From: Fistulifera solaris | Lineage: Eukaryota; Bacillariophyta; Bacillariophyceae; Naviculales; Stauroneidaceae | Reading direction: 5' to 3' | DNA: 64,000 nucleotides | Assembly: GCA_030295235.1 (NCBI GenBank) | Contig: AP026127.1 | Location: 374,501-438,500, forward strand | Shown here: in pieces, positions 1 through 64,000 of the stretch | Layout of the letters: each line of letters starts with the position of its first letter | Position numbering within the stretch: position 1 is the first letter of the stretch | Position numbers and translations under genes: made by a program | Notes under the pieces: model-generated | Database searches by the model: none | The model's input: only the letters and a program-made list of their open reading frames with translations | What the model was told of the DNA's origin: nothing

Positions 1-279
1 ACCGGTCCGTGTTGCTCGTGTTTACGACCAACAAATTTGTCGAAGTCAATTGATTTTCGTTTGGCTAGGGACAATAAGCAGCTCAAACAACGAAATCCAT
101 AGTTTTATCCATCTTTCGATTCTCTAGAGAGATGTATATCGAAACTCCATCGATCAAATTAACAAAATAGCAAATTCTGTCAGTGTTTCACCATCAGTCC
201 TACATAGGTGTGCATTGCAAGTGGTGCGCAAGTTTGCCACGATCGTAAGCCGAAAGCGTAATAGATTGTAAAGTTGCGA
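1..279. other. 3' flank of the DnaJ-X gene, no gene seen
   Basis: AT-rich sequence beyond the stop codon of the minus-strand DnaJ gene. I see no open frame, RNA gene or repeat here. Confidence 0.5.
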
Positions 280-1657
280 TCATTCCATCCATGCAGTGCC
301 TTCTTTCGACCGTTGAACCATTATTTCTCCGATCATAACTAACGCTGCGGCAGCACGGATGCGGGCAACACTGGACGATATGACAAGACCACTTGAACCG
401 ACCCATCCCTCTTGTTGACCAAAGAACATGCTACCTTCCAGTACCATATTACAAGCCTCGCGTACGGTACGATCGAGATCAATTTTACTGATTTTCCATA
501 GAGCATCTACCTCCAGCGACTCGAGTATTGCTTGTTGAGCCTTTGCACGTTCCTCCCTACGCATATCATCTTCTTCGGGAGGCAAAAATCCTGCCAAACA
601 CTCCGCGGGATCTCGATTTGTGAAAAAACCGCCTGGTGTCTCTCCTGATTCGTCATCCCCGTCCTCGGAGACAGATGCATCAAAGTCCTCGCCTTTATTC
701 GCTTTTTTGGACGGTTTCAGATTTCGAAACTATGACTTTCCCGGTAGCGACAGCAGCTTGCATGACATGCCCTGCATGGCGCAAGCGGTCTCGTATACTA
801 TCCGAGATAGTCACCAATGCCGGATTCGTGATCAACTTGGCTTTCGAAAAGGGCTGTTGATTGTCCATTCCGAAACTCTTTGGGTTCGCATGATATCGTC
901 GCAACACTTTTCTCCCAGCGTAACGATACGCGCGTCCTATACAACGTATAATCTGAGCTCCCATGGGAAGCTTCTTGAGACGATCGCACTGTGTCACTAC
1001 TAGATCGGCCAAGAAAGCTTCATCGACAGACCCTTCTACCAAAGGACGGATCGTCCCTACAATGTTGTTGGCGATGAATTTGACTCGTTGATTGTGTTCT
1101 TGTTTATATCGAATTTGTTTGCCCACATCGGTAGTTTGAAAGTTGTCAATAGACGGCGGCGGCGGTGCGGAGTGATCTAAGGAATAACCCATCAAGTGTA
1201 AAAGTTCAATGAGATTGGGGTCTCTCCCAATGGCATCTTCAAAACGCCCCGTCAAAAGATAGACAGCGTGCACGGTATCCACCAATCCGAAGCGGTGGTA
1301 AGGAAGTCGAGTTTTATCCGTTTTTAGGACTTCGTACGCTTCTCGTATTCTTTCCAGTTGTTGTTCATTTTCAGCCCGATCCTCTTCGTCCTCATTCTTC
1401 TTGTTTCGTCGCTGCTTGTCGGGGTGATAGATTCGAGTTAGTTTTCGATACGACTTGGTAATTTGCGCAGCTGTAGCGTTGGGACTAACTTGAAGAATAT
1501 CATAAAGGGTTGTATCGTGGGGAGGCTGCTGCGCATACAAACGATGCATTCGTAGGAACGTGGAAGAAACGTCTGGCACTTTTTCCGCACGAATGCTCCA
1601 GTGAAAAACGATTTGAGCCAACAAGAGGAGAGATGATGCAATCAATCTGTTTGTCAT
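280..1657 (-). CDS. DnaJ (Hsp40) co-chaperone with C-terminal DnaJ-X domain, signal peptide
   Basis: The protein should stimulate an Hsp70 partner through its J domain. A hydrophobic N-terminus (LIASSLLLLAQIVFHW, residues 5-20) reads as a signal peptide, so an ER or secretory location is likely. The J domain spans about residues 48-118, with the HPD tripeptide at 78-80 (IYHPDK). The rest matches the DnaJ-X architecture known from fungal and plant J proteins, with a conserved tail (ALWKISKIDLDRTVREAC). The frame changes once, at a run of six A on the coding strand (703-708 on the plus strand). Reading five A instead of six joins the two halves without a stop, so a sequence error or a recent 1-bp insertion is more likely than an intron: no GT-AG pair fits. 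About 460 aa when joined. Confidence 0.85.
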
Positions 1658-1927
1658 TCCTTCTGTTTGTAATTCCTATGGTGCTATATAAGTTGTCGAA
1701 TGAAATTATTCCGTTTTAATGAAGCGTATGAACAATGTATTGAAGTACCTGGTAATTGGGTCTATGATGTTCGAACGAATATAAGCGACGAAAAAATGCG
1801 CAAGAACAAAAGGGACGGAGGGGAGGGATGAGCATTCGATAGGGATAAAGGATAGCTCTGAATCTCGCTCCACTCGTGACGCAAGACTCCTCCTCAAGCC
1901 CGAGACCCGAGACCCGAGACGGTACAG
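1658..1927. other. Intergenic, between DnaJ start and the tandem array
   Basis: Upstream region of the DnaJ gene. It includes one copy of the word tacctggta (near 1748) that recurs in other intergenic regions of the window. No gene seen. Confidence 0.4.
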
Positions 1928-3179
1928 TACAGCCTCCCGTACATTTATACCACTTCTACGTCTTTCTACGTCTCGCTATACCAATTTGGTATGTTTTTCC
2001 AGAAATACTCGAAGTAGTTTCTGCGCTAATCTACTACTTTCCGGATAGTTCGGTGAGTATTTTTGGAAAAATATACCGCCAGGGTATAGCGGATGAAGAA
2101 ATACCAGTGCCGTTTCGAAAAGTACCACTATGGCGTGAAATGTAGGAAATTCGTGGGAATTCTTCAATCACTAGTAATACGTCTGCCGCATTTTCCTTGA
2201 CGAGCACAAAAATGAGCCATCACGAAGAAAGAAAACCATGAGAAAACCGACAAGTCGCCGCGGCAAGAACATCTACGCTAACATAAAGTCGTCCTTCGTC
2301 GCGAAAGATCCCACTGCTTCGCACTATCGTGATTGTGATGCATCTATACGATCTGCAGTGAAGTGGCTTTCGTGAGATTGTCGTAAGAATTCGATCGCCG
2401 AACCTTTTGCTGAAAAAGATATTGAATGAGAAAAGGCTCCCCAAAAAGTTTTTGCTTCAGAGATATCACTTCCTAAAAATACGCAGCAAAGCAAAATGTT
2501 GTTAGTACAATGCGTTTAAGCAGTGTAAAACAGTTTCTACGTGACATGAGGCGACTTTGATCGATCATCAGAACGAACGAAACAATTAAAACAGATCTAC
2601 GCAGGCTCGTGGAACTTCAGAACCACAATTTTGTGTGCCTTCCAGTATTTAAACTCTTCTCGAGAAATCGCACGAAGGTGGCAGTCGGGCACTTTTCCTT
2701 ACTCCAGATAGAGCTAAATGGTATTCTCGATAAAATCTTTTCAATAAGGAGGTGGTAACGTGTTTAGCATTCACTCACAGCGCTCTAGATGATCTTCTTT
2801 AGAATTTTTATTCTAGCTTAAGCATCTAACGACTGCCTTGTTTCAAGAATTTTCGGTGATGTAGTCGTCATGACATTTTATAAAAATTGGAGGTATAATT
2901 AAAGCGCACAAACGAGTTGAACGGTGGCCTTCAGACTTTAGATGTCGACATAGGCTTTGCCTAATCTTATGGAGTTACGATGCTATCGGCTTTTAGGGTC
3001 TAGCCTTTAAGAGACGGCCTAGACTAATGTTCATTCATCCTTATTATTTCTAGTGTGTAGGCATCGTTAGGGTTTCGGTTAAAAATCGTTTCGGTTGCAG
3101 TACAACCAAGTGCGTAGAAAATGCGTAGGAAATCCTATACCAACCGGCACTGCTTCTGGTATATTTTTCCTGCTCATTA
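1928..3179. repeat. Tandem unit, copy 1
   Basis: First 1252-bp unit. It lacks a handful of bases present in copies 2 and 3 and is the most divergent of the three. It carries the internal fold-back at 1974-2091. Confidence 0.9.
1974..2091. repeat. Fold-back (inverted repeat) in unit 1
   Basis: Arms of 37 bp at 1974-2010 and 2055-2091 match at 30 of 37 positions in inverted orientation. Both arms share CGCTATACC, GGTAT, TTTTTCCA and AAATACTC in the same order. The 44-base loop contains a second short stem (GAAGTAG against CTACTTTC). The same structure sits at the same place in each unit, so a transcript would form a long hairpin. It resembles a MITE or a hairpin RNA precursor, but no family is recognised. 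Confidence 0.8.
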
Positions 3180-4441
3180 TACAGCCTCCCGTACATTTAT
3201 ACCACTTCTACGTCTTTCTACGTCTCGCTATACCAATTTGGTATGTTTTTCCAGAAATACTCGAAGTAGTTTCTGCGCTAATCTACTACTTTCCGGATAG
3301 TTCGGTGAGTATTTTTGGAAAAATATACCGCCAGGGTATAGCGGATGAAGAAATACCAGTGCCGTTTCGAAAAGTACCACTATGGCGTGAAATGTAGGAA
3401 ATTCGTGGGAATTCTTCAATCACTAGTAATACGTCTGCCGCGATTTTCCTTGACGAGCACAAAAATGAGCCATCACGAAGAAAGAAAACCATGAGAAAAC
3501 CGACAAGTCGTCGCGGCAAGAACATCTACGCTAACATAAAGTCGTCCTTCGTCGCGAAAGATCCCACTGCTTCGCACTATCGTGATTGTGATGCATCTAT
3601 ACGATCTGCAGTGAAGTGGCTTTCAGAGATTGTCGTAAGAATTCCGATCGCCGAACCTTTTGCTGAAAAAGATATTGAATGAGAAAAGGCTCCCCAAAAA
3701 GTTTTTGCTTCAGAGATATCACTTCCTAAAAATACGCAGCAAAGCAAAATGTTGTTAGTACAATGCGTTTAAGCAGTGTAAAACAGTTTCTACGTGACAT
3801 GAGGCTTTACTTTGATCGATCATCAGAACGAACGAAACAATTAAAACAGATCTACGCAGGCTCGTGGAACTTCAGAACCACAATTTTGTGTGCCTTCCAG
3901 TATTTAAACTCTTCTCAGAAATCGTACGAAGGTGGCAGTCGGGCACTTTTCCTTACTCCAGATAGAGCTAAATGGTATTCTCGACAAAATCTTTTCAATA
4001 AGGAGGTGGTAACGTGTTTAGCATTCACTCACAGCGCTCTAGATGATCTTCTTTAGAATTTTTATTCTAGCTTAAGCATCTAACGACTGCCTTGTTTCAA
4101 GAATTTTCGGTGATGTAGTCGCTTTTCGTCATGACATTTTATAAAAATTGGAGGTATAATTAAAGCACAAACGAGTTGAACGGTGGCCTTCAGACTTTAG
4201 ATGTCGACATAGGCTTTGCCTAATCTTATGGAGTTACGATGCTATCGGCTTTTAGGGTCTAGCCTTTAAGAGACGACAGCCTAGACTAATGTTCATTCAT
4301 CCTTATTATTTCTAGTGTGTAGGCATCGTTAGGGTTTCGGTTAAAAATCGTTTCGGTTGCAGTACAACCAAGTGCGTAGAAAATGCGTAGGAAATCCTAT
4401 ACCAACCGGCACTGCTTCTGGTATATTTTTCCTGCTCATTA
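3180..4441. repeat. Tandem unit, copy 2
   Basis: Second unit, 1262 bp, the longest of the three. Two short plus-strand frames (3491-3682 and 3763-4056) are open here. The second is broken in copies 1 and 3, so neither looks maintained as a protein. Confidence 0.9.
3226..3343. repeat. Fold-back in unit 2
   Basis: Same 37-bp imperfect inverted arms and 44-base loop as in unit 1, shifted by 1252 bp, with no change seen in the arms. Confidence 0.8.
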
Positions 4442-5696
4442 TACAGCCTCCCGTACATTTATACCACTTCTACGTCTTTCTACGTCTCGCTATACCAATT
4501 TGGTATGTTTTTCCAGAAATACTCGAAGTAGTTTCTGCGCTAATCTACTACTTTCCGGATAGTTCGGTGAGTATTTTTGGAAAAATATACCGCCAGGGTA
4601 TAGCGGATGAAGAAATACCAGTGCCGTTTCGAAAAGTACCACTATGGCGTGAAATGTAGGAAATTCGTGGGAATTCTTCAATCACTAGTAATACGTCTGC
4701 CGCGATTTTCCTTGACGAGCACAAAAATGAGCCATCACGAAGAAAGAAAACCATGAGAAAACCGACAAGTCGTCGCGGCAAGAACATCTACGCTAACATA
4801 AAGTCGTCCTTCGTCGCGAAAGATCCCACTGCTTCGCACTATCGTGATTGTGATGCATCTATACGATCTGCAGTGAAGTGGCTTTCGAGATTGTCGGTAA
4901 GAATTCCGATCGCCGAACCTTTTGCTGAAAAAGATATTGAATGAGAAAAGGCTCCCCAAAAGTTTTTGCTTCAGAGATATCACTTCCTAAAAATACGCAG
5001 CAAAGCAAAATGTTGTTAGTACAATGCGTTTAAGCAGTGTAAAACAGTTTCTACGTGACATGAGGCGAGTACTTTGATCGATCATCAGAACGAACGAAAC
5101 AATTAAAACAGATCTACGCAGGCTCGTGGAACTTCAGAACCACAATTTTGTGTGCCTTCCAGTATTTAAACTCTTCTCGAGAAATCGCACGAAGGTGGCA
5201 GTCGGGCACTTTTCCTTACTCCAGATAGAGCTAAATGGTATTCTCGATAAAATCTTTTCAATAAGGAGGTGGTAACGTGTTTAGCATTCACTCACAGCGC
5301 TCTAGATGATCTTCTTTAGAATTTTTATTCTAGCTTAAGCATCTAACGACTGCCTTGTTTCAAGAATTTTCGGTGATGTAGTCGTCATGACATTTTATAA
5401 AAATTGGAGGTATAATTAAAGCACAAACGAGTTGAACGGTGGCCTTCAGACTTTAGATGTCGACATAGGCTTTGCCTAATCTTATGGAGTTACGATGCTA
5501 TCGGCTTTTAGGGTCTAGCCTTTAAGAGACGACGCCCTAGACTAATGTTCATTCATCCTTATTATTTCTAGTGTGTAGGCATCGTTAGGGTTTCGGTTAA
5601 AATCGTTTCGGTTGCAGTACAACCAAGTGCGTAGAAAATGCGTAGGAAATCCTATACCAACCGGCACTGCTTCTGGTATATTTTTCCTGCTCATTA
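4442..5696. repeat. Tandem unit, copy 3
   Basis: Third unit, 1255 bp. After its last base the closing TACAG leads into unrelated sequence (tatgaccttacc), which marks the right border of the array. Confidence 0.9.
4488..4605. repeat. Fold-back in unit 3
   Basis: Same inverted arms and loop as in units 1 and 2, shifted by 2514 bp from the first. The arms are identical to those of the other copies. Confidence 0.8.
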
Positions 5697-5701
5697 TACA
5701 G

Positions 5702-6045
5702 TATGACCTTACCAGTACGGTACCTGGTATGGACGCGTAAAAAAGCATTTACTGACACCAAGAAATTTCCACTATTGGTTTTATTGTACCTTTCTGTTTG
5801 GGCTGTGACACCGGTCATCGGTCATCGTAAAAGTGCAGCGGCACTTAAATCTGTACATAAAGATTCATTGTTGAAGAAGCCGGGGAAATTTTGCTTTTTT
5901 ACCCCAAATTCTCTCGTTTGAAACACCAACAAAACATTAGAACCCACGCCACATCCCTCCTTTTATCAATCTTTCGCACTTCCCTCGCAACAACACCGAC
6001 GAAAACGCTCATTCACTTCCTTCCTTGCCCCACAAACTCTTTTCA
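5702..6045. other. Intergenic, upstream of the 6.0 kb gene
   Basis: Unique sequence between the tandem array and the next start codon. It begins with another tacctggta-type word near 5720. A pyrimidine-rich stretch just before 6046 looks like a 5' leader. No gene seen. Confidence 0.4.
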
Positions 6046-6663
6046 ATGACACCGTTTCTATCCGAAGCCATGGAATCTCCACGTTCGTCAGGGCATCGTG
6101 TAACATTCAACAACACGGTGAAGTCATGCATCGTGGAACGAATCACCATCATATTGGACCGCGACGAAGTATGGTATTCTTCGCAAGAATGCCAGTCCAT
6201 GAGGAGGCAATGTGAGCAGATTGCTAACTTGGTTAGAGCTGGTGGAAGTTTTCGAGAATCGGAGAGTAATACCACCCGTGGTCTCGAAGGCATGCTGGCT
6301 GAAGATCAATTACGGCGGAGATATTCGGTGAAATACGCAGTTAGTGAAGAATTATACCGTCAGCGACTAAACGATGAATACGATCCGGATGGTGTAGCAG
6401 AAGCGTCTTTAGAAGTTTCCAGAGAGTCAGTGGAAGATGCTATAAGAAAAGCGGAGGGCGATGCCGAAGCGGCTGCTCAATGGATAGAACAAGTGACACA
6501 AAGAGAAGAGGCCGAAGCCGCCGCAACGGCTCGGCGGAAATTCCGTGGAAATAGCTCGATATTGAATATCAAGTCGAAATCTCCCTTTCGAAGGGCAAAG
6601 CTGGTCGAACTATCGAAGGCCGCGAACCCTTTCCGGAAAATGAAGTTAAAAATGGATGAGTAG
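6046..6663 (+). CDS. Hypothetical protein, WYS/GLE motif family
   Basis: A 205-residue protein beginning at the first ATG of this frame (6046). An N-terminal block contains VKSCIVERITIILDRDEVWY followed by SSQECQSMRRQ, then TTRGLEGM and RRRYSV. This order of an aromatic WYS/WYT, a GLE and an RR resembles a group of uncharacterised stramenopile proteins that I recall but cannot name. The C-terminal half is charged and helical, with Ala- and Glu-rich stretches (likely coiled coil), and it ends in a basic tail. No signal peptide or membrane span is seen. Function unknown. Confidence 0.7.
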   Translation: MTPFLSEAMESPRSSGHRVTFNNTVKSCIVERITIILDRDEVWYSSQECQSMRRQCEQIANLVRAGGSFRESESNTTRGLEGMLAEDQLRRRYSVKYAVSEELYRQRLNDEYDPDGVAEASLEVSRESVEDAIRKAEGDAEAAAQWIEQVTQREEAEAAATARRKFRGNSSILNIKSKSPFRRAKLVELSKAANPFRKMKLKMDE

Positions 6664-7342
6664 AAGCGGACGCAGAGCGCTAACTTCACTCAGTAAGGGA
6701 AATAACGTGAAGTAACTTCATATTTGTACTCGAAAGATACTTCGTCGTGTCGTAGACTAAGTACAATAGAACATCTAACAATGAACATACGAACAGTCGT
6801 TCAATATGAATCACGACGAATTGTTTCAATCCAGTTACGAAAGTACAGGATGGAAGGATGCATAGCAAATCCAGGTCATACTGCTTTGTAAGTTGTAAGG
6901 TCCATCGCATCTCGCTGGGTAATGGGCATCGAGACTCAGTTTTCAGCCTCCATTCGACAATAGGATTGCAGACAGTTATCATAGCAGCGAACCACAAAGT
7001 AATGGCAAGTGCGAGACTGATGACAAGAGGAACCAAAGGATTTTATTGGTTCTCCGTGTTGCGAGAAACAAAACAAAACGTAACTTTGTTTGTCAATCAA
7101 TCATGACTGAGGAATAACCGAATCACGGACATTGCTTGTGCGCGCACAGCACTAAAGCAGATTTTCGGTGTACTGTACGCAATGCCAGAGTACCGTACGC
7201 TACGAAACATCAAACAGATTGTCCGTATACTTGTAGAAACGAAACACAGAATACACCGCATGAAAAAAGACATCATTTCGATGACTAATACTCTTATAAT
7301 AGTCTAAGCGATCCAGAATACGAACTCAGCTTTCTTTCTTGC
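6664..7342. other. Intergenic, no gene supported
   Basis: About 680 bp between two plus-strand genes. A 116-codon minus-strand frame (6686-7036) is hydrophobic but has no recognisable domain. The last 150 bp form the likely promoter of the aldo/keto reductase. Confidence 0.4.
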
Positions 7343-8356
7343 ATGTTGTCGTTTATTACCCGGAGAAGTCTACTGTTTTCGACGTTTGCGATGAGCACAA
7401 AAACCGCTGACGACTGTCTACGGATGCCGTCGATCGGACTCGGAACGTACCTTTTAGAACCAAGTCAAGTCAAGCCTGCGTTACAATCGGCTATACTCGA
7501 AGCTGGCTACCGCCGGATCGATTGTGCACCTGTATACTTCAATGAAGATGCTATTGGCGATGCGTTGCACGATATTCTTTCCTCACAAGATAATGAGGTC
7601 CGTCGCGAAGATCTGTACATTGTCAGCAAGTTGGCCAGTCCGTTTCATCGCGACGTCGAAGCTGCAGTACGGAAGACGCTCTTCGATTTGAGGCTGGACT
7701 ATTTAGATTTGTACTTGATTCATTGGCCAGTTGCCTTTCATCCTGTTCCCATTCCTCAAGGAATTCGGGGCTGGGAGAACGAAGACATTGATGACAGTGC
7801 GGGCGGAAAGAATATTGATACATCGGTTTCCGTGCACCAAACATGGCAAGGAATGCAAGAAGTGGTGAAAAAAGGACTGGTGCGAGAGATTGGGGTATCC
7901 AATTTTCCGGTTATGTTACTCCATGAACTGCTATCTTCAAATCCTGAGATAGCCCCGGCCGTGAATCAATGCGAAATGCATCCTTATTTATCACAAAGAC
8001 ATCTACGCGCGTATTGCAAAGCCAGAGGAGTCCAATTTCAAGCCTATAGCCCCTTGGGAAGTGGCGGGTACATCGAGAGCGACGAGCCGAATCTTCTTGC
8101 CGACCCGGTCCTCGTCGAGCTAGCACAAAAGCACAATGCGACGCCCGCTCAAATAGCTCTGGCGTGGGCTTTGCAGTACGATACCAGCGTGGTAGTCAAA
8201 AGCTCCTCGCTCGCTCACCAAAAAGAGAATCTGGCCGCTGCTTCGCTCATCCTGGACGAGCCAGACATACAAAAGATCGATAATTTGCACCGTAATTACA
8301 GGTTCTTTCGCCCAGAAGATTGGTGGCCTGAGCTAGGAATGGCAGTTTTTCATTAA
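7343..8356 (+). CDS. Aldo/keto reductase
   Basis: NAD(P)H-dependent reductase of aldehydes and ketones, a single (beta/alpha)8 barrel of 337 residues, the usual family length plus a short leader. The four catalytic residues are visible: D60 and Y65 in RRIDCAPVYFNE, K96 in LYIVSKL and H127 in DLYLIHWP. The family signatures IGLGTYLL, EIGVSNF and VNQCEMHPYLSQ follow in order. The C-terminal strand carries VVVKSSSLAHQKEN, where the cofactor-phosphate binding loop lies. The first 17 residues (LSFITRRSLLFSTFA) could be an organelle presequence. If not, M17 is the start. The substrate cannot be told. Single exon, intact. Confidence 0.92.
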   Translation: MLSFITRRSLLFSTFAMSTKTADDCLRMPSIGLGTYLLEPSQVKPALQSAILEAGYRRIDCAPVYFNEDAIGDALHDILSSQDNEVRREDLYIVSKLASPFHRDVEAAVRKTLFDLRLDYLDLYLIHWPVAFHPVPIPQGIRGWENEDIDDSAGGKNIDTSVSVHQTWQGMQEVVKKGLVREIGVSNFPVMLLHELLSSNPEIAPAVNQCEMHPYLSQRHLRAYCKARGVQFQAYSPLGSGGYIESDEPNLLADPVLVELAQKHNATPAQIALAWALQYDTSVVVKSSSLAHQKENLAAASLILDEPDIQKIDNLHRNYRFFRPEDWWPELGMAVFH

Positions 8357-8649
8357 TCCGTGACAACTTTGAATTTCATAAACTTTAACTATAAGTATTC
8401 TAAATCTTTAATGTTCCTGGCTGACAGTTCTTTCCGCTAGAATTCCCCTTGCCTTGTGATTGTAGTTTAAAGCCTGTGAAGCTGTATGACGTGGATCTCG
8501 TGTAAATTACTTCCAAGTTTTCCTGATAGGAGACGGCTCTTGTCCTTTGTCTCCCGCCCGTCATTTATATCGCTTGATGTGGGCTAAACACTGGCATGTG
8601 TCATGTGTACATGTGTTGTCGATCGCATATTCATAGACGAAGCAGCTGT

Positions 8650-9360
8650 TCAAAACCATTGCCGTGCCGGTGCCCGCGAAACTTGATCTTTGACGGACGC
8701 TACTGTCTTCTCCAAAGCACGCTGCCACTGGCTCACCGGTGGGGGCTCGGGCATTGGCATGCCTTGATCGACACAACGTTGACATTCTCGTTTGTAAGCC
8801 ACTCGGGCAATGCTTTCTTGATGCAAAGACACAAAGGCTTCACCGGCCATTCGTGATGTTAATGCACTGCCCACCAAACTACCGGCTGCACCCAACCACC
8901 TTCCCCCCTGTACTATTGCCCAATCGACTGCCCACGACGGACCCAATCAAACTTCCCACGATCGAAATCACCCCCAGCGCTGCGGCTAATTCCTCTTCCG
9001 ACAAACCGGCCACTGTTTCATCAAATACATCACGATAACTTTCGTACGTTTGCGTCGGAGGACTGAAAGTTCGTCCACTCGCCGATCTCAAAGCTGCATC
9101 ATATTGAGCTCGCCGTTGTTCATCACCGAGAGTCTCATAAGCTTGCCCTATCTCTACAAATTTCGCTTTTGCTTCTTCTGTGTTGGTGGGATTTTTATCC
9201 GGATGATGCTGTTCATGTTATCAGTATCCGTGCTTTGAAAACAAGATAAGCTGCCATCGTAACATACCTTGAGTGACAATCGTAGATAAGCTTGCCGTAT
9301 TGCTTTCGAATCTGCCGAGGGATCCACTGCCAATATGTCATAGTACGACCGAGACGTCAT
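8650..9360 (-). CDS. DnaJ-domain protein with glycine-zipper segment, one intron
   Basis: Exon 1 is 9268-9360 (31 codons, start MTSRSYYDILAVDP). A 59-bp GT-AG intron covers 9209-9267. Exon 2 begins HHPDKNPTN, so splicing restores the HPD motif of the J domain. After the J domain comes a Gly-rich hydrophobic stretch (GVISIVGSLIGSVVGSRLG), typical of membrane-embedded glycine zippers. The frame then slips at a run of six G on the coding strand (8903-8908, C on the plus strand). Reading five gives a continuous Gly/Ala-rich membrane segment and a tail ending PARQWF at 8650. Without the correction the protein stops at 8879. About 235 aa when joined. Probably an organelle or ER Hsp70 partner. Confidence 0.75.
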
Positions 9361-10156
9361 AATTTGACAGTAAAAGGCTCTTGTTTGTTATACTTCACCC
9401 AGTTAATCGTAAGTTTATGATAGGTGTGTCATGGCGGTTGCGTCGAATAATAAAAAAAGGAAAATAATACGAACGACGAATGAATAAGACGAAGCCAGAG
9501 TAAATAATAATCACGGCTGTCTCTCGTGACTGCTTTGAAAAGGAGAACGTGATGACGTCGCAACTAATCACGCTACTCTAAAAAATTGTATAGTCATAAT
9601 TTTCCGCAATAAAGCCGTTGCGGTCAAGTGTACCTTAGTAAATTGTTGTTAGGACGGTTTACATTATTGATAGACGTTATAAGCGAAGTTCCACTTATTT
9701 TGGCGAGAACCCGAACGGAAAATACTCCGCACGTCGAACGGATCTATTGTTTCGCTGCAATAAAGGCGAACACTAGCGCTGCCATTGTCAAGCTATCGTT
9801 TGTCGTCTTGTTGCGCACCCATCGTGTTGATACCACTCGATTTGTTTCATCAAGGTAAGCTATTGCGTCTCTGTTTTTAGTTGAAGACGGTTAGTAAAGA
9901 GGGTCTTCGTTTCATTGTAGCAAAAGAGTTTGCGGAAGAACGCTTGCAAGGCCGCGTGAGGCGTAGTGCTATAGGTATAGTGCTCGTCGGAATCGACGCA
10001 TCACGTATGAATTCTTTCGCGAAGACACGCATATTAGAACATTTGTCTTATTCTCTTGAGGCAATGTCGATTTAATGTAGCTTCTTGTTCACTATTTCTG
10101 ACCGCCTGCTTTTTCCTTCTCCTTCCTTTAGAGTGAAAATTTCCACGCGATAAAAA
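9361..10156. promoter_or_regulatory. Upstream region and leader of V-ATPase subunit A
   Basis: Spans the promoter and 5' leader of the following gene. It contains one TGACGT word (9553), the core of the CO2/cAMP-response element described in P. tricornutum, but single copies occur by chance. A leader intron is likely at 9855-10131 (see that entry). No other gene seen. Confidence 0.4.
9855..10131 (+). other. Probable 5'-UTR intron of V-ATPase subunit A
   Basis: A strong donor (CAAG|GTAAGC) and a pyrimidine-rich acceptor (CTTCCTTTAG) bound 277 bp ending 25 bp before the ATG. Introns in leaders of highly expressed genes are common in eukaryotes. Inferred from splice signals only. Confidence 0.5.
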
Positions 10157-12022
10157 ATGTCAGAAGAAAAAGAGTCAGATTACGGATTTATTTTCAAGGT
10201 CTCTGGACCGCTGGTAGTTGCCGATGGTATGAGCGGTTCTGCCATGTACGAGCTAGTGCGTGTCGGTCACTCCAAGCTCGTCGGAGAGATTATTAAGCTC
10301 GAAGGTGATACGGCTTCGATTCAGGTGTACGAAGATACTTCGGGTTTGACCGTCGGTGATCCGGTTCTTCGAAAGAAACAACCTCTTTCGGTGGAACTCG
10401 GACCCGGTATCATGGGTACCATTTTCGACGGTATTCAGCGTCCATTGGAAAGTATTTTCATGGGAACCGGTGACGTGTATGTGCCAAAGGGTGTCGATAT
10501 TCCTTGTCTTTCCCGTGACGTGCGCTGGACGTTCACTCCCGGAAATTTCCGCGAGGGTCAACCCATTTCGGGTGGTGATGTGATCGGAACGGTGTACGAA
10601 AATGAGATTATTGATAGTCACAAGATCCTTTGCCCGCCCAATGTTTACGGTATCGTCAGCAAAATCTACACCACTTCATCGGATGGCAAAGATACTTTCA
10701 CTGTGGACGACGTCGTGATGGAAGTTTTCAACGAGGCCCAGAACAAGACCCATTCTCTCACCTTGAGCCATTTCTGGCCCGTGCGTCGCCCCCGTCCGAT
10801 TGCCGAGAAGCTCCCGGGTAATGCGCCCCTTATCACTGGTTTACGTGTTATTGATGGTCTCTTTCCTTCTGTTTTGGGAGGAACGTGTGCTGTACCTGGT
10901 GCGTTCGGTTGCGGAAAGACCGTTATCAGTCAGTCGTTGTCCAAGTTCTCGAACAGTGATGCCATCGTTTATGTTGGTTGTGGAGAACGTGGTAACGAAA
11001 TGGCGGAAGTGTTGTGCGATTTCCCTGAGTTGACCATGACAGTGAAAGATGCTACCACCGGACAAGAGAAAGAGGTCGGTATCATGAAGCGCACCACGCT
11101 CGTTGCGAACACCTCGAACATGCCCGTGGCGGCTCGTGAAGCGTCCATTTACACGGGTATCACTCTCGCGGAGTACTTCCGTGATCAGGGAATGAATGTC
11201 TCCATGATGGCTGACTCGACTTCCCGATGGGCCGAAGCTCTTCGTGAAATTTCCGGTCGTCTTGGAGAGATGCCTGCCGATTCCGGTTACCCTGCCTATT
11301 TAGGAGCACGTCTTGCTGCTTTTTACGAACGTGCCGGTCGTGTCGCCTGTCTGGGATCTCCGAACCGTGAGGGTACTGTGTCTGTTGTCGGGGCAGTTTC
11401 TCCTCCGGGTGGTGACTTCTCCGACCCTGTCACAGCAGCAACGTTGTCGATCGTGCAAGTCTTCTGGGGACTCGATAAGAAGCTTGCTCAACGAAAGCAC
11501 TTCCCAAGTCTCAATTGGTTGATTTCTTACACCAAGTACATGCAAGTTCTGGAACCCTACTTCAACAACTTGGACAGCCAGTATTCCTACTTGCGAAATC
11601 AAGCTCGCACTATTCTTCAACAAGAAGACAACTTGTCCGAAATTGTGCAGCTTGTTGGAAAGGAGTCGCTCTCGGAGGATCAAAAGGTCGTCATGGAGGT
11701 CGCGAAATTGCTTCGTGAAGATTTCTTGGCGCAGAATGCTTTCACTGATTATGACTTTACGTGCCCACTGCCTAAGACTGTCGGTATGCTGAAAGTCATC
11801 ATCAGCTTTTATGACCTCTGCCAAAAGTCCATCGCGGATTCGCCTTCGGATGCTAAGCTGACGTACGCTCATATCAAGACAGCCTTGGCGCCAATCCTGC
11901 AAAAAGTCGTCGATACGAAGTACGTTGATCCCAAGGCATCGGCCAGTGACATCAGCAAGGAGTATGTCGATTTAGTGGAGGAAATGAAACGCGAGTTTCA
12001 AACATTGACGGACGGTATTTAA
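10157..12022 (+). CDS. ATP6V1A: V-type H+-ATPase catalytic subunit A
   Basis: ATP-hydrolysing subunit of the V1 sector, which powers proton pumping into vacuoles and other acidic compartments. The protein is 621 residues, the standard length. The P-loop GAFGCGKT is at about residues 248-255, followed by [16 protein letters not shown] and the [20 protein letters not shown] block typical of this subunit. The non-homologous region that distinguishes A from B subunits lies between about residues 110 and 200. The start is set by the first ATG after the leader intron acceptor. Codon use is GC-richer than in most neighbours, consistent with high expression. Single coding exon, intact. Confidence 0.98.
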
Positions 12023-12103
12023 TAAAGTTAACTATTTGTTACTAGTCTAATGCGGCGAGCGAATTACTTTGTACTTTGAGATTGCATAGCTTATATTATT
12101 CAT

Positions 12104-13012
12104 TTACCCTTTCTTCTGAAACCATTTACCATGTGTCACACCGAAAGGAAGCATTACGGCCACTGCTCCTCCAACTATGTTGCCCAATGTTACTGGAATC
12201 AAGTTCTTGGTGAACATTTGCGCAATCGTAATTTCCGCTCCCCGCATCATACCGAGCGGAATCAGGCACATGTTGGCGACGGAATGGTCCAGTCCCAAGG
12301 CCACAAACGCGGAAATAGGGAACCAGACTGCCGTCATCTTGCCAATCATGGAGGAGCATCCGGACGCCATGTAAACGGCCATACAGACGAGCCAGTTGCA
12401 CATGAGGCCACGCGTAAAAGCAACACCCCATGGCACCGAACACTTGGCTGTCGCCAGCGTAACCGCACCCGGAGCGGCCCCCAACGTCATGCCTTGAAAT
12501 GCCAAGTAGGCTAGAAGGAGTGACCCGACAAAATTACCCAAATAACTCGCCACCCAGCTTTTGACAAGGTCTTTCCGTTCAATTTGTCCCTCCATGTACG
12601 CCGCGGTCACGAGAGCGGTATTTCCCGTAAACAGTTCTCCACCCGTCACCAACGTCATAATTAGACCAAAGGGAAGACCGAATGCTCCGGTAATGATTTT
12701 CTGGAGACCTGGATTCGATTGCAGCAGACCCGGGCAAGCTCCCCCGACCGAAATGGCCAAGAAAATGCCAAAACCAATGTGGCAGCCCGATACTACACCG
12801 AGTGTAAAAATCTTGGAAAAAGATGCTGTCGCTTTCTTGACTCCGGCCGCCACAGCGCCTTCATACAGCGCTACGGGTAGCTTTAACTCCGGCTCGACCA
12901 ACGACGGCGCCGATAAGGACACAGCCGGCACTTTGGCCATGGGCTGACTAATCGCAAAAGCGGAGCTGGTGGCGCTGACAATGAGCAGAATAAACGTGAT
13001 GAGACGAACCAT
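12104..13012 (-). CDS. Formate/nitrite transporter (FNT) family channel, likely plastid
   Basis: A 302-residue, six-helix FNT-family protein. In algae this family includes the NAR1 proteins that carry nitrite into the plastid. The best start is M at 13012: the next 20 residues form a signal peptide ending SSAFA, which fits the diatom plastid-import signature, whereas the 49 codons upstream look like leader. Helices hold the family motifs GGELFTGN and SYLGNFVGSLL, a pore-region histidine in ALGLDHSVANM, and a C-terminal LGNIVGGAV. The C-terminal tail is short and basic. Nitrite is the likeliest substrate, formate a possibility. Convergent with V-ATPase A, with 81 bp between the stops. An ACGTCA word lies about 170 bp upstream. 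Confidence 0.9.
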   Translation of the reverse strand: MVRLITFILLIVSATSSAFAISQPMAKVPAVSLSAPSLVEPELKLPVALYEGAVAAGVKKATASFSKIFTLGVVSGCHIGFGIFLAISVGGACPGLLQSNPGLQKIITGAFGLPFGLIMTLVTGGELFTGNTALVTAAYMEGQIERKDLVKSWVASYLGNFVGSLLLAYLAFQGMTLGAAPGAVTLATAKCSVPWGVAFTRGLMCNWLVCMAVYMASGCSSMIGKMTAVWFPISAFVALGLDHSVANMCLIPLGMMRGAEITIAQMFTKNLIPVTLGNIVGGAVAVMLPFGVTHGKWFQKKG

Positions 13013-13277
13013 GGTTTCGATATGACAGCTAAAGATGAAGATCTTTATAGAATGAATGATGATTGCGTCAAATGGACGAAGATGCCGATGAGAAAAAGGA
13101 TCGGAAGAAGTGAGCAACGATGTCGAAATTGTGACGATTATTCCGGAGTTTTGGGGCAACGCCCGTAGGTCGTCCGAAAGATGACGTATCGTTGTCGTCT
13201 CAAGACTGACACTCGTTTCTTGAGATCAGAAGCGTACTTGTAGTGTTGCGTTTATTTGTTTGGGTTGCAACTAGACT

Positions 13278-13910
13278 AGCAACGTGAAAATACAACTGGT
13301 CCGGATTTTCCGGAGACGTGTAAGTACCACACGCCCAGATTTCCTAGGAACGTGAAAAGTGCAAATACCACTCACCCAGATTTTCTGGGAACGTGAAAAT
13401 ACATTGGTCCAGATTTTCTGGACTACTTGAAAATGCCAAACTCCCAGATTTTCAGGTAACGTGAAAATACATTGGTCCAGATTTTCTGGAGCAGCGTAAA
13501 TATTACAACCCAGATTTCCTGGGAACCTGAAAATACAGCTGGTCCAGATTTTCTGGACCACGTGTAAATATCACTCTCCCAGATTTCCTGAAAACTTGAA
13601 AATACATCTGGTCCAGATTTTTTGGACCATGTGTAAATATCACTCTTCCAGATTTCCTGGAAACTTAAAATACAGCTGGTCCAGATTGTCTGGACCAAAG
13701 TAAATGTTACACCCCCAGATTTCCTGGGAATGTGAAAATACCGCTGGTCCAGATTTTCTGGACTAACCTAAATATTACACCCCCAGATTTCCTGGGGATG
13801 TGAAAATACACTTGGTCCAGATTTTCTGGACCATTGTAAATACCACTCCCCCAGATTTCCTGGAAAGTTGAAAATACAGCTGGTCCAGATTTTCTGGACC
13901 CTAACGTGAA
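13278..13910. repeat. 68-bp minisatellite with alternating palindromes
   Basis: About nine copies of a 68-bp period; the GGTCC landmarks lie at 13406, 13474, 13541, 13610, 13678, 13746, 13814 and 13882, with a more diverged start at 13298. Each period contains two hairpin-forming words, GGTCCAGATTTTCTGGACC and CCCAGATTTCCTGGG, separated by AT-rich spacers with GTGAAAATAC. The array sits between the 5' ends of the divergent FNT and TFIIF-beta genes. Open frames read through it only because the period shifts phase, so it is not coding. Confidence 0.95.
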
Positions 13911-14069
13911 ATGCCGCGCTCAGTATAGACTATTAATAAACGCAAGAAAAAGATCCTCTTGCTGTCATCAAATAATTAAAAAAGCCGTCTGTATCATTAG
14001 CTGTAAAGCTTCGAAAAAGTCTGCAAGGACGACGTTGTAATTTAACGGATTTTGTGCATTTGCGAAACG

Positions 14070-15001
14070 ATGGCGGACCCGATGGAAGTGAATGAAGAGC
14101 GAGTTACTGCAGAGTCGTACGGTTCTTTGAATACCAACAACGCCGCTGACGAATGTTGGGTGATTCGTATCCCGAAAAAATTGGCCGAATTGTGGGAAAA
14201 AGCTCCGGAGGGCACCGATTTAGGGAAATGGTCTTTACGAAAGGCGGGACGACCGCAACAGGACGCAAAGTCAAACCGTCTCTCACCGTTCATGTTTCCG
14301 AGTCACTCGTCGAGCAGATGCAACCGCCGGTTCCTCACAATCGCAATTTGCCTCCCGGTACGGTACCTCCGTCGTCCATGCCTCTCAATTATTCGCTACA
14401 AGCCATGACGAAGAAAGTGCCGGTGATGCATCCGTTCGTACGCAATCCTTATAACGGGTCGGTGCAGATACTCGGAACCGTCACGAGAACGGCCAACATG
14501 CAAGTCGAACAAGATCAAAATTATCGTACACTTCTCAAAGACCGTTTGATTGCCACCAATATCAATAGCAATCGATTTGTGAAACCCATGGAGCAAACGG
14601 AATCCATCATTGCGAAACAGAAATCGACACTGCAAACTAATTCCAAAAAGCGCGGTTTTGGGGACGCCGTGTCACAGACCGGACAAAGACTACTGGACGC
14701 CGCACAAGAGCGCAGTCTTCAATTGCAGCAGCAGATGCAAGGACGACACAAGAAAGCACGCAAATTCGCTCCGGATCAACCCATCAAATCCGTCTTGTTT
14801 GAACTGTTTGCGGAACAGCAGTTTTGGACCGTCAAGGATCTCAAAGCCGCCGCGGCGGCCGGAGGATGCACGTCGGCCAACACGAAGCGGGCGGAAACGG
14901 AAATTCGAGACATTTTGCGCAACGAGATTGGAGAATATCATAGGAGTGGCGATCACAAGAATATGTGGGAATTGAAGAAGGAATTTCAGCAGCAAACATA
15001 A
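14070..15001 (+). CDS. GTF2F2: TFIIF beta subunit (RAP30)
   Basis: General transcription factor subunit that, with TFIIF alpha, escorts RNA polymerase II to the promoter. The N-terminal dimerisation part starts CWVIRIPKKLAELWEKA. A middle block has GTVTRTANMQVEQDQNYRTL. The C-terminal winged helix begins QPIKSVLFELFAEQQFWTVK and ends with the family-typical HKNMWELKKEF. The start is the ATG at 14070 (A at -3, G at +4). The frame changes once near 14223-14225, where GGG reads correctly as GGGG (giving DLGEMVFTKGG). An intron is not indicated. Since this is an essential gene, a missing base in the sequence is the simplest explanation. About 310 aa. Confidence 0.88.
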
Positions 15002-15237
15002 CAAAAGCTCATTAATATTTCTACAGATAGCTATTTCCTAGTTTCAGCCTTCCATTATTTGAGCTGCCATGGATGAGTCGCTGCGCTCCTAGTCGACGAT
15101 GCACGACACAACAGCACATGAAGTAAGAACTTCAAACCATACTATTACTGAAATAAACTACAATTAGCCGAGGTAATAGGAACAAAGTAATAGTATGGTG
15201 TACATTGCTTGAGGAATTGAAGGGCCATCCCGATACC

Positions 15238-16629
15238 TTACGATGTCAAATCGGACGGAGTCCGCTTTAAGGACTCGCTTTCATTCGATTCTTGATTTTC
15301 CTGCCGTGTTCGTTTTCTTCCCCTTCGCGGCGTGTTATCCTGTTCGATACTACTAGCGGAACCACGCTTCGCAAATTTCATAATCTCCTCTTCCACTTGT
15401 CCATTCGCCTCGTCAAACGCCTCTTGTATCGTTTTTTCTGTCGAATTTCCTCCCATCAGTTTCTCATAGTCGGATTCGGTGAATTTACCGTTTTGACTCG
15501 TATCGAATTTGAAATCCCATAGAAACATCATGGCGCCATTGGGGTGATCGACCAGAGCACCCCGTACGAATCGCTTCACGAGCCGGACTTCGGTCTCTCG
15601 TTGCAACACTTGACCGTCACTGAGGTACAGCACCGTGTCATTCGCATTTCTTCTCGACGCTGGTGGTGGCATTGCCTTCAATATCATGGCTCGATTCAAT
15701 TGATCGATGAAAACGGGGTGCTTGTAATCAATGATATCACCCGCTCGCAGTTTGCGATACTGGTTCTTGATTTCGGCATCAGTGAGGAAAAAATGGGGTT
15801 TGGGTGTCACGGGTGTGGGAGGTGTCACGGTCACGGTATCCTCGCTCGCCGTGTACACAAAGTCTTCCTCTGGGTCATCGTCATCGTCACCAATCTCATC
15901 TATTGTTGCGTTTTGATCGAATTCCAACTGTTTTTGTAGCAATAATTCGAGAAAATATTGCTCTTCCAGTATCATGCGCTGTTGTTCCTGTCCTTTCTTT
16001 TCCGAAAAGGGTCGGTATAGTTTCAGCTGTTTCGTATAGGCCGCCATGTGTTCGGGATTCCAGCTCGTTTCTTCACCATATTCCGTGAGATTCCGCGTCG
16101 ACACCGATTGAATGGTCGACGTGTCCAACATACGATCCCCCATATACTCGACAATCTGTTTTCCCTCTTTCATATGGACGACTTGGGCATTGGAGGGATC
16201 GTGATTGACAAAAACGGGCCATAGTTTCCGTCCGGTCCGGAGCCATTTGATGTCGGAAGCTTTGGCTATTTTCGGAAAGCATTTGATCGAAAGGACTCGT
16301 TCAATCGCATTTTGGGCGTTTTTCATGGCTGTAGAGCCGGAGAATTGGGAACGAAAGATGTCAGTAATAGAAGCACATTGTACTGGTACGACAATGACAA
16401 CAAAATAACGACGGACCTTGTTCTTCAAGTTCTTTTTCGTGTACACGGTTTCGGTTTCTACTAATTTTTCTGCTTTGTGACTGGTCGTCGAAGACTGGGG
16501 TGATACTTGCGGGGTCTTCCGGTTCGAAGGATGCAGCAAGCTGGGTTGGAGGATGTCGTCCATCTCATCGTCACTTTCGAGTAATTCGGCTTTTAGTTTC
16601 TGACGTTGCTCGGCGCTGATGCGGGGCAT
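15238..16629 (-). CDS. Nuclear-type hypothetical protein sharing a novel domain with the 18.8 kb gene
   Basis: About 463 residues from the M at 16629 (MPRISAEQRQKLKAE); 30 further codons upstream look like leader. An acidic stretch (DDDDDPEEDF) and a basic tail (PRRGRKRTRQ) suggest a nuclear protein. The region GDIIDYKHPVFIDQ through VDHPNGAMMFLWDF matches, block for block, GDVIHYFHPAFAAG through YNHPGIFRDLENF in the gene at 18761-21070. Between the blocks both have a strand pair around LSDGQVLQRETEVRLVK. I know no named family with this pattern. An 88-nt GT-AG segment (16329-16416) looks intron-like, but removing it shifts the frame, so it is read as coding. Function unknown. Confidence 0.75.
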   Translation of the reverse strand: MPRISAEQRQKLKAELLESDDEMDDILQPSLLHPSNRKTPQVSPQSSTTSHKAEKLVETETVYTKKNLKNKVRRYFVVIVVPVQCASITDIFRSQFSGSTAMKNAQNAIERVLSIKCFPKIAKASDIKWLRTGRKLWPVFVNHDPSNAQVVHMKEGKQIVEYMGDRMLDTSTIQSVSTRNLTEYGEETSWNPEHMAAYTKQLKLYRPFSEKKGQEQQRMILEEQYFLELLLQKQLEFDQNATIDEIGDDDDDPEEDFVYTASEDTVTVTPPTPVTPKPHFFLTDAEIKNQYRKLRAGDIIDYKHPVFIDQLNRAMILKAMPPPASRRNANDTVLYLSDGQVLQRETEVRLVKRFVRGALVDHPNGAMMFLWDFKFDTSQNGKFTESDYEKLMGGNSTEKTIQEAFDEANGQVEEEIMKFAKRGSASSIEQDNTPRRGRKRTRQENQESNESESLKRTPSDLTS

Positions 16630-16719
16630 GATAAATGCGATGTTGAGATATGTAGATTGTGAGGAAAGAAAAATGGGTTGGAAGAAGGTTACAGAGGGAG
16701 CTTTGCCGTTTCGTGGCAA

Positions 16720-17094
16720 TAAAATAAATGGACTCCCAAAAATGGATCATTGGAAAAATTTTGGCGAAGGCGTGGAATAAGCGCGCGCTCTTTTGCGTTG
16801 CGGGGTTGGATTTGGCGGGAAACGATAGAGTGGGACTTAGACTTAACTACTCGGGTACCGGTACGATTCTATGGATCCCGATCCTTATTCCATAACGCGT
16901 GTGAGTGAGTCTTGTGAACGAAAAAAATCCGAAAAATGCCGACCATGGTTCGACGTCTAGAGTCCAGGCAAAGCGTTCTTACTGTATTATTTATGCAAAA
17001 CGAACTGTCTTTTACTCTCCTATTGTATTGCTGCACTTGTTGGGAAGGTCAAGGCACAAAAGGGGAGTGACTGGAACGCGACCAGAGGAGTAAG
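16720..17094. other. Divergent intergenic region
   Basis: Head-to-head promoter region between the 15.2 kb and 17.1 kb genes. It contains gggtaccggtacg near 16853, a palindromic word seen in other intergenic regions here. No gene seen. Confidence 0.4.
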
Positions 17095-18537
17095 ATGGGA
17101 AACATTCAATGTCTCGACGCTTCGACCGTCTACGATAAAGATTTCCAACTAGATGTCAAACGACGCACGACGGAGCCAGACGAAGACTTTTTCACCATTC
17201 ATACCTCGGATCCACCACGACGATGTATTCTGGAATCCAGCATCATCCTGGACGCGTTCGTCGATCAGGCAGAAACGTTGATACGACGAGACAAAGTCAA
17301 TCCTGCCCTGGATGACAGTATCCTTTCCACCGGAAATAGCGTATTTTCCGAAAAAGAATCCCTTCGTGTCGACACTGTACCTTCCATGATGACAACGATG
17401 TCCACCTCGACGAGACTGGCTGCTAATTTACAAGGAAAGACTGTCTTACGATCAGCTCCAAAGAAAGAATCTAATCGTCCTGTCCTTTTGGGCACCGATG
17501 ACTTCTCGACCAACTATTTGCGACGCGACATATTATCGTTTTTAACGCAACACCACATGGAAACGGAAGTGGGCATTTCCGAAACCTCTTGCATCCTGAC
17601 ACCCTGTGCCGATGTGCAACTGTTCAATCCGACGTATGCGGCCACCATTTTAGAGCACACCAGTGTGTTGCACTTGAAAATGGTTCCCCATTGTTACCAT
17701 TTCTATCACAATTACATGACGCGATTATTACCCGACAATCCACTCACCAAAGCGATCGCCAAGGGTATTACGAAGACTGATTTGTCGCAAAGACAAGTGC
17801 CGACGTTAGTCGGTTCCGGATCGTCTGCCATCGATTCGGCGTTTGTCGGTGAGGGCCCTCCTTCGTCGCCGGTCGTGTTGCTGGCAACGGATTCGGTCTT
17901 TATGGACTTGGGTCTCACAGGATCACTCGGACTGGTCGACCGAAAGAAATTTCGCAGCTTGAAAGATTGTATGGCAGTGAAACCGAACTTGAAAAGTCCA
18001 GAACATTACATGGTGTTATTGAATCGACGCTCCGGTGTTCCGCTCCTGGTGTGTGCGTTGAAAGCCACCGCCACCGGCCCTCCTGTCGTACGTATCTTTG
18101 CCACCAAGAGTCGAGTGTATGGACAAAAGGTGGCCGCCGAAACACACGCGTTGGGTTTGGATTGGGGGGAATCGTTGCCATTGTACACCTGGGCGGAGAT
18201 TGTCACGACGGGACGCTACCCGGACCGTGTTCGATACTCCATCTTTATGGCCACGGGTTCCGATGGTCGATTTGAAATCCGTCCAAGCTATTGTGCTGTT
18301 CACGAATCCAGCGGTAGTCCGGAAATCAAGGTAGTTGGTCGAACAGAACGGGAAACCTATCACGCGGGCTGTGCCGTCGTGTCGTTGTGCAAAGAAAGCA
18401 ATGCGTCTGCTGACGATGACGAGGCCTTTGTTCGTCTTTCGATTTCACGTGGGATTGATCCTGCTCTACTCATATGCTTCGCCGCGTTCGTTGATGAGGC
18501 ATTAGAAAAGACAATGCGAATGCAATGTCAGGCGTGA
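17095..18537 (+). CDS. Putative N-myristoylated, palmitoylated protein of unknown function
   Basis: A 480-residue protein that starts MGNIQC. A glycine at position 2 and a cysteine at position 6 are what dual myristoylation and palmitoylation use, which would hold it at a membrane. The first 140 residues are polar and low in order. From about 150 to the end it looks like a folded beta-rich region, with VVLLATDSVFMDLGL, HYMVLLNRRSGVPLLVCAL and RYSIFMATGSDGRFEI. The strands recall tubby/scramblase-like beta barrels, but this is only an impression. Single exon, intact. Confidence 0.8.
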   Translation: MGNIQCLDASTVYDKDFQLDVKRRTTEPDEDFFTIHTSDPPRRCILESSIILDAFVDQAETLIRRDKVNPALDDSILSTGNSVFSEKESLRVDTVPSMMTTMSTSTRLAANLQGKTVLRSAPKKESNRPVLLGTDDFSTNYLRRDILSFLTQHHMETEVGISETSCILTPCADVQLFNPTYAATILEHTSVLHLKMVPHCYHFYHNYMTRLLPDNPLTKAIAKGITKTDLSQRQVPTLVGSGSSAIDSAFVGEGPPSSPVVLLATDSVFMDLGLTGSLGLVDRKKFRSLKDCMAVKPNLKSPEHYMVLLNRRSGVPLLVCALKATATGPPVVRIFATKSRVYGQKVAAETHALGLDWGESLPLYTWAEIVTTGRYPDRVRYSIFMATGSDGRFEIRPSYCAVHESSGSPEIKVVGRTERETYHAGCAVVSLCKESNASADDDEAFVRLSISRGIDPALLICFAAFVDEALEKTMRMQCQA

Positions 18538-18760
18538 CAGTACAAGTAAATCCGCTTTGTTTACGACGGAGCGGCTCCTACTTTGCTTATTATTCAATCT
18601 GAACCTCAAAAGAAGGGCTATCGGTATCCTAATCCATTGATGATTGATTACGGTTACGCTAGTTACCCGTGCTTATGAGGTCCGGTTGTTCAAAAACGAT
18701 CGTGGTATGAAACTGGCTGGAGCTTCAAAGCGGATGCTGAGATATTCTGCTTCGCCCGTT

Positions 18761-21070
18761 TCAAAGCATGAACGCCCCACTTTTTGACTTGTTTCCCGGA
18801 GTTTCTTGGCTCGAAAAGCCATCGATATCCTCATCCTGACTTTCGTGTTTGGGGGTCGACTTCTTCAAATACTTATGACCACAATTCCAAATATCAGCCT
18901 CCATGGCGTCGTCTTCTAAAGCGCACGAGCTATCTTGTGTCTCAATATCTGAAGGTAAAAATGACGAATGCTTGACTTTCTTACGTCGCGATGAAGCAAC
19001 GGAAATGTCTTTACCGGAACCTGTCGATTGGCTCTGAGTCGCCTTGGTATTTTTGCGCTTTGTGATGACCGAAATGCGACTTGAATCATTGTCGCTCTCA
19101 GAACTATCCCAAAAACCGTCCGATTTACGTTTCTTTTCAACGGACTCGAGACTCCATCTCGAATTCTTTTTCGTTGAGAGGTTTCCAGCAGCAGTGGGTT
19201 TTGTCGACACGCTGGTGGTGTCTGAGTCGGTGTCTCTGTATTCCTTTGTTTGCCCGCCACTGAAGACATGGCGACTTGATTTATCTTGGCTAGAGCCTGA
19301 CGATCGGCTTTTTGTGACTTTGGTGATTCCGCGTTTCATGGCAACCGAAATACTGTTCAATTCAGTGTCGCTCTCAGAAGTATCAACGAGACCTTCCGAC
19401 TTCTCTTTGTTTTCTACGGAATCCTGATTCCATCTCGGTTTTGTTTTCGTCGAAAGGTTTGCAGAGGCTTTGGTCTTTGCAAGCACGCTGGTGGCGTCCG
19501 AGTCGGTCTCTCCGCAATTCTTGTTTCTCCCGCCACTGAACACTGGACGACTTAAAATGAGATCCGAGTCATCATCGGAGTCGGACGAGGGCAAGCTGTA
19601 CACATTGCGTTTGACTGCAACGTCCTCGGTTCGAGACTTATGAAGTTGACTGGGTAGGGATCGTCGTCCCTTAGCAGAAGTAAGATCGCTGAATTTAGTT
19701 TCGCTTGTCGCCAGGTCAATCACAGGGGTCTGTTGCGAGGTTCCAGCACTCTCGATAGAGTCCTTGTCAGCTCGAAACAGTTTTTCAGCGGTAGTAGGCT
19801 CGTTTCGCACACTGAAACTGCTTTCCTTTTTTGTCACGTTCTCTGTTTGACTCTTGTTGGACGTACACTTGAGACCCCCAAGATTCTTTAGAACAAGTGA
19901 CGTTGGAGGCTTTGATCTGTCATGGCTTTGCTGTATAGGTAAAATCTCTTTTTGCCTGCGAGGAGATAAGAGCTCGCGGTTCCGTTGTGTTTCAATAGAA
20001 AATCGGGAAGCCATATCGGTTGTCTTTCGCGGGCTTCGCTGCGAAGGTAGGCTATCGCTGGACGAATCGCTATCGCTAGAGCTTTCGGAATCGTCACTAT
20101 CACTTTCTTGTGCTGGTTCAGAAGAAGCCTTTCGTTTCTTTTGCGAAGAAGTGGTCGTTGCAGCAATGTTCATTATTTCCGATGGTAGATTTTCCAACTT
20201 TTCATTTGCTTTTGCAACAACGTCATTCAATAAATCCATTACTTTTTGCCTTTCATTGGAAAGCATCTTACGCTCAGCCGCAGATAGAGTGCGCTTTTTC
20301 ATTCGAAAGTTTTCTAAATCACGAAATATTCCTGGATGGTTGTATAGCTTTCCATTGTCGTACTCTTTCAATCGCCGCATACGAGTCTCTCGAGGTATCA
20401 GTTCTCCGTTGTCCAACTCGAGCGGAAAGTCACGTTTGGAAGGGTCTGTCGAAATCACTTGTGTTACACGGATCGAAAGTTCGGACCCTGCCGCAAACGC
20501 GGGATGAAAATAGTGAATGACGTCGCCCGGGTTGAGGGGCTCCTTCTGACGATCCGAGAGGGCGCACGCCATGAGCAAGTTTTCATCTCCTGCGATGCCA
20601 AGGTTGATTGCATACGGCACTTCCATCTCCTGTGTTGGTTCGATGCTTTCTGGGGGCCGCGGTGATTCTTCAACAGGCTTCTTGCTGGCTGATTGATTGC
20701 GTGTTTGTTGATTCTTCAACGGAGATGAAGAACGTTTTGAGGGTGCAGCTTTGGGTTTTCTATTTACAGTCTTCTGTTTCGAGGCCGAATTTTTGTGCGA
20801 TGAAGACTTCGCCCGGTCACGATCGTCACGGAAAGCTGTTTTTGGGGTTGCCGTTCGTTCTTCTATTTCGTCCATCATGGAGATCGTTTGAATCGCAACG
20901 CCGGGCGCTATTGACTTGCCAAGCTTCCGTTTTTGCTTCTTTGTAGACCCTTTCTTGCAGCTCGACGGAATGACGGGAGGTCTTTTCTTATCATCATCGC
21001 TTTTAACGCACACGAACGAAAGCTGTGACGCACCCTCATTTTGGGGTAGTAAAAAATGTCGTCGTGACAT
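18761..21070 (-). CDS. Ser-rich nuclear-type protein with the shared novel domain and an internal duplication
   Basis: About 769 residues from the M at 21070 (MSRRHFLLPQNEG); 13 extra codons upstream are possible. N-terminal basic clusters (SKSIKKRP-type Lys/Arg runs such as KKQKRKLGK) look like nuclear localisation signals. About residues 155-290 hold the domain shared with the 15.2 kb gene: NPGDVIHYFHPAF, LDNGELIPRETRMRRLK and YNHPGIFRDLENF. The C-terminal half is acidic and Ser-rich. It contains two diverged copies of a roughly 90-residue block, each beginning VFSGG and passing through DSD(A/T)TSV, NLSTK, SVE and SESD. Serine clusters next to acids suggest casein-kinase-type phosphorylation. 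Function unknown. Confidence 0.8.
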   Translation of the reverse strand: MSRRHFLLPQNEGASQLSFVCVKSDDDKKRPPVIPSSCKKGSTKKQKRKLGKSIAPGVAIQTISMMDEIEERTATPKTAFRDDRDRAKSSSHKNSASKQKTVNRKPKAAPSKRSSSPLKNQQTRNQSASKKPVEESPRPPESIEPTQEMEVPYAINLGIAGDENLLMACALSDRQKEPLNPGDVIHYFHPAFAAGSELSIRVTQVISTDPSKRDFPLELDNGELIPRETRMRRLKEYDNGKLYNHPGIFRDLENFRMKKRTLSAAERKMLSNERQKVMDLLNDVVAKANEKLENLPSEIMNIAATTTSSQKKRKASSEPAQESDSDDSESSSDSDSSSDSLPSQRSPRKTTDMASRFSIETQRNRELLSPRRQKEILPIQQSHDRSKPPTSLVLKNLGGLKCTSNKSQTENVTKKESSFSVRNEPTTAEKLFRADKDSIESAGTSQQTPVIDLATSETKFSDLTSAKGRRSLPSQLHKSRTEDVAVKRNVYSLPSSDSDDDSDLILSRPVFSGGRNKNCGETDSDATSVLAKTKASANLSTKTKPRWNQDSVENKEKSEGLVDTSESDTELNSISVAMKRGITKVTKSRSSGSSQDKSSRHVFSGGQTKEYRDTDSDTTSVSTKPTAAGNLSTKKNSRWSLESVEKKRKSDGFWDSSESDNDSSRISVITKRKNTKATQSQSTGSGKDISVASSRRKKVKHSSFLPSDIETQDSSCALEDDAMEADIWNCGHKYLKKSTPKHESQDEDIDGFSSQETPGNKSKSGAFML

Positions 21071-21542
21071 GTTGATAGAGCCTCGATCAAAGCTTTTGTC
21101 AATCAACAAAATCCCACTGCTAATTCTGAATGAAACTGTTTCATGAATTATATGCTCAACAGCCCAAGTAGCAACGTATCAAGCAGACATCGAGACGACT
21201 GAGATTACGACTCGCTTTTTTGTGTCAGCATTGCTTTTTGCGTGGTTCTGCGCCGTATTTTTTACCGCCAAAAACTTCACTCCAATTGCATAAGGTTTGA
21301 CTGTAATAGCGTGTACTCAGTAGAAAACGCTACTCAGTCGTCTGTCATCGTCAGTGATATCTGTCTGTAAGCCGTCAGTGAAAGATACTACTGTATAGCG
21401 AGCTCCGCGCGTTTTTTGCAGCAGGTAAAACGCGGCGGAGTTTCAACGAGCTCTCGTCGCTAAACCTTATAACTTTGGAAACCATTCGCTTTCCTTGGAA
21501 AAGCGCCATCGAAAGAACCTTCCAACGTTCGAATCTTCTTCC
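21071..21542. other. Divergent intergenic region upstream of Hv1
   Basis: Promoter region shared by the 18.8 kb gene and Hv1. Non-ATG codons extend the Hv1 frame upstream to 21495 but no ATG is present there. No gene seen. Confidence 0.4.
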
Positions 21543-22592
21543 ATGATTGGGCAACAAACGAATCTCATCAAAAAATCTGACAAGGCGCAACAAATGTATG
21601 GAAGCATGAACTCGGAAGAAAGAATAAAAGAGGCGGCGGACAATGATCCGGAACGACAGAACACTGATCACCAAGATAAACGGAGACGCATCGGGAGTCC
21701 TACCCTTAACTCCCGCCGATTGTCTGGAAAATCCATTACTTTTTCGTTCCCGACGAATGGGCAAGCTCAAGGTCACGCGGAAGAGCATCACGGAAAGGAT
21801 TCATGGCAACACAAAGTGCTGGTGTGGTTGCACTCCTCCAAGGTAGAATACACTTTGATGGGTCTTCTGCTCCTCGATGTCTTGATATTATTTGTGGAAT
21901 TGTTCTTGCTCGCACTCTTTCCGGCTTGTGACCTTGTCGAAAGAGATGCGATTTCCTGTTGCCCATCCAGCGGGGAGGAACATTACCGATTTTTAGCAGA
22001 AGAATCACATCATTACTGTCCGGTCGGTTTGGAAGCATCGATGGAATACCCTGCGGGTTGTGATGATCATAAATGGAGCAGCGTACATATGGCGGAACAA
22101 GCGCTCTTTATCCTTACAGCCGTCATTTTGTCAATCTTTTTTGTTGAACTGAACATCACTATGATTGCCTTGACACCTAGCGTTTTCTTCCGTCAATTTT
22201 TCTTTCTGGCGGACTACATCATCATTTCTTTCGGACTTGCATTGGAGGTGCTTTTGCATTTCACGAGTTCGGCTACGTCGCAGTCTTTGGTAGGTTTGCT
22301 GGTAACGGTTCGATTATGGCGCTTTTTGCGAATCAGTCACGGGCTTGTCGAGGTTACCCATGAGGTCGCCGAAAAGGAGTTCGAAGAATTGCTGGCTTAT
22401 ACAGAAGAGTTGGAATCCGTGCTTCGAAAGAATAATATCATCATTTCCGGATCGGAAAAGATTCAAAAGATAAAGCACGAAGGAACAGGGGACGGCATAT
22501 TATCGGACATTGCAAAGCATCATCGTAGCAAACATACGTACGTCACGTACCCCGGTGAACATGGCAAGAGTGCTGATGATTCGGAACGTTGA
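21543..22592 (+). CDS. Hv1: Voltage-gated proton channel (Hv1 type)
   Basis: Four-helix voltage-sensor protein that lets protons leave the cell on depolarisation. It begins at the first ATG, 21543 (349 residues). S1 is GLLLLDVLILFVELFLLAL, and its Asp at residue 112 corresponds to the proton-selectivity aspartate of animal Hv1. S4 has the charge ladder R257, R260, R263 in VRLWRFLRIS. S2 (LTAVILSIFFVELNI) and S3 (FLADYIIISFGLALEVLL) carry the expected acidic residues. A C-terminal coiled coil (EKEFEELLAYTEELESVL) fits the dimerising helix. The S1-S2 loop is unusually long, about 55 residues, with five cysteines after the CD that ends S1. The N-terminal 90 residues are polar and probably cytosolic. 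Confidence 0.95.
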   Translation: MIGQQTNLIKKSDKAQQMYGSMNSEERIKEAADNDPERQNTDHQDKRRRIGSPTLNSRRLSGKSITFSFPTNGQAQGHAEEHHGKDSWQHKVLVWLHSSKVEYTLMGLLLLDVLILFVELFLLALFPACDLVERDAISCCPSSGEEHYRFLAEESHHYCPVGLEASMEYPAGCDDHKWSSVHMAEQALFILTAVILSIFFVELNITMIALTPSVFFRQFFFLADYIIISFGLALEVLLHFTSSATSQSLVGLLVTVRLWRFLRISHGLVEVTHEVAEKEFEELLAYTEELESVLRKNNIIISGSEKIQKIKHEGTGDGILSDIAKHHRSKHTYVTYPGEHGKSADDSER

Positions 22593-23200
22593 TGGGCGCG
22601 ACAATCAGATTTGAGAGAACACGAGATTGAAACTACCGTGACGCTGGTCTTCTTTGTCGATTACGTGGCCCTGTTGTTTAGTTGTAACATTTTTCAAAGA
22701 TAATGCAACACAACTCATTGTTATCCGTCATGCTCATATGGTATACCTTGGAATTCAACCAAGTTTAGGATTCGTCACGTTGAACAAGTCTTCGAAATAC
22801 GAGATATTATTGCCGGCGTCATTTAGCATCGTTGGCGCCACCAAGTACCTGGTAATTATCCTTCCTTATTCCTAAAGAAGTAGATCGTAACCATTTGGCT
22901 ATTAGCTGGTACTAGGATCGCTTTAGCTGCAATAGAATTCTTGTTAATTGCTAGCGTGGTTCGGGACTGGAATTACGGATTATTATTGACTGCGCTGACT
23001 ACTATATACGTCACAGTCACAGGTCAATCGTGAGCCCCCGTATTTGCCTGCGTCATCATCCGCGTCTGAAAGATTGTTGCTGTTGTTTGTTCGTTGTTCA
23101 TCGCATTGATGATTATTCATAATATCTGCTTTTACGAGTATGTCTGATACTTGTCAGCATTTGTTTAAGTAAATAAAACTCTATTTATTCTTTGATAACA
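22593..23200. other. Intergenic, no gene seen
   Basis: About 600 bp, AT-rich, between two plus-strand genes. One tacctggta word lies near 22845. No supported open frame. Confidence 0.4.
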
Positions 23201-23575
23201 ATGTCGCGCAAACCGGGCGTAGCATCGCCGGAAGAACTGAAAGCATTCGTCGCTGAAGCGGGAGAGCGTCTCTTGGTCGTTGATCTTCGCAACCCCGATG
23301 CTGTGGTCGAACCTGAAGATCAGCCGACCTTTGATCTCGCCCAGCTACCTTCCGAGTCGTCCCGTCCTCAAGCTGTCAGTCTACTTTGGGATCGAACCAC
23401 CAACCAAATGCCGATCCCCTCGGTCCCCAAAGACACGCCCATCATCACGCATTGCGGTGCCGGGGGGCGAGGACAGATGGCGAAGGAATTTTTGGAAAAG
23501 CACGGATTCGTCAAAGTGATGAATGGTGGAGGGCCGAAAGAAGCTGAGTGCTGGGCTGAGTTTGGAGACAAGTAA
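23201..23575 (+). CDS. Rhodanese-domain protein (single domain)
   Basis: A 124-residue single rhodanese fold, starting at ATG 23201 (MSRKPGVASPEELK). The active-site loop ITHCGAGGRGQMAKEFLEK holds the catalytic cysteine. The N-terminal half has LLVVDLRNPDAV, the usual strand with the buried Asp. The loop is longer and Gly-richer than in thiosulfate sulfurtransferases, so a sulfur-carrier or phosphatase-like role cannot be told apart. No targeting signal is seen. Confidence 0.9.
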   Translation: MSRKPGVASPEELKAFVAEAGERLLVVDLRNPDAVVEPEDQPTFDLAQLPSESSRPQAVSLLWDRTTNQMPIPSVPKDTPIITHCGAGGRGQMAKEFLEKHGFVKVMNGGGPKEAECWAEFGDK

Positions 23576-24140
23576 GGGTTCTAAATGACCCATATGTTTG
23601 TGTGGCAGAGCAAAGAGCATTGTAAAGATACCGAGTGACCCATAAGGAAAGGCTGAATTTTGTCATATATTTTATATGATCACCGCAAAGTAATAGATAG
23701 CATTTTATTGTTGACAGAAAATGGCATTCCCCGTTATCCACAACATGTGATTCATTCATTCACGCGCGACTGATAGGTTGATTCAAAAATTCAAACGTGG
23801 AGCTCGATTTCTTTAGCCCATAGCGAACAGTAGCGTTTTGTCCGGTACGACACTCCACTAGGATTTGATTGTACGAAATTGCGCTGTTCTTTCGCTGAAC
23901 GCCGAACGGAACGTTCTGGACTTTGATGACAGCGCGAGCGGGACTGTCGATTTTCGTCCGCATCCATCAATTCAAGAAGGCTTCCGTGATTTCTCGATGT
24001 CAGCTCTCAACGCTCGCTCAACTCACTTCTCGTCACACATAAAGTCTCGATATTGTTCTGCGATCTCGTCGCAAAGTTCGGTAGACTTGATAAGTTTGAA
24101 TTAAACGAGCTCTTTTCATTGTTTCTTTCGCCTTCGCTGA
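23576..24140. other. Intergenic, no gene seen
   Basis: About 565 bp between the rhodanese and RING genes. It includes the likely polyadenylation region and a promoter. No supported gene on either strand. Confidence 0.4.
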
Positions 24141-24710
24141 ATGAAGATGGATACGATGGAAAGAATCGCGTGGGGTCGTCATGAAAACCGAAGTCAGATA
24201 TTTGAGAACCCATCGAGTGCTTTTGATGTCTACGAACGAATCGAAGGAACGTCTTGCGAAACACCATTTAACAAGAATCTGGTCAGGGTTACCGTCGGAC
24301 CGTGGGTGCTTGTGGTTGCTCTCTTTCTTGCCGCGCTGTGTATTCTGTACAATGTGATTTTCTGGTACAAATTCTTGTCGGCGTGGAATTCTATTTCGCG
24401 AGCCCGTCGCATGGATATCGCGATCGTGAAACATAGAAGACGACAGAGCTACCGCAACTTGATACAGTCACACGTACATGTCGACAACATGTCGGAGCAC
24501 ATGTCGTGTCCCATCTGCATGAACGATTTCTTTGAACAAGAACTGGTCACTTCTTGTGACGATGGTTGTGGGTCATGGTATCATCGACAATGTTTGATTC
24601 GATGGCTGGATCAATCCGACAATTGTCCGTGCTGCAGGAAGGACATGCTGACTCCTCATAAGAAAAGTTGGGGCTCCACCATTATATCTTTTTTGGGCAT
24701 GAAGCGGTAG
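24141..24710 (+). CDS. Membrane-anchored RING-type E3 ligase candidate, variant ligand spacing
   Basis: 189 residues with one membrane span (VLVVALFLAALCILYNVIFW, about residues 55-74) and a C-terminal RING-like domain at about 124-168. The metal ligands read CPIC, then SCDDGCGSWYHRQC, then CPCC. The canonical CGH of RING-H2 is replaced by CGS, and an extra Cys sits four residues before, giving C-x3-C-x4-H-x2-C. This spacing resembles the RING/ZZ-like domains recalled from MEKK1 and ZSWIM2 more than ordinary RING-H2. A ubiquitin-ligase role at a membrane is inferred. Single exon, intact. Confidence 0.85.
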   Translation: MKMDTMERIAWGRHENRSQIFENPSSAFDVYERIEGTSCETPFNKNLVRVTVGPWVLVVALFLAALCILYNVIFWYKFLSAWNSISRARRMDIAIVKHRRRQSYRNLIQSHVHVDNMSEHMSCPICMNDFFEQELVTSCDDGCGSWYHRQCLIRWLDQSDNCPCCRKDMLTPHKKSWGSTIISFLGMKR

Positions 24711-24823
24711 GGAGAGACCGTTTACCTTTTGATTTGTGCCTTCACACGTTGTTCCCAGATACTCTTGTACCTATATCCATAAATACAACTCATAACAATT
24801 ATAATTACTGTTTACTTCTGCAC

Positions 24824-26370
24824 TTAAGCGTCGTAACGCTCTAGTGGTTCGAGACTGAGGATGCTGCTAATCGATTGATTGTGCAGTGATCGAGCGATGG
24901 CTTCCGCCAGTAGAGGAGCGACGTTCAATACTCGGATCTTGGGAGGTAGCTGTCGCTCTGTCGCGATCGAGTTGCTTACGAGTAAGAATTCCAGCTCATC
25001 GAGTTCCTGTAGTCGCTCGGGAGCATCATTCACGTTCGGCGGTCCAAACACAGCGTGTGTCGCCCACGCGTAGATCGATTCTGCGCCGTACTGCTTCAAA
25101 CCCTCAATATTGCTCACCATAGTTGTGCCGGTATTCACAATATCGTCCACAAGGATGCATTTGCGACCGGCAACATTTCCTACTAGTTTGGCTTCGTATT
25201 GACTTGATCCGGGCGCCATCTTCGATTTGGTCAAGACGGCCAAATCCACATTTTGCCCCGACAGGCGTTGCAGAACGGTACGAGAATTGAGTCGCACGAG
25301 CGACTTGTCCCTCGTGAGCTGCTACGACTGTGATGGGGGGATAATTTTCATCCGCGCGGGGCATGAGTTCCTCGTGAAAATAGGCAGCCGCCACCGGCGC
25401 GGGCATGAGATGCTCGACCGGGCACGTTGGCGAAAAAGAATCCTTGTAGGCTGTCGGCATGCAAGTCGAGGCAGATCACCCGGTCGACTCCCATTTCTTC
25501 TAACATGAGTGCGATATCCGCAGCGGCAATCGGTTCTCGACGACGAAAATGTTTCTGATCTTGTCTGGAGTATCCGTAGTAGGGAATGACGGCTGTGACT
25601 TTTTTGGCACTGGCGCGTCGAAGCGTAGGAATCATGAGCAAGAGTTCCATAAGCGCATCTGCCGAAGTAGTGGAATTAATGATATAGACGTGTTTCCCAC
25701 GAACCGACTCTTGTATTTGAATGTTGACTTCTCCGTCAATGAATTTTCCCGTGTGCATCTGGTTGATCGGGACGCCGAGTAGATGCGCAATGTCGCCGCC
25801 GACATCGACCGAGGAGGAGCCCGCCAAAATAATGAATCGATCGGCCATATCTGTCTGTAGTTCCGACGTTTTGTAAAAGTACATTTTTTGCGTTGTGACC
25901 ATGGGATGATCATGAGTTTGAAGGCTTTGTACTCGATCTTTGGCTTGAGCGGCGACGTCCTGCATGCTGGTGGCCAGTGCCTGTTGTTCTCGGAAGGCGA
26001 TATCATGTGCACTATCTAGTGCACGAATCGATTTCTGAAGATTCGTGGTCTCGTTTTCGTCCCGAGTCGGTGGTATCCTGGATTGTAATGAAATTGTTTC
26101 CAACGGAACCTCCTGATCGGCTAAGAACATCGGATCGCTCGAACTACCAAACGAGGGGAGATCACTCTCTCCTTCTTCACAAAATGCTTCATTCTGACGC
26201 TGAATTTGTAAAGCTACTGATACCCCAGTAACTCCCAGGCATAGGATCAAAGGGGCTGAAAATTGAGTGTTGTGATGAAAATTGTGGCGTGAAGCCGATG
26301 AAAGATTCCGAGAAAAGACCGTCGATATTTTGCGAAGACCCTTCATTCTAGAGATCGAGGGAAAAGACAT
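24824..26370 (-). CDS. PRPS: Ribose-phosphate pyrophosphokinase (PRPP synthetase), likely mitochondrial
   Basis: Makes PRPP from ribose-5-phosphate and ATP for nucleotide, His and Trp synthesis. The N-terminus ([20 protein letters not shown]) is a mitochondrial-type presequence. The catalytic part opens [20 protein letters not shown], contains the PRPP signature [15 protein letters not shown], and has ATP-loop residues in [21 protein letters not shown]. The frame shifts twice. Near 25418-25422, reading one base fewer joins FFFANVP to [10 protein letters not shown]. Near 25282, one base fewer joins VARATQF to RTVLQRLSG. Both corrections restore family motifs, so extra bases in the sequence are likely. 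About 515 aa when joined. Confidence 0.88.
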
Positions 26371-26982
26371 CGTCTCGCTAATTAATAGCTCTAAAATACA
26401 CGAGCCGATGAGCTAAACAATGAATGCAGTTACAAGATCGTCTTCACAGAAATCTACGGAGTACCAGTACCTGGTACCAGGTAACTTCGCAATCAACAAA
26501 AAAACATAGCCGGAAGGATCTGCGTCTGTCCGGCGTCCGATACCAGATTTGAGATTTGCACCTCTCCCGCTGACTGCGTAGAACCTCGTAGTCGATCTAC
26601 GTGCGGGGGAGCGGATGGTCGAGAATGGGCGAGTTGCCCTGTCGTTCCGCACGTGTTACTAAATTCATCCCCGTCGGTCGTCCAGGTCCAAAACGTACTG
26701 AAAGCGTCTCTCCATACATCCGTCTCACGAAATGATGGATGTGATACCGGTACCGGATCTTGCCGGCAGCATGATGATCCTTTTGTGAAAAGGCATCGCC
26801 GCTTTGTCATTAGTCTGATCGACTATTGCGTCCTTGGGGGTTGCATTTTTACGGCCGAATCCATCATTTTCATAAAAAAGGAAAGTGTCTCCCTCTTTGG
26901 CAAATTTGCGCATTAGTGTCTCAAAAGCAACCGGTGCTGAGCGACTACAAAAGCACCTCTATTTTCTCATTGTTTGTAAGAA
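26371..26982. other. Divergent intergenic region with a 16-bp palindrome
   Basis: Head-to-head region between the PRPP synthetase and G3BP-like genes. A perfect palindrome TACCTGGTACCAGGTA lies at 26468-26483. No gene supported. Confidence 0.5.
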
Positions 26983-28389
26983 ATGAGCGGCAGCGGTTCC
27001 TCGACTCCCCGTGGTACGGAGACGCCTCCTCCGACGAGTGAAGGGCCTTCTCCGCTGATTGTAGGGACTCGTTTTGTGAAGCAGTACTACAAAGTCCTTT
27101 CGACAACTCCCGATCAGATTGTTCGCTTCTACCAGCCATCGTCTTACCTCTCGCAAGGTGTCGGATCGCAGCAAACGGAGCCGGCGGTGTTTGATAAGGA
27201 GAATGTGGCGCAGCTGAAAGATCGCTTTTACTTGGCAGGAGGCGAAGAGGGATGCCCGCTGCGCTTTGAGTTTGAGCACGGTGCGATTGATGCTCAACTT
27301 TCGGTGAACGGGGGAGTTTTGCTCGTAGTCACGGGGCATCTGGTTTACATGTCCTCGGATGATGATGAAGACGGCGAAGATGAGGATGTTTTTTTGGAGC
27401 GTCGTAAGGCTTTCGTTCACACCTTTTTTCTTGGAAGTTTGGTAGCGGGTAACAAACGAAGCTACTACGTTCACAATGATGTGCTTCGTTTCTTGCACGA
27501 AGATGGGGAGAAACCGAGCACGAAAATCGAGGAACCTAGCAAAGAAAAGGCAACAACGATCGCTACAGAAACAGTTGAGGAAGTTGTTCCGTCTGATGAA
27601 CCGGCGCTAGTTGTTGAACCAGAGGTTGTTGAGGAAGCTCCGGGCGGTGGAGTTGAGGAGTCGAAAGAAGTGTTAGCGGAGGAAGAAACAGCGCCTGTCG
27701 CTCCTGTAGCGACTCAGAATCTGGAAATCGATACCACTTTGGAAACGAAACCCACCAAGCCAGTTGTTCCGGGCTCGTGGGCTAGCATGGTGGCTCGAAG
27801 TGGTACGAGTGGCGGGAGCTCATCGTCTGGACCGAGCACTCCTGTTCGCCCATCCACCGGAGCACCAAAATCATCCGTAAAAACGAAACCGAAGATCTCA
27901 GCACCTGCGAAGGCTGCTCCGGAGGAAGTAGCTGGGAAAAATGCAGGTGCACCGCGTGGAGGAAAGCGCGATCCTGATTTTACCTTGGTCATTAAGAACA
28001 TATCGGACGATGTGACGGAAGCCGATGTCTTGGATATGTTTGAATCGTTTGCTACGAAAGCTGATGCAAAGATTGTAGGAACGACTGTTTCGGCGCACAA
28101 GGGCATTGCATTTGTTGATTTCAGTTCCGCTGCTCCCGTGTTGGCCGCGGTGGCTCAGCATGGAACCACGCCGTTCAACTTGAAAGGTCGTGAGCTAGAT
28201 ATTTATCAAAAAACGGTAGAACAGAAAGGACGTGGAGGAAGTAAAGGTCGAGGTGGTAACAAGGGAAACCCGAGCAATGGTAGTGCAGGTCGGGGTGGTG
28301 GACGGCAACAAAAAGGTCGTGGTGACCGCGCTGGAGGACGCGCCGAGCGTGCAGGAGGTAAAGCTGGCGGTCGAAGCAGTGAACAATAA
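26983..28389 (+). CDS. G3BP-like RNA-binding protein (NTF2 + RRM + RGG)
   Basis: 468 residues with the domain order of stress-granule G3BP proteins. The NTF2-like domain (about 21-175) starts VGTRFVKQYYKVLSTTPDQI and ends KRSYYVHNDVLRFLHED. A disordered acidic and Pro/Ser-rich linker follows. The RRM (about 325-405) has RNP2 as TLVIKNI and an RNP1-like GIAFVDFS. The tail is an RGG-type region (GRGGSKGRGGNKG and repeats). The domain order supports a role in RNA granules or translation control in the cytosol. Single exon, intact. Confidence 0.92.
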   Translation: MSGSGSSTPRGTETPPPTSEGPSPLIVGTRFVKQYYKVLSTTPDQIVRFYQPSSYLSQGVGSQQTEPAVFDKENVAQLKDRFYLAGGEEGCPLRFEFEHGAIDAQLSVNGGVLLVVTGHLVYMSSDDDEDGEDEDVFLERRKAFVHTFFLGSLVAGNKRSYYVHNDVLRFLHEDGEKPSTKIEEPSKEKATTIATETVEEVVPSDEPALVVEPEVVEEAPGGGVEESKEVLAEEETAPVAPVATQNLEIDTTLETKPTKPVVPGSWASMVARSGTSGGSSSSGPSTPVRPSTGAPKSSVKTKPKISAPAKAAPEEVAGKNAGAPRGGKRDPDFTLVIKNISDDVTEADVLDMFESFATKADAKIVGTTVSAHKGIAFVDFSSAAPVLAAVAQHGTTPFNLKGRELDIYQKTVEQKGRGGSKGRGGNKGNPSNGSAGRGGGRQQKGRGDRAGGRAERAGGKAGGRSSEQ

Positions 28390-28927
28390 ACTATTTTTCA
28401 AAACTGCAATTTAGAGAGAAAGTTCAAATAAGATGATTTTCCATGCGGGGTATCATTATTCATTTCGAACGGAGGAGCAATCAACGAAGCTTGTAGTTTT
28501 AGCGTCTATATTGACTAAGGGTAAAATAACCATATGCTGCAATTCTTCACCTCTTGTCTTGTAATGGTCAACGCAATTTCAAGCAAAGATCACACGAACT
28601 TGTCTCTAGTAAGTAGGCTGTCCACATCATTCGTACTCGAACATAGTCCTGGTCACGAATCATGAGTCACGAGTTGGCGGGTCGCGCACAAAAAGATCCT
28701 CGCAATGATGACGTATTTATGACGTGTTGTCGTATGATCGGCAATCAAAAAGGTCGCATACACTTTAATTCATAGTTTATAGTGGTAGTGGATCAAAAAT
28801 GCAGGAAAATCTTGAAAAGCGAAGGTGCGAACGAACTGCATGATGTCATGTTGCAATTACAGAACTCGTTGTCTCGTTTGCTATATCTCATCCATTATAA
28901 CTCGCCAAAGAAAAGTTCAAATCACAA
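28390..28927. promoter_or_regulatory. Intergenic; two TGACGT words upstream of carbamate kinase
   Basis: About 540 bp. TGACGT occurs at 28709-28714 and 28720-28725, in the same orientation and 11 bp apart, about 205-220 bp before the carbamate kinase ATG. This hexamer is the core of the CO2/cAMP-response elements known from the P. tricornutum carbonic anhydrase promoter. Function here is an inference. No gene seen. Confidence 0.45.
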
Positions 28928-30173
28928 ATGTTTCGTCTCGCCGTCAAGAGTCTCGGCAGCGTATCAACCCGCCGAGCCTACAGTTCTACCAGCGCGGTGT
29001 CCGACCGCATCGTGATTGCCGTAGGAGGAAATGCGCTGCAACGACGAGGAGAACGTTTGACCATCGAGAACATGCTCAAAGCGGCTGCCGACATGGCCCC
29101 GACCATCGCGAAGCTAGCGTCCGAGCACGAAGTAGTTTTAACACACGGTAATGGTCCCCAAGTCGGTGAACTGGCTCTCGAACGTTCCGCAGCAACCTTT
29201 GATGTGCTTGGCGCCGAGTCCTGTGGGCAAATCGGCTACGTACTGGCGCAAGCGATGGCGAGTGTAGGATTGACAGCCGCCCCTATCATCACGCAGGTTG
29301 TTATTGACCCCAACAGTCCTGCTTTCCGAAACCCGTAAGTGAGAGAGATAGAGTTTCTCGATGTCGTCGGCATCATTATTTTCCCCAAGCATATCTCATA
29401 CGACGGTCGTTTCCATTCGCAGAACAAAATTCGTCGGTCCTGTGTATGGTCCTAAAGAAGCCCATGCGCTGGCGGAGAGTTTAGGCTGGACGGTCAAGCC
29501 AGATGGAGAATACTTTCGCCGTGTCGTTCCGTCTCCCGAACCGTTGGAAATTCTACAGGTAGACGCTGTGAAAGCCTTACTGCATCACTGCCCCTCCGTA
29601 CTGCCCATTGCTTGTGGTGGTGGTGGAGTTCCCGTCATGCGTATTCCTAGTCGTCCCGAGACATTGCAGGGAGTAGAAGCTGTGATTGATAAGGACGCTT
29701 GCGGTAGTCGTTTGGCAGTGGCACTGGAAGCCGATGCCTTTATCATTCTGACCGATGGCGGTGGTATTTGGCAAGATTTCGGCAAGCCGACCGCACAGGA
29801 AATGGAGACGGTATCTCCAGAATATCTTCTGGGAACAAAGGCTGGAAAGAACTTCCCCGGATCGGTAAGTGCTATTTTGCACAATTTTTGTCTCTGTTTC
29901 GTCAAACATGTAGCGCTCAATAAAAGCGTTTTGGTTGAAAAGATGGGACCCAAAATTCAAGCAGCCATTTCGTTTGTCGAAAACGGCAAACCGGGATGCT
30001 ATGCTGCGATTGGAGATTTAAAGGACGCCGCTAAGATTCTGACGCGAGAGGAGGGTACGATTATCCGAAAAGATGTTGCTGGTAAGGGTGTCGTGTGGCG
30101 AGACCGTGTCAAAAGTCCCGAAGAGGAAAACAAACCTCCCAAGATTGCCAAGGATCCTCCCAAGTACGGATAA
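28928..30173 (+). CDS. Carbamate kinase, three exons, mitochondrial-type leader
   Basis: Interconverts carbamoyl phosphate plus ADP with ATP, CO2 and ammonia. Exons are 28928-29334, 29423-29864 and 29943-30173; introns are 88 and 78 bp with GTAAGT donors. The spliced product is 359 residues. The leader MFRLAVKSLGSVSTRRAYSS looks mitochondrial. The enzyme core starts RIVIAVGGNALQRRGERLT, then LTHGNGPQVGELALE, PIACGGGGVPV, DKDACGSRLAVALEADAFI and LTDGGGIW; splicing joins FPGS to MGPKIQAAISF. Intron 2 is a multiple of three without a stop, so a retained-intron form would add 26 residues. In diatoms the enzyme is expected to connect to the urea cycle's carbamoyl phosphate pool. Confidence 0.93.
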
Positions 30174-30449
30174 ATATGGACTCAATGGCCGGGGACCCGC
30201 ATTTTCTACCCCTGAAATCCAAACATAGCATTCATTTCTTAAGCGTTGAATGGTTTGCGAATAAACTAGCGATAAGTTCTATCTGCTTTCGGTCTTGGCT
30301 TGTTTGTCGAAAAAGGTTCATTTAAACATGAAGTTCGATGTTTTATTGTCATGTTGTTAGGGTGTCTCTAGCTGCGACTCACTCAGTCTCCAGTGCAAGT
30401 GCCGTACCAGTAAGACTTGGAAACGCCATTTATGGTCAGACACGGAAAC

Positions 30450-30518
30450 GACGTTAAAATTCTGCCTCGCCGTAGGCTCTACGTAGAAACTTGTACTGAG
30501 AGGCAGAATTTTAACGTC
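30450..30518. repeat. Perfect 19-bp inverted repeat (hairpin)
   Basis: GACGTTAAAATTCTGCCTC at 30450-30468 is exactly complementary to 30500-30518, with a 31-base spacer. It lies about 280 bp after the carbamate kinase stop. It could be a small MITE remnant or a structured RNA. Confidence 0.9.
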
Positions 30519-30582
30519 CTTTCCCGCTCTCTACTCTCTAGCCTCTAGAGCTACAAGTAGAGTGAGTTGCGAGAGCGAGAGC

Positions 30583-31243
30583 GAGAGACGCAAAACGGAA
30601 CCCTTTATTGTTCGGTTCATGACTCATGACTACTGTACAATTCAGTCTTGGCTGGCTGGCGTAAACTAACACTCCATCTCATAGTGGAAATTCAAGTGCC
30701 GATCCTCGGACTTTCGACATGAAAATAAAAAAAGCTCTTAACAAGTAGTTCAGAATCACCATTGTTGCGACTTTTTCTACCCGTAATTACAATCATATTC
30801 GCAGTTGAACGACAGTGGACGGATACGAGAGACGCAAAACGGAACCCTTTGTTGTTCGGTTCATGACTCATGACTACTGTACAATTCAGTCTTGGCTGGC
30901 TGGCGTAAACCAACACTCCATCTCATAGTGGAAATTCAAGTGCCGATCCTCGGATTTTCGACATGAAAATAAAAAAAAGCTCTTAACAAGTAGTTCGGAA
31001 TCACCATTGTTGCGACTTTTTCTACCCGTAATTACAATCATATTCGCAGTTGAATGACAATGGACGGATGCGAGAGACGCAAAACGGAACCCTTTGTTGT
31101 TCGGTTCATGACTCATGACTACTGTACAATTCAGTCTTGGCTGGCGTAAACCAACACTCCATCTCATAGTGGAAATTCAAGTGCCGATCCTCGGATTTTC
31201 GACATGAAAATAAAAGAAACTTTTAACAAGTAGTTCAGAATCA
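30583..31243. repeat. 245-bp tandem repeat, 2.7 copies
   Basis: Copies start at 30583, 30827 and 31072 (periods 244 and 245). The third stops after about 172 bp. Each opens gagagacgcaaaacggaacc and contains the doubled word catgactcatgact and taaac(t/c)aacactccatctc. Copies differ by a few bases only. No open frame is conserved. A weakly similar order of words is found at 48.3-48.65 kb. Confidence 0.92.
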
Positions 31244-32017
31244 TCAAAACAGAAACTACAAAATACGAAAGGGTTGCAAGCTTCGACGAATGGACTTCAC
31301 GCCCTTGATCTTTTCGGTAGCTGAACTGTTGAGTAAACCAGCCGTTGAAGCGTCCCGCAGGCTTGCTCCTATTCTTTCCGTAAAAGGGAACGATCTTATC
31401 TGGATACATGTGGTTATGTGCGTTCTCGTTTGAGCATTTCTCTTGCTCGATCTGCGAGTATGCTCATCCGAACTCCCCGACAAAGAGAAACTGTTCGCTC
31501 CTCCGACTTGGCAAGATGGACGTGGCTTGGTTCTTTACTAGGCTCCACCCAACAACATGATGTCGACAAACTACTCCAGAAGGAGCATACTTTTCACTCA
31601 GCAACTATCACTATCATCCATTATATGTTATGGTAACAAAAAGCTTACCAGGTACGATGACACGACAATTCCTACACGGGATTCATCAATTGACTCATGA
31701 CCATCCAAGATCCTAGCTCGTTTCTCACTTATGCGCATCGGTACTCAGTCTCTAAGTAAAAAATTATCCGTTACATGCTACGTAATTATTTGTTGTACAG
31801 TAGACCTTAGACTAGGTCTAGTCACATCATGTCACATCCGTTTTCAAAAAAATAATATTGTCCTTATTGCATGACGGAACCACACCGTCACCAACCACAA
31901 ACTTCTCGCTTCTCGCTCTCATTACATTGCTAGAGAGTCTACTGGTATAAAATTGCGCAATTTTTCAATCTTTCCTTTCCAATCGCAACGTTCGTGCATA
32001 GAAGGATTCAGTGAATT

Positions 32018-32733
32018 ATGTTTTCGTCAAGTAAAGCGGGTTTCGCTGTGGCGGGGGCCGCAGCACTCGGGACGGTATGTGAGGTGTTGATTTCGAATGT
32101 CTCAACCGTTGGCATCTTGTTTCCCCACTCACACCTTTGTCAATTCATCAGTGCGTCTACCTTTATTTACAATCGGGAAAGGAAGACACGCCGTCGAATG
32201 AAGGAAGCGAGGCACCCGTAAAAACAAACGGCACTGTAAACGCTGAGGTCTCGAGCACAACGGCACCAACGACATTTGATCGTGAAATAACATCAGAAAA
32301 TGCGGCGATGGTGAACCTTTCAAAAGCGACAAGTTCTAATGAAACCACGACATCGGATTTAGTTGCTGCAGTACTTCCGACCACGAGTCTTGCGGAAAGT
32401 ATTCCGACAGAAGCACGAAAAAGTATGCCGATCGGTGACCTTAGTGATAGTTGGGAAAAAGTAGTCAATAAAGGAAGTAATGAGTCGCCACAAACTACCA
32501 GAGAGCAATCTCTGTATCCTACTGTGGAATTGGCGGAATCGTACGAGACGATGGACGAAGAAAACATCAATCTTCAAACGGATGCTGCCGCCGTAGCCAG
32601 AATGAGAAGTGCGGCAGCGAAAAGAAAAAAGAACAAGAAAACGACTACCGCGGCGGAAGTAGCAAAGAAAGAAATGCAATCGGCTCCCGCTGCCGTCAAG
32701 AAAAAGAAGAAAAAAGATCAGATAAATGGATGA
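32018..32733 (+). CDS. Hypothetical single-pass membrane protein, one intron
   Basis: Exon 1 (32018-32074, 19 codons) and exon 2 (32152-32733) flank a 77-bp GT-AG intron. Splicing joins AGFAVAGAAALGT to CVYLYLQSGKED, which creates one N-terminal membrane helix that neither exon encodes alone. The remaining 180 residues are polar and Ser/Thr-rich. A conserved-looking block LSDSWEKVVNKG and an acidic stretch come before a very Lys-rich tail (AVKKKKKKDQING). It is 212 residues when spliced. The tail suggests contact with nucleic acid or acidic lipids, or an ER-retrieval-like signal. No family recognised. Confidence 0.7.
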
Positions 32734-33045
32734 GAGAGGATAGTTGAAAGAATTTTTACGAGCGCACGCTCCCTTTTGATTTGACTTTTTTTGTTTTTTC
32801 GCGTATGCGCATCGTTCAGCTAGTTCAAGCAATCAACTTCGATGCCTTTCTCTTCCATGAAATGTTTTTCAGTGAGAGAGAGAGAGAGTTTTACCGGTAG
32901 CTAGGTGCTAAATCTTTAGATCTAGATTCATCAACTGATACCGGTAAGATATTTCAACTTTCGCACCTCGCCGCACCGCCCTCGCTATCATATTTATTTC
33001 GAAAATGGCGATAGAAGCGACTGCACGGTCTTCATTTGAGTCTAA

Positions 33046-34803
33046 ATGGTCAGGTGCAACGTACATTCACTCTCGGCTGTCATTATTTTGTTTCAAATGG
33101 CACTACTGATGGGATTGCGGAGGCAGCGACCCCTTCATGTGTCCGCATTTATCACAAAGATCAATCCTATGAGGAAAATACCCGTCACTTTTCGAAAGTT
33201 GCAAAGCCATCACAGACAGTTGAAAGCCGTCTCTTCCTTAGATGTTCCGTCGGAAATGAAACGCGCTTTTTGTCAAGATATATTGCCTTGTGTATCGAAT
33301 CATCAGAACAACATGACAATCGTTCTCTTGGCGGGTGTTAGTGGAGGTTGTGATTCCGTCGCTTTATTTCATGCTCTACAAGAGATTCGACAGAAAGACA
33401 ATTCGGTTAACATTCCGTGGAAATGGACTTTTGTGCACAATTCCAGTACCACCACTTTTCTGTTACACGCCATTCATTTCGATCATCAACAACGAGGAGA
33501 AAACAGTACTGCCGACCGAGAACTCGTCGAAGCATTGTGTCAGCAATATAATGTGCCTTGCACAACCATATTCTGGAATGACGAGCACCACGAAAGCTTT
33601 TCGCAAGAAAATGCCAGAAACTGGCGACGGAGTCATATGCGACAGCACTTGCAAGAACTCATATCGAAAGAAAATGCCACTGGTTTTATAGTCACTGCCC
33701 ATCATTTGGATGATTCAAATGAAACACTACTTCTCAAACTGCTTCGTGGCTCGCATCTGACCAAGTTAGCCGGAATGAACCCAATAGTAACCGATGAGGT
33801 GGATGGCAATTTGTATTGGGTCCGACCTCTGCTCTCGCTGAGTAAGAATCAACTGATGGCGTATCTGCAACAAAACAATTATGTCTGGCGAGAAGACGAA
33901 AGTAATGAAAAGGATATTTATCAGCGCAATCGCGTTCGTAATGAACTTATTCCGTTAATGAAGGACTTGATGGGTGGTGACGTTGCTTTTCAAAAGCGTC
34001 TCGATTCCATGGGAGCTCAGAGTCAAAAATTGAGGTCCGATTTGACCGCCCGAGTGGCTTTGTATTTCAAAGAAAATACTCGCCAAGATACAGCATGCCC
34101 CAGTCGGACAATCCTTTTCATTCCCAAAGACACGGATCGCTTGGATTTGGTGTTTGAAGAAGCATTATATGACTGGGTTTCGTGTCACGGAGTTGTTTCA
34201 AATTGCTGCTCCAATCACCAATTTACGTACGAGCAGCTTCAGCGGCTTTTTCGTCAATTAGCGGACTATTCACACAGGCGGAAATGGTCGTTGAATATTG
34301 GTGGAGGATGGGACGTTCAACGAGAAGGAGATGTATTACGCATTGTTGAGTCGAGCTTATCCACAGATAGTGTGGATAGAGGACATGCGACTCAATTGGT
34401 GGAAACCGCTTCAGCACTGCCGGAAGACTGGAAGAATGATTGTTATTACCTTCAAATACAAGTACCAAAAGAGAAAACCGCGAAACAAATCAATTTTGTC
34501 AGCACAACAAGCGCTTACGACGACAATCTCGTAATTACGCCACCTTGGCGTCGAGGGAGAAGTCCATTAGATCTGAAGGAGTTTCTAAGAGGCCAGAAGG
34601 TCGCTCTTCACAATCGAAAAGACGCCCCAGTGATATTGATGGTAAATGAATCCGAATGCTCTCCAACCCTTGTTGCAGTCTTTGTTGATTCAAAAGGAAA
34701 ATGGGTTTTAGATTACCAATTTTGCCCCAAGCCCTATTCTAATGATCGAGGAATAGACGAAAACCAGCGTTGGCTTTGTATTCCGAAGCAATTTCCACAC
34801 TAA
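33046..34803 (+). CDS. tilS: tRNA(Ile)-lysidine synthetase, likely organellar
   Basis: Modifies the wobble C of a CAU-anticodon tRNA to lysidine so that it reads AUA, a step needed in plastids and bacteria-like systems. The ATP-binding PP-loop is SGGCDS at residues 99-104. Downstream blocks typical of TilS follow: HFDHQQRGENSTADRELVE, TAHHLDDSNETLLLKLLRGS, GMNPI and RNRVRNELIPLM. The C-terminal third aligns loosely with TilS accessory domains (FLRGQKVALHNRKDAPV). The N-terminus has a hydrophobic stretch and VSAFITK, which fits plastid import. 585 residues, single exon, intact. Confidence 0.92.
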   Translation: MVRCNVHSLSAVIILFQMALLMGLRRQRPLHVSAFITKINPMRKIPVTFRKLQSHHRQLKAVSSLDVPSEMKRAFCQDILPCVSNHQNNMTIVLLAGVSGGCDSVALFHALQEIRQKDNSVNIPWKWTFVHNSSTTTFLLHAIHFDHQQRGENSTADRELVEALCQQYNVPCTTIFWNDEHHESFSQENARNWRRSHMRQHLQELISKENATGFIVTAHHLDDSNETLLLKLLRGSHLTKLAGMNPIVTDEVDGNLYWVRPLLSLSKNQLMAYLQQNNYVWREDESNEKDIYQRNRVRNELIPLMKDLMGGDVAFQKRLDSMGAQSQKLRSDLTARVALYFKENTRQDTACPSRTILFIPKDTDRLDLVFEEALYDWVSCHGVVSNCCSNHQFTYEQLQRLFRQLADYSHRRKWSLNIGGGWDVQREGDVLRIVESSLSTDSVDRGHATQLVETASALPEDWKNDCYYLQIQVPKEKTAKQINFVSTTSAYDDNLVITPPWRRGRSPLDLKEFLRGQKVALHNRKDAPVILMVNESECSPTLVAVFVDSKGKWVLDYQFCPKPYSNDRGIDENQRWLCIPKQFPH

Positions 34804-34911
34804 TAGACTTGCATAATAAGAAGTTGTTTTTGTAATCCTAACGATTATCGGTCTGATCTACAGCACGTTTCATTAAGCAACTTGCAAGATCCGTTGAAAC
34901 GGTTCACCGTT

Positions 34912-37460
34912 CTATAATTCCATCGCATTTTTCGACAGAGTGTCAAACATGAAATCGTAAGCAAGAGCCGTCATGAAAGCCGATTGTTTTGCATCAGCGG
35001 CCCCTCCATGTCCGCCTTCAATATTTTCGTAGTAGTAGACCGGTAGCTTACCATTGCTTCCATCCATTAGCTTCTTCACAAATTTCCGTGCGTGAGCGGG
35101 ATGTACCCTATCATCGCGAGTACTTGTCGTGACTAGTATAGGCGGGTACTCTGTTCCTTCTTTGATATCTGCAACACATCATTAATGTCAGTTTTCATAA
35201 AGCATCACGCCGGCCACAAGAAGATGGGACTTACTGTGATAAGGAGAATACTTCTGTAAGAACTCCCAGTCGTCCGTATCAGGATTGCCATACTCAGCCA
35301 TCCAGCTTGCCCCAGCTAAGAGAGTGTGAAATCGTTTCATGTCCCTGATGCAATGGAAAAGAAGAATGGTGAGTATCGATCCGCTAATGCGGACCCTAGC
35401 AATGACAAAAAACTTACAGTAAGGGTACAGCGCAATGAATGGCGCCAAACAAATCAGGGCGCATGGTGTACATGTTGCCCACCAATAGTCCACCCTGCAA
35501 AAAATCAACCGTGGTTAGGATTGTGAAATCGGTACAGAGGGTCTTTGAGCTTACCGCAACTTACATTAGAGCCACCCCGAACTGCAAGTGTCTTCGGACT
35601 ACAAACCTTCGTTTCAATTAGATGCTCTCCCACTGCAATAAAGTCTTCATAGCATTTGTTGCGGTTTGCTTTGAGACCGGCTTGATGCCAGGACGGACCG
35701 AACTCACCGCCACCACGAATGTTGGCTTCCACATAAACACCACCCCGCTCCAACCAAGCCACACCCTGTGTCGCAACATAGTGAGGACCCAGAGAGACTT
35801 CAAAACCACCGTAACCGTACAGTAAAGTTGGATTTTTCCCGTTTAGAACGGTATCCTCCTTTCGAACAATGAAGTACGGAATTTGTGTACCATCTTTACT
35901 AGTTGCCGTACATTGAGAAACAACTAGACCCGAGGCGTCAAATTGTGGTGGCAAAGATTTGACATGTTCGACAATAAACGCATCCGACTCGCCGTTTGTT
36001 GTTTCCATTCTAGAAGCGTCCGCCAGGAAAAGAGTACTAGGCGTGACAAAGTCGCTCGTGGTAAACCAAAATTCATCGCTACCCGAATACGGATCGATCG
36101 GACGAATTCCAACGTCCCGGATCTGCGCCTCTTGGGAGCCGCCTTCTATCAATGTCAACCGACTGCCACCATCCTCGATTTTGTAGAACTGAAGCCTTGA
36201 TTTCACGTTGTCCATTGTGGATAAAATGAGATAATTTTTGGTTACCGAGTAGTACTCATAGGCGGTGCGTTCGGTGGGCTCAAACAAGATTTTGTACTCG
36301 CACCCTGTTCGCCCTTTTTGAAGGAATGTTTCCGCATCCGTGTAGATGACAGATCCCTTCTTGTACACCGGTCCGCCTACAACAGGCTCCCAGTCAGAAC
36401 GAAGCGTAATTACCAAAAGCTTTCCTAAAAACGAAATGTTGGCATCATCCTGAACGTCCAGTTCCACAAAATCCGGCGGATCCGACACATACGGTCCACG
36501 TTCGTCGGGCGCCAGTAGATGCTCAAATTGCACGGAGCGTACAAAATATTTGGATGTATAGAACGTCATGGCGCGCGAGTACACTTCGTAGATGCCACCT
36601 CCCCAAATTCGTTCGTCACTAATGAAAGCCGAAACCGAAACGTCCGTCGTTTCACCTTCAAACACCACCTTGGCATCGGTGAGGAGGTCCGTGCCACGCA
36701 CCCATTCACGGACCGTTCGGGGATACCCACTGTCGGTTAACGAATCGGGACCTGTATCGGTACCTACTAGTAGTACATTGCGACTCTTGTAGCTCACACG
36801 CGACTTTGCTTCCGGCAATTGGAAGGGTTGGTCGGTCACAAAGTCGTTGGTGGTCAAATCGAATTCTTTCACATGCGTAGCATCCGATCCTCCGCGGCTC
36901 AGAACAATCAAAGCGCGAGTGACACGATCTTTGGAGTACACGGGATCTCTGGATCGAGGCAATGGCCGACTGCCGCCCCACACCCAACTAATTCCATCTT
37001 TCTCCGCCAAGGCATCGACATCCAAAACGGTAGTCCATTCGATATCGGACGTTTTCTTGTACGAAGACAAAGTCGTGTACCGCCATAATCCCTTGGGATT
37101 CTTGGCGTCTTTCCAAAAGTTGAACAAAATGGGTTCTCCGTCGTCATTGACGCCAAAGTGAGTCACGTGGGGAATGCGATCGTCGGATTCGAGAATTTGG
37201 AGGACACGCGCGTAAGTGCCTTTCTCTTCGGGGTTCCCCAAAGCCGCCAAGCAAGCGGCATTCGCGGATCGCGCGAAATCGAGTGATTGCTCCGACTCGA
37301 CTTCCTCCAACCAAATGTAAGGGTCTTCCGCTGTAGATACAGTAGTAGTAGACATGCTGCGAAATAATGGAGAAAGGAAGGGGCGATGACGGGCAAGGAA
37401 CGAGACCGACGGACGACTGAGTAAGGATAAGCTGAGTACCAGGCGCGAGAAGATTAGCAT
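34912..37460 (-). CDS. Prolyl oligopeptidase family serine peptidase, four exons
   Basis: Cleaves short peptides after proline or, for oligopeptidase B relatives, basic residues. Coding exons are 35565-37460, 35418-35494, 35235-35344 and 34912-35168; introns are 70, 73 and 66 bp. The beta-propeller part starts EDPYIWLEEVESEQS. The catalytic serine is in RGGSNGGLLVG, which intron 1 splits after GGSN. The acid is in TRDDRVHPAH, and the histidine is in IEGGHGG. The product is about 779 residues from M at 37460, whose next 25 residues look like a presequence or signal. M at 37355 would give a cytosolic form, and M at 37604 is also open. The copia insertion begins 250 bp upstream. Intact. Confidence 0.93.
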
Positions 37461-37707
37461 GGGTAAGGTATTCACGCAGCCTTGGTTCTTTAAGTGATAA
37501 GGAACCAAATGGACTTGCCAGTAAATAGATTGGGATGAAAAGCGATGATGCGAAAAAAAAGATCGCAGAAAGCATCGGATTGCCCGCGAAAATAAGGAAC
37601 GCATTCTTCACAAAGTACCTCTAGTGGCTCATTCGGTATCATTCACCTAAATAAGGAATAAGCTATACGTACAAGTAGTATCAAAAGATGAATGGTATAG
37701 AACAGAA

Positions 37708-37795
37708 CGAAATAAGGCAGTGGTGTAAAATTATGACTACAAGTGTTACATCTACCACGGAGGCTTCCCCGTCTGTACTACACTCGGTTATTTCG
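37708..37795. repeat. Terminal direct repeat, left copy (88 bp)
   Basis: Identical to 44426-44513. The repeat itself begins CGAAATAA and ends TTATTTCG, an 8-bp inverted pair, instead of the TG...CA usual for LTRs. It is short for a copia LTR, so it may be an LTR remnant or an independent small repeat. Confidence 0.85.
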
Positions 37796-38096
37796 GTCCC
37801 CTCACGATGAGACCCGAGCTAGGGCTTCAACGTGTCCTTCATAACCGATAAACCCTTATTTCATGGAAAAACAACATAAAAACCATGACGATTCATTCAT
37901 CGAATCCATCCTTCATCATGTGGAAAATACATCAAAACCACACATCGACTTGTCCGTGGAAAATACGTCAAAACCACGTATCAAACTTGAAACTTCAATC
38001 ACTGTACCTGGACGAAAAACTTATCCCCAGGAGGCTCATCCCATCGGAATAGTAAACATAACTACCCAACCAGTGCATCGGGACCTATCGCCTGCA

Positions 38097-41000
38097 TCAC
38101 TGATGTAAAATACGCTTCACCAGTGGATCTCGTACATTCCCAGCTTGAATCTTCGTCAGAATATCTGCCAAATTCGTCTTCGTAGGCTCGTAGGATACAT
38201 CAACAATACCCATCGCAACTCGCTCACGTACATAGTGATATGCCACCGAATTGGACTTCTTCTTCAGAACTGATTCAGGAATACTCGAGTTCTTGATCAC
38301 CGACATATTGTCACCTTTGACAACCGCAGGATCTTCTACCGGCACACCCATCATCTGTAGTTTGTACCGTAGACCTTCGATTAACTCGACCGCCGTTTTC
38401 ATAGCACTAAACTCAGCACCAAATGTCGACGTCTCAATCAAGTTTGCTTCTTGCTGTACCATACTGTCAATGACCTGTTCAAATAGACCAAGACACCTGT
38501 ACGGAACGACGAGTAACATGGTCACCCGCCAAGTCAGCATCAACGAAACACGTTATTTGCACAGGCTTACCCAATGGCTTTGGACAATCCGTTGGAATCA
38601 TAGGCTTAGCATCTCGGTAAAAGTCATTCCAATCAGGTCTAGGTTGTCTGGCGTGCTCGACATACGAAGGATCGAACACAATCTTAGACCTTTCGTGTGA
38701 CCTCAAATATGCAAAGACATGCACAACCGCAGCTAGATGGCCTTTCCTTGGCATCGCACTGTGAGACGCAAGCATCGAAACTTCACCACAAATATCAACT
38801 CTTCCAAGCTCGACCATCCAGCGTAAAACCCCTATCTGCGAGTGATAAAACTGGATTTCGTCGTCATCGCACTCCGGCGATATGTCAAGCTCCTCGGACG
38901 GTACTTCGGTGGTAAAACACTTGACGCCTTCTTCGGTAAAGCCTCATCTCGCTTTTCCAACCAAAGACAAACGTTTCGTATTGCTTCCTTCACATATTCA
39001 TTCGAACTCATCGACCAACAAGGCTTTTCATCACCCGGGAATTGATGCTGACCAATCGTCGAACCCAAGTAGCGAGTTGGCTTGCCTATCGAACCTTCTT
39101 TCAGAAGAAAGTGTTGATCAAGCTTGTATAGAATAGCTTCCGGCGCCACAGAAACACACAGGATGTCATCCGTATAGACCAATACCAACTCGTAGTAACT
39201 AGTCCCATCCGCTTTCTGTGCCGGCCGTATCCATACATCGTTATCCCATTTCGACAAGGTGTAAAACTCAACGACTCATGCAAACACTCACTCAGATATG
39301 ACCTCCACGCAGCTCCAGAACTCTTCAGTCCGTGAAGAGCTTTCACGATTTTCGACCTTTGAACTGTGGACCAAATTCGGCACCGCAAATAATAAAGATT
39401 CGCTCTCGAACTGGTGCATTCAAGTACGCATTTCCAATATCTGCCGCCATAATGTCCAAATCGTTCAATGCCGCGAAGTAGGAAGGCAATCCGCACGCTT
39501 TCTCTCGATTCAACACTAGCATAGGTAATCGAGCTCGGCGGATCCGTCATGTGTCCCCCCTGCTACGAGGGCGGGCCTTCCGTGTGAAATCTGGTTTTAT
39601 ATCAAAAACCATGTGAACCCCAATCTTGGTAAAACCAGCAGGATCGGGAGCGTCTTCGTCAAGGATCTGAAACGCCTTAGCTACCGCGACGCATCTCTTC
39701 GCGAATCGCCGCCCCAAAAGTCAGTTCCCGTGAGCGATCAATCGCCAATGCTTCTTCGACTGTCTTTGGCAATGCGATCCCATATTTCTGAGTAACACGA
39801 AAGTAGCGCTTAGCCATCGCTTTGATGATCCTGGTCCTTCTCTTGAGCGTGTAGGGAACCCACCATGAGAAAGCAGGCTCCTCAGCAATCTGTCTCGCAA
39901 CAGCAAATTCAGCTAACTGTAAAGGGTGAGACTGCTTTAGGTCTTTCAGTTTCTCCCAAGTAGTAGTGCCATCATTCCATAGACAACACAGCTTCCATCC
40001 CTTGGTAGTCCGCTTAGGATACTTTCGGTTGTTGTGGATCACGAATGCCTCTTCATGCCGGAACCGCGTCGACTCTTTCTTGTAGTCCACTATTTCCTTT
40101 AGGACATAACTCGCACGCCCATGGTCATCCACTTCGGCATAGATGGCTTCAGCGATCTGATTCGCATGATAAGCCTCCACTTCACCCGTATCAAATTCAA
40201 TCTCATACAGAGCGGTATCGAGCAAAGGGTTAGGATGGTACCGGCCAATAGGATTCCCGTCTTGATCGTGCTTCCGACCTTTAACCGCATCGTACGACAT
40301 CGAAAGTCCCCTTGCGGAAGCATTACCCTTGCTGAGACATATTGATTGTATGAATCGTAATCAAACTCATCAGCTTCCTTTATCTCGGGAACTTCGGGAT
40401 CTTGCGACCGGTCGGAACATAGTATTCCAACTCTGGGGTGCGCTCGTCTTCCGGTATCTCGGTCGGATCCAAGGGCATGGCTCGGTCCTTCAGCTTTTGC
40501 TCCAACGTCATGCGTGAACTTTGCCTTCAACTCAGCAACGGCTTGGCTATTCTGTTCCTCAACTGACAAAGGGAAAACACTTGTACGGGAAATCGGTCGA
40601 CCAGAAGCGGGTAGGATCCTAGCACATAGGACATCACCGACATCGAAACTGGGACCAAGGTATCTTCCAAGATGCTTCCTTTCCATATTTTCGTCTTGAG
40701 GCGAGATAAACCAAACCCAATCATACCAACCGAACTCACAAATGTGTGAAATATCAGCGGTGTCCCCTGTCAAAAGCGTCATGCGGCACTTCACCATCTA
40801 ACTGTCTTATGGAAAGACAAGAGTGGCTCCGAACATACGCGTGGTAGACCAAACATAGGTCCCATAGACAACGTGGGGAATTCGTGCGAATCATAGCACG
40901 CCCTATACATCCTTTTCAATTCACGAATGCCGTCTTCAGCGAGGGTTGGCGTTAGCGGTGTGCTTCGATCGGCCTAATGGTCGCTTGCACTCGCTATGCC

Positions 41001-42106
41001 TCTTCGCTTAAACTCTCCTGCTGTCAACTCTCCGGCATTGTCCGGAATTAAAGTGTTAGGGACTCCGACGCTGACGAAACAAGTTGTCAAGCGTGTAATG
41101 GGCATCGCTTTTCTTTTCAATCGGGTCCACACATATCCAGTGAAAGGGGGTGCAATACACAGCCGCATATTTGTTACCCAGCAGTGAGACACATGTACCG
41201 ACCAGAATGTCGCAGTACATCTCCGTATTAAGCCGAGGATAACGCAGCTGGTACGCCAAATGGTTTGAGACGGCGCGTTCCAGAGACTGTCGAGAAGTCC
41301 CGAATTGCCCGTTCGCTGGAATCATCCCTATACTCCATCGTTTTGCCAAATCTTCGGGTGTGACATATGCTTTCCGGTTCTTCGTTGAGATTGCGGCACT
41401 TGTAAGCGAAGCAGCATACGAATCGATGTCAAAAGCTGCCGAACCGCGCTCAGCTGAAATCACAGCAATCGAACGAGCTGGCGGGACAAGCGTGCGCTCA
41501 CTCGTAACCGAACCAAGCATCCTCTGTCCCCCCTAAAACGAAGCTCAGAGTCAAGGGAAACACGCAATGAGTCCTCATCATGCTGGCGTGGTTAGAATCC
41601 ATAGGATCCCAGAACGACTTCGGAGGTGACGTTTACATGGATGCAGTCAACGTCCGAGCTCAGTTCTTTGTCGGTCGGTCGGCGAAAGTGGGGAAATATG
41701 AAATAGTCCCCATCAGTTTCAAAGGAATCTGGAGAGCTGGCTCAGAAAACAAAATAGAATGGCTCTCCGGGCGACGCGTTGTTCCGGGAGGTAGGTGTAG
41801 GAGAGGAGTTTCATTCACAACGACTTGGTTGTGCCGGGGTTGAGCGGGGCTGATCAAGTGTCGATGCATGTTTGAAAAGTAGAGTGACTGGTGAAAGAAC
41901 AAAACGTGGGTTTGCAGCGTCGTGGGGCAATCGTATGCAACCGCAACTGTACCAATGGGAACTTTGGTCACTTTCCCAAGAGAACTAATGAATGGTTCCA
42001 CCGAAACTGTTTCACGGGTATCATACACGAGAACCGCGTCTTTACCGAACGAGCAAGTATCACAGTGCGAGTCCAATTCAGCTCTACCAGGAGTCTGTTG
42101 TCGCAT
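38097..42106 (-). pseudogene. Copia pol region (protease, integrase, RT, RNase H), fossil
   Basis: Polyprotein region of the copia element. Recognisable pieces are the protease Asp motif, an integrase core, the RT active-site box and the RNase H end, in copia order. The reading frame is broken in many places. Part of the element entered at 37708-44513. Confidence 0.85.
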
Positions 42107-42134
42107 TGCCGCCGCGAACTCGCTGCACCGCCAG

Positions 42135-43640
42135 TCAAGGTCGTCGACTCATGCGGTTACCTGTCGACTCAACCACATCGTCACTATCGGAGTCAGCCGT
42201 CTCAACAGCTGAAGCATTTCGCGTTTCGGACTTAGCCCTTTCACGAGCATTGCGAACTTCTTCCTGTTTCTCTTTCGGTAACTTGATCCACTCCTTCCAT
42301 TTGTAGTACGGGACACCATCTTTGCCTCTCTTTGCTTTTCCGCCCTTTCCTTTACCAGATTTGCCGCCACCTTTCTTGTTGTTACCGCCGCCAGAATTTC
42401 TGGTAACCGAAGAAATGTTGCGAGTGGAACCACGGGTCTTTGCTGCATCTTGCTTCTTTCTATCAACCTGCTCAGCCAAGTAGTTCATCGCGCTCGAAGG
42501 TACTTTCCAACACAGCATCAGCCCGGACGCGCTCGACGCTCATCTTTAGTTCATCTGCCCAGATGTTGTCTAGAAAGATTCGCACCTTCCTATCTTCAGT
42601 CATCACCTCACCCGCCTCTTCCAAGTCCAAGAAAGCCAAGTTAAGCTTCTGACAGTAGTCTTCAAAGGTAAAGTTACGCCTTTCCATCATAGAAGACTGT
42701 CGAAAGGACTCGGTCAGCATGAGCAATGTTGCGCTTCTGATAAGAACGCCCCATATAGTGAGTCTTCAAGGCAAAATAAGCGGCGTCCATCTTTGCTGTA
42801 AGCAAAAGGCTTAACCCAATTCCAAGCTGGTCCACCGTGTGAAACCTGACGAATAACGCTCCACAGCATCATATTGTCTTCTTCATACTGGTCTCCATCA
42901 TGGCGAAAGTCGACGAACAAGTTCCGACATAGCATCAGGGACACCGAAACCTGGATCATCAACCCCTTCGATTCCATCGGGATCGACATGCTCCCGCACA
43001 AGGTACGACAAAGGCGCACCATAAGCTCCAAGGTGATTGCCAAGTACCTCGTCGATGTCTTCAATCGTCTTCCGAGCGTTTTCCACCTTCAACAACACAT
43101 CGATCTTAGGAAGATCTTTGTTGGTCTCACGCATGCGACGAATGCGCCACGCGAAAGTCCAAGCGCTGCTCCAATCGAGCAAGAGTTGCAAAGCCAGGAA
43201 CAAACTCGCTGCAAGCGGTGCAAGTGGAAAAGGAAGTAGCGAAGCTGACGAACACGGAGCTCAAGATTGACTCCGATCGCAATACCACGGTTCGGAATCA
43301 TCGCAGGTACCATCGGTGCAGCCTCCGCTCCAACCGCAGGAGGGACAAAGGCTGGGTTTGGAATCAAACCCCCAGGGTTTCGAATCTTCGTAAAGATCTC
43401 CTGAACGTACTTATCACTCCGGTGCGTCAAGTCGTCAAACGCTGGTAATGCCTTGGCCATTGATGGCCTGACGAGCTGCCGCATCCTCAATAAAGAGGAC
43501 ATCACGGAGGTAGTTGTTGAATGCAGCAAGATTGGCTGCCATCGTAAACAAGGAGAAAGGAGAGAAAGTTCACAAATCGGAATGCTAGGAGATAAAAACG
43601 TAAACGACGTTTTCTTTTCTTTTTGTGTGCGAAACTGCAT
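42135..43640 (-). pseudogene. Copia gag-like region, fossil
   Basis: Capsid-type region of the same element, upstream of protease in element orientation. It has the charged helical composition expected of gag and a Gly/Lys-rich basic stretch near its end (SGGGNNKKGGGKSGKGKGG). Broken in several places. No CCHC zinc knuckle was identified by eye. Confidence 0.6.
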
Positions 43641-44425
43641 CGTCGCTAAAACGTTTGCACGAAATTCCGACCCCTTTACTCTCCCCTTCGAGAGTGTTGT
43701 TTACTGTAGGGAACTCCAGTGTAAAGCGCCAAAAGTGCCCTTATGTACGTAAGGCCATTGTACACACTAGGCCCTACAGAACAATCGTCCACACCCTCAT
43801 TTAGCTCTGAATCCGTTCATAGTCAAAAAGACAGATCGGCCTAAACAGTATAGAACACGACCTCGGACAGGCCAAAATACACGCACAACACGATTTCACT
43901 TGCGCAACTTCTCGCGAAATCCGACGATGTTGTGCTTTGACCGCCTCTGGAGGAAAAACATCCCTCCACCATGAGGACTTCGCAACAATCGGGTGAATAA
44001 TTCACTCATTTATGTATTCTAGCATTAAAGGTGTATTAGCATGTATACGAGGCGTCCCCCATATTTTACCGACAAGTGACATAATCACTGTGGTCCGATG
44101 CATCCATCGACAGAGCCAGAACTGTCAATAAAGGAAAGCAACGGTGCTTCATAAGCGCTAATTACCTCACAAACCCAGCCATCTAATCAAGACATATGAT
44201 TAACATGATGACTCCATGGGGTCGACCTTTACATAAGGTCATGATCTCACATTTTCATGTGGACAATTGTCGACTTCCGACAACGCCGAGATCATCTCCT
44301 TGACCACTCAAGCCCAACAGTTAGTAACACATACATAAGGAACATTACTCTTACGATATTACCATTGTTTTCCTGTGTATTTCATCGTTTCAGAGGGATT
44401 CATCGCGAAACCCCGGTTTTTAACC

Positions 44426-44513
44426 CGAAATAAGGCAGTGGTGTAAAATTATGACTACAAGTGTTACATCTACCACGGAGGCTTCCCCGTCTGTACTACA
44501 CTCGGTTATTTCG
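44426..44513. repeat. Terminal direct repeat, right copy (88 bp)
   Basis: Exact copy of 37708-37795 in the same orientation. It forms the 5' end of the minus-strand element. Confidence 0.85.
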
Positions 44514-44652
44514 AGAAAGTATCGTCCGGTACTACAAATGGCTATGTACCCGAAAGGATAAAAATGCTGCAGATTATGAAGATTTTGATGCACTCTCGAA
44601 AGTCTATGCAGTAGTTACCAGTATTGATTAGATGAACACAAATGATTCCAGC

Positions 44653-45794
44653 TCACTCATCTTCCAACCCCAAAAGCTTGGCCGTCACCGGAGGCGATGG
44701 CACTATACCCGAAGGATTCAGCGGAAACAATTGCGCAAAGTACGAGGCACAGGCATCCGCGAGATCAATCGATTGCGACACCGCCGGATGTTCCTTCCAA
44801 CAACGTTGGAGCCACACGTGGAGATGTGGATAATCCCGGATCCGCGTATGACCTCCGGCGGCGCGAAACAAGGGTGCGTAAGCACCGTCGAATCGCACAA
44901 TGGTGGGAAGCAACCGCAAGTCGGCCACTGTGAATTGGTCACCGCACAAGTAGCGATTCGACGACAAGATGCGATTGCAACGATCCAGACCTTCTCGAAC
45001 ATCCGACGACGCCTGGTTGTATGCACTTTGCGTAGTAGCAAAGCCACACCGATACACTCCATTGTTGATTAAATTGTAGACCCAATCATTGATTTCATCG
45101 ACTTCTCGTCGTTTCTCTTCTGGATACAAATTTTTGGGACTATCCACTCCGTGCTTCTTTTGTGCCGCATCATTCAGGAGCTGTACAATTTCACTCGATT
45201 CATTGGATACAATCGTTTGACTTCGTACATTGACGAGCAAAGGAGCCGTACAACGACCTTGGAATCCGGGCGACAATGTTTCGTACAGTTCTCGCAAATC
45301 ACGACACCCTCCAAACAGACGATCGGGTTGTGTTGCGGAAAAATCCATCCTCCACGACTGGCTTGTTTCGGATTCTCTTGAAGCCGAGTCACCGATATTC
45401 TATCGTCCAGTTGCAGATACAACAGTGCGAGGAGTGTCCGCTGACACCAGGGACACGGGTTCCCTACGTACAAATGATAAGTACCCTGCTCCAAATCCAA
45501 AGGCGGTGCGGAAGAGAACGAATACGATGGTCGTTGGTAATTGCCCTTATCATCTTGGGGTGCCAATTCGACCATCATGGTCTTCCACGCCAGTTTCCAA
45601 GATTCAGATACCGTTTGTACTATGACACCTTGCGGTACGAGACCTCCTGCCAATTCCAATAGATTGAATCCCTTGTTGAGTTTTTCAGCCAGCAGACGAG
45701 TTTGTCTCGAACGATGATTCGGGTGGACGAGAAAGGCTTGACACCAAGATCCGACAAGGAGAGTTGCGCCGAGCAAAGAAATTCTGTTTCTCAT
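44653..45794 (-). CDS. Glutathionyl-hydroquinone reductase / omega-type GST, likely plastid
   Basis: GST-fold enzyme of the Ecm4/YqjG type, which reduces glutathionyl-quinones. The thioredoxin half carries the active site GNPCPWCQRTLLALLY. The family block ELYETLSPGFQGRCTAPLLV follows, then TIVSNESSEIVQLLN. The helical half has CGDQFTVADLRLLPTIVRFD. A signal peptide ends in CQAFLVHP, which fits plastid import. The frame changes at 45339-45343, where five A on the plus strand should be six to give GGWIFSATQPDRLFGG. That is a family-conserved segment, so a missing base in the sequence is likely. About 380 aa when joined. Confidence 0.88.
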
Positions 45795-46106
45795 GACTAC
45801 AGCGTACCGGCCTTTTTGCTACGCGCTTGAAATGCAATGAAACGTGCCTGGAATAACAGAAACACTTATGTGAAGATTATTGCTGATAGAATGATAAGAA
45901 TGAATAAGGAAGGTAGCAGCGATCATGCGATTTCCGTTTTTGTGAGAAAAAGACGTTCAACGCTACACTTTATAGCATAGTAACTAGAAAGATTTTCTAC
46001 TCCGTAATATTTTATTTTTTGATGCGACGATAATCCGACGCGACGAGCGGGCCTTTTCATCGTCATATCTCTTGGCGTTTCATTACAATATTATGCATAT
46101 TTCACA

Positions 46107-46809
46107 ATGAATTCAATAAAACATAGTATTTTTGCTGCACTGCTGATACTGACAGGCTCAAGCCATGCGGCGTTAATCTTGCATCGGCGCCAAGTTGTGT
46201 CGGGGCTGTCATTGCTTCCTTATTGGTTTCCTCTCCAAGAAGGTGCTTCAGCTGCGGATAGTTTATCATCAACCATGTTCCAACCGGCAACACCCGATCG
46301 ACCACAGATACCATTGCCTGTAAATCAGAATGCCCCATCTACTGTCATTGAAGGTAAAATGTCTATTGGGTTCTCTAGAGGATTATCGTATTGACACTCT
46401 TCTAACACATTCTTGTCATCTGTTGACTAAAGCATTACTCTATTACAAAAATCCACGCTCCAATCAACGACCTTTGGCAAATGACTCTTTTTTGATAACG
46501 GCCCGTGATGCACCCAATGGAAACATTGTCGCCGCCGCCAGGATACCCGTCGGAAAAGTGGCGTTGCCGTTGCGCTTTACCATGAGTGAAGCGAATGCCA
46601 TTGACCGAGACGCTTTTCTGAGCACCGTACAAGAGAAGGATCTTTGGTTGGAAGTACAAGTGTGTGCGCCGCCGACAACGGCGAATGAGGATCGTCTCTC
46701 GTGTTCATCTTCGCAATCCAGGATGAAAGCGCAAGGTGTGGCCAAATTAATCCGATTCGAAAATAACTCTGTCACCATCCGTGCACCAGCATCATTACCG
46801 CTAGAATAA
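46107..46809 (+). CDS. Secreted or plastid protein with CcmH/NrfG-tail-like beta domain, one intron
   Basis: Exons 46107-46353 and 46433-46809 flank a 79-bp GT-AG intron and give 207 residues. A signal peptide (KHSIFAALLILTGSSHA) opens the protein. The spliced part ALLYYKNPRSNQRP leads into SFLITARDAPNGNIVAAARI and LPLRFTMSEANAI. That pattern (LFVxAR...PxAVxRxPxxxLPLxFxLxDxxAM) is known from the C-terminal beta domain of bacterial cytochrome c maturation proteins of the CcmH/CcmI group. A role in an organelle is inferred. Its 3' end overlaps the convergent pirin gene by 38 bp. Confidence 0.75.
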
Positions 46810-48112
46810 GGAAGTAATAAATTGCTTCTTTCGTCACGGACATTATCGAAACAGATTCGTTCGTTGGGGATTCGCCTCGATATGCTTTTTTCCACTCGTC
46901 GTCGGACAGTTTGTGACTCCACGGCATCCCAAACATTCCCCTTTGATAATCGGAATAGGCTTGATTGATTTCGAGGGAATTTGACAGGACCATACTACCA
47001 CTCGAAACACACGGTTCACGGAGTGGATCGCCGGCGAGAAAGAGAAAATCCACCACGGTATCACGGTCCGTGTTTTGTAGCACAATGGGACCCTGGATTC
47101 CTGGTTCAATATACGCGACCGAATGGACGGGTATGGGCGTTTCGGCGCACGCCAAACCATTACCTTTGCGAACATACAACAGTGCGGTCTCAAAATGCGG
47201 CTCTTCGTTGTAAATCCAAGTACCACCCGGTTCGATTTGAACGTGCAAGATACAAAGAGGAGAGTGGATCGGTGCCGCCGCGGTGGTTCCAGCGAAGTTC
47301 CCCGCCAGCACCAGAGTCCGGGACGTTGCGTCTTGTATGAGGGGGGTTTCCTCGGAGCCGCCCAACAAGACCGTCATGGGCTCGTTCATTTTCTCGGAAA
47401 TGGGCACATTGAGCCACAACTGATACAATTCTTGTCGTGTCGGTTTCCACCACGAACGGATCGTGTTGTCAAACATTTCTTCGTGCAATATCCCGGAGCC
47501 GGTATGAAGCCATTGCGTGTGTTTGTGTTCGGTATTACCCGTCAAGACTCCATGATTTTCCGAGTGCAAGGCATTCCCGTACGTTTGACGAACTCCCACA
47601 GAATCTCGATGCACAAAACCTCCATCCAATATGTAAGTGACCGTGACAAAACCAGCATGAAGATGAGCAGAGAAGCCCTCTGGGAAGAAGGTGGCCTGCA
47701 GGCATCGAATGGGGTCCCACGCCGCGAAGGAATGGCAGTGATGTACCAGCATGACAAACGGCGACGTTTCTGGGTAGGCGAAAAAGTTGGGACAGACCCG
47801 TCCCGTGATCCAATCTTCCCACGCCGCCGCGGTGGCGGCCCCGAAGAGTTGTTGGATCATCCATAACACGACGCCATTTACGACGGGCCACACGGGCAAT
47901 CGAGCAAATGTTTCGACACGTGCCACGGGTCGGGACAACGAAACGTTCTCTTTTTTTGTTGTAATTGAACTTTCTGCTCGCGCTTCTGCGGTATGTTCTG
48001 CTGGCTGCTCTGCCATTCCATGGTAGGAAGGGCGATGCAAACGGAAGGAAGTAGTTGCGAAGGCATCCGCTTCCGTGAGCCAGATACAAAGCAGCAGGAA
48101 GACGAATTTCAT
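46772..48112 (-). CDS. Pirin-family cupin protein with plastid-type leader and C-terminal membrane span
   Basis: 446 residues. A signal peptide (MKFVFLLLCIWLTEADA) is followed by FATT, which fits plastid import. The cupin core has VTYILDGGFVHRDSVG, then TEHKHTQWLHTGSGILHEEM, the pirin-type metal-binding histidines and glutamate. A second hydrophobic stretch lies near residues 85-100, and the C-terminus ends in a probable membrane helix (FLILAVMMLVHGW), which is unusual for pirins. Some pirins are quercetin dioxygenases or transcription cofactors; here neither can be assigned. Convergent and overlapping by 38 bp with the 46.1 kb gene. Confidence 0.88.
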   Translation of the reverse strand: MKFVFLLLCIWLTEADAFATTSFRLHRPSYHGMAEQPAEHTAEARAESSITTKKENVSLSRPVARVETFARLPVWPVVNGVVLWMIQQLFGAATAAAWEDWITGRVCPNFFAYPETSPFVMLVHHCHSFAAWDPIRCLQATFFPEGFSAHLHAGFVTVTYILDGGFVHRDSVGVRQTYGNALHSENHGVLTGNTEHKHTQWLHTGSGILHEEMFDNTIRSWWKPTRQELYQLWLNVPISEKMNEPMTVLLGGSEETPLIQDATSRTLVLAGNFAGTTAAAPIHSPLCILHVQIEPGGTWIYNEEPHFETALLYVRKGNGLACAETPIPVHSVAYIEPGIQGPIVLQNTDRDTVVDFLFLAGDPLREPCVSSGSMVLSNSLEINQAYSDYQRGMFGMPWSHKLSDDEWKKAYRGESPTNESVSIMSVTKEAIYYFLILAVMMLVHGW

Positions 48113-49159
48113 GGATGATTTTCTCCGAGAGGCAAAGTGGGTTCTTTAATTTATGCTGATGCTGGTTGTTATGTTACACTCCGTAGTTTGTTCTTGTGCG
48201 TTTGAATCTAAAGACTTTATATAGTCCTTAGTTTGAATCATCGACCATGAAGATGAATGACAACAAAACCGCGATATGCATGGTTTTTGCGTTTTTTTTG
48301 CGCTCGAACGTCACGCTCATGACTGAAATGCAGTCGTGGTGATCTTAAACTAACACATTGGGTCTATAGTGAGCGACCGGGACACCCAATTCGCACAATT
48401 TTAGACATGAAGAATCATGTGTGCCTTTAAAAATATTGCTAAATGTTATTGCAACGATTTCAGAACAATCGATTATAGTACACGCATGCACAATTTATTT
48501 GTGATTTATATTTCATTGAATCTCTATCCCGCGACACGTGACTGAATGTAGTCGTGGGAAAGGTCGCCTTCCATTTGGGACTATAGTGAGTGGCAAGACA
48601 CCAATTTCGCGTGTAGAATCAATGTGTGCATTGAAAACATCGCTACCAGGTATAGGGTAAAGGTCTATGTCTTTTCATTGGCTAGTTTTTGCTCTGTAGA
48701 AGTTCATGGCTTTCAATCCACCGACCGACGCTCGCGCGCGCATGGGATATTCCTTCCACCCGTTGACAATGACGCACTTACATGATTGAGTACTGCTACG
48801 ACATGAATGAGCTGCATTTTCGTCGTACTTCCGTCACCCGTCGTCGAAATACCCTCGTCCACGGGACGCGAATCCGTTCTGTCTGCACGGAAACTTTGAC
48901 ACTGAAAAGAGTGTAAAATGGAAGACAAACGAATAACAACGGTTGGGCCGCCAAGATTCACGTCCGTTGTCAAGACCGAATTTCCGCCTCTTTTGGCGGG
49001 ACACAATTTCTACGTAGCCTTCGTACTTGGCCGCGACCGCGCCCCGTGGACGAGACGAACGAAGTGATTTGCATGCATTGCGCGTGGATGACCATTAGTA
49101 AAAAGCAACCTCTAGCACTTTTTCATTTGCACACATACACTCAAAAAACACATTACTCG
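48113..49159. other. Intergenic with two weakly similar repeats
   Basis: No gene supported. Two diverged segments at about 48316-48420 and 48541-48640 share the order 'cagtcgtgg / tatagtgag / acacc.aattcgc'. The first also contains taaactaacac and gacatgaa, as in the 30.6-31.2 kb tandem repeat. The last 150 bp are the probable promoter of the ATP-grasp gene. A minus-strand frame at 48713-49006 ends at a GTAAGT donor but has no ATG. Confidence 0.45.
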
Positions 49160-50972
49160 ATGAGCAGTAGCAGTAATAATCACATTGACAATAACGACGG
49201 ACGCCATCGCACGGCCTCGTCTCTGGATTCCATGACTCTTTTACAGATCAGTGATGATGCGATTAAGGAAACCGTGGCGGAAGACCTCGGAGCGATTCCC
49301 AAGGCCAAGCTCTTGGTCATGACCGACACGGATAAATTGCACGACGGCTCACCAGAGGATGGACTGTTGGTGGATTTCGAGCACGATCTGGACTTTGAGA
49401 ACTCGGTCGATCACGGTTCCCTCAAAGTCGGCGAATGGGGATGCAAGAAGTTTTACTCGGATTACATCAAGGAAGGTCTCGCTTATAAGGCGAAAAAGGA
49501 AGGAAAAGAACCACACAAAGATGTGGTGATGTTATTTGAATCGCCATCGACATCGACGACCGAGTCATCCTTCCATAATCCCACGAAATACCGATTTCAT
49601 GACTGGCCACCGCCCAAGTCGACCTTGTCGAAAGCCGTCCTCGGTCCTTGTCGGTACGGTTCTATGAATGGGAGTGCTTATCCTGTATTCCTTCGAGCCG
49701 GTGCGGCGACACCCGGACTCATGGAACATTGGGCGGAAACGATTCCGAATTATTGTCCCCCGACCTGGGCTTCGAAGATTGAAATTGAAAAGGATTGTAC
49801 GTGTTCTGTCGCGTCGCATTCATTGATAATGTTCTTTGCTCTCACTCTGTCCTTTGCCGTAAATAGTGGTGTACTCGTATCTCCCAGTGGAAGCTTTTGA
49901 AGCGGAAAATGCGGCGGGTCAAGTCAATGCCCCGGCGATTCATTATCATTTGGCAGGAAAAGGTACGTACAATATGTTTTCTGTCGTCGTCATGCTGACA
50001 GAACTCGCGTGAATCTTACTTATATTGTTTATTTCTAAAGATGCTATTCATATGATGACGACCAAGGTAAGCTGCTAGATGTATCTGCGTTGGTGATTAT
50101 GAAAAAGCATCAGTCAACTCACAACTTCCTTTTTCAATGCTGGCTACACAGACGACCAAACTACTCCCAGACACTCATACCATCCGTCCCTGCGTCGTCA
50201 AAACAACCCATTCGATGGGTTCCAAGGGTATTTTTATCATCCACAATGATGAAGATGAGAAAGAATTCGAGCAGTTTTTGCGCGATTCGGGCAATCCCAC
50301 CTTTGTCATTGTCGATTTCGTCGATATTGCACGCAATGTGGCGTGTCATTTTTTCATGCACCCCGACGGTCGCGTCGTATGGTTCGGTAGTAACGAAAAT
50401 CATCGCGATGCGGATGGACGGTTCAGCAGTGACTCGTACTTGTTGTTGGAGCATCAGGAGAAACTGAAGGAAATGCAACTTCCGTTTGTCGAGGAGGTGG
50501 TCCGTTATTGTCAAGCTCTGGGTTTCTGGGGCTTTTGTGGTATTGATGTATTGTTCGATTCAAAAGGCTTGGGATATCTGGTTGGTACGTCGTGGCTTGA
50601 CTGATTTATTCTTTTCATTGGTTCGCATTATACTGACGTGCATTCGCTCTTGTAGATATCAATCCTCGCGTCACGGGGTCGTGTCCTGCCTTGATGACTC
50701 TGAAACTACTTTCAAAGAAATACAACTATCAAGTTGGACTCTTCCGTCGATCCGGTGACATTAACTACTACGGAAGCGCTGCTCAACTTTTCCAGGAAGT
50801 GCATGAACACAACAAAGCGAGTGAAGGAAAGAACACTGTCGTCGTTCATAGTTTGTTTGAAGCCGAACCAAACGCACGTTGTCGCATTAACCTTGGTGTG
50901 TACGGAAATAGTCTCGAGGAGTGCAAGAATATTCTGAACCGATTCGCGCAGCCCGCGAAAAAGGTCAAGTAA
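49160..50972 (+). CDS. ATP-grasp enzyme of unknown substrate, five exons
   Basis: Coding exons are 49160-49796, 49867-49962, 50041-50066, 50152-50584 and 50656-50972, giving 502 residues. All four introns have GT-AG ends and 70-85 bp length. The C-terminal half is an ATP-grasp fold: RPCVVKTTHSMGSKGIFII supplies the nucleotide loop, FVIVDFVDIARNVACHFF a central strand, and DINPRVTGSCPALM the metal-binding strand. The last exon junction rebuilds LVDINPRVTGS. ATP-grasp enzymes join acids to amines or thiols through acyl phosphates. The substrate here is unknown. Exon 3 is a 26-nt micro-exon. Start at 49160 (MSSSSNNHIDNND); 38 codons upstream are open but look like leader. Confidence 0.85.
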
Positions 50973-51002
50973 AAGACATAGCACTCGAACTGCCGCCCAC
51001 AT

Positions 51003-51179
51003 GGCACGGTGTCCATATGATTATACTTTCTAGATTTGACAGTCAGACTAATCTTTTTAAATTGTCTTCGTAGCCGCTGGTGTAGCGTTTTAAGGGAGAC
51101 CGCATATTGCAGGTAAAACTTCAGATCAAAACAATTATCTTTGGAAAAATTAATTCAGTTACGCAAGCAGACATTGACC
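51003..51179. other. Short 3'-3' intergenic region
   Basis: About 180 bp between convergent ATP-grasp and Tricorn genes, AT-rich, presumably carrying both polyadenylation regions. Confidence 0.4.
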
Positions 51180-54100
51180 TTACGCCTTGCAATCATTTGC
51201 TTTGAGCGACATATCGGGCTTCGGTCCTGGTTCTTTAACTTCTGGTATCGGTTCTTTTTCAAGCCAGAGCTTGAGCTCTTTGATTGCTCGTTCTAAAACG
51301 AGGTCACGACCATCGTATGAAGTTCGAGGATTGTTGTCAATCTCTATGTCGGGAGTCACGCCCTGTTGCTCAATACCACCACCCCATCCAAACTTTGAGT
51401 TGAAAATCCCTATTTCAGGCGCAGAAGCAATCCCCCCATCAACTAATCTATTGTCCGATGATAGCCATATACCACCGCCCCAGGTGCGTGTACCGATTAG
51501 GCGTCCAAGACCAAGTTCAGATATTCCGCGCGAGACACCTTCGCCATCGCTTGAGGTGTGTTCATCAATCAAAACAACGACGTGACCGCGGAATGCATAT
51601 TGCATATTCCAATCTAAATCTCCCTTTCTTACTCCAACTCTATCACCCCAGTACATCCAAGCGCGTCTTTGTAGAAAGCTTATTATCCATGAGTCAATGT
51701 TTCCTCCATGATTACCTCTCACATCGATTATCAGACCTTCTTTATCGTAATCGGGAAAGACTCCCCTCGCAAAAGCATCTTCATCGTCTCTGCCCATGGC
51801 TCGCATGTGAAGGTATCCGACACTAAAACCAGCTTGTTCAGCTAGTTCCTTGGCTTTTTCACGAGTTCTACTCTCCCAAGCTGTATACCTAAGGTTTGCT
51901 GCTGATGCCGCTGTGATAGGAACTGTCACTATCACCTCCGGTGTAGCTGCTTTACTGGTGGAATCAACGTTGGGTGTAGATGATTTCGACGCGAGTCGTA
52001 GGACGTCTAGTCGGACGCTTCGGCCAGCCATCCCTCGCAATAAACTGTGTATATCTGGAACATTCATCACGCTTTCGCCGTTGATTCCAACAATAACATC
52101 TCCGGCGGCCAAACCGCGTTGACCTGAAGGGCGAAGAGCTTGATCAGCCAGCGGAGAATACATGGGAGTACCATCCATGAGGTTAAAGTCTGGATCACGG
52201 AGTGGAATCTCGGTGATCATGTAACCTTTCCATTCTGGACTGCGCCGTAAGGTCGCCCCAAGACTTGCAGGTTGTAGCATCGCGAGCATATTTGCATCGC
52301 CATTGAAAGGCAAGTTATATTCACCTCCGTATACAAAAACGTGGAGAGCACTGAGTTCAGCAGCCATCTGTGCAAGAACGTCGTCGAGTTCTTCTCGCTT
52401 GCCGCATCGCTTCACCAAGCCTTGATATCGCTCGTAAACTTCCGGCCAGTTTACTTTGTGCATGTCGACGTCGTAAAGTAATCGCGCAGCATTCGCCACG
52501 CGTCCGCAAAGAGCTGTTGGTACTCTAAAGCAGGCCATACTGATAAGGCGAGGTTATCAGCATCTACAAAATTCTTGCCAAAGCTGCCAGCAGCATCGGC
52601 GATGAACGTTGCCAATGAGATGGCTGTATTTGGGATGACCCGAAGAGACAAGTTGTTTGTCTTATCTGGTACAAGCAGGAAAATGTATTGTCGATTAGTA
52701 CTATCTCCACACATGAACAACGGAGACGACAAAGGGACTTCTGTGATTTTGTCTGATGGAAAGGCACCTGCAGAGAAGAGCTTGACAAAAGGGACATCTG
52801 AACAACATTTGCCAAAACGAGGCTACCGTCATCGCTAGTCTGAGTTACGATTGAGACGTAATTTGCTTCTGGAATGTTTGGGATGCGGTAAGCCGTCCTG
52901 GCAAAGCTAAGCCCGAGTTCGCCAAAGTCGAATTCCATGTCAACGAGGGCGGCGGGCAACGCCTGAGTATTATTGATAGCAGGTGTGTCGTCCGTGCCCG
53001 ACTTAGTCGCTTTTTCGGCCTTTGACACATTAGAGACTTCAAGATATCGCTCGAGGGTTTCAAAAGTGTTTCGCGATAGGCGACGATCTCGTAGCGCGCG
53101 CTTTATTTGATCAGAGCTCTCGCGCAACATCCGATTGTCAACTTCGAGTACAGGTAGAGCCATTTCCATAAGCTTCTTCTCGAGCTTATCAAATTCATCG
53201 CTGAACAGCTCCATTGCTCCCTCCCCAGGAAATCGCCCAAGCAAAGGGCTGCCATCGGTCGAAGCAGGTAGTAACGGAAGAGCGTATACAGAGCTTCTTT
53301 GCTCAAAATGTGGCATTGGCACTCGCGATCCCCAGGGACTGTAAACATCGGAAACAATATCTCTATCCGAGAGGAAATATAATGTAGTTGCGACATCATC
53401 CGGCGGAGGAAGATGAATGGAAGTTGCAATCGTCGTCAGGTAACGATGAATAAAAATGTCCGACGTGGATTTGCCCCAATACGCCCCGACTGAGTTGAAG
53501 CGACTCGGCGTAGCCTGAACGACGCGTCCAATTTTCACGTCCGTGACATTGTCTCTATCTCTTCCGGGATCACCACAGTCGGCGATCGAGATAATTCCGA
53601 ATTGATTGCGAGCTGAATGGTTGATGGCTAAATATCTTCCACCAGGACTAAATCGAAGCTCAGCTACGTTGCCGTTCAATGGTTCGCCCAATTCATTGTC
53701 AGCCGGTAACATCTGGTAGTCTCGACGAGACTTAAGTTTGCCGATTGGAATGTTCATCACACATATTCGACCATCCTTGTCGGTCCATGCCATACGGCGA
53801 CCACAAGGGCTAACAACGACATCCCGAACAGAACCTAGTCCGCCGTCTTGGGTACTTCCGCCACTTACATGCCCACCAAGGAAGGGTGTGGGTAGTCTTT
53901 CGGGGTCTGTAAAGCTGGTAATAATGGACCCGTCGCTTTGCTGCAGAGGAAGCAGATAGAAAGCATGTTCTGCCGTAGGGCTGATCGGATCCGTAGCCAA
54001 GACAAGAGCAAGCCTTTCCTTCTTAGATTCTTCATCCGCATTTATTGAAGGTACATAAACAGTTTTAAGTATGCGTAGTATACCTCCTAGTTGCGCTCCT

Positions 54101-55684
54101 GGCGCTACACGATAGCGCCGTGCGGGAATATTTTGTCCAGCACCTTGATAATGGGATGTTGGTTTGTCCGATAATACAGGAGCCACCCACGCTTGACCAC
54201 GTAGCGTCATCAAAGCAGATGTCGTTCCAAATGAAGTATCAAAAACGTCGACACCAGTAAGATGTTTCAGCAAATTGACAGGAATAAGACGTTCCTGTTG
54301 TTCATGAAAATCCGAAGTAACGTGCATCGAAAGTACTTCCGGAATATCGAAAGGCTTCTTTTTGTGACTGAATCGATCCAAAATTTGAGCCGACGACAGA
54401 TAATGCAAATCAGCTCCTATTCTTAGGATGACCGAGCCACTGATGTCCGCAGCGAATTCGCGAACTGATTTTCCACCGAACTGACATGAAACAGAGGTGA
54501 GAGGCATCGGTTTAGGCAAACGGGGCCCACCTTCTTGATAAAGATCCTCTTCAGAAGGTAGCGGCATGGCCCAAAGATTCATCGAAGTAGGCGTCCACGA
54601 GCCATCGGAATTTTCTTTTACGCTGCGGTCGCTCAAGAATAAAAGAAATCGATTCTTCTCTCCATCTTGAATGATCGAAGGATCTTTGCTAGTTCCGTTG
54701 TAATTGGAAGTGATCGGCACCGCTAGTTCGTGTCCATGGCAATAGGCCCACAAAGACTCGGCCGTTCCACCCACATAGCGTACCGTGTTCGAAGTTTGAC
54801 GAAAGCGTGTAAAGAAGATACAGTCTTCATGAAACGCCGCATTTAAAGCTTGCGACAAGGGAATTGGTTCAACCTGCATGACCGTTTTTTTGGGAAGTAG
54901 GCCCTTGCACTAACGTCATTTCGTACAATCGAATATCTGGAAGACTGACTTCAACGGAGGTAGAAGCAAAGACCAAGGTCGTCCCATCTGCACCCCAACC
55001 CGCAATATCGTACACTCCCGTTTCCCAAAACGTCAGTCGCTGTGCCGGAGCCTTTTGGGCGAGATCAATCACATAAATGTCTCTATTTCCTTGATACGTC
55101 GCCGTGTACGCAATGAGATTGGGAAATTTTGGATTGATTTTGGGTGAAAGTACATTCCCCACCGTCGTGGTCAATTTCATGGCCGTCATGGTTGTCCCAG
55201 GTTGCAGACGCGTGTAATACAAATCACCTTCCGAGACAAAGACGAGTGCATCGCCGACCAAATCGGGTTCACGAAGATATCCCGTCGCTCCTCCTTCAAT
55301 TCCAGGAAGACGGGGTGGAAGAAACGGACTACCTCTGTTTTTCTTCACGGTCAGATTGAACGGATCCCAAACGACATCCAACAAGGAGGCATCGTACTCT
55401 ACGGGCGGCCGTGGTCGAGTCGTCGTCGATGTTGGAGTGTTCCCAGATGGATACACCGATGATTTTGTCACAGGTGGAAACCATACGAAATACAGGGCCG
55501 TCACGGCCCCGAGAAGGACCATGCTCAGTCCTAAACAGTACACGGCGGTCGAGCAAAGACCCCATCGTGAACGTCGCCGACGACTCGATCGTATGCCAGA
55601 TTCCTGCCGCTTCCCGCGAGCGTCTTCTTCTTCCTCCGTCGGAACATCTTCATAATGGATCGACATGGTTTGATAACTCTTCAT
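51180..55684 (-). CDS. Tricorn-type protease with N-terminal membrane anchor
   Basis: Large peptidase that trims oligopeptides, homologous to archaeal Tricorn. Residues 33-71 hold an Arg cluster (SSRRRRSRWG) and then a membrane helix (AVYCLGLSMVLLGAVTALYF), so the enzyme is a type II membrane protein. Next come the beta-propellers (LREPDLVGDALVFVSEGDLYYTR is the first blade). Then come the C1 region with YDVDMHKVNWPEVYERYQGL, a PDZ domain (AAGDVIVGINGESV) and the S41 catalytic core with HTSSDGEGVSRG and RTWGGG. The nucleophile is the serine in SSDGE. The frame changes near 54885-54891 (A7 read as A6), 52795 and 52475 (AAA read as AAAA). Each restores family motifs. About 1500 aa when joined. 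Confidence 0.88.
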
Positions 55685-56056
55685 GCAAAGCCGAAAATGA
55701 CAACATCAACAGCAACAACAACAACGACAGATGAGCAGCATAAACAGAAAAATTTTCCTCGTCGCTCGTCGCGTGCCCATACGATGACTTCCGTACTATT
55801 TTTTGCAGTCATCGATGTCGTTACGGCACTTAAATCAGCAACGGATACAGATGTCGTAGAGCAAATCAGAAGCTAACACATTAGCCCCCTTCCGACATTT
55901 TCACGATCTGGGAACAAACACATTTCCCCGTGCTTTTTTTTACTGCAAACAATCTCTCAAACGAAGCACGCAAACAACGAGTAAAAATCATTTATTCATT
56001 CGCTCTGTGGAGATCCTTTGCCCAGAGATTAAAATAAAGAAAATAATACTAAAGAG
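55685..56056. other. Intergenic, divergent promoter region
   Basis: Between the Tricorn gene and the first member of the 56-63 kb family. It has an (AAC)n-like stretch near 55710-55730. No gene seen. Confidence 0.4.
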
Positions 56057-57593
56057 ATGACTGATTACTGGATGGAACCGATTTCGCTAAAGGAGTTGAA
56101 CGAAGAAAGAATTCGCTTTTGACGCAGCTTCGTGCGACAAAAGGATTCGTCAATGTACAGTTCTATCGACAATTGCGTTCTCCTCGCAACGTTCCACAAC
56201 TTCTCAAGGATATGAAATCTCATTTTGTGATTTGGATGGACGACGAAAGTTTCATCATGCCCAAGAAGTTACCGCAATCCTTCCCCAACGATTCCCTCTA
56301 TCGCCGTGCGGCCGCGAGCCTCAAATTCGAAAGCAAGTCGGCGTACGTGTACGGGACACAAAACGACAGTGTGGCGCGGGTACTAGCAAAGATTCTATGC
56401 TGGAACGACGAAGAAACGGACGAAGTCAAAGTGGGAATTAGCTACAATCGTTCCGTCGACCCCAAAGTTCCCACCACGTTCTTGACGACTTCCTTTCTCA
56501 CCCAGTACATGGAAACGAATCCTGGAAGACGACTCTTTCTCGGCCGCGGGTGTCATCTTTCCAATGTTGAATCCACTGTGCTAGCTTCGCATCCGGTCCC
56601 CTTGGATGTATCGTTGGAGTGCACCTTTGAAGACAAAGGACAAGTCTTCGTTGAAACACTCGCGCGACGAACGACTTACTTTGGGACATTGACACTGCAC
56701 AGTTTCTGCTTTGACAAGTACTTCTCGTTCCATTGCAGTTTCTTCTTCATTCCAGCCGTCCTAGACTCGGTGTCTCAGGTGGCACTCCGCATGGGTGATC
56801 GATATTTGCGTCGATTTCAGTTTCCGCAACCGCTGTCTTCCCTGGCGTGCAAAGTGGAGTACGAAGTAGCCGGTCATTTTGATTTGGATGCAAGAGAAGG
56901 CGTGGAGGTCGTTCCTCCGGCGGTCAATTTGGTGTTTGATGATATTCCACCCCGCTTTCACACCCAGTTTCTGTACAGCAGCGGAAATCTGAAGGAAATG
57001 GGAATGATCTATCATGCCGCGAAGCCACCGTCACCGGAACAACAAGTCCAGCTTCTAGAAGCCATCGAGATGAATCTCGATTTGCAGCGACTTGAGTTGG
57101 GATGCTTCAGTATTCTCGACGCCTTTTGGGATGCGCTATTGAATATTATTGCGTTGCATCCCAGTCTTGAATCCGTGGTGTTTTGGATTCGTCATCAACC
57201 GGATCATTGGGGTAAGAGCGAACCGGATCTTCATGCGCTGGAGAGGTTGATTTCGTTCATGAAAGAAAACACGCACCTGGATATCTCGTTCAAATGTCGC
57301 GGCAAATGGAAGAGTGTCATGAAAAAGTAAATGCCACAGTTGCGCCAGTCCGCCACATGATCCGCGCCCAAAACCTCATTCACGTGTCTCCCGATGCTCG
57401 ACCGGCCGTTTTCGAAGCAGCTTTGAGCCACTATGCCAGCGGTGAATTCGCCAAAATCAGTCCTCTCTTGAGCGAGAATGTGGATCTTTTCTGCTCTTTG
57501 GTCGGTGTATCGTTGACTCTCACAGAGCAAGAACTTGCCCAAAACGATGACGACGCTGCAGAACGTGTCCCGAAACGCCGAAAGAGCTCTTGA
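56057..57593 (+). CDS. Tandem family member 1, unknown function, LRR-like core
   Basis: About 510 residues from M at 56057 (MTDYWMEPISLKELN). Conserved blocks shared with the next two genes: FLTQLRATKG, FVIWMDDESFIMPKKLP, RRLFLGRGC, LECTFEDKGQVFVETLA, RFHTQFLYSSGNLKEMGMIY, LQRLELGC, HPSLESVVFW, LSENVDLFCSLV and a basic tail PKRRKSS that looks nuclear. The middle is leucine-rich (LxxLELG...SLxxVxFW), like degenerate leucine-rich repeats. The frame breaks at 56117-56120 (T4, T5 expected) and 57322-57326 (A5, A6 expected). Both are homopolymers, and the paralogues show what was intended. No known domain recognised. Confidence 0.75.
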
Positions 57594-58672
57594 AGCTCGA
57601 TCCTTTGATTTCTGTTAGTGTTTCTTCCCAGTCGATAAATGTTTAGTTTGCATTATGAACCTTCCTATATATAGCCAGATACAGTAGGTAGGCTCAACGC
57701 CATGCGATTGGCTCATGAATAGAGGCTGCGATAGGACTTCTCTCGACTGATGACTCAATCAGCTGATCGATAGCTTGACCTCGGATTGACCACGAGCTTC
57801 TTTATATCTAAACTGAATCACCGAGATCTTGATTGTCTCGGCCTTGCAACGCAAAAGCCGGTAACGCCCATTCACACAGACAGTTCGGATTGTCGATTTT
57901 GCCGGACCATATCCAGCTACATCCGCCAACGGTGCTCGCTCTTTCTTGATTTCAGTGAATCAATTCTGTCAAAATTGTTGACCGTTTTGTAACGATTTCA
58001 TTTCAAAATCTATCGTCATTGCATGGTTGTCGGCTGTATTGTCAACTCATCCAACCGCTTGCAAACTTTTGCGCCTCGTGTCATATTGTTTACCTTCGGA
58101 GCGGTGACGAAGAAAAATGCTTCGCACAACTTCATTCACAAAGACGGCTCGCAAGCGAATGTCCTCGTCAAACCGCTGACCTCATTTACCTCGCAAACGA
58201 CATGCGATGGTGTCGACGTCGGCGTCATCGAGTCCCTGCAAATAAGTCATCCCTCACGCTTTCACAAGCGTTATTACATTGTCGTCTGTCGTAGAGCCAT
58301 CTTTAAAACGTGTCGAGATGATTTATTTGATGACTCGTAGGTGTAGCAAGTGGAACAAACATAAATATAATTATAGAAAGGCAACAATAATAAAAAAGAC
58401 GGAAATATAATAGGTCACACGTTATTGTTCTCGGCATAGCTGTTGGATGTCACACAAATTTTTATCTACTTAAAGACAGATTTACTTAAACCTCTTACCG
58501 GTTTCTACTTTTGCTAACATCAAAAAGTGATCTTGCGAGCACTTTTACCGTTTAGATTCATGTTTATACGACGCAACGAAAAGGATCACACTTGATCGAA
58601 AGCTAATAATCATCGCATTTACTTTCACCTGACGATTGTTTTTTACGAATCAAATCATATACAATACACACA
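57594..58672. other. Intergenic between family members 1 and 2
   Basis: About 1.08 kb with no supported gene. A 16-base word (GGATTGTCGATTTTGC, near 57887) recurs at the matching place after member 2 (near 60550), which suggests the duplication unit included 3' flank. A promoter block shared with member 3 begins at 58513. Confidence 0.5.
58513..58600 (+). promoter_or_regulatory. Upstream block shared with family member 3
   Basis: GCTAACA, AAAA(A)TGAT, TGCGAGCAC and GATCACACTTGA occur in this order here and at 61188-61260, at similar distance from the ATG. The block is conserved while surrounding sequence is not, so it may be a common regulatory element or leader. Confidence 0.5.
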
Positions 58673-60256
58673 ATGGCTTCAGAGCGCTGGTTTGAAAAGA
58701 TTCCTGTCGCGGAGCTTGATGACGACAAGAAATTGCTGCGGAAGCAGCTTAACGCGGCGAATGAGGGATTAAAAATACAATTTTGCCGCAAGGTTCGTGA
58801 TCCTCTCAATGTTGAGGAGCTTTTGAAGGGCATCAAGAGCAATTTTGTTCTTTGGCTGAACGAGGAAAGCTTCATCTTTTCAAGAAAGCTACCACCTTCC
58901 ATGCCACAAAGTTCCAAGTATCGAAAGGTCACAACGGATATTACCTTTTTACAAAAGTGGATATGTATCTGTGGATCGTCAAGTGAGATCGTTGCACGTA
59001 GTGCCGCATATCTTCTTTGTTTGAGGGATGAAGGAGCTCGGAGTGTCCGAGTGGGGCAAGCTCGCATTCGTTCATCCGATTGCCCTGCCCCGACAAGTTT
59101 CCTGAAAGCTCGGTTTCTTCATCATTACCTCGAAGCAAATCCGCAGAGACGCCTCGTTTTAGGTCGATCATGCTGCCTTTCTAAAGATGAGTCGGTTGCG
59201 TTGGCTTTGCATCCAGCTCCGTTGAGTTTAGGCCTTGAATGCAAGTTCGAAGATGGAGGACGATCGTTTGTCAATGCCTTATCTCAGCGAACGAGCGACT
59301 TTGGGACACTTTCTTTGCAAGGCTGCATCTATAGTAGCCAATATTACGAGCGCAATCCATCGTCGTTTCATTTCAACCGGTGAGTGTCTACCAAATTCCC
59401 CTGGATTACGCTGGTCACAAACAATAATGTATTGAAACGATCAGAGCTCCTTTTGCCTCTGAAATCGCCGGCACGACGAGTCGAATACAATGTATATGGC
59501 CCCAATCATGACGCGGAAGTAAATGAGGACTTTACTATTGTTCCAGAAGCCGTAACTGTAGTGCTCGGGCATCTGGGCTTCGCGGCTCAGTTCCACACGA
59601 AATTTCTGCAGGCCAGCGGCACTTTTGCGGGAAATGGGGCTCATTTATAGCATCATGAACCAGCCCTCCACCGCGCAACAAAAAGAAATTCTCACAGCGA
59701 TCAAAGAAAATCAGAACCTTCACCGACTGGAACTTGGGCGCTTTAATCTCGACATGATCTGGGATGAGTTACTGGAGATTATGAGTTCGCATACCAGTCT
59801 TCGCGCCGTTGTTTTCTGGGAGAGTGAACCTGGTATGCATGCTTCACGTCAACCACATCTTGATGAACAGCAAACTAGCACTCTGAAGGTTTTCATGCAA
59901 AAACATGAACATTTGGATATTTCTTTTGAAGTTTACGGTCCCTGGAAAGGTCGGCCAAGTAAAGTAGATACCATCGTTGCGCCGATACGCATCCGAAACC
60001 GTGCCCGACGTTTGACACGCGAGTCTTCCCATGACCGCTCAGTCTTAGTCGCAGCTGCTTTGACGAAATGTGTCAGCGGTAACTTCAAAAAAACCGGTAT
60101 TATGTTGAGCGAGAATGCTGACCTTCTCTGCTCTTTGATGGATCAACCCTTCAATTTCCTTTTGAGGCACCTCCCGAACGGCACCTTCAACAGGAGGAGG
60201 ATCCTCAAGAACGGCTTCCGAAACGACGAAAGAGCTCTCGAAGCTCTGGCCCGTGA
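58673..60256 (+). pseudogene. Tandem family member 2, interrupted
   Basis: Same family as member 1, start MASERWFEKIPVAELDDDKK. It keeps FVLWLNEESFIFSRKLP, RRLVLGRSC, LECKFEDGGRSFVNALS, ARRVEYNVYG, LHRLELGRFN, HTSLRAVVFW, LSENADLLCSLMDQP and a PKRRKSS tail. It has an in-frame TGA at 59381-59383 where paralogues have a sense codon. Two frame changes follow: near 59623-59626 (T4, T3 expected) and near 60150 (one base missing). A TGA aligned with a sense codon is harder to blame on homopolymer error, so this copy is the best pseudogene candidate of the three. An alternative is a short intron starting at the GTGAGT there, but no acceptor fits the alignment. Confidence 0.65.
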
Positions 60257-61368
60257 TTTCCATTCGTGTTTCCTCACAATAGATAGTATTGAATTTAGTT
60301 TGCGTGATAAACCTCCGATTATGTAGAGTACAAGAATTCCATTTAGAACAAGGATGATATGACTTATAGCCAACTATGTCGCTCGCGCAAGGACTCTTCA
60401 AGCTCGCAGTGAATCATTCCACCGGTCAATATTGTATCCTCAAGATGAACTAGGAACTCATTCCTAGGCACAAAAACGTTTGATTTAGGTTTCAGGGGTC
60501 TCGTCGGCTCATCAATGCAACAGCTGGTCACACTACTTGCAGTCACTAGGATTGTCGATTTTGCACGATACCATAGGAACCCATCGTTACGGTGATGCAT
60601 CGAGTTAGGACGTTCGCTGTCAATGGTTTTGTTTAAAGACGCTTCCATCGATGTTACCGAACTGTCGGATGTCGCTATCACCAGCAAAAACTGGTGCAAT
60701 ACCTTCAACTTCCTTTCACTTACGACGCAATAGCAAAAAGAATTCTCGCTATTCGATCAACAAGGCTGAACTCACTCCGCTGACGAGCTAAGCACGACAC
60801 CAAGCTGTAATAACCGGAATGGGGTGCTCTCTTTTGTTTGCAAAAATGAACCCGAGATATAATCCGTAATGATGTCGTACATCGGCCCGACCGAATGGAC
60901 GTATGCCGGCTTCAATGAATTCCTTCAACACTAGATCATCCTCCCGGCCTTTCAAGAACGGGACAACAACTACACGTTTCTTAGGGACATCATCATAACG
61001 TTTCAGAGTTGTTTTAACGACTCGTTAGACAGCTCAAAGCTTGTAACTTTGAACAAACAAGGCGTTGATGTCACACTCACACTGAGAGTTCACCTGATTT
61101 AATAACAGAAAGAGTCACGAGTCGTCAGTCACAACGTTTCTGACACTGTCTCTCTAGTAATTAAAAGCTCTCACCGGTACCAGCTATGCTAACACGAAAA
61201 AATGATGCCATTTTGTGCGAGCACATTTTCGCAAAGAAAACGAAAATGATCACACTTGAAGGAAATATCATCAGCTCATTCACCGAGCCGTGAACGATAG
61301 AAGCAATCGAGTATTCTTGTTGATCCATTCGAACCAACGAACAAGTTTTCACTAAAGCAAGAGACACA
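60257..61368. other. Intergenic between family members 2 and 3
   Basis: About 1.1 kb without a supported gene. It carries the copied 3'-flank word (near 60550) and, at 61188-61260, the promoter block shared with member 2. A minus-strand 114-codon frame (60364-60708) has no recognisable domain. Confidence 0.5.
61188..61260 (+). promoter_or_regulatory. Upstream block shared with family member 2
   Basis: Matches the block at 58513-58600 (GCTAACA, AAAAATGAT, GTGCGAGCAC, GATCACACTTGA in order), about 110-180 bp before the ATG. Confidence 0.5.
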
Positions 61369-62927
61369 ATGGGCTGGTTTGAAAAGGTTCCTATCGAGGA
61401 ATTCGACGACGACAAGACGTTTCTCATGACGCAACTTCGCGCGACTAAATGGAGCTCGAAGATACAGTTTCACCGCAAACTCTGCTCTCCCAGCAGTGTT
61501 GAGGATCTTTTCAAGAATATGAAAAACAATACTCTCATCTGGATGAATAAAAGAGTTTTATTCTGCTCAACAAGCTACCCCAGTCGGTCCCGTTCGATGT
61601 GAACTTTCGAACGGCAACCGCGAGAGTCCTCTTTGGGGATGATAATTCTATCTTCATTTATGGGAAAACAGAGAGCGTCGTGGCGGACTGTCCTGCAAAA
61701 TTCTTATGCTTACAAGACGGAAGAAGCAAAAATGTTCAACTTGGGACTTATTACCGTAAGAAGAAAGATCCGTTCACCCCGACAAGTTTCCTCACGCCTG
61801 AATTCATGGAAACATTCACCAAAAAGAATCGAAACCGAAAACTCGAGCTGGGTCAATCTTGTATTCTTTCCCCAGAAGAATCGATTGCGTTGGCTTCGCA
61901 TCATCGCCCCATCAATCTGGATATTGGATGCCACTTTGAAGATGAAGGACAAGCATTCGTGAAAGCACTCTCACTACGAACTACCCACTTCGGTACACTT
62001 AGTTTGTGCAATCGCACTCCTAAAAGATTTTATGGGTCCTCTTTTCCCATGATCTCCCAAGTACTGAGTACGGTTTCCCAGATTGACCTAATCACGTGGA
62101 GCAGTGTTTTGACAAACGAGCAATTGATCCTCCCGCTAACTTCACCGGCGAGGCGAGTCGAGTATGACATTTGGGGCCGTACTTACTTGTCGAACAAAAT
62201 CAACCCCTTTAATGTCGTTCCCCGAGCAGTGATCCTGACGTTCGGTCACTGCATACCAGCCCGATTTCATACAAATTTTCTGCAGGGCAGCGGAAACGTC
62301 CGGGAGCTGGGAATGATCTATAGCAACCATGATCCACCCTCCAAGACACAACAAAAGGAGCTGCTGAAAGCAATCAAGAAGAATCAAAACCTGTATCAGC
62401 TGGAACTCGGGTGCTTGGATACCCTTTATGCTTTCTGGAAAAAGCTGCTAAAGGTGATAGGGTCTCACACCAGTCTTCGCACGGTGATTTTCTGGGTTCA
62501 CGGTCAAAATGTCCCAAGTCGATCCGATCTGCATCAGTTGGCAGCTTTAGTTTGGTTCATGAGCGAGCACATTCATTTGAACATTTTGTTCAAAACTGAT
62601 GGTTGGAAAACAGCTCTCTATAACAAAGCAGAGACCATGGTCAAGCCAACACGTCTCCAAAACCGTGACCGGGTCTTGACTCGCGTACCCGACCATGACC
62701 GCCCTGCAATGTTGGGAGCTGCTTTGACAATGTGGGCTCGTGGCAGTGTCACCGAAACAGGCGTTCTGTTGAACGAAAACGTGGATGTTCTCTGCTCTTT
62801 GGTCGATCAGCCCCTGGCTCTCCCCTCCGACTCGGAGGCACCTCCTGCGCGGCTCAATTTGCGGGTAAATGATACGGAAGGGCGTGTTCCGAAACGACGA
62901 AAACGCTCTCATAGCTCGAACCCCTGA
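61369..62927 (+). CDS. Tandem family member 3
   Basis: Third member, start MGWFEKVPIEEFDDDKTFL, about 518 residues. It retains the family blocks: FLMTQLRATKW, LIWMN, SFILLNKLPQSVP, RKLELGQSC, ARRVEYDIWG, RFHTNFLQGSGNVRELGMIY, LYQLELGC, HTSLRTVIFW, LNENVDVLCSLVDQP and VPKRRKRSHSS. One frame change at 61549-61552 (A4, A5 expected) is the only break seen. The best preserved copy after that single base. Function unknown. Confidence 0.78.
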
Positions 62928-63066
62928 TTTCCCTCATCCATTTTTCGGTCTTACCGAAAGATAAACATTGATATTTAGTATGCATAATGAATGATAAACC
63001 TCTGTCTTTAGTGGAAGTACAGTAGCATACACCATCCTGCTGCAACGATTGTGCAAAATCAAGCAA

Positions 63067-63235
63067 CGTAGGCTCGTGGCAGCGCCGTTAAAATCGATAT
63101 TCTGTTAAGTGAAAATGTTCTATCCTCTTTGATCGATAAGCCGTCGGGCTTCCTCCTTTGGTGCACCTCCCGAACAACGTTTTCCGCACGAAACGACAAA
63201 AAAAGCTCTCGTATCTCGACCCCCAAATTACATTT
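63067..63235 (+). pseudogene. Relic of a fourth family member (C-terminal tail only)
   Basis: Translates as ARGSAVKIDILLSENVLSSL followed by IDKPSGFLL, matching ARGSVTETGVLLNENVDVLC and VDQPLALPS of member 3. The region ends with a diverged form of the basic tail. Only the last 50-60 residues' worth survives, with no start, so it is a truncated duplicate. Confidence 0.75.
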
Positions 63236-63428
63236 ATTTCCCCAGAACGCTAACTTGAAGTCGTATATAACAGTCAGAAGCGAGGAGAATGCAAGCGGAA
63301 GACGCAACAACTCATAGTGCCGAAGAAGCTGCTACTGTAGAAGCCCTTCGCTCGCAGATCGTTCCCCCCAAAAGCGTCGGCTCGTTTATAATACAGCACG
63401 TCGTCGACTTGAGCACGCCGTCAGAGTC

Positions 63429-64000
63429 TTACTCCTTCGGTCGAATGCAAATCCAAGGAAAACTTCGTACAATTTCGTAAATCATATCAATCGAACGCTC
63501 TTGACACGCCATTTGCAACGCAAAATGGTCCCTGCATCGAAACGGATTCGCATCGTGTTGCAGTAAAAGACGAACATACTCTCGGTAACCATTCCGAACA
63601 CTCGATTCGAGGGCTGTTACATTGTCTCGGGTAGAATCGATTTTCAAAGAGGGATGCTGCAACAAGAGTTGCAGAATTTGCAAACGTTTCGGTTCCAGTC
63701 GCCAACCATTGGGATTTTCTTGACAATTCAAATGCAACGCCGTATGGCCTGTGGCATTGGGGGCATTGACGTCCAGGTCGGGGCATTGCAGGAGTGTTTC
63801 GACCGCCGCGACGCGTTTGTGGACGACCGCAAACAACAACGGCGTAAGACCCAACAAATGTTCGCGGTGATTCACTTCGGCACCCTGTTGAATCAATAAA
63901 CGAATCAATGAAGGATGATTCCATGAAACCGCTTCAAAGAGCGGCGTTCGTCCATCCAGATCGGTCGCGTTCACGTCGGCCCGATGTTGCAACAACAGAT
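63429..64000 (-). CDS. Ankyrin-repeat protein, C-terminal part, runs off the right edge
   Basis: The last ~190 residues of a minus-strand gene that starts outside the window. At least five ankyrin repeats are visible, each with the TPL/TAL turn: ATDLDGRTPLFEAVSWNHPS, HREHLLGLTPLLFAVVHK, APNATGHTALHLNCQ, RDNVTALESSVRNGYREY and RDHFALQMACQERS. Repeats act as protein-binding scaffolds. The tail IRSFPWICIRPKE-like end (YEIVRSFPWICIRPKE) follows the last repeat. The 63289-63480 plus-strand frame over its end is judged a shadow. Confidence 0.85.
   Translation of the reverse strand, partial: LLLQHRADVNATDLDGRTPLFEAVSWNHPSLIRLLIQQGAEVNHREHLLGLTPLLFAVVHKRVAAVETLLQCPDLDVNAPNATGHTALHLNCQENPNGWRLEPKRLQILQLLLQHPSLKIDSTRDNVTALESSVRNGYREYVRLLLQHDANPFRCRDHFALQMACQERSIDMIYEIVRSFPWICIRPKE

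Follow-up and report, generated by a model that had tools for sequence, protein, structure and literature searches.

Organization of the Array

The window, which is the whole 64,000-nucleotide stretch of Fistulifera solaris DNA analyzed here, contains three abutting head-to-tail units at positions 1928-5696 (1928-3179, 3180-4441, and 4442-5696), closed by a TACAG at 5697-5701. The left neighbor of the array is a DnaJ-domain frame on the minus strand (695-1675), and its right neighbor is a 240-amino-acid frame (5941-6663) for which Pfam returned no match above cut-off. As described in the initial annotation, the array itself holds no recognizable gene. Among the frames listed, the longest stop-to-stop frame lying wholly within it is 108 amino acids, and none of the seven array frames tested reached the Pfam cut-off, the best being one weak match of 14.3 bits against a cut-off of 27. 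A search for structured RNAs returned only three weak rpsB matches, all under the gathering score, and a tRNA search of the window returned none. BLAST comparison of the units with the window listed no direct repeats inside a unit. Two other tandem arrays lie elsewhere in the window, one with a 68-bp unit in about eight copies (13318-13900) and one with a 245-bp unit in 2.7 copies with 95% matches (30581-31243).

The three element copies (W1, W2, and W3) lie in units with pairwise identities of 98.2, 98.5, and 98.7% over 1.25 kb, a likeness that is not due to chance because BLAST gives E = 0 at this length. Each copy carries private differences; thus, W1 to W3 are not one copy exactly repeated by the assembler. 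TACAG stands at 1928, 3180, 4442, and 5697, which are the two outer borders and the two joints. Both the near-identity of the units over more than 1.2 kb and the recurrence of the same five bases at borders and joints had been recorded in the initial annotation, and both are borne out. The coordinates of the individual features are collected in Table 1.

Table 1. Features of the tandem array and its units, in window coordinates.
Feature	Position	Strand	Remarks
Extra TACAG	1923..1927	+	Abuts the array on the left; part of the GTAC-rich left flank
Left border word TACAG	1928..1932	+	Read as target-derived
Element copy W1, CCTCCCG...CATTA	1933..3179	+	1247 bp
Joint 1, TACAG	3180..3184	+	
Element copy W2	3185..4441	+	1257 bp
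Joint 2, TACAG	4442..4446	+	
Element copy W3	4447..5696	+	1250 bp
Right border word TACAG	5697..5701	+	Read as the element's own right end
5' subterminal hairpin, W2	3215..3353	+	54 pairs, z -6.7; W1 1963-2101, W3 4477-4615
13-mer GGTATATTTTTCC, 5' end of W2	3317..3329	-	W1 2065-2077, W3 4579-4591
13-mer GGTATATTTTTCC, 3' end of W2	4420..4432	+	W1 3158-3170, W3 5675-5687
Weak 3' terminal inverted repeat/hairpin, W2	4382..4440	+	Energy z -1.3

A Dispersed Family in the Genome

The genome search covered 61 contigs with 51,715,745 bases (C1, C2, C6, and so on are contigs) and scored the best candidates only, which makes its copy counts lower bounds. One unit compared with the whole genome gave at least 18 matching pieces. 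A second array on C1 consists of two tandem copies (C1a and C1b), the second of which is split by an insert. C9 holds a single window-type copy, and C20, C6, and C2 hold one copy each of a second subfamily with 78-80% identity to the window unit. C33 carries one interrupted copy, and a remnant without ends lies at C1:2686794 with 68% identity. C8 and C22 retain 5' fragments only (element positions 1-84 and 1-81), downstream of which lie unrelated sequence or genes. When the C20 version served as the query, no site appeared beyond those already found.

The copies are a family at no fewer than ten sites, two of them arrays, and not a satellite. A classical satellite is confined to tandem arrays; here, single copies stand on C9, C20, C6, and C2. 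These copies agree with the initial annotation, in which the unit was considered too long and too cleanly bordered for an ordinary satellite. It was also anticipated there that a genome-wide search with one unit would reveal natural ends in a dispersed single-copy form, which the dispersed copies do show, and the clean borders hold, as does the diatom host assumed there.

C1b and C33 were considered as long autonomous versions of the element and rejected. Their inserts hold frames that we take, from their motifs, to be copia-type polyproteins, and we therefore read the inserts as nested retrotransposon insertions, not as the coding part of a longer element. The C20 copy is flanked by an 80-100 bp repeat (C20:398682-398779) with dozens of genomic matches, many of them on both strands, in which it resembles a palindromic MITE.

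Fistulifera is an allopolyploid, according to the available text of PMC12159174 and PMC5935921. A homoeologue of the array's right flank is found on C8 in pieces at 73-91% identity, and the element is absent there. The intergenic DNA of this homoeologue is too diverged for base-level alignment, so it offers no readable empty site. The homoeologue of the C9 copy, on C10, is not alignable at the insertion, and C19 matches the flanks of the C20 copy in a BLAST comparison only. Exact matches to either element end numbered zero in viral_contigs, and none of the phage records matched the unit. A description of the element was not found in the titles and abstract openings of a literature search that covered mostly papers free of subscription.

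Element Ends and Subterminal Hairpins

The element has fixed ends, with CCTCCCG at the left and GGTATATTTTTCCTGCTCATTA plus TACAG at the right. The 3'-end pattern is matched exactly at nine places, no place matches it with one to three mismatches, and its backwards control has no match. The C2 copy has lost its 3' end. Besides the known sites, end patterns at up to three mismatches gave two 5' matches, both at three mismatches, and two in the backwards control. W2 and C20 differ at only 3 of the 148 columns in their end blocks (93 and 55 columns, with limits picked after viewing the alignment). In the middle, 850 of 1070 ungapped columns are identical (79.4%), with large indels. This conservation of the ends was equaled by 10 of 1446 circular shifts.

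The two ends do not form an inverted repeat, and in this the element agrees with the absence of terminal inverted repeats in Cryptons. A 13-mer, GGTATATTTTTCC, lies near both ends in opposite orientation and is absent from the rest of the window. The 5' subterminal hairpin also forms in C20 (z -6.0) and is kept in both subfamilies. Specifically, 47 to 52 of its 54 pairs are still standard in the other subfamily, and the 2-3 broken pairs sit in a small side stem. Covariation was considered for this hairpin and rejected; outside the side stem, pairs are kept by one-sided changes, which indicates conservation and not covariation. At the other end of the element, the energy of the 3' hairpin is unremarkable, as 20 of 200 shuffles fold equally well.

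The 5' hairpin is also a deletion hot spot. C1b lacks 31 bp of one arm, and deletion has removed 27 of its 54 pairs. In C33, positions of about 19-183 (counted from TACAG) are gone, and both 5' fragments, on C8 and C22, break off no more than a few bases from the hairpin loop.

Differences between Copies

The three window copies show 14 variable runs, 10 of which include an indel. In pairwise comparisons, they differ at 6, 11, and 15 columns and by 8, 8, and 5 indel events, respectively, and part of the differing columns fall within the indel clusters. In the initial annotation, the differences were described as concentrated in short indel clusters instead of being spread as substitutions. The clustering stands, with an indel in 10 of 14 variable runs, although pair by pair the differing columns about equal or exceed the indel events.

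Across six near-identical copies, 12 of 18 indel runs overlap CG where 4.0 are expected, and none of 5000 random placements reached 12. Substitution runs are free of this excess (1 of 12 overlap CG, with 1.5 expected). When a 3-base margin is allowed, the CG excess of the indel runs drops to 13 of 18 against 8.6 expected, a value reached by 2.7% of placements. Three places carry four or five different alleles across the six copies. The CG-linked indels could stem from long-read basecalling error at methylated CG or from real damage and repair. Such basecalling error may be the ordinary cause of the indel clusters noted earlier. The assembly of the related F. pelliculosa is labeled ONT in the reference list of PMC12159174, as far as the available text of that paper goes.

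Derived states at columns 107, 861, and 1235 unite C1a with C1b, and one at column 1385 unites the window copies. Because each array has its own derived states, the C1 and window arrays formed or were homogenized separately. A 7-base duplication (292-298) and the state at column 823 are common to C1 and C9. The window copies give conflicting groupings: W2 goes with W3 at columns 260 and 1169, but W1 does so at columns 763 and 1120. This pattern suggests exchange between the window copies after the array had formed, unless some of the column differences are assembly errors.

Border Words and Insertion Sites

The border sample comprises only nine left and six right borders. The left word is TACAG at four of the nine sites (window, C1, C20, and C33) and TACCAG at another four (C6, C9, C2, and C8, the last with an extra G); at C22 it is neither. 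The right word is TACAG at all six sites (window, C1, C20, C6, C33, and C9), where C9 is counted on reading the ten bases before its TACAG as a later insertion. All three joints, two in the window and one on C1, are likewise TACAG. Left and right words are the same at four of the six two-ended sites and differ at two, C6 and C9, which have TACCAG at the left and TACAG at the right. The variation is confined to the left border and is independent of subfamily, with TACCAG adjoining the window-type copy on C9 and the C20-type copies on C6 and C2. The ten extra bases at the right border of the C9 copy (within C9:684500-688500) lie between CATTA and TACAG and, with their neighbors, form a 12-bp palindrome, TACTCCGGAGTA, which resembles the footprint of a TA-inserting transposon.

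The base directly after the right word is T at all six sites. The 40 bp to the left of the element contain at least two GTAC at six of nine sites (none at C1 and C22, one at C8), compared with 1.05% of the 40-mers in the rest of the window, and the border word itself often contributes one of the GTAC counted. At most sites, the element directly follows TAC(C)AG within GTAC-rich sequence. GGTACC occurs 10 times in the window against 5.8 expected, a count that is reached by 6 of 100 shuffles and is not decisive.

These borders are read to mean that the right TACAG belongs to the element and the left TAC(C)AG to the target. The initial annotation had proposed that one insertion with a 5-bp duplication was amplified. 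Insertion is retained in the reading favored below, but a simple 5-bp target duplication is unsupported because the left and right words differ at two of six sites and the variant is always on the left.

Proposed Mechanism and Alternatives

With moderate confidence, the unit is regarded as a mobile element, 1.25-1.4 kb long and non-autonomous, that has no terminal inverted repeats. It would be an element of circle type whose right end bears its own target-like word, so that copies stack. The element would travel as a putative circle with TACAG at the closed junction. A recombinase given in trans would cross the circle's TACAG with a matching chromosomal word, and no true duplication would result. 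After integration, the left word (TACAG or TACCAG) would come from the chromosomal target and the right one (TACAG) from the element. The terminal TACAG of an inserted copy would then serve as a fresh site at which more circles, or one multimeric circle, could dock. Repeated docking would line copies up head to tail with one TACAG at each joint, and copies within an array may later exchange sequence. Against the circle model, four of the six two-ended sites have identical words, as plain duplication would give, the left 40 bp of C1 are without GTAC, and the C22 fragment has neither border word.

The likeliest candidate for the engine is a Crypton-like tyrosine recombinase, an assignment that is tentative; an IS607-type serine recombinase and an HUH nuclease are lesser candidates. 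A PF00589 profile search of the genome, in which introns were not handled, gave no match, though all 14 controls matched. Profile searches with DUF3504 and with Helitron_like_N (Rep) also gave no match, but their controls were silent as well. Pfam models may miss the CryptonS recombinase group. A search with the end patterns at up to three mismatches for a longer two-ended partner element found none beyond the copies split by retrotransposon-like inserts.

The best-surviving alternative, itself unlikely, is a non-autonomous DDE cut-and-paste element that makes a sequence-specific 5-bp duplication of TACAG, with new copies inserting into the old duplicated word. It would account for TACAG on both sides at four of the six readable sites and for the inverted 13-mer near both ends. 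However, the same 5 bp do not stand on both sides of every copy, as C6 and C9 depart from this at two of six sites, and C2 and C8 also have TACCAG at the left. The same change at four of nine left ends and at no right end is unlike the decay of a duplication, and the very ends of the element are without terminal inverted repeats.

Rather improbable is an HUH rolling-circle or single-strand element, either Helitron-like or IS200/IS605-like, in which arrays would form by running past the right end. Such an element would have hairpins near its ends, insert after a fixed word, and make no target duplication. The strong 5' hairpin and weak 3' hairpin favor an HUH element, as do the words that differ at two of six sites and so leave no strict duplication. 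However, the energy of the 3' hairpin is unremarkable, the termini are unlike the TC and CTAG-type sequences of Helitrons, and the element does not sit between an A and a T. Helitrons are not known to target a word that equals their own right end. In the available text of PMC5876387, Helitrons are reported to form head-to-tail junctions and tandem arrays.

Similarly improbable is tandem duplication of an ordinary dispersed repeat through unequal exchange or replication slippage, with the shared word being incidental. The derived column 1385 shared by the window copies speaks for such an origin, and the conflicting groupings (260/1169 for W2 and W3, 763/1120 for W1 and W3) are expected from exchange between copies. 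However, exchange presupposes a first duplication, such a duplication arose at two loci with an identical joint, and the array ends equal those of single copies. Unequal exchange beginning at the word, which the initial annotation had offered as the other origin of the array, is unlikely because clean head-to-tail arrays with the same joint stand at two separate loci.

Serine recombinases use a 2-bp core. An IS607-like element crossing over at a core of AG in TAC(C)AG would be served by the AG common to TACAG and TACCAG borders and by the characters that IS607 elements share with the present one (see below), but it is very improbable, and arrays are not described for IS607 in the available text of PMC6188088.

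Implications

By what steps transposable elements give rise to satellite-like arrays is not settled. In this one genome, the element occurs as single copies, as a tandem pair, and as a tandem triplet, and both arrays have the same joint. The borders suggest a simple reason for the arrays, namely that the landing word is carried at one end of the element. If true, stacking by the circle-type element would show in a compact, testable form how a transposon can become a tandem repeat, and it would indicate that a site-specific recombinase is, or recently was, active in diatoms. A further proposal is improbable: that this is a new type of eukaryotic non-autonomous element whose right end copies its own target word, so that each insertion would make the favored site for the following one, with stacking as part of its normal life cycle and a recombinase class undescribed in diatoms.

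Comparison with Known Systems

Cassandra and other TRIM elements are small elements without coding domains that occur in short tandem arrays, and in this they resemble the present element (PMC7215508, available text). Their arrays, as presented there, alternate LTR and internal domain, whereas here whole units abut via 5 bp. No paired LTRs flanking an internal domain were seen in the unit, in which the 13-bp motif alone is repeated near the two ends.

IS607 elements are like this element in having no terminal inverted repeats, no target duplication, and short repeated motifs near their ends, as described in the portion of PMC6188088 at hand. Unlike in IS607, no gene is recognized in this element.

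Helitrons and Helentrons share with it a hairpin near an end, the lack of strict duplication, and tandem arrays. In the accessible text of PMC5876387, Helitrons start with TC, end with a tetranucleotide (CTAG in Helraiser), and insert between A and T. In contrast, the ends here are CCTCCC...TACAG, and insertion follows a different rule, not falling between A and T.

By analogy, Cryptons are the closest known kind, above all CryptonS, the tyrosine-recombinase DNA transposons of oomycetes and diatoms, together with non-autonomous Crypton derivatives. In the available part of PMC3212892, Cryptons have no inverted repeats, short terminal direct repeats, and a proposed circle intermediate. The direct repeats of the stramenopile group measure 5-6 bp there, Cryptons are known in the diatom Phaeodactylum, and the majority of CryptonS have TATGG termini. 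Membership is not established because no recombinase was found: the element, unlike CryptonS, is without a recognized recombinase gene, and the PF00589 search found none in the genome. The element also differs from the CryptonS described there in having TACAG in place of the majority TATGG, left and right words that sometimes differ (identical TACAG at four of six sites, TACCAG and TACAG at two), and head-to-tail arrays. It resembles them in its lack of terminal inverted repeats, its low copy number, and its stramenopile host, and the short words at its borders may correspond to their 5-6 bp terminal direct repeats.
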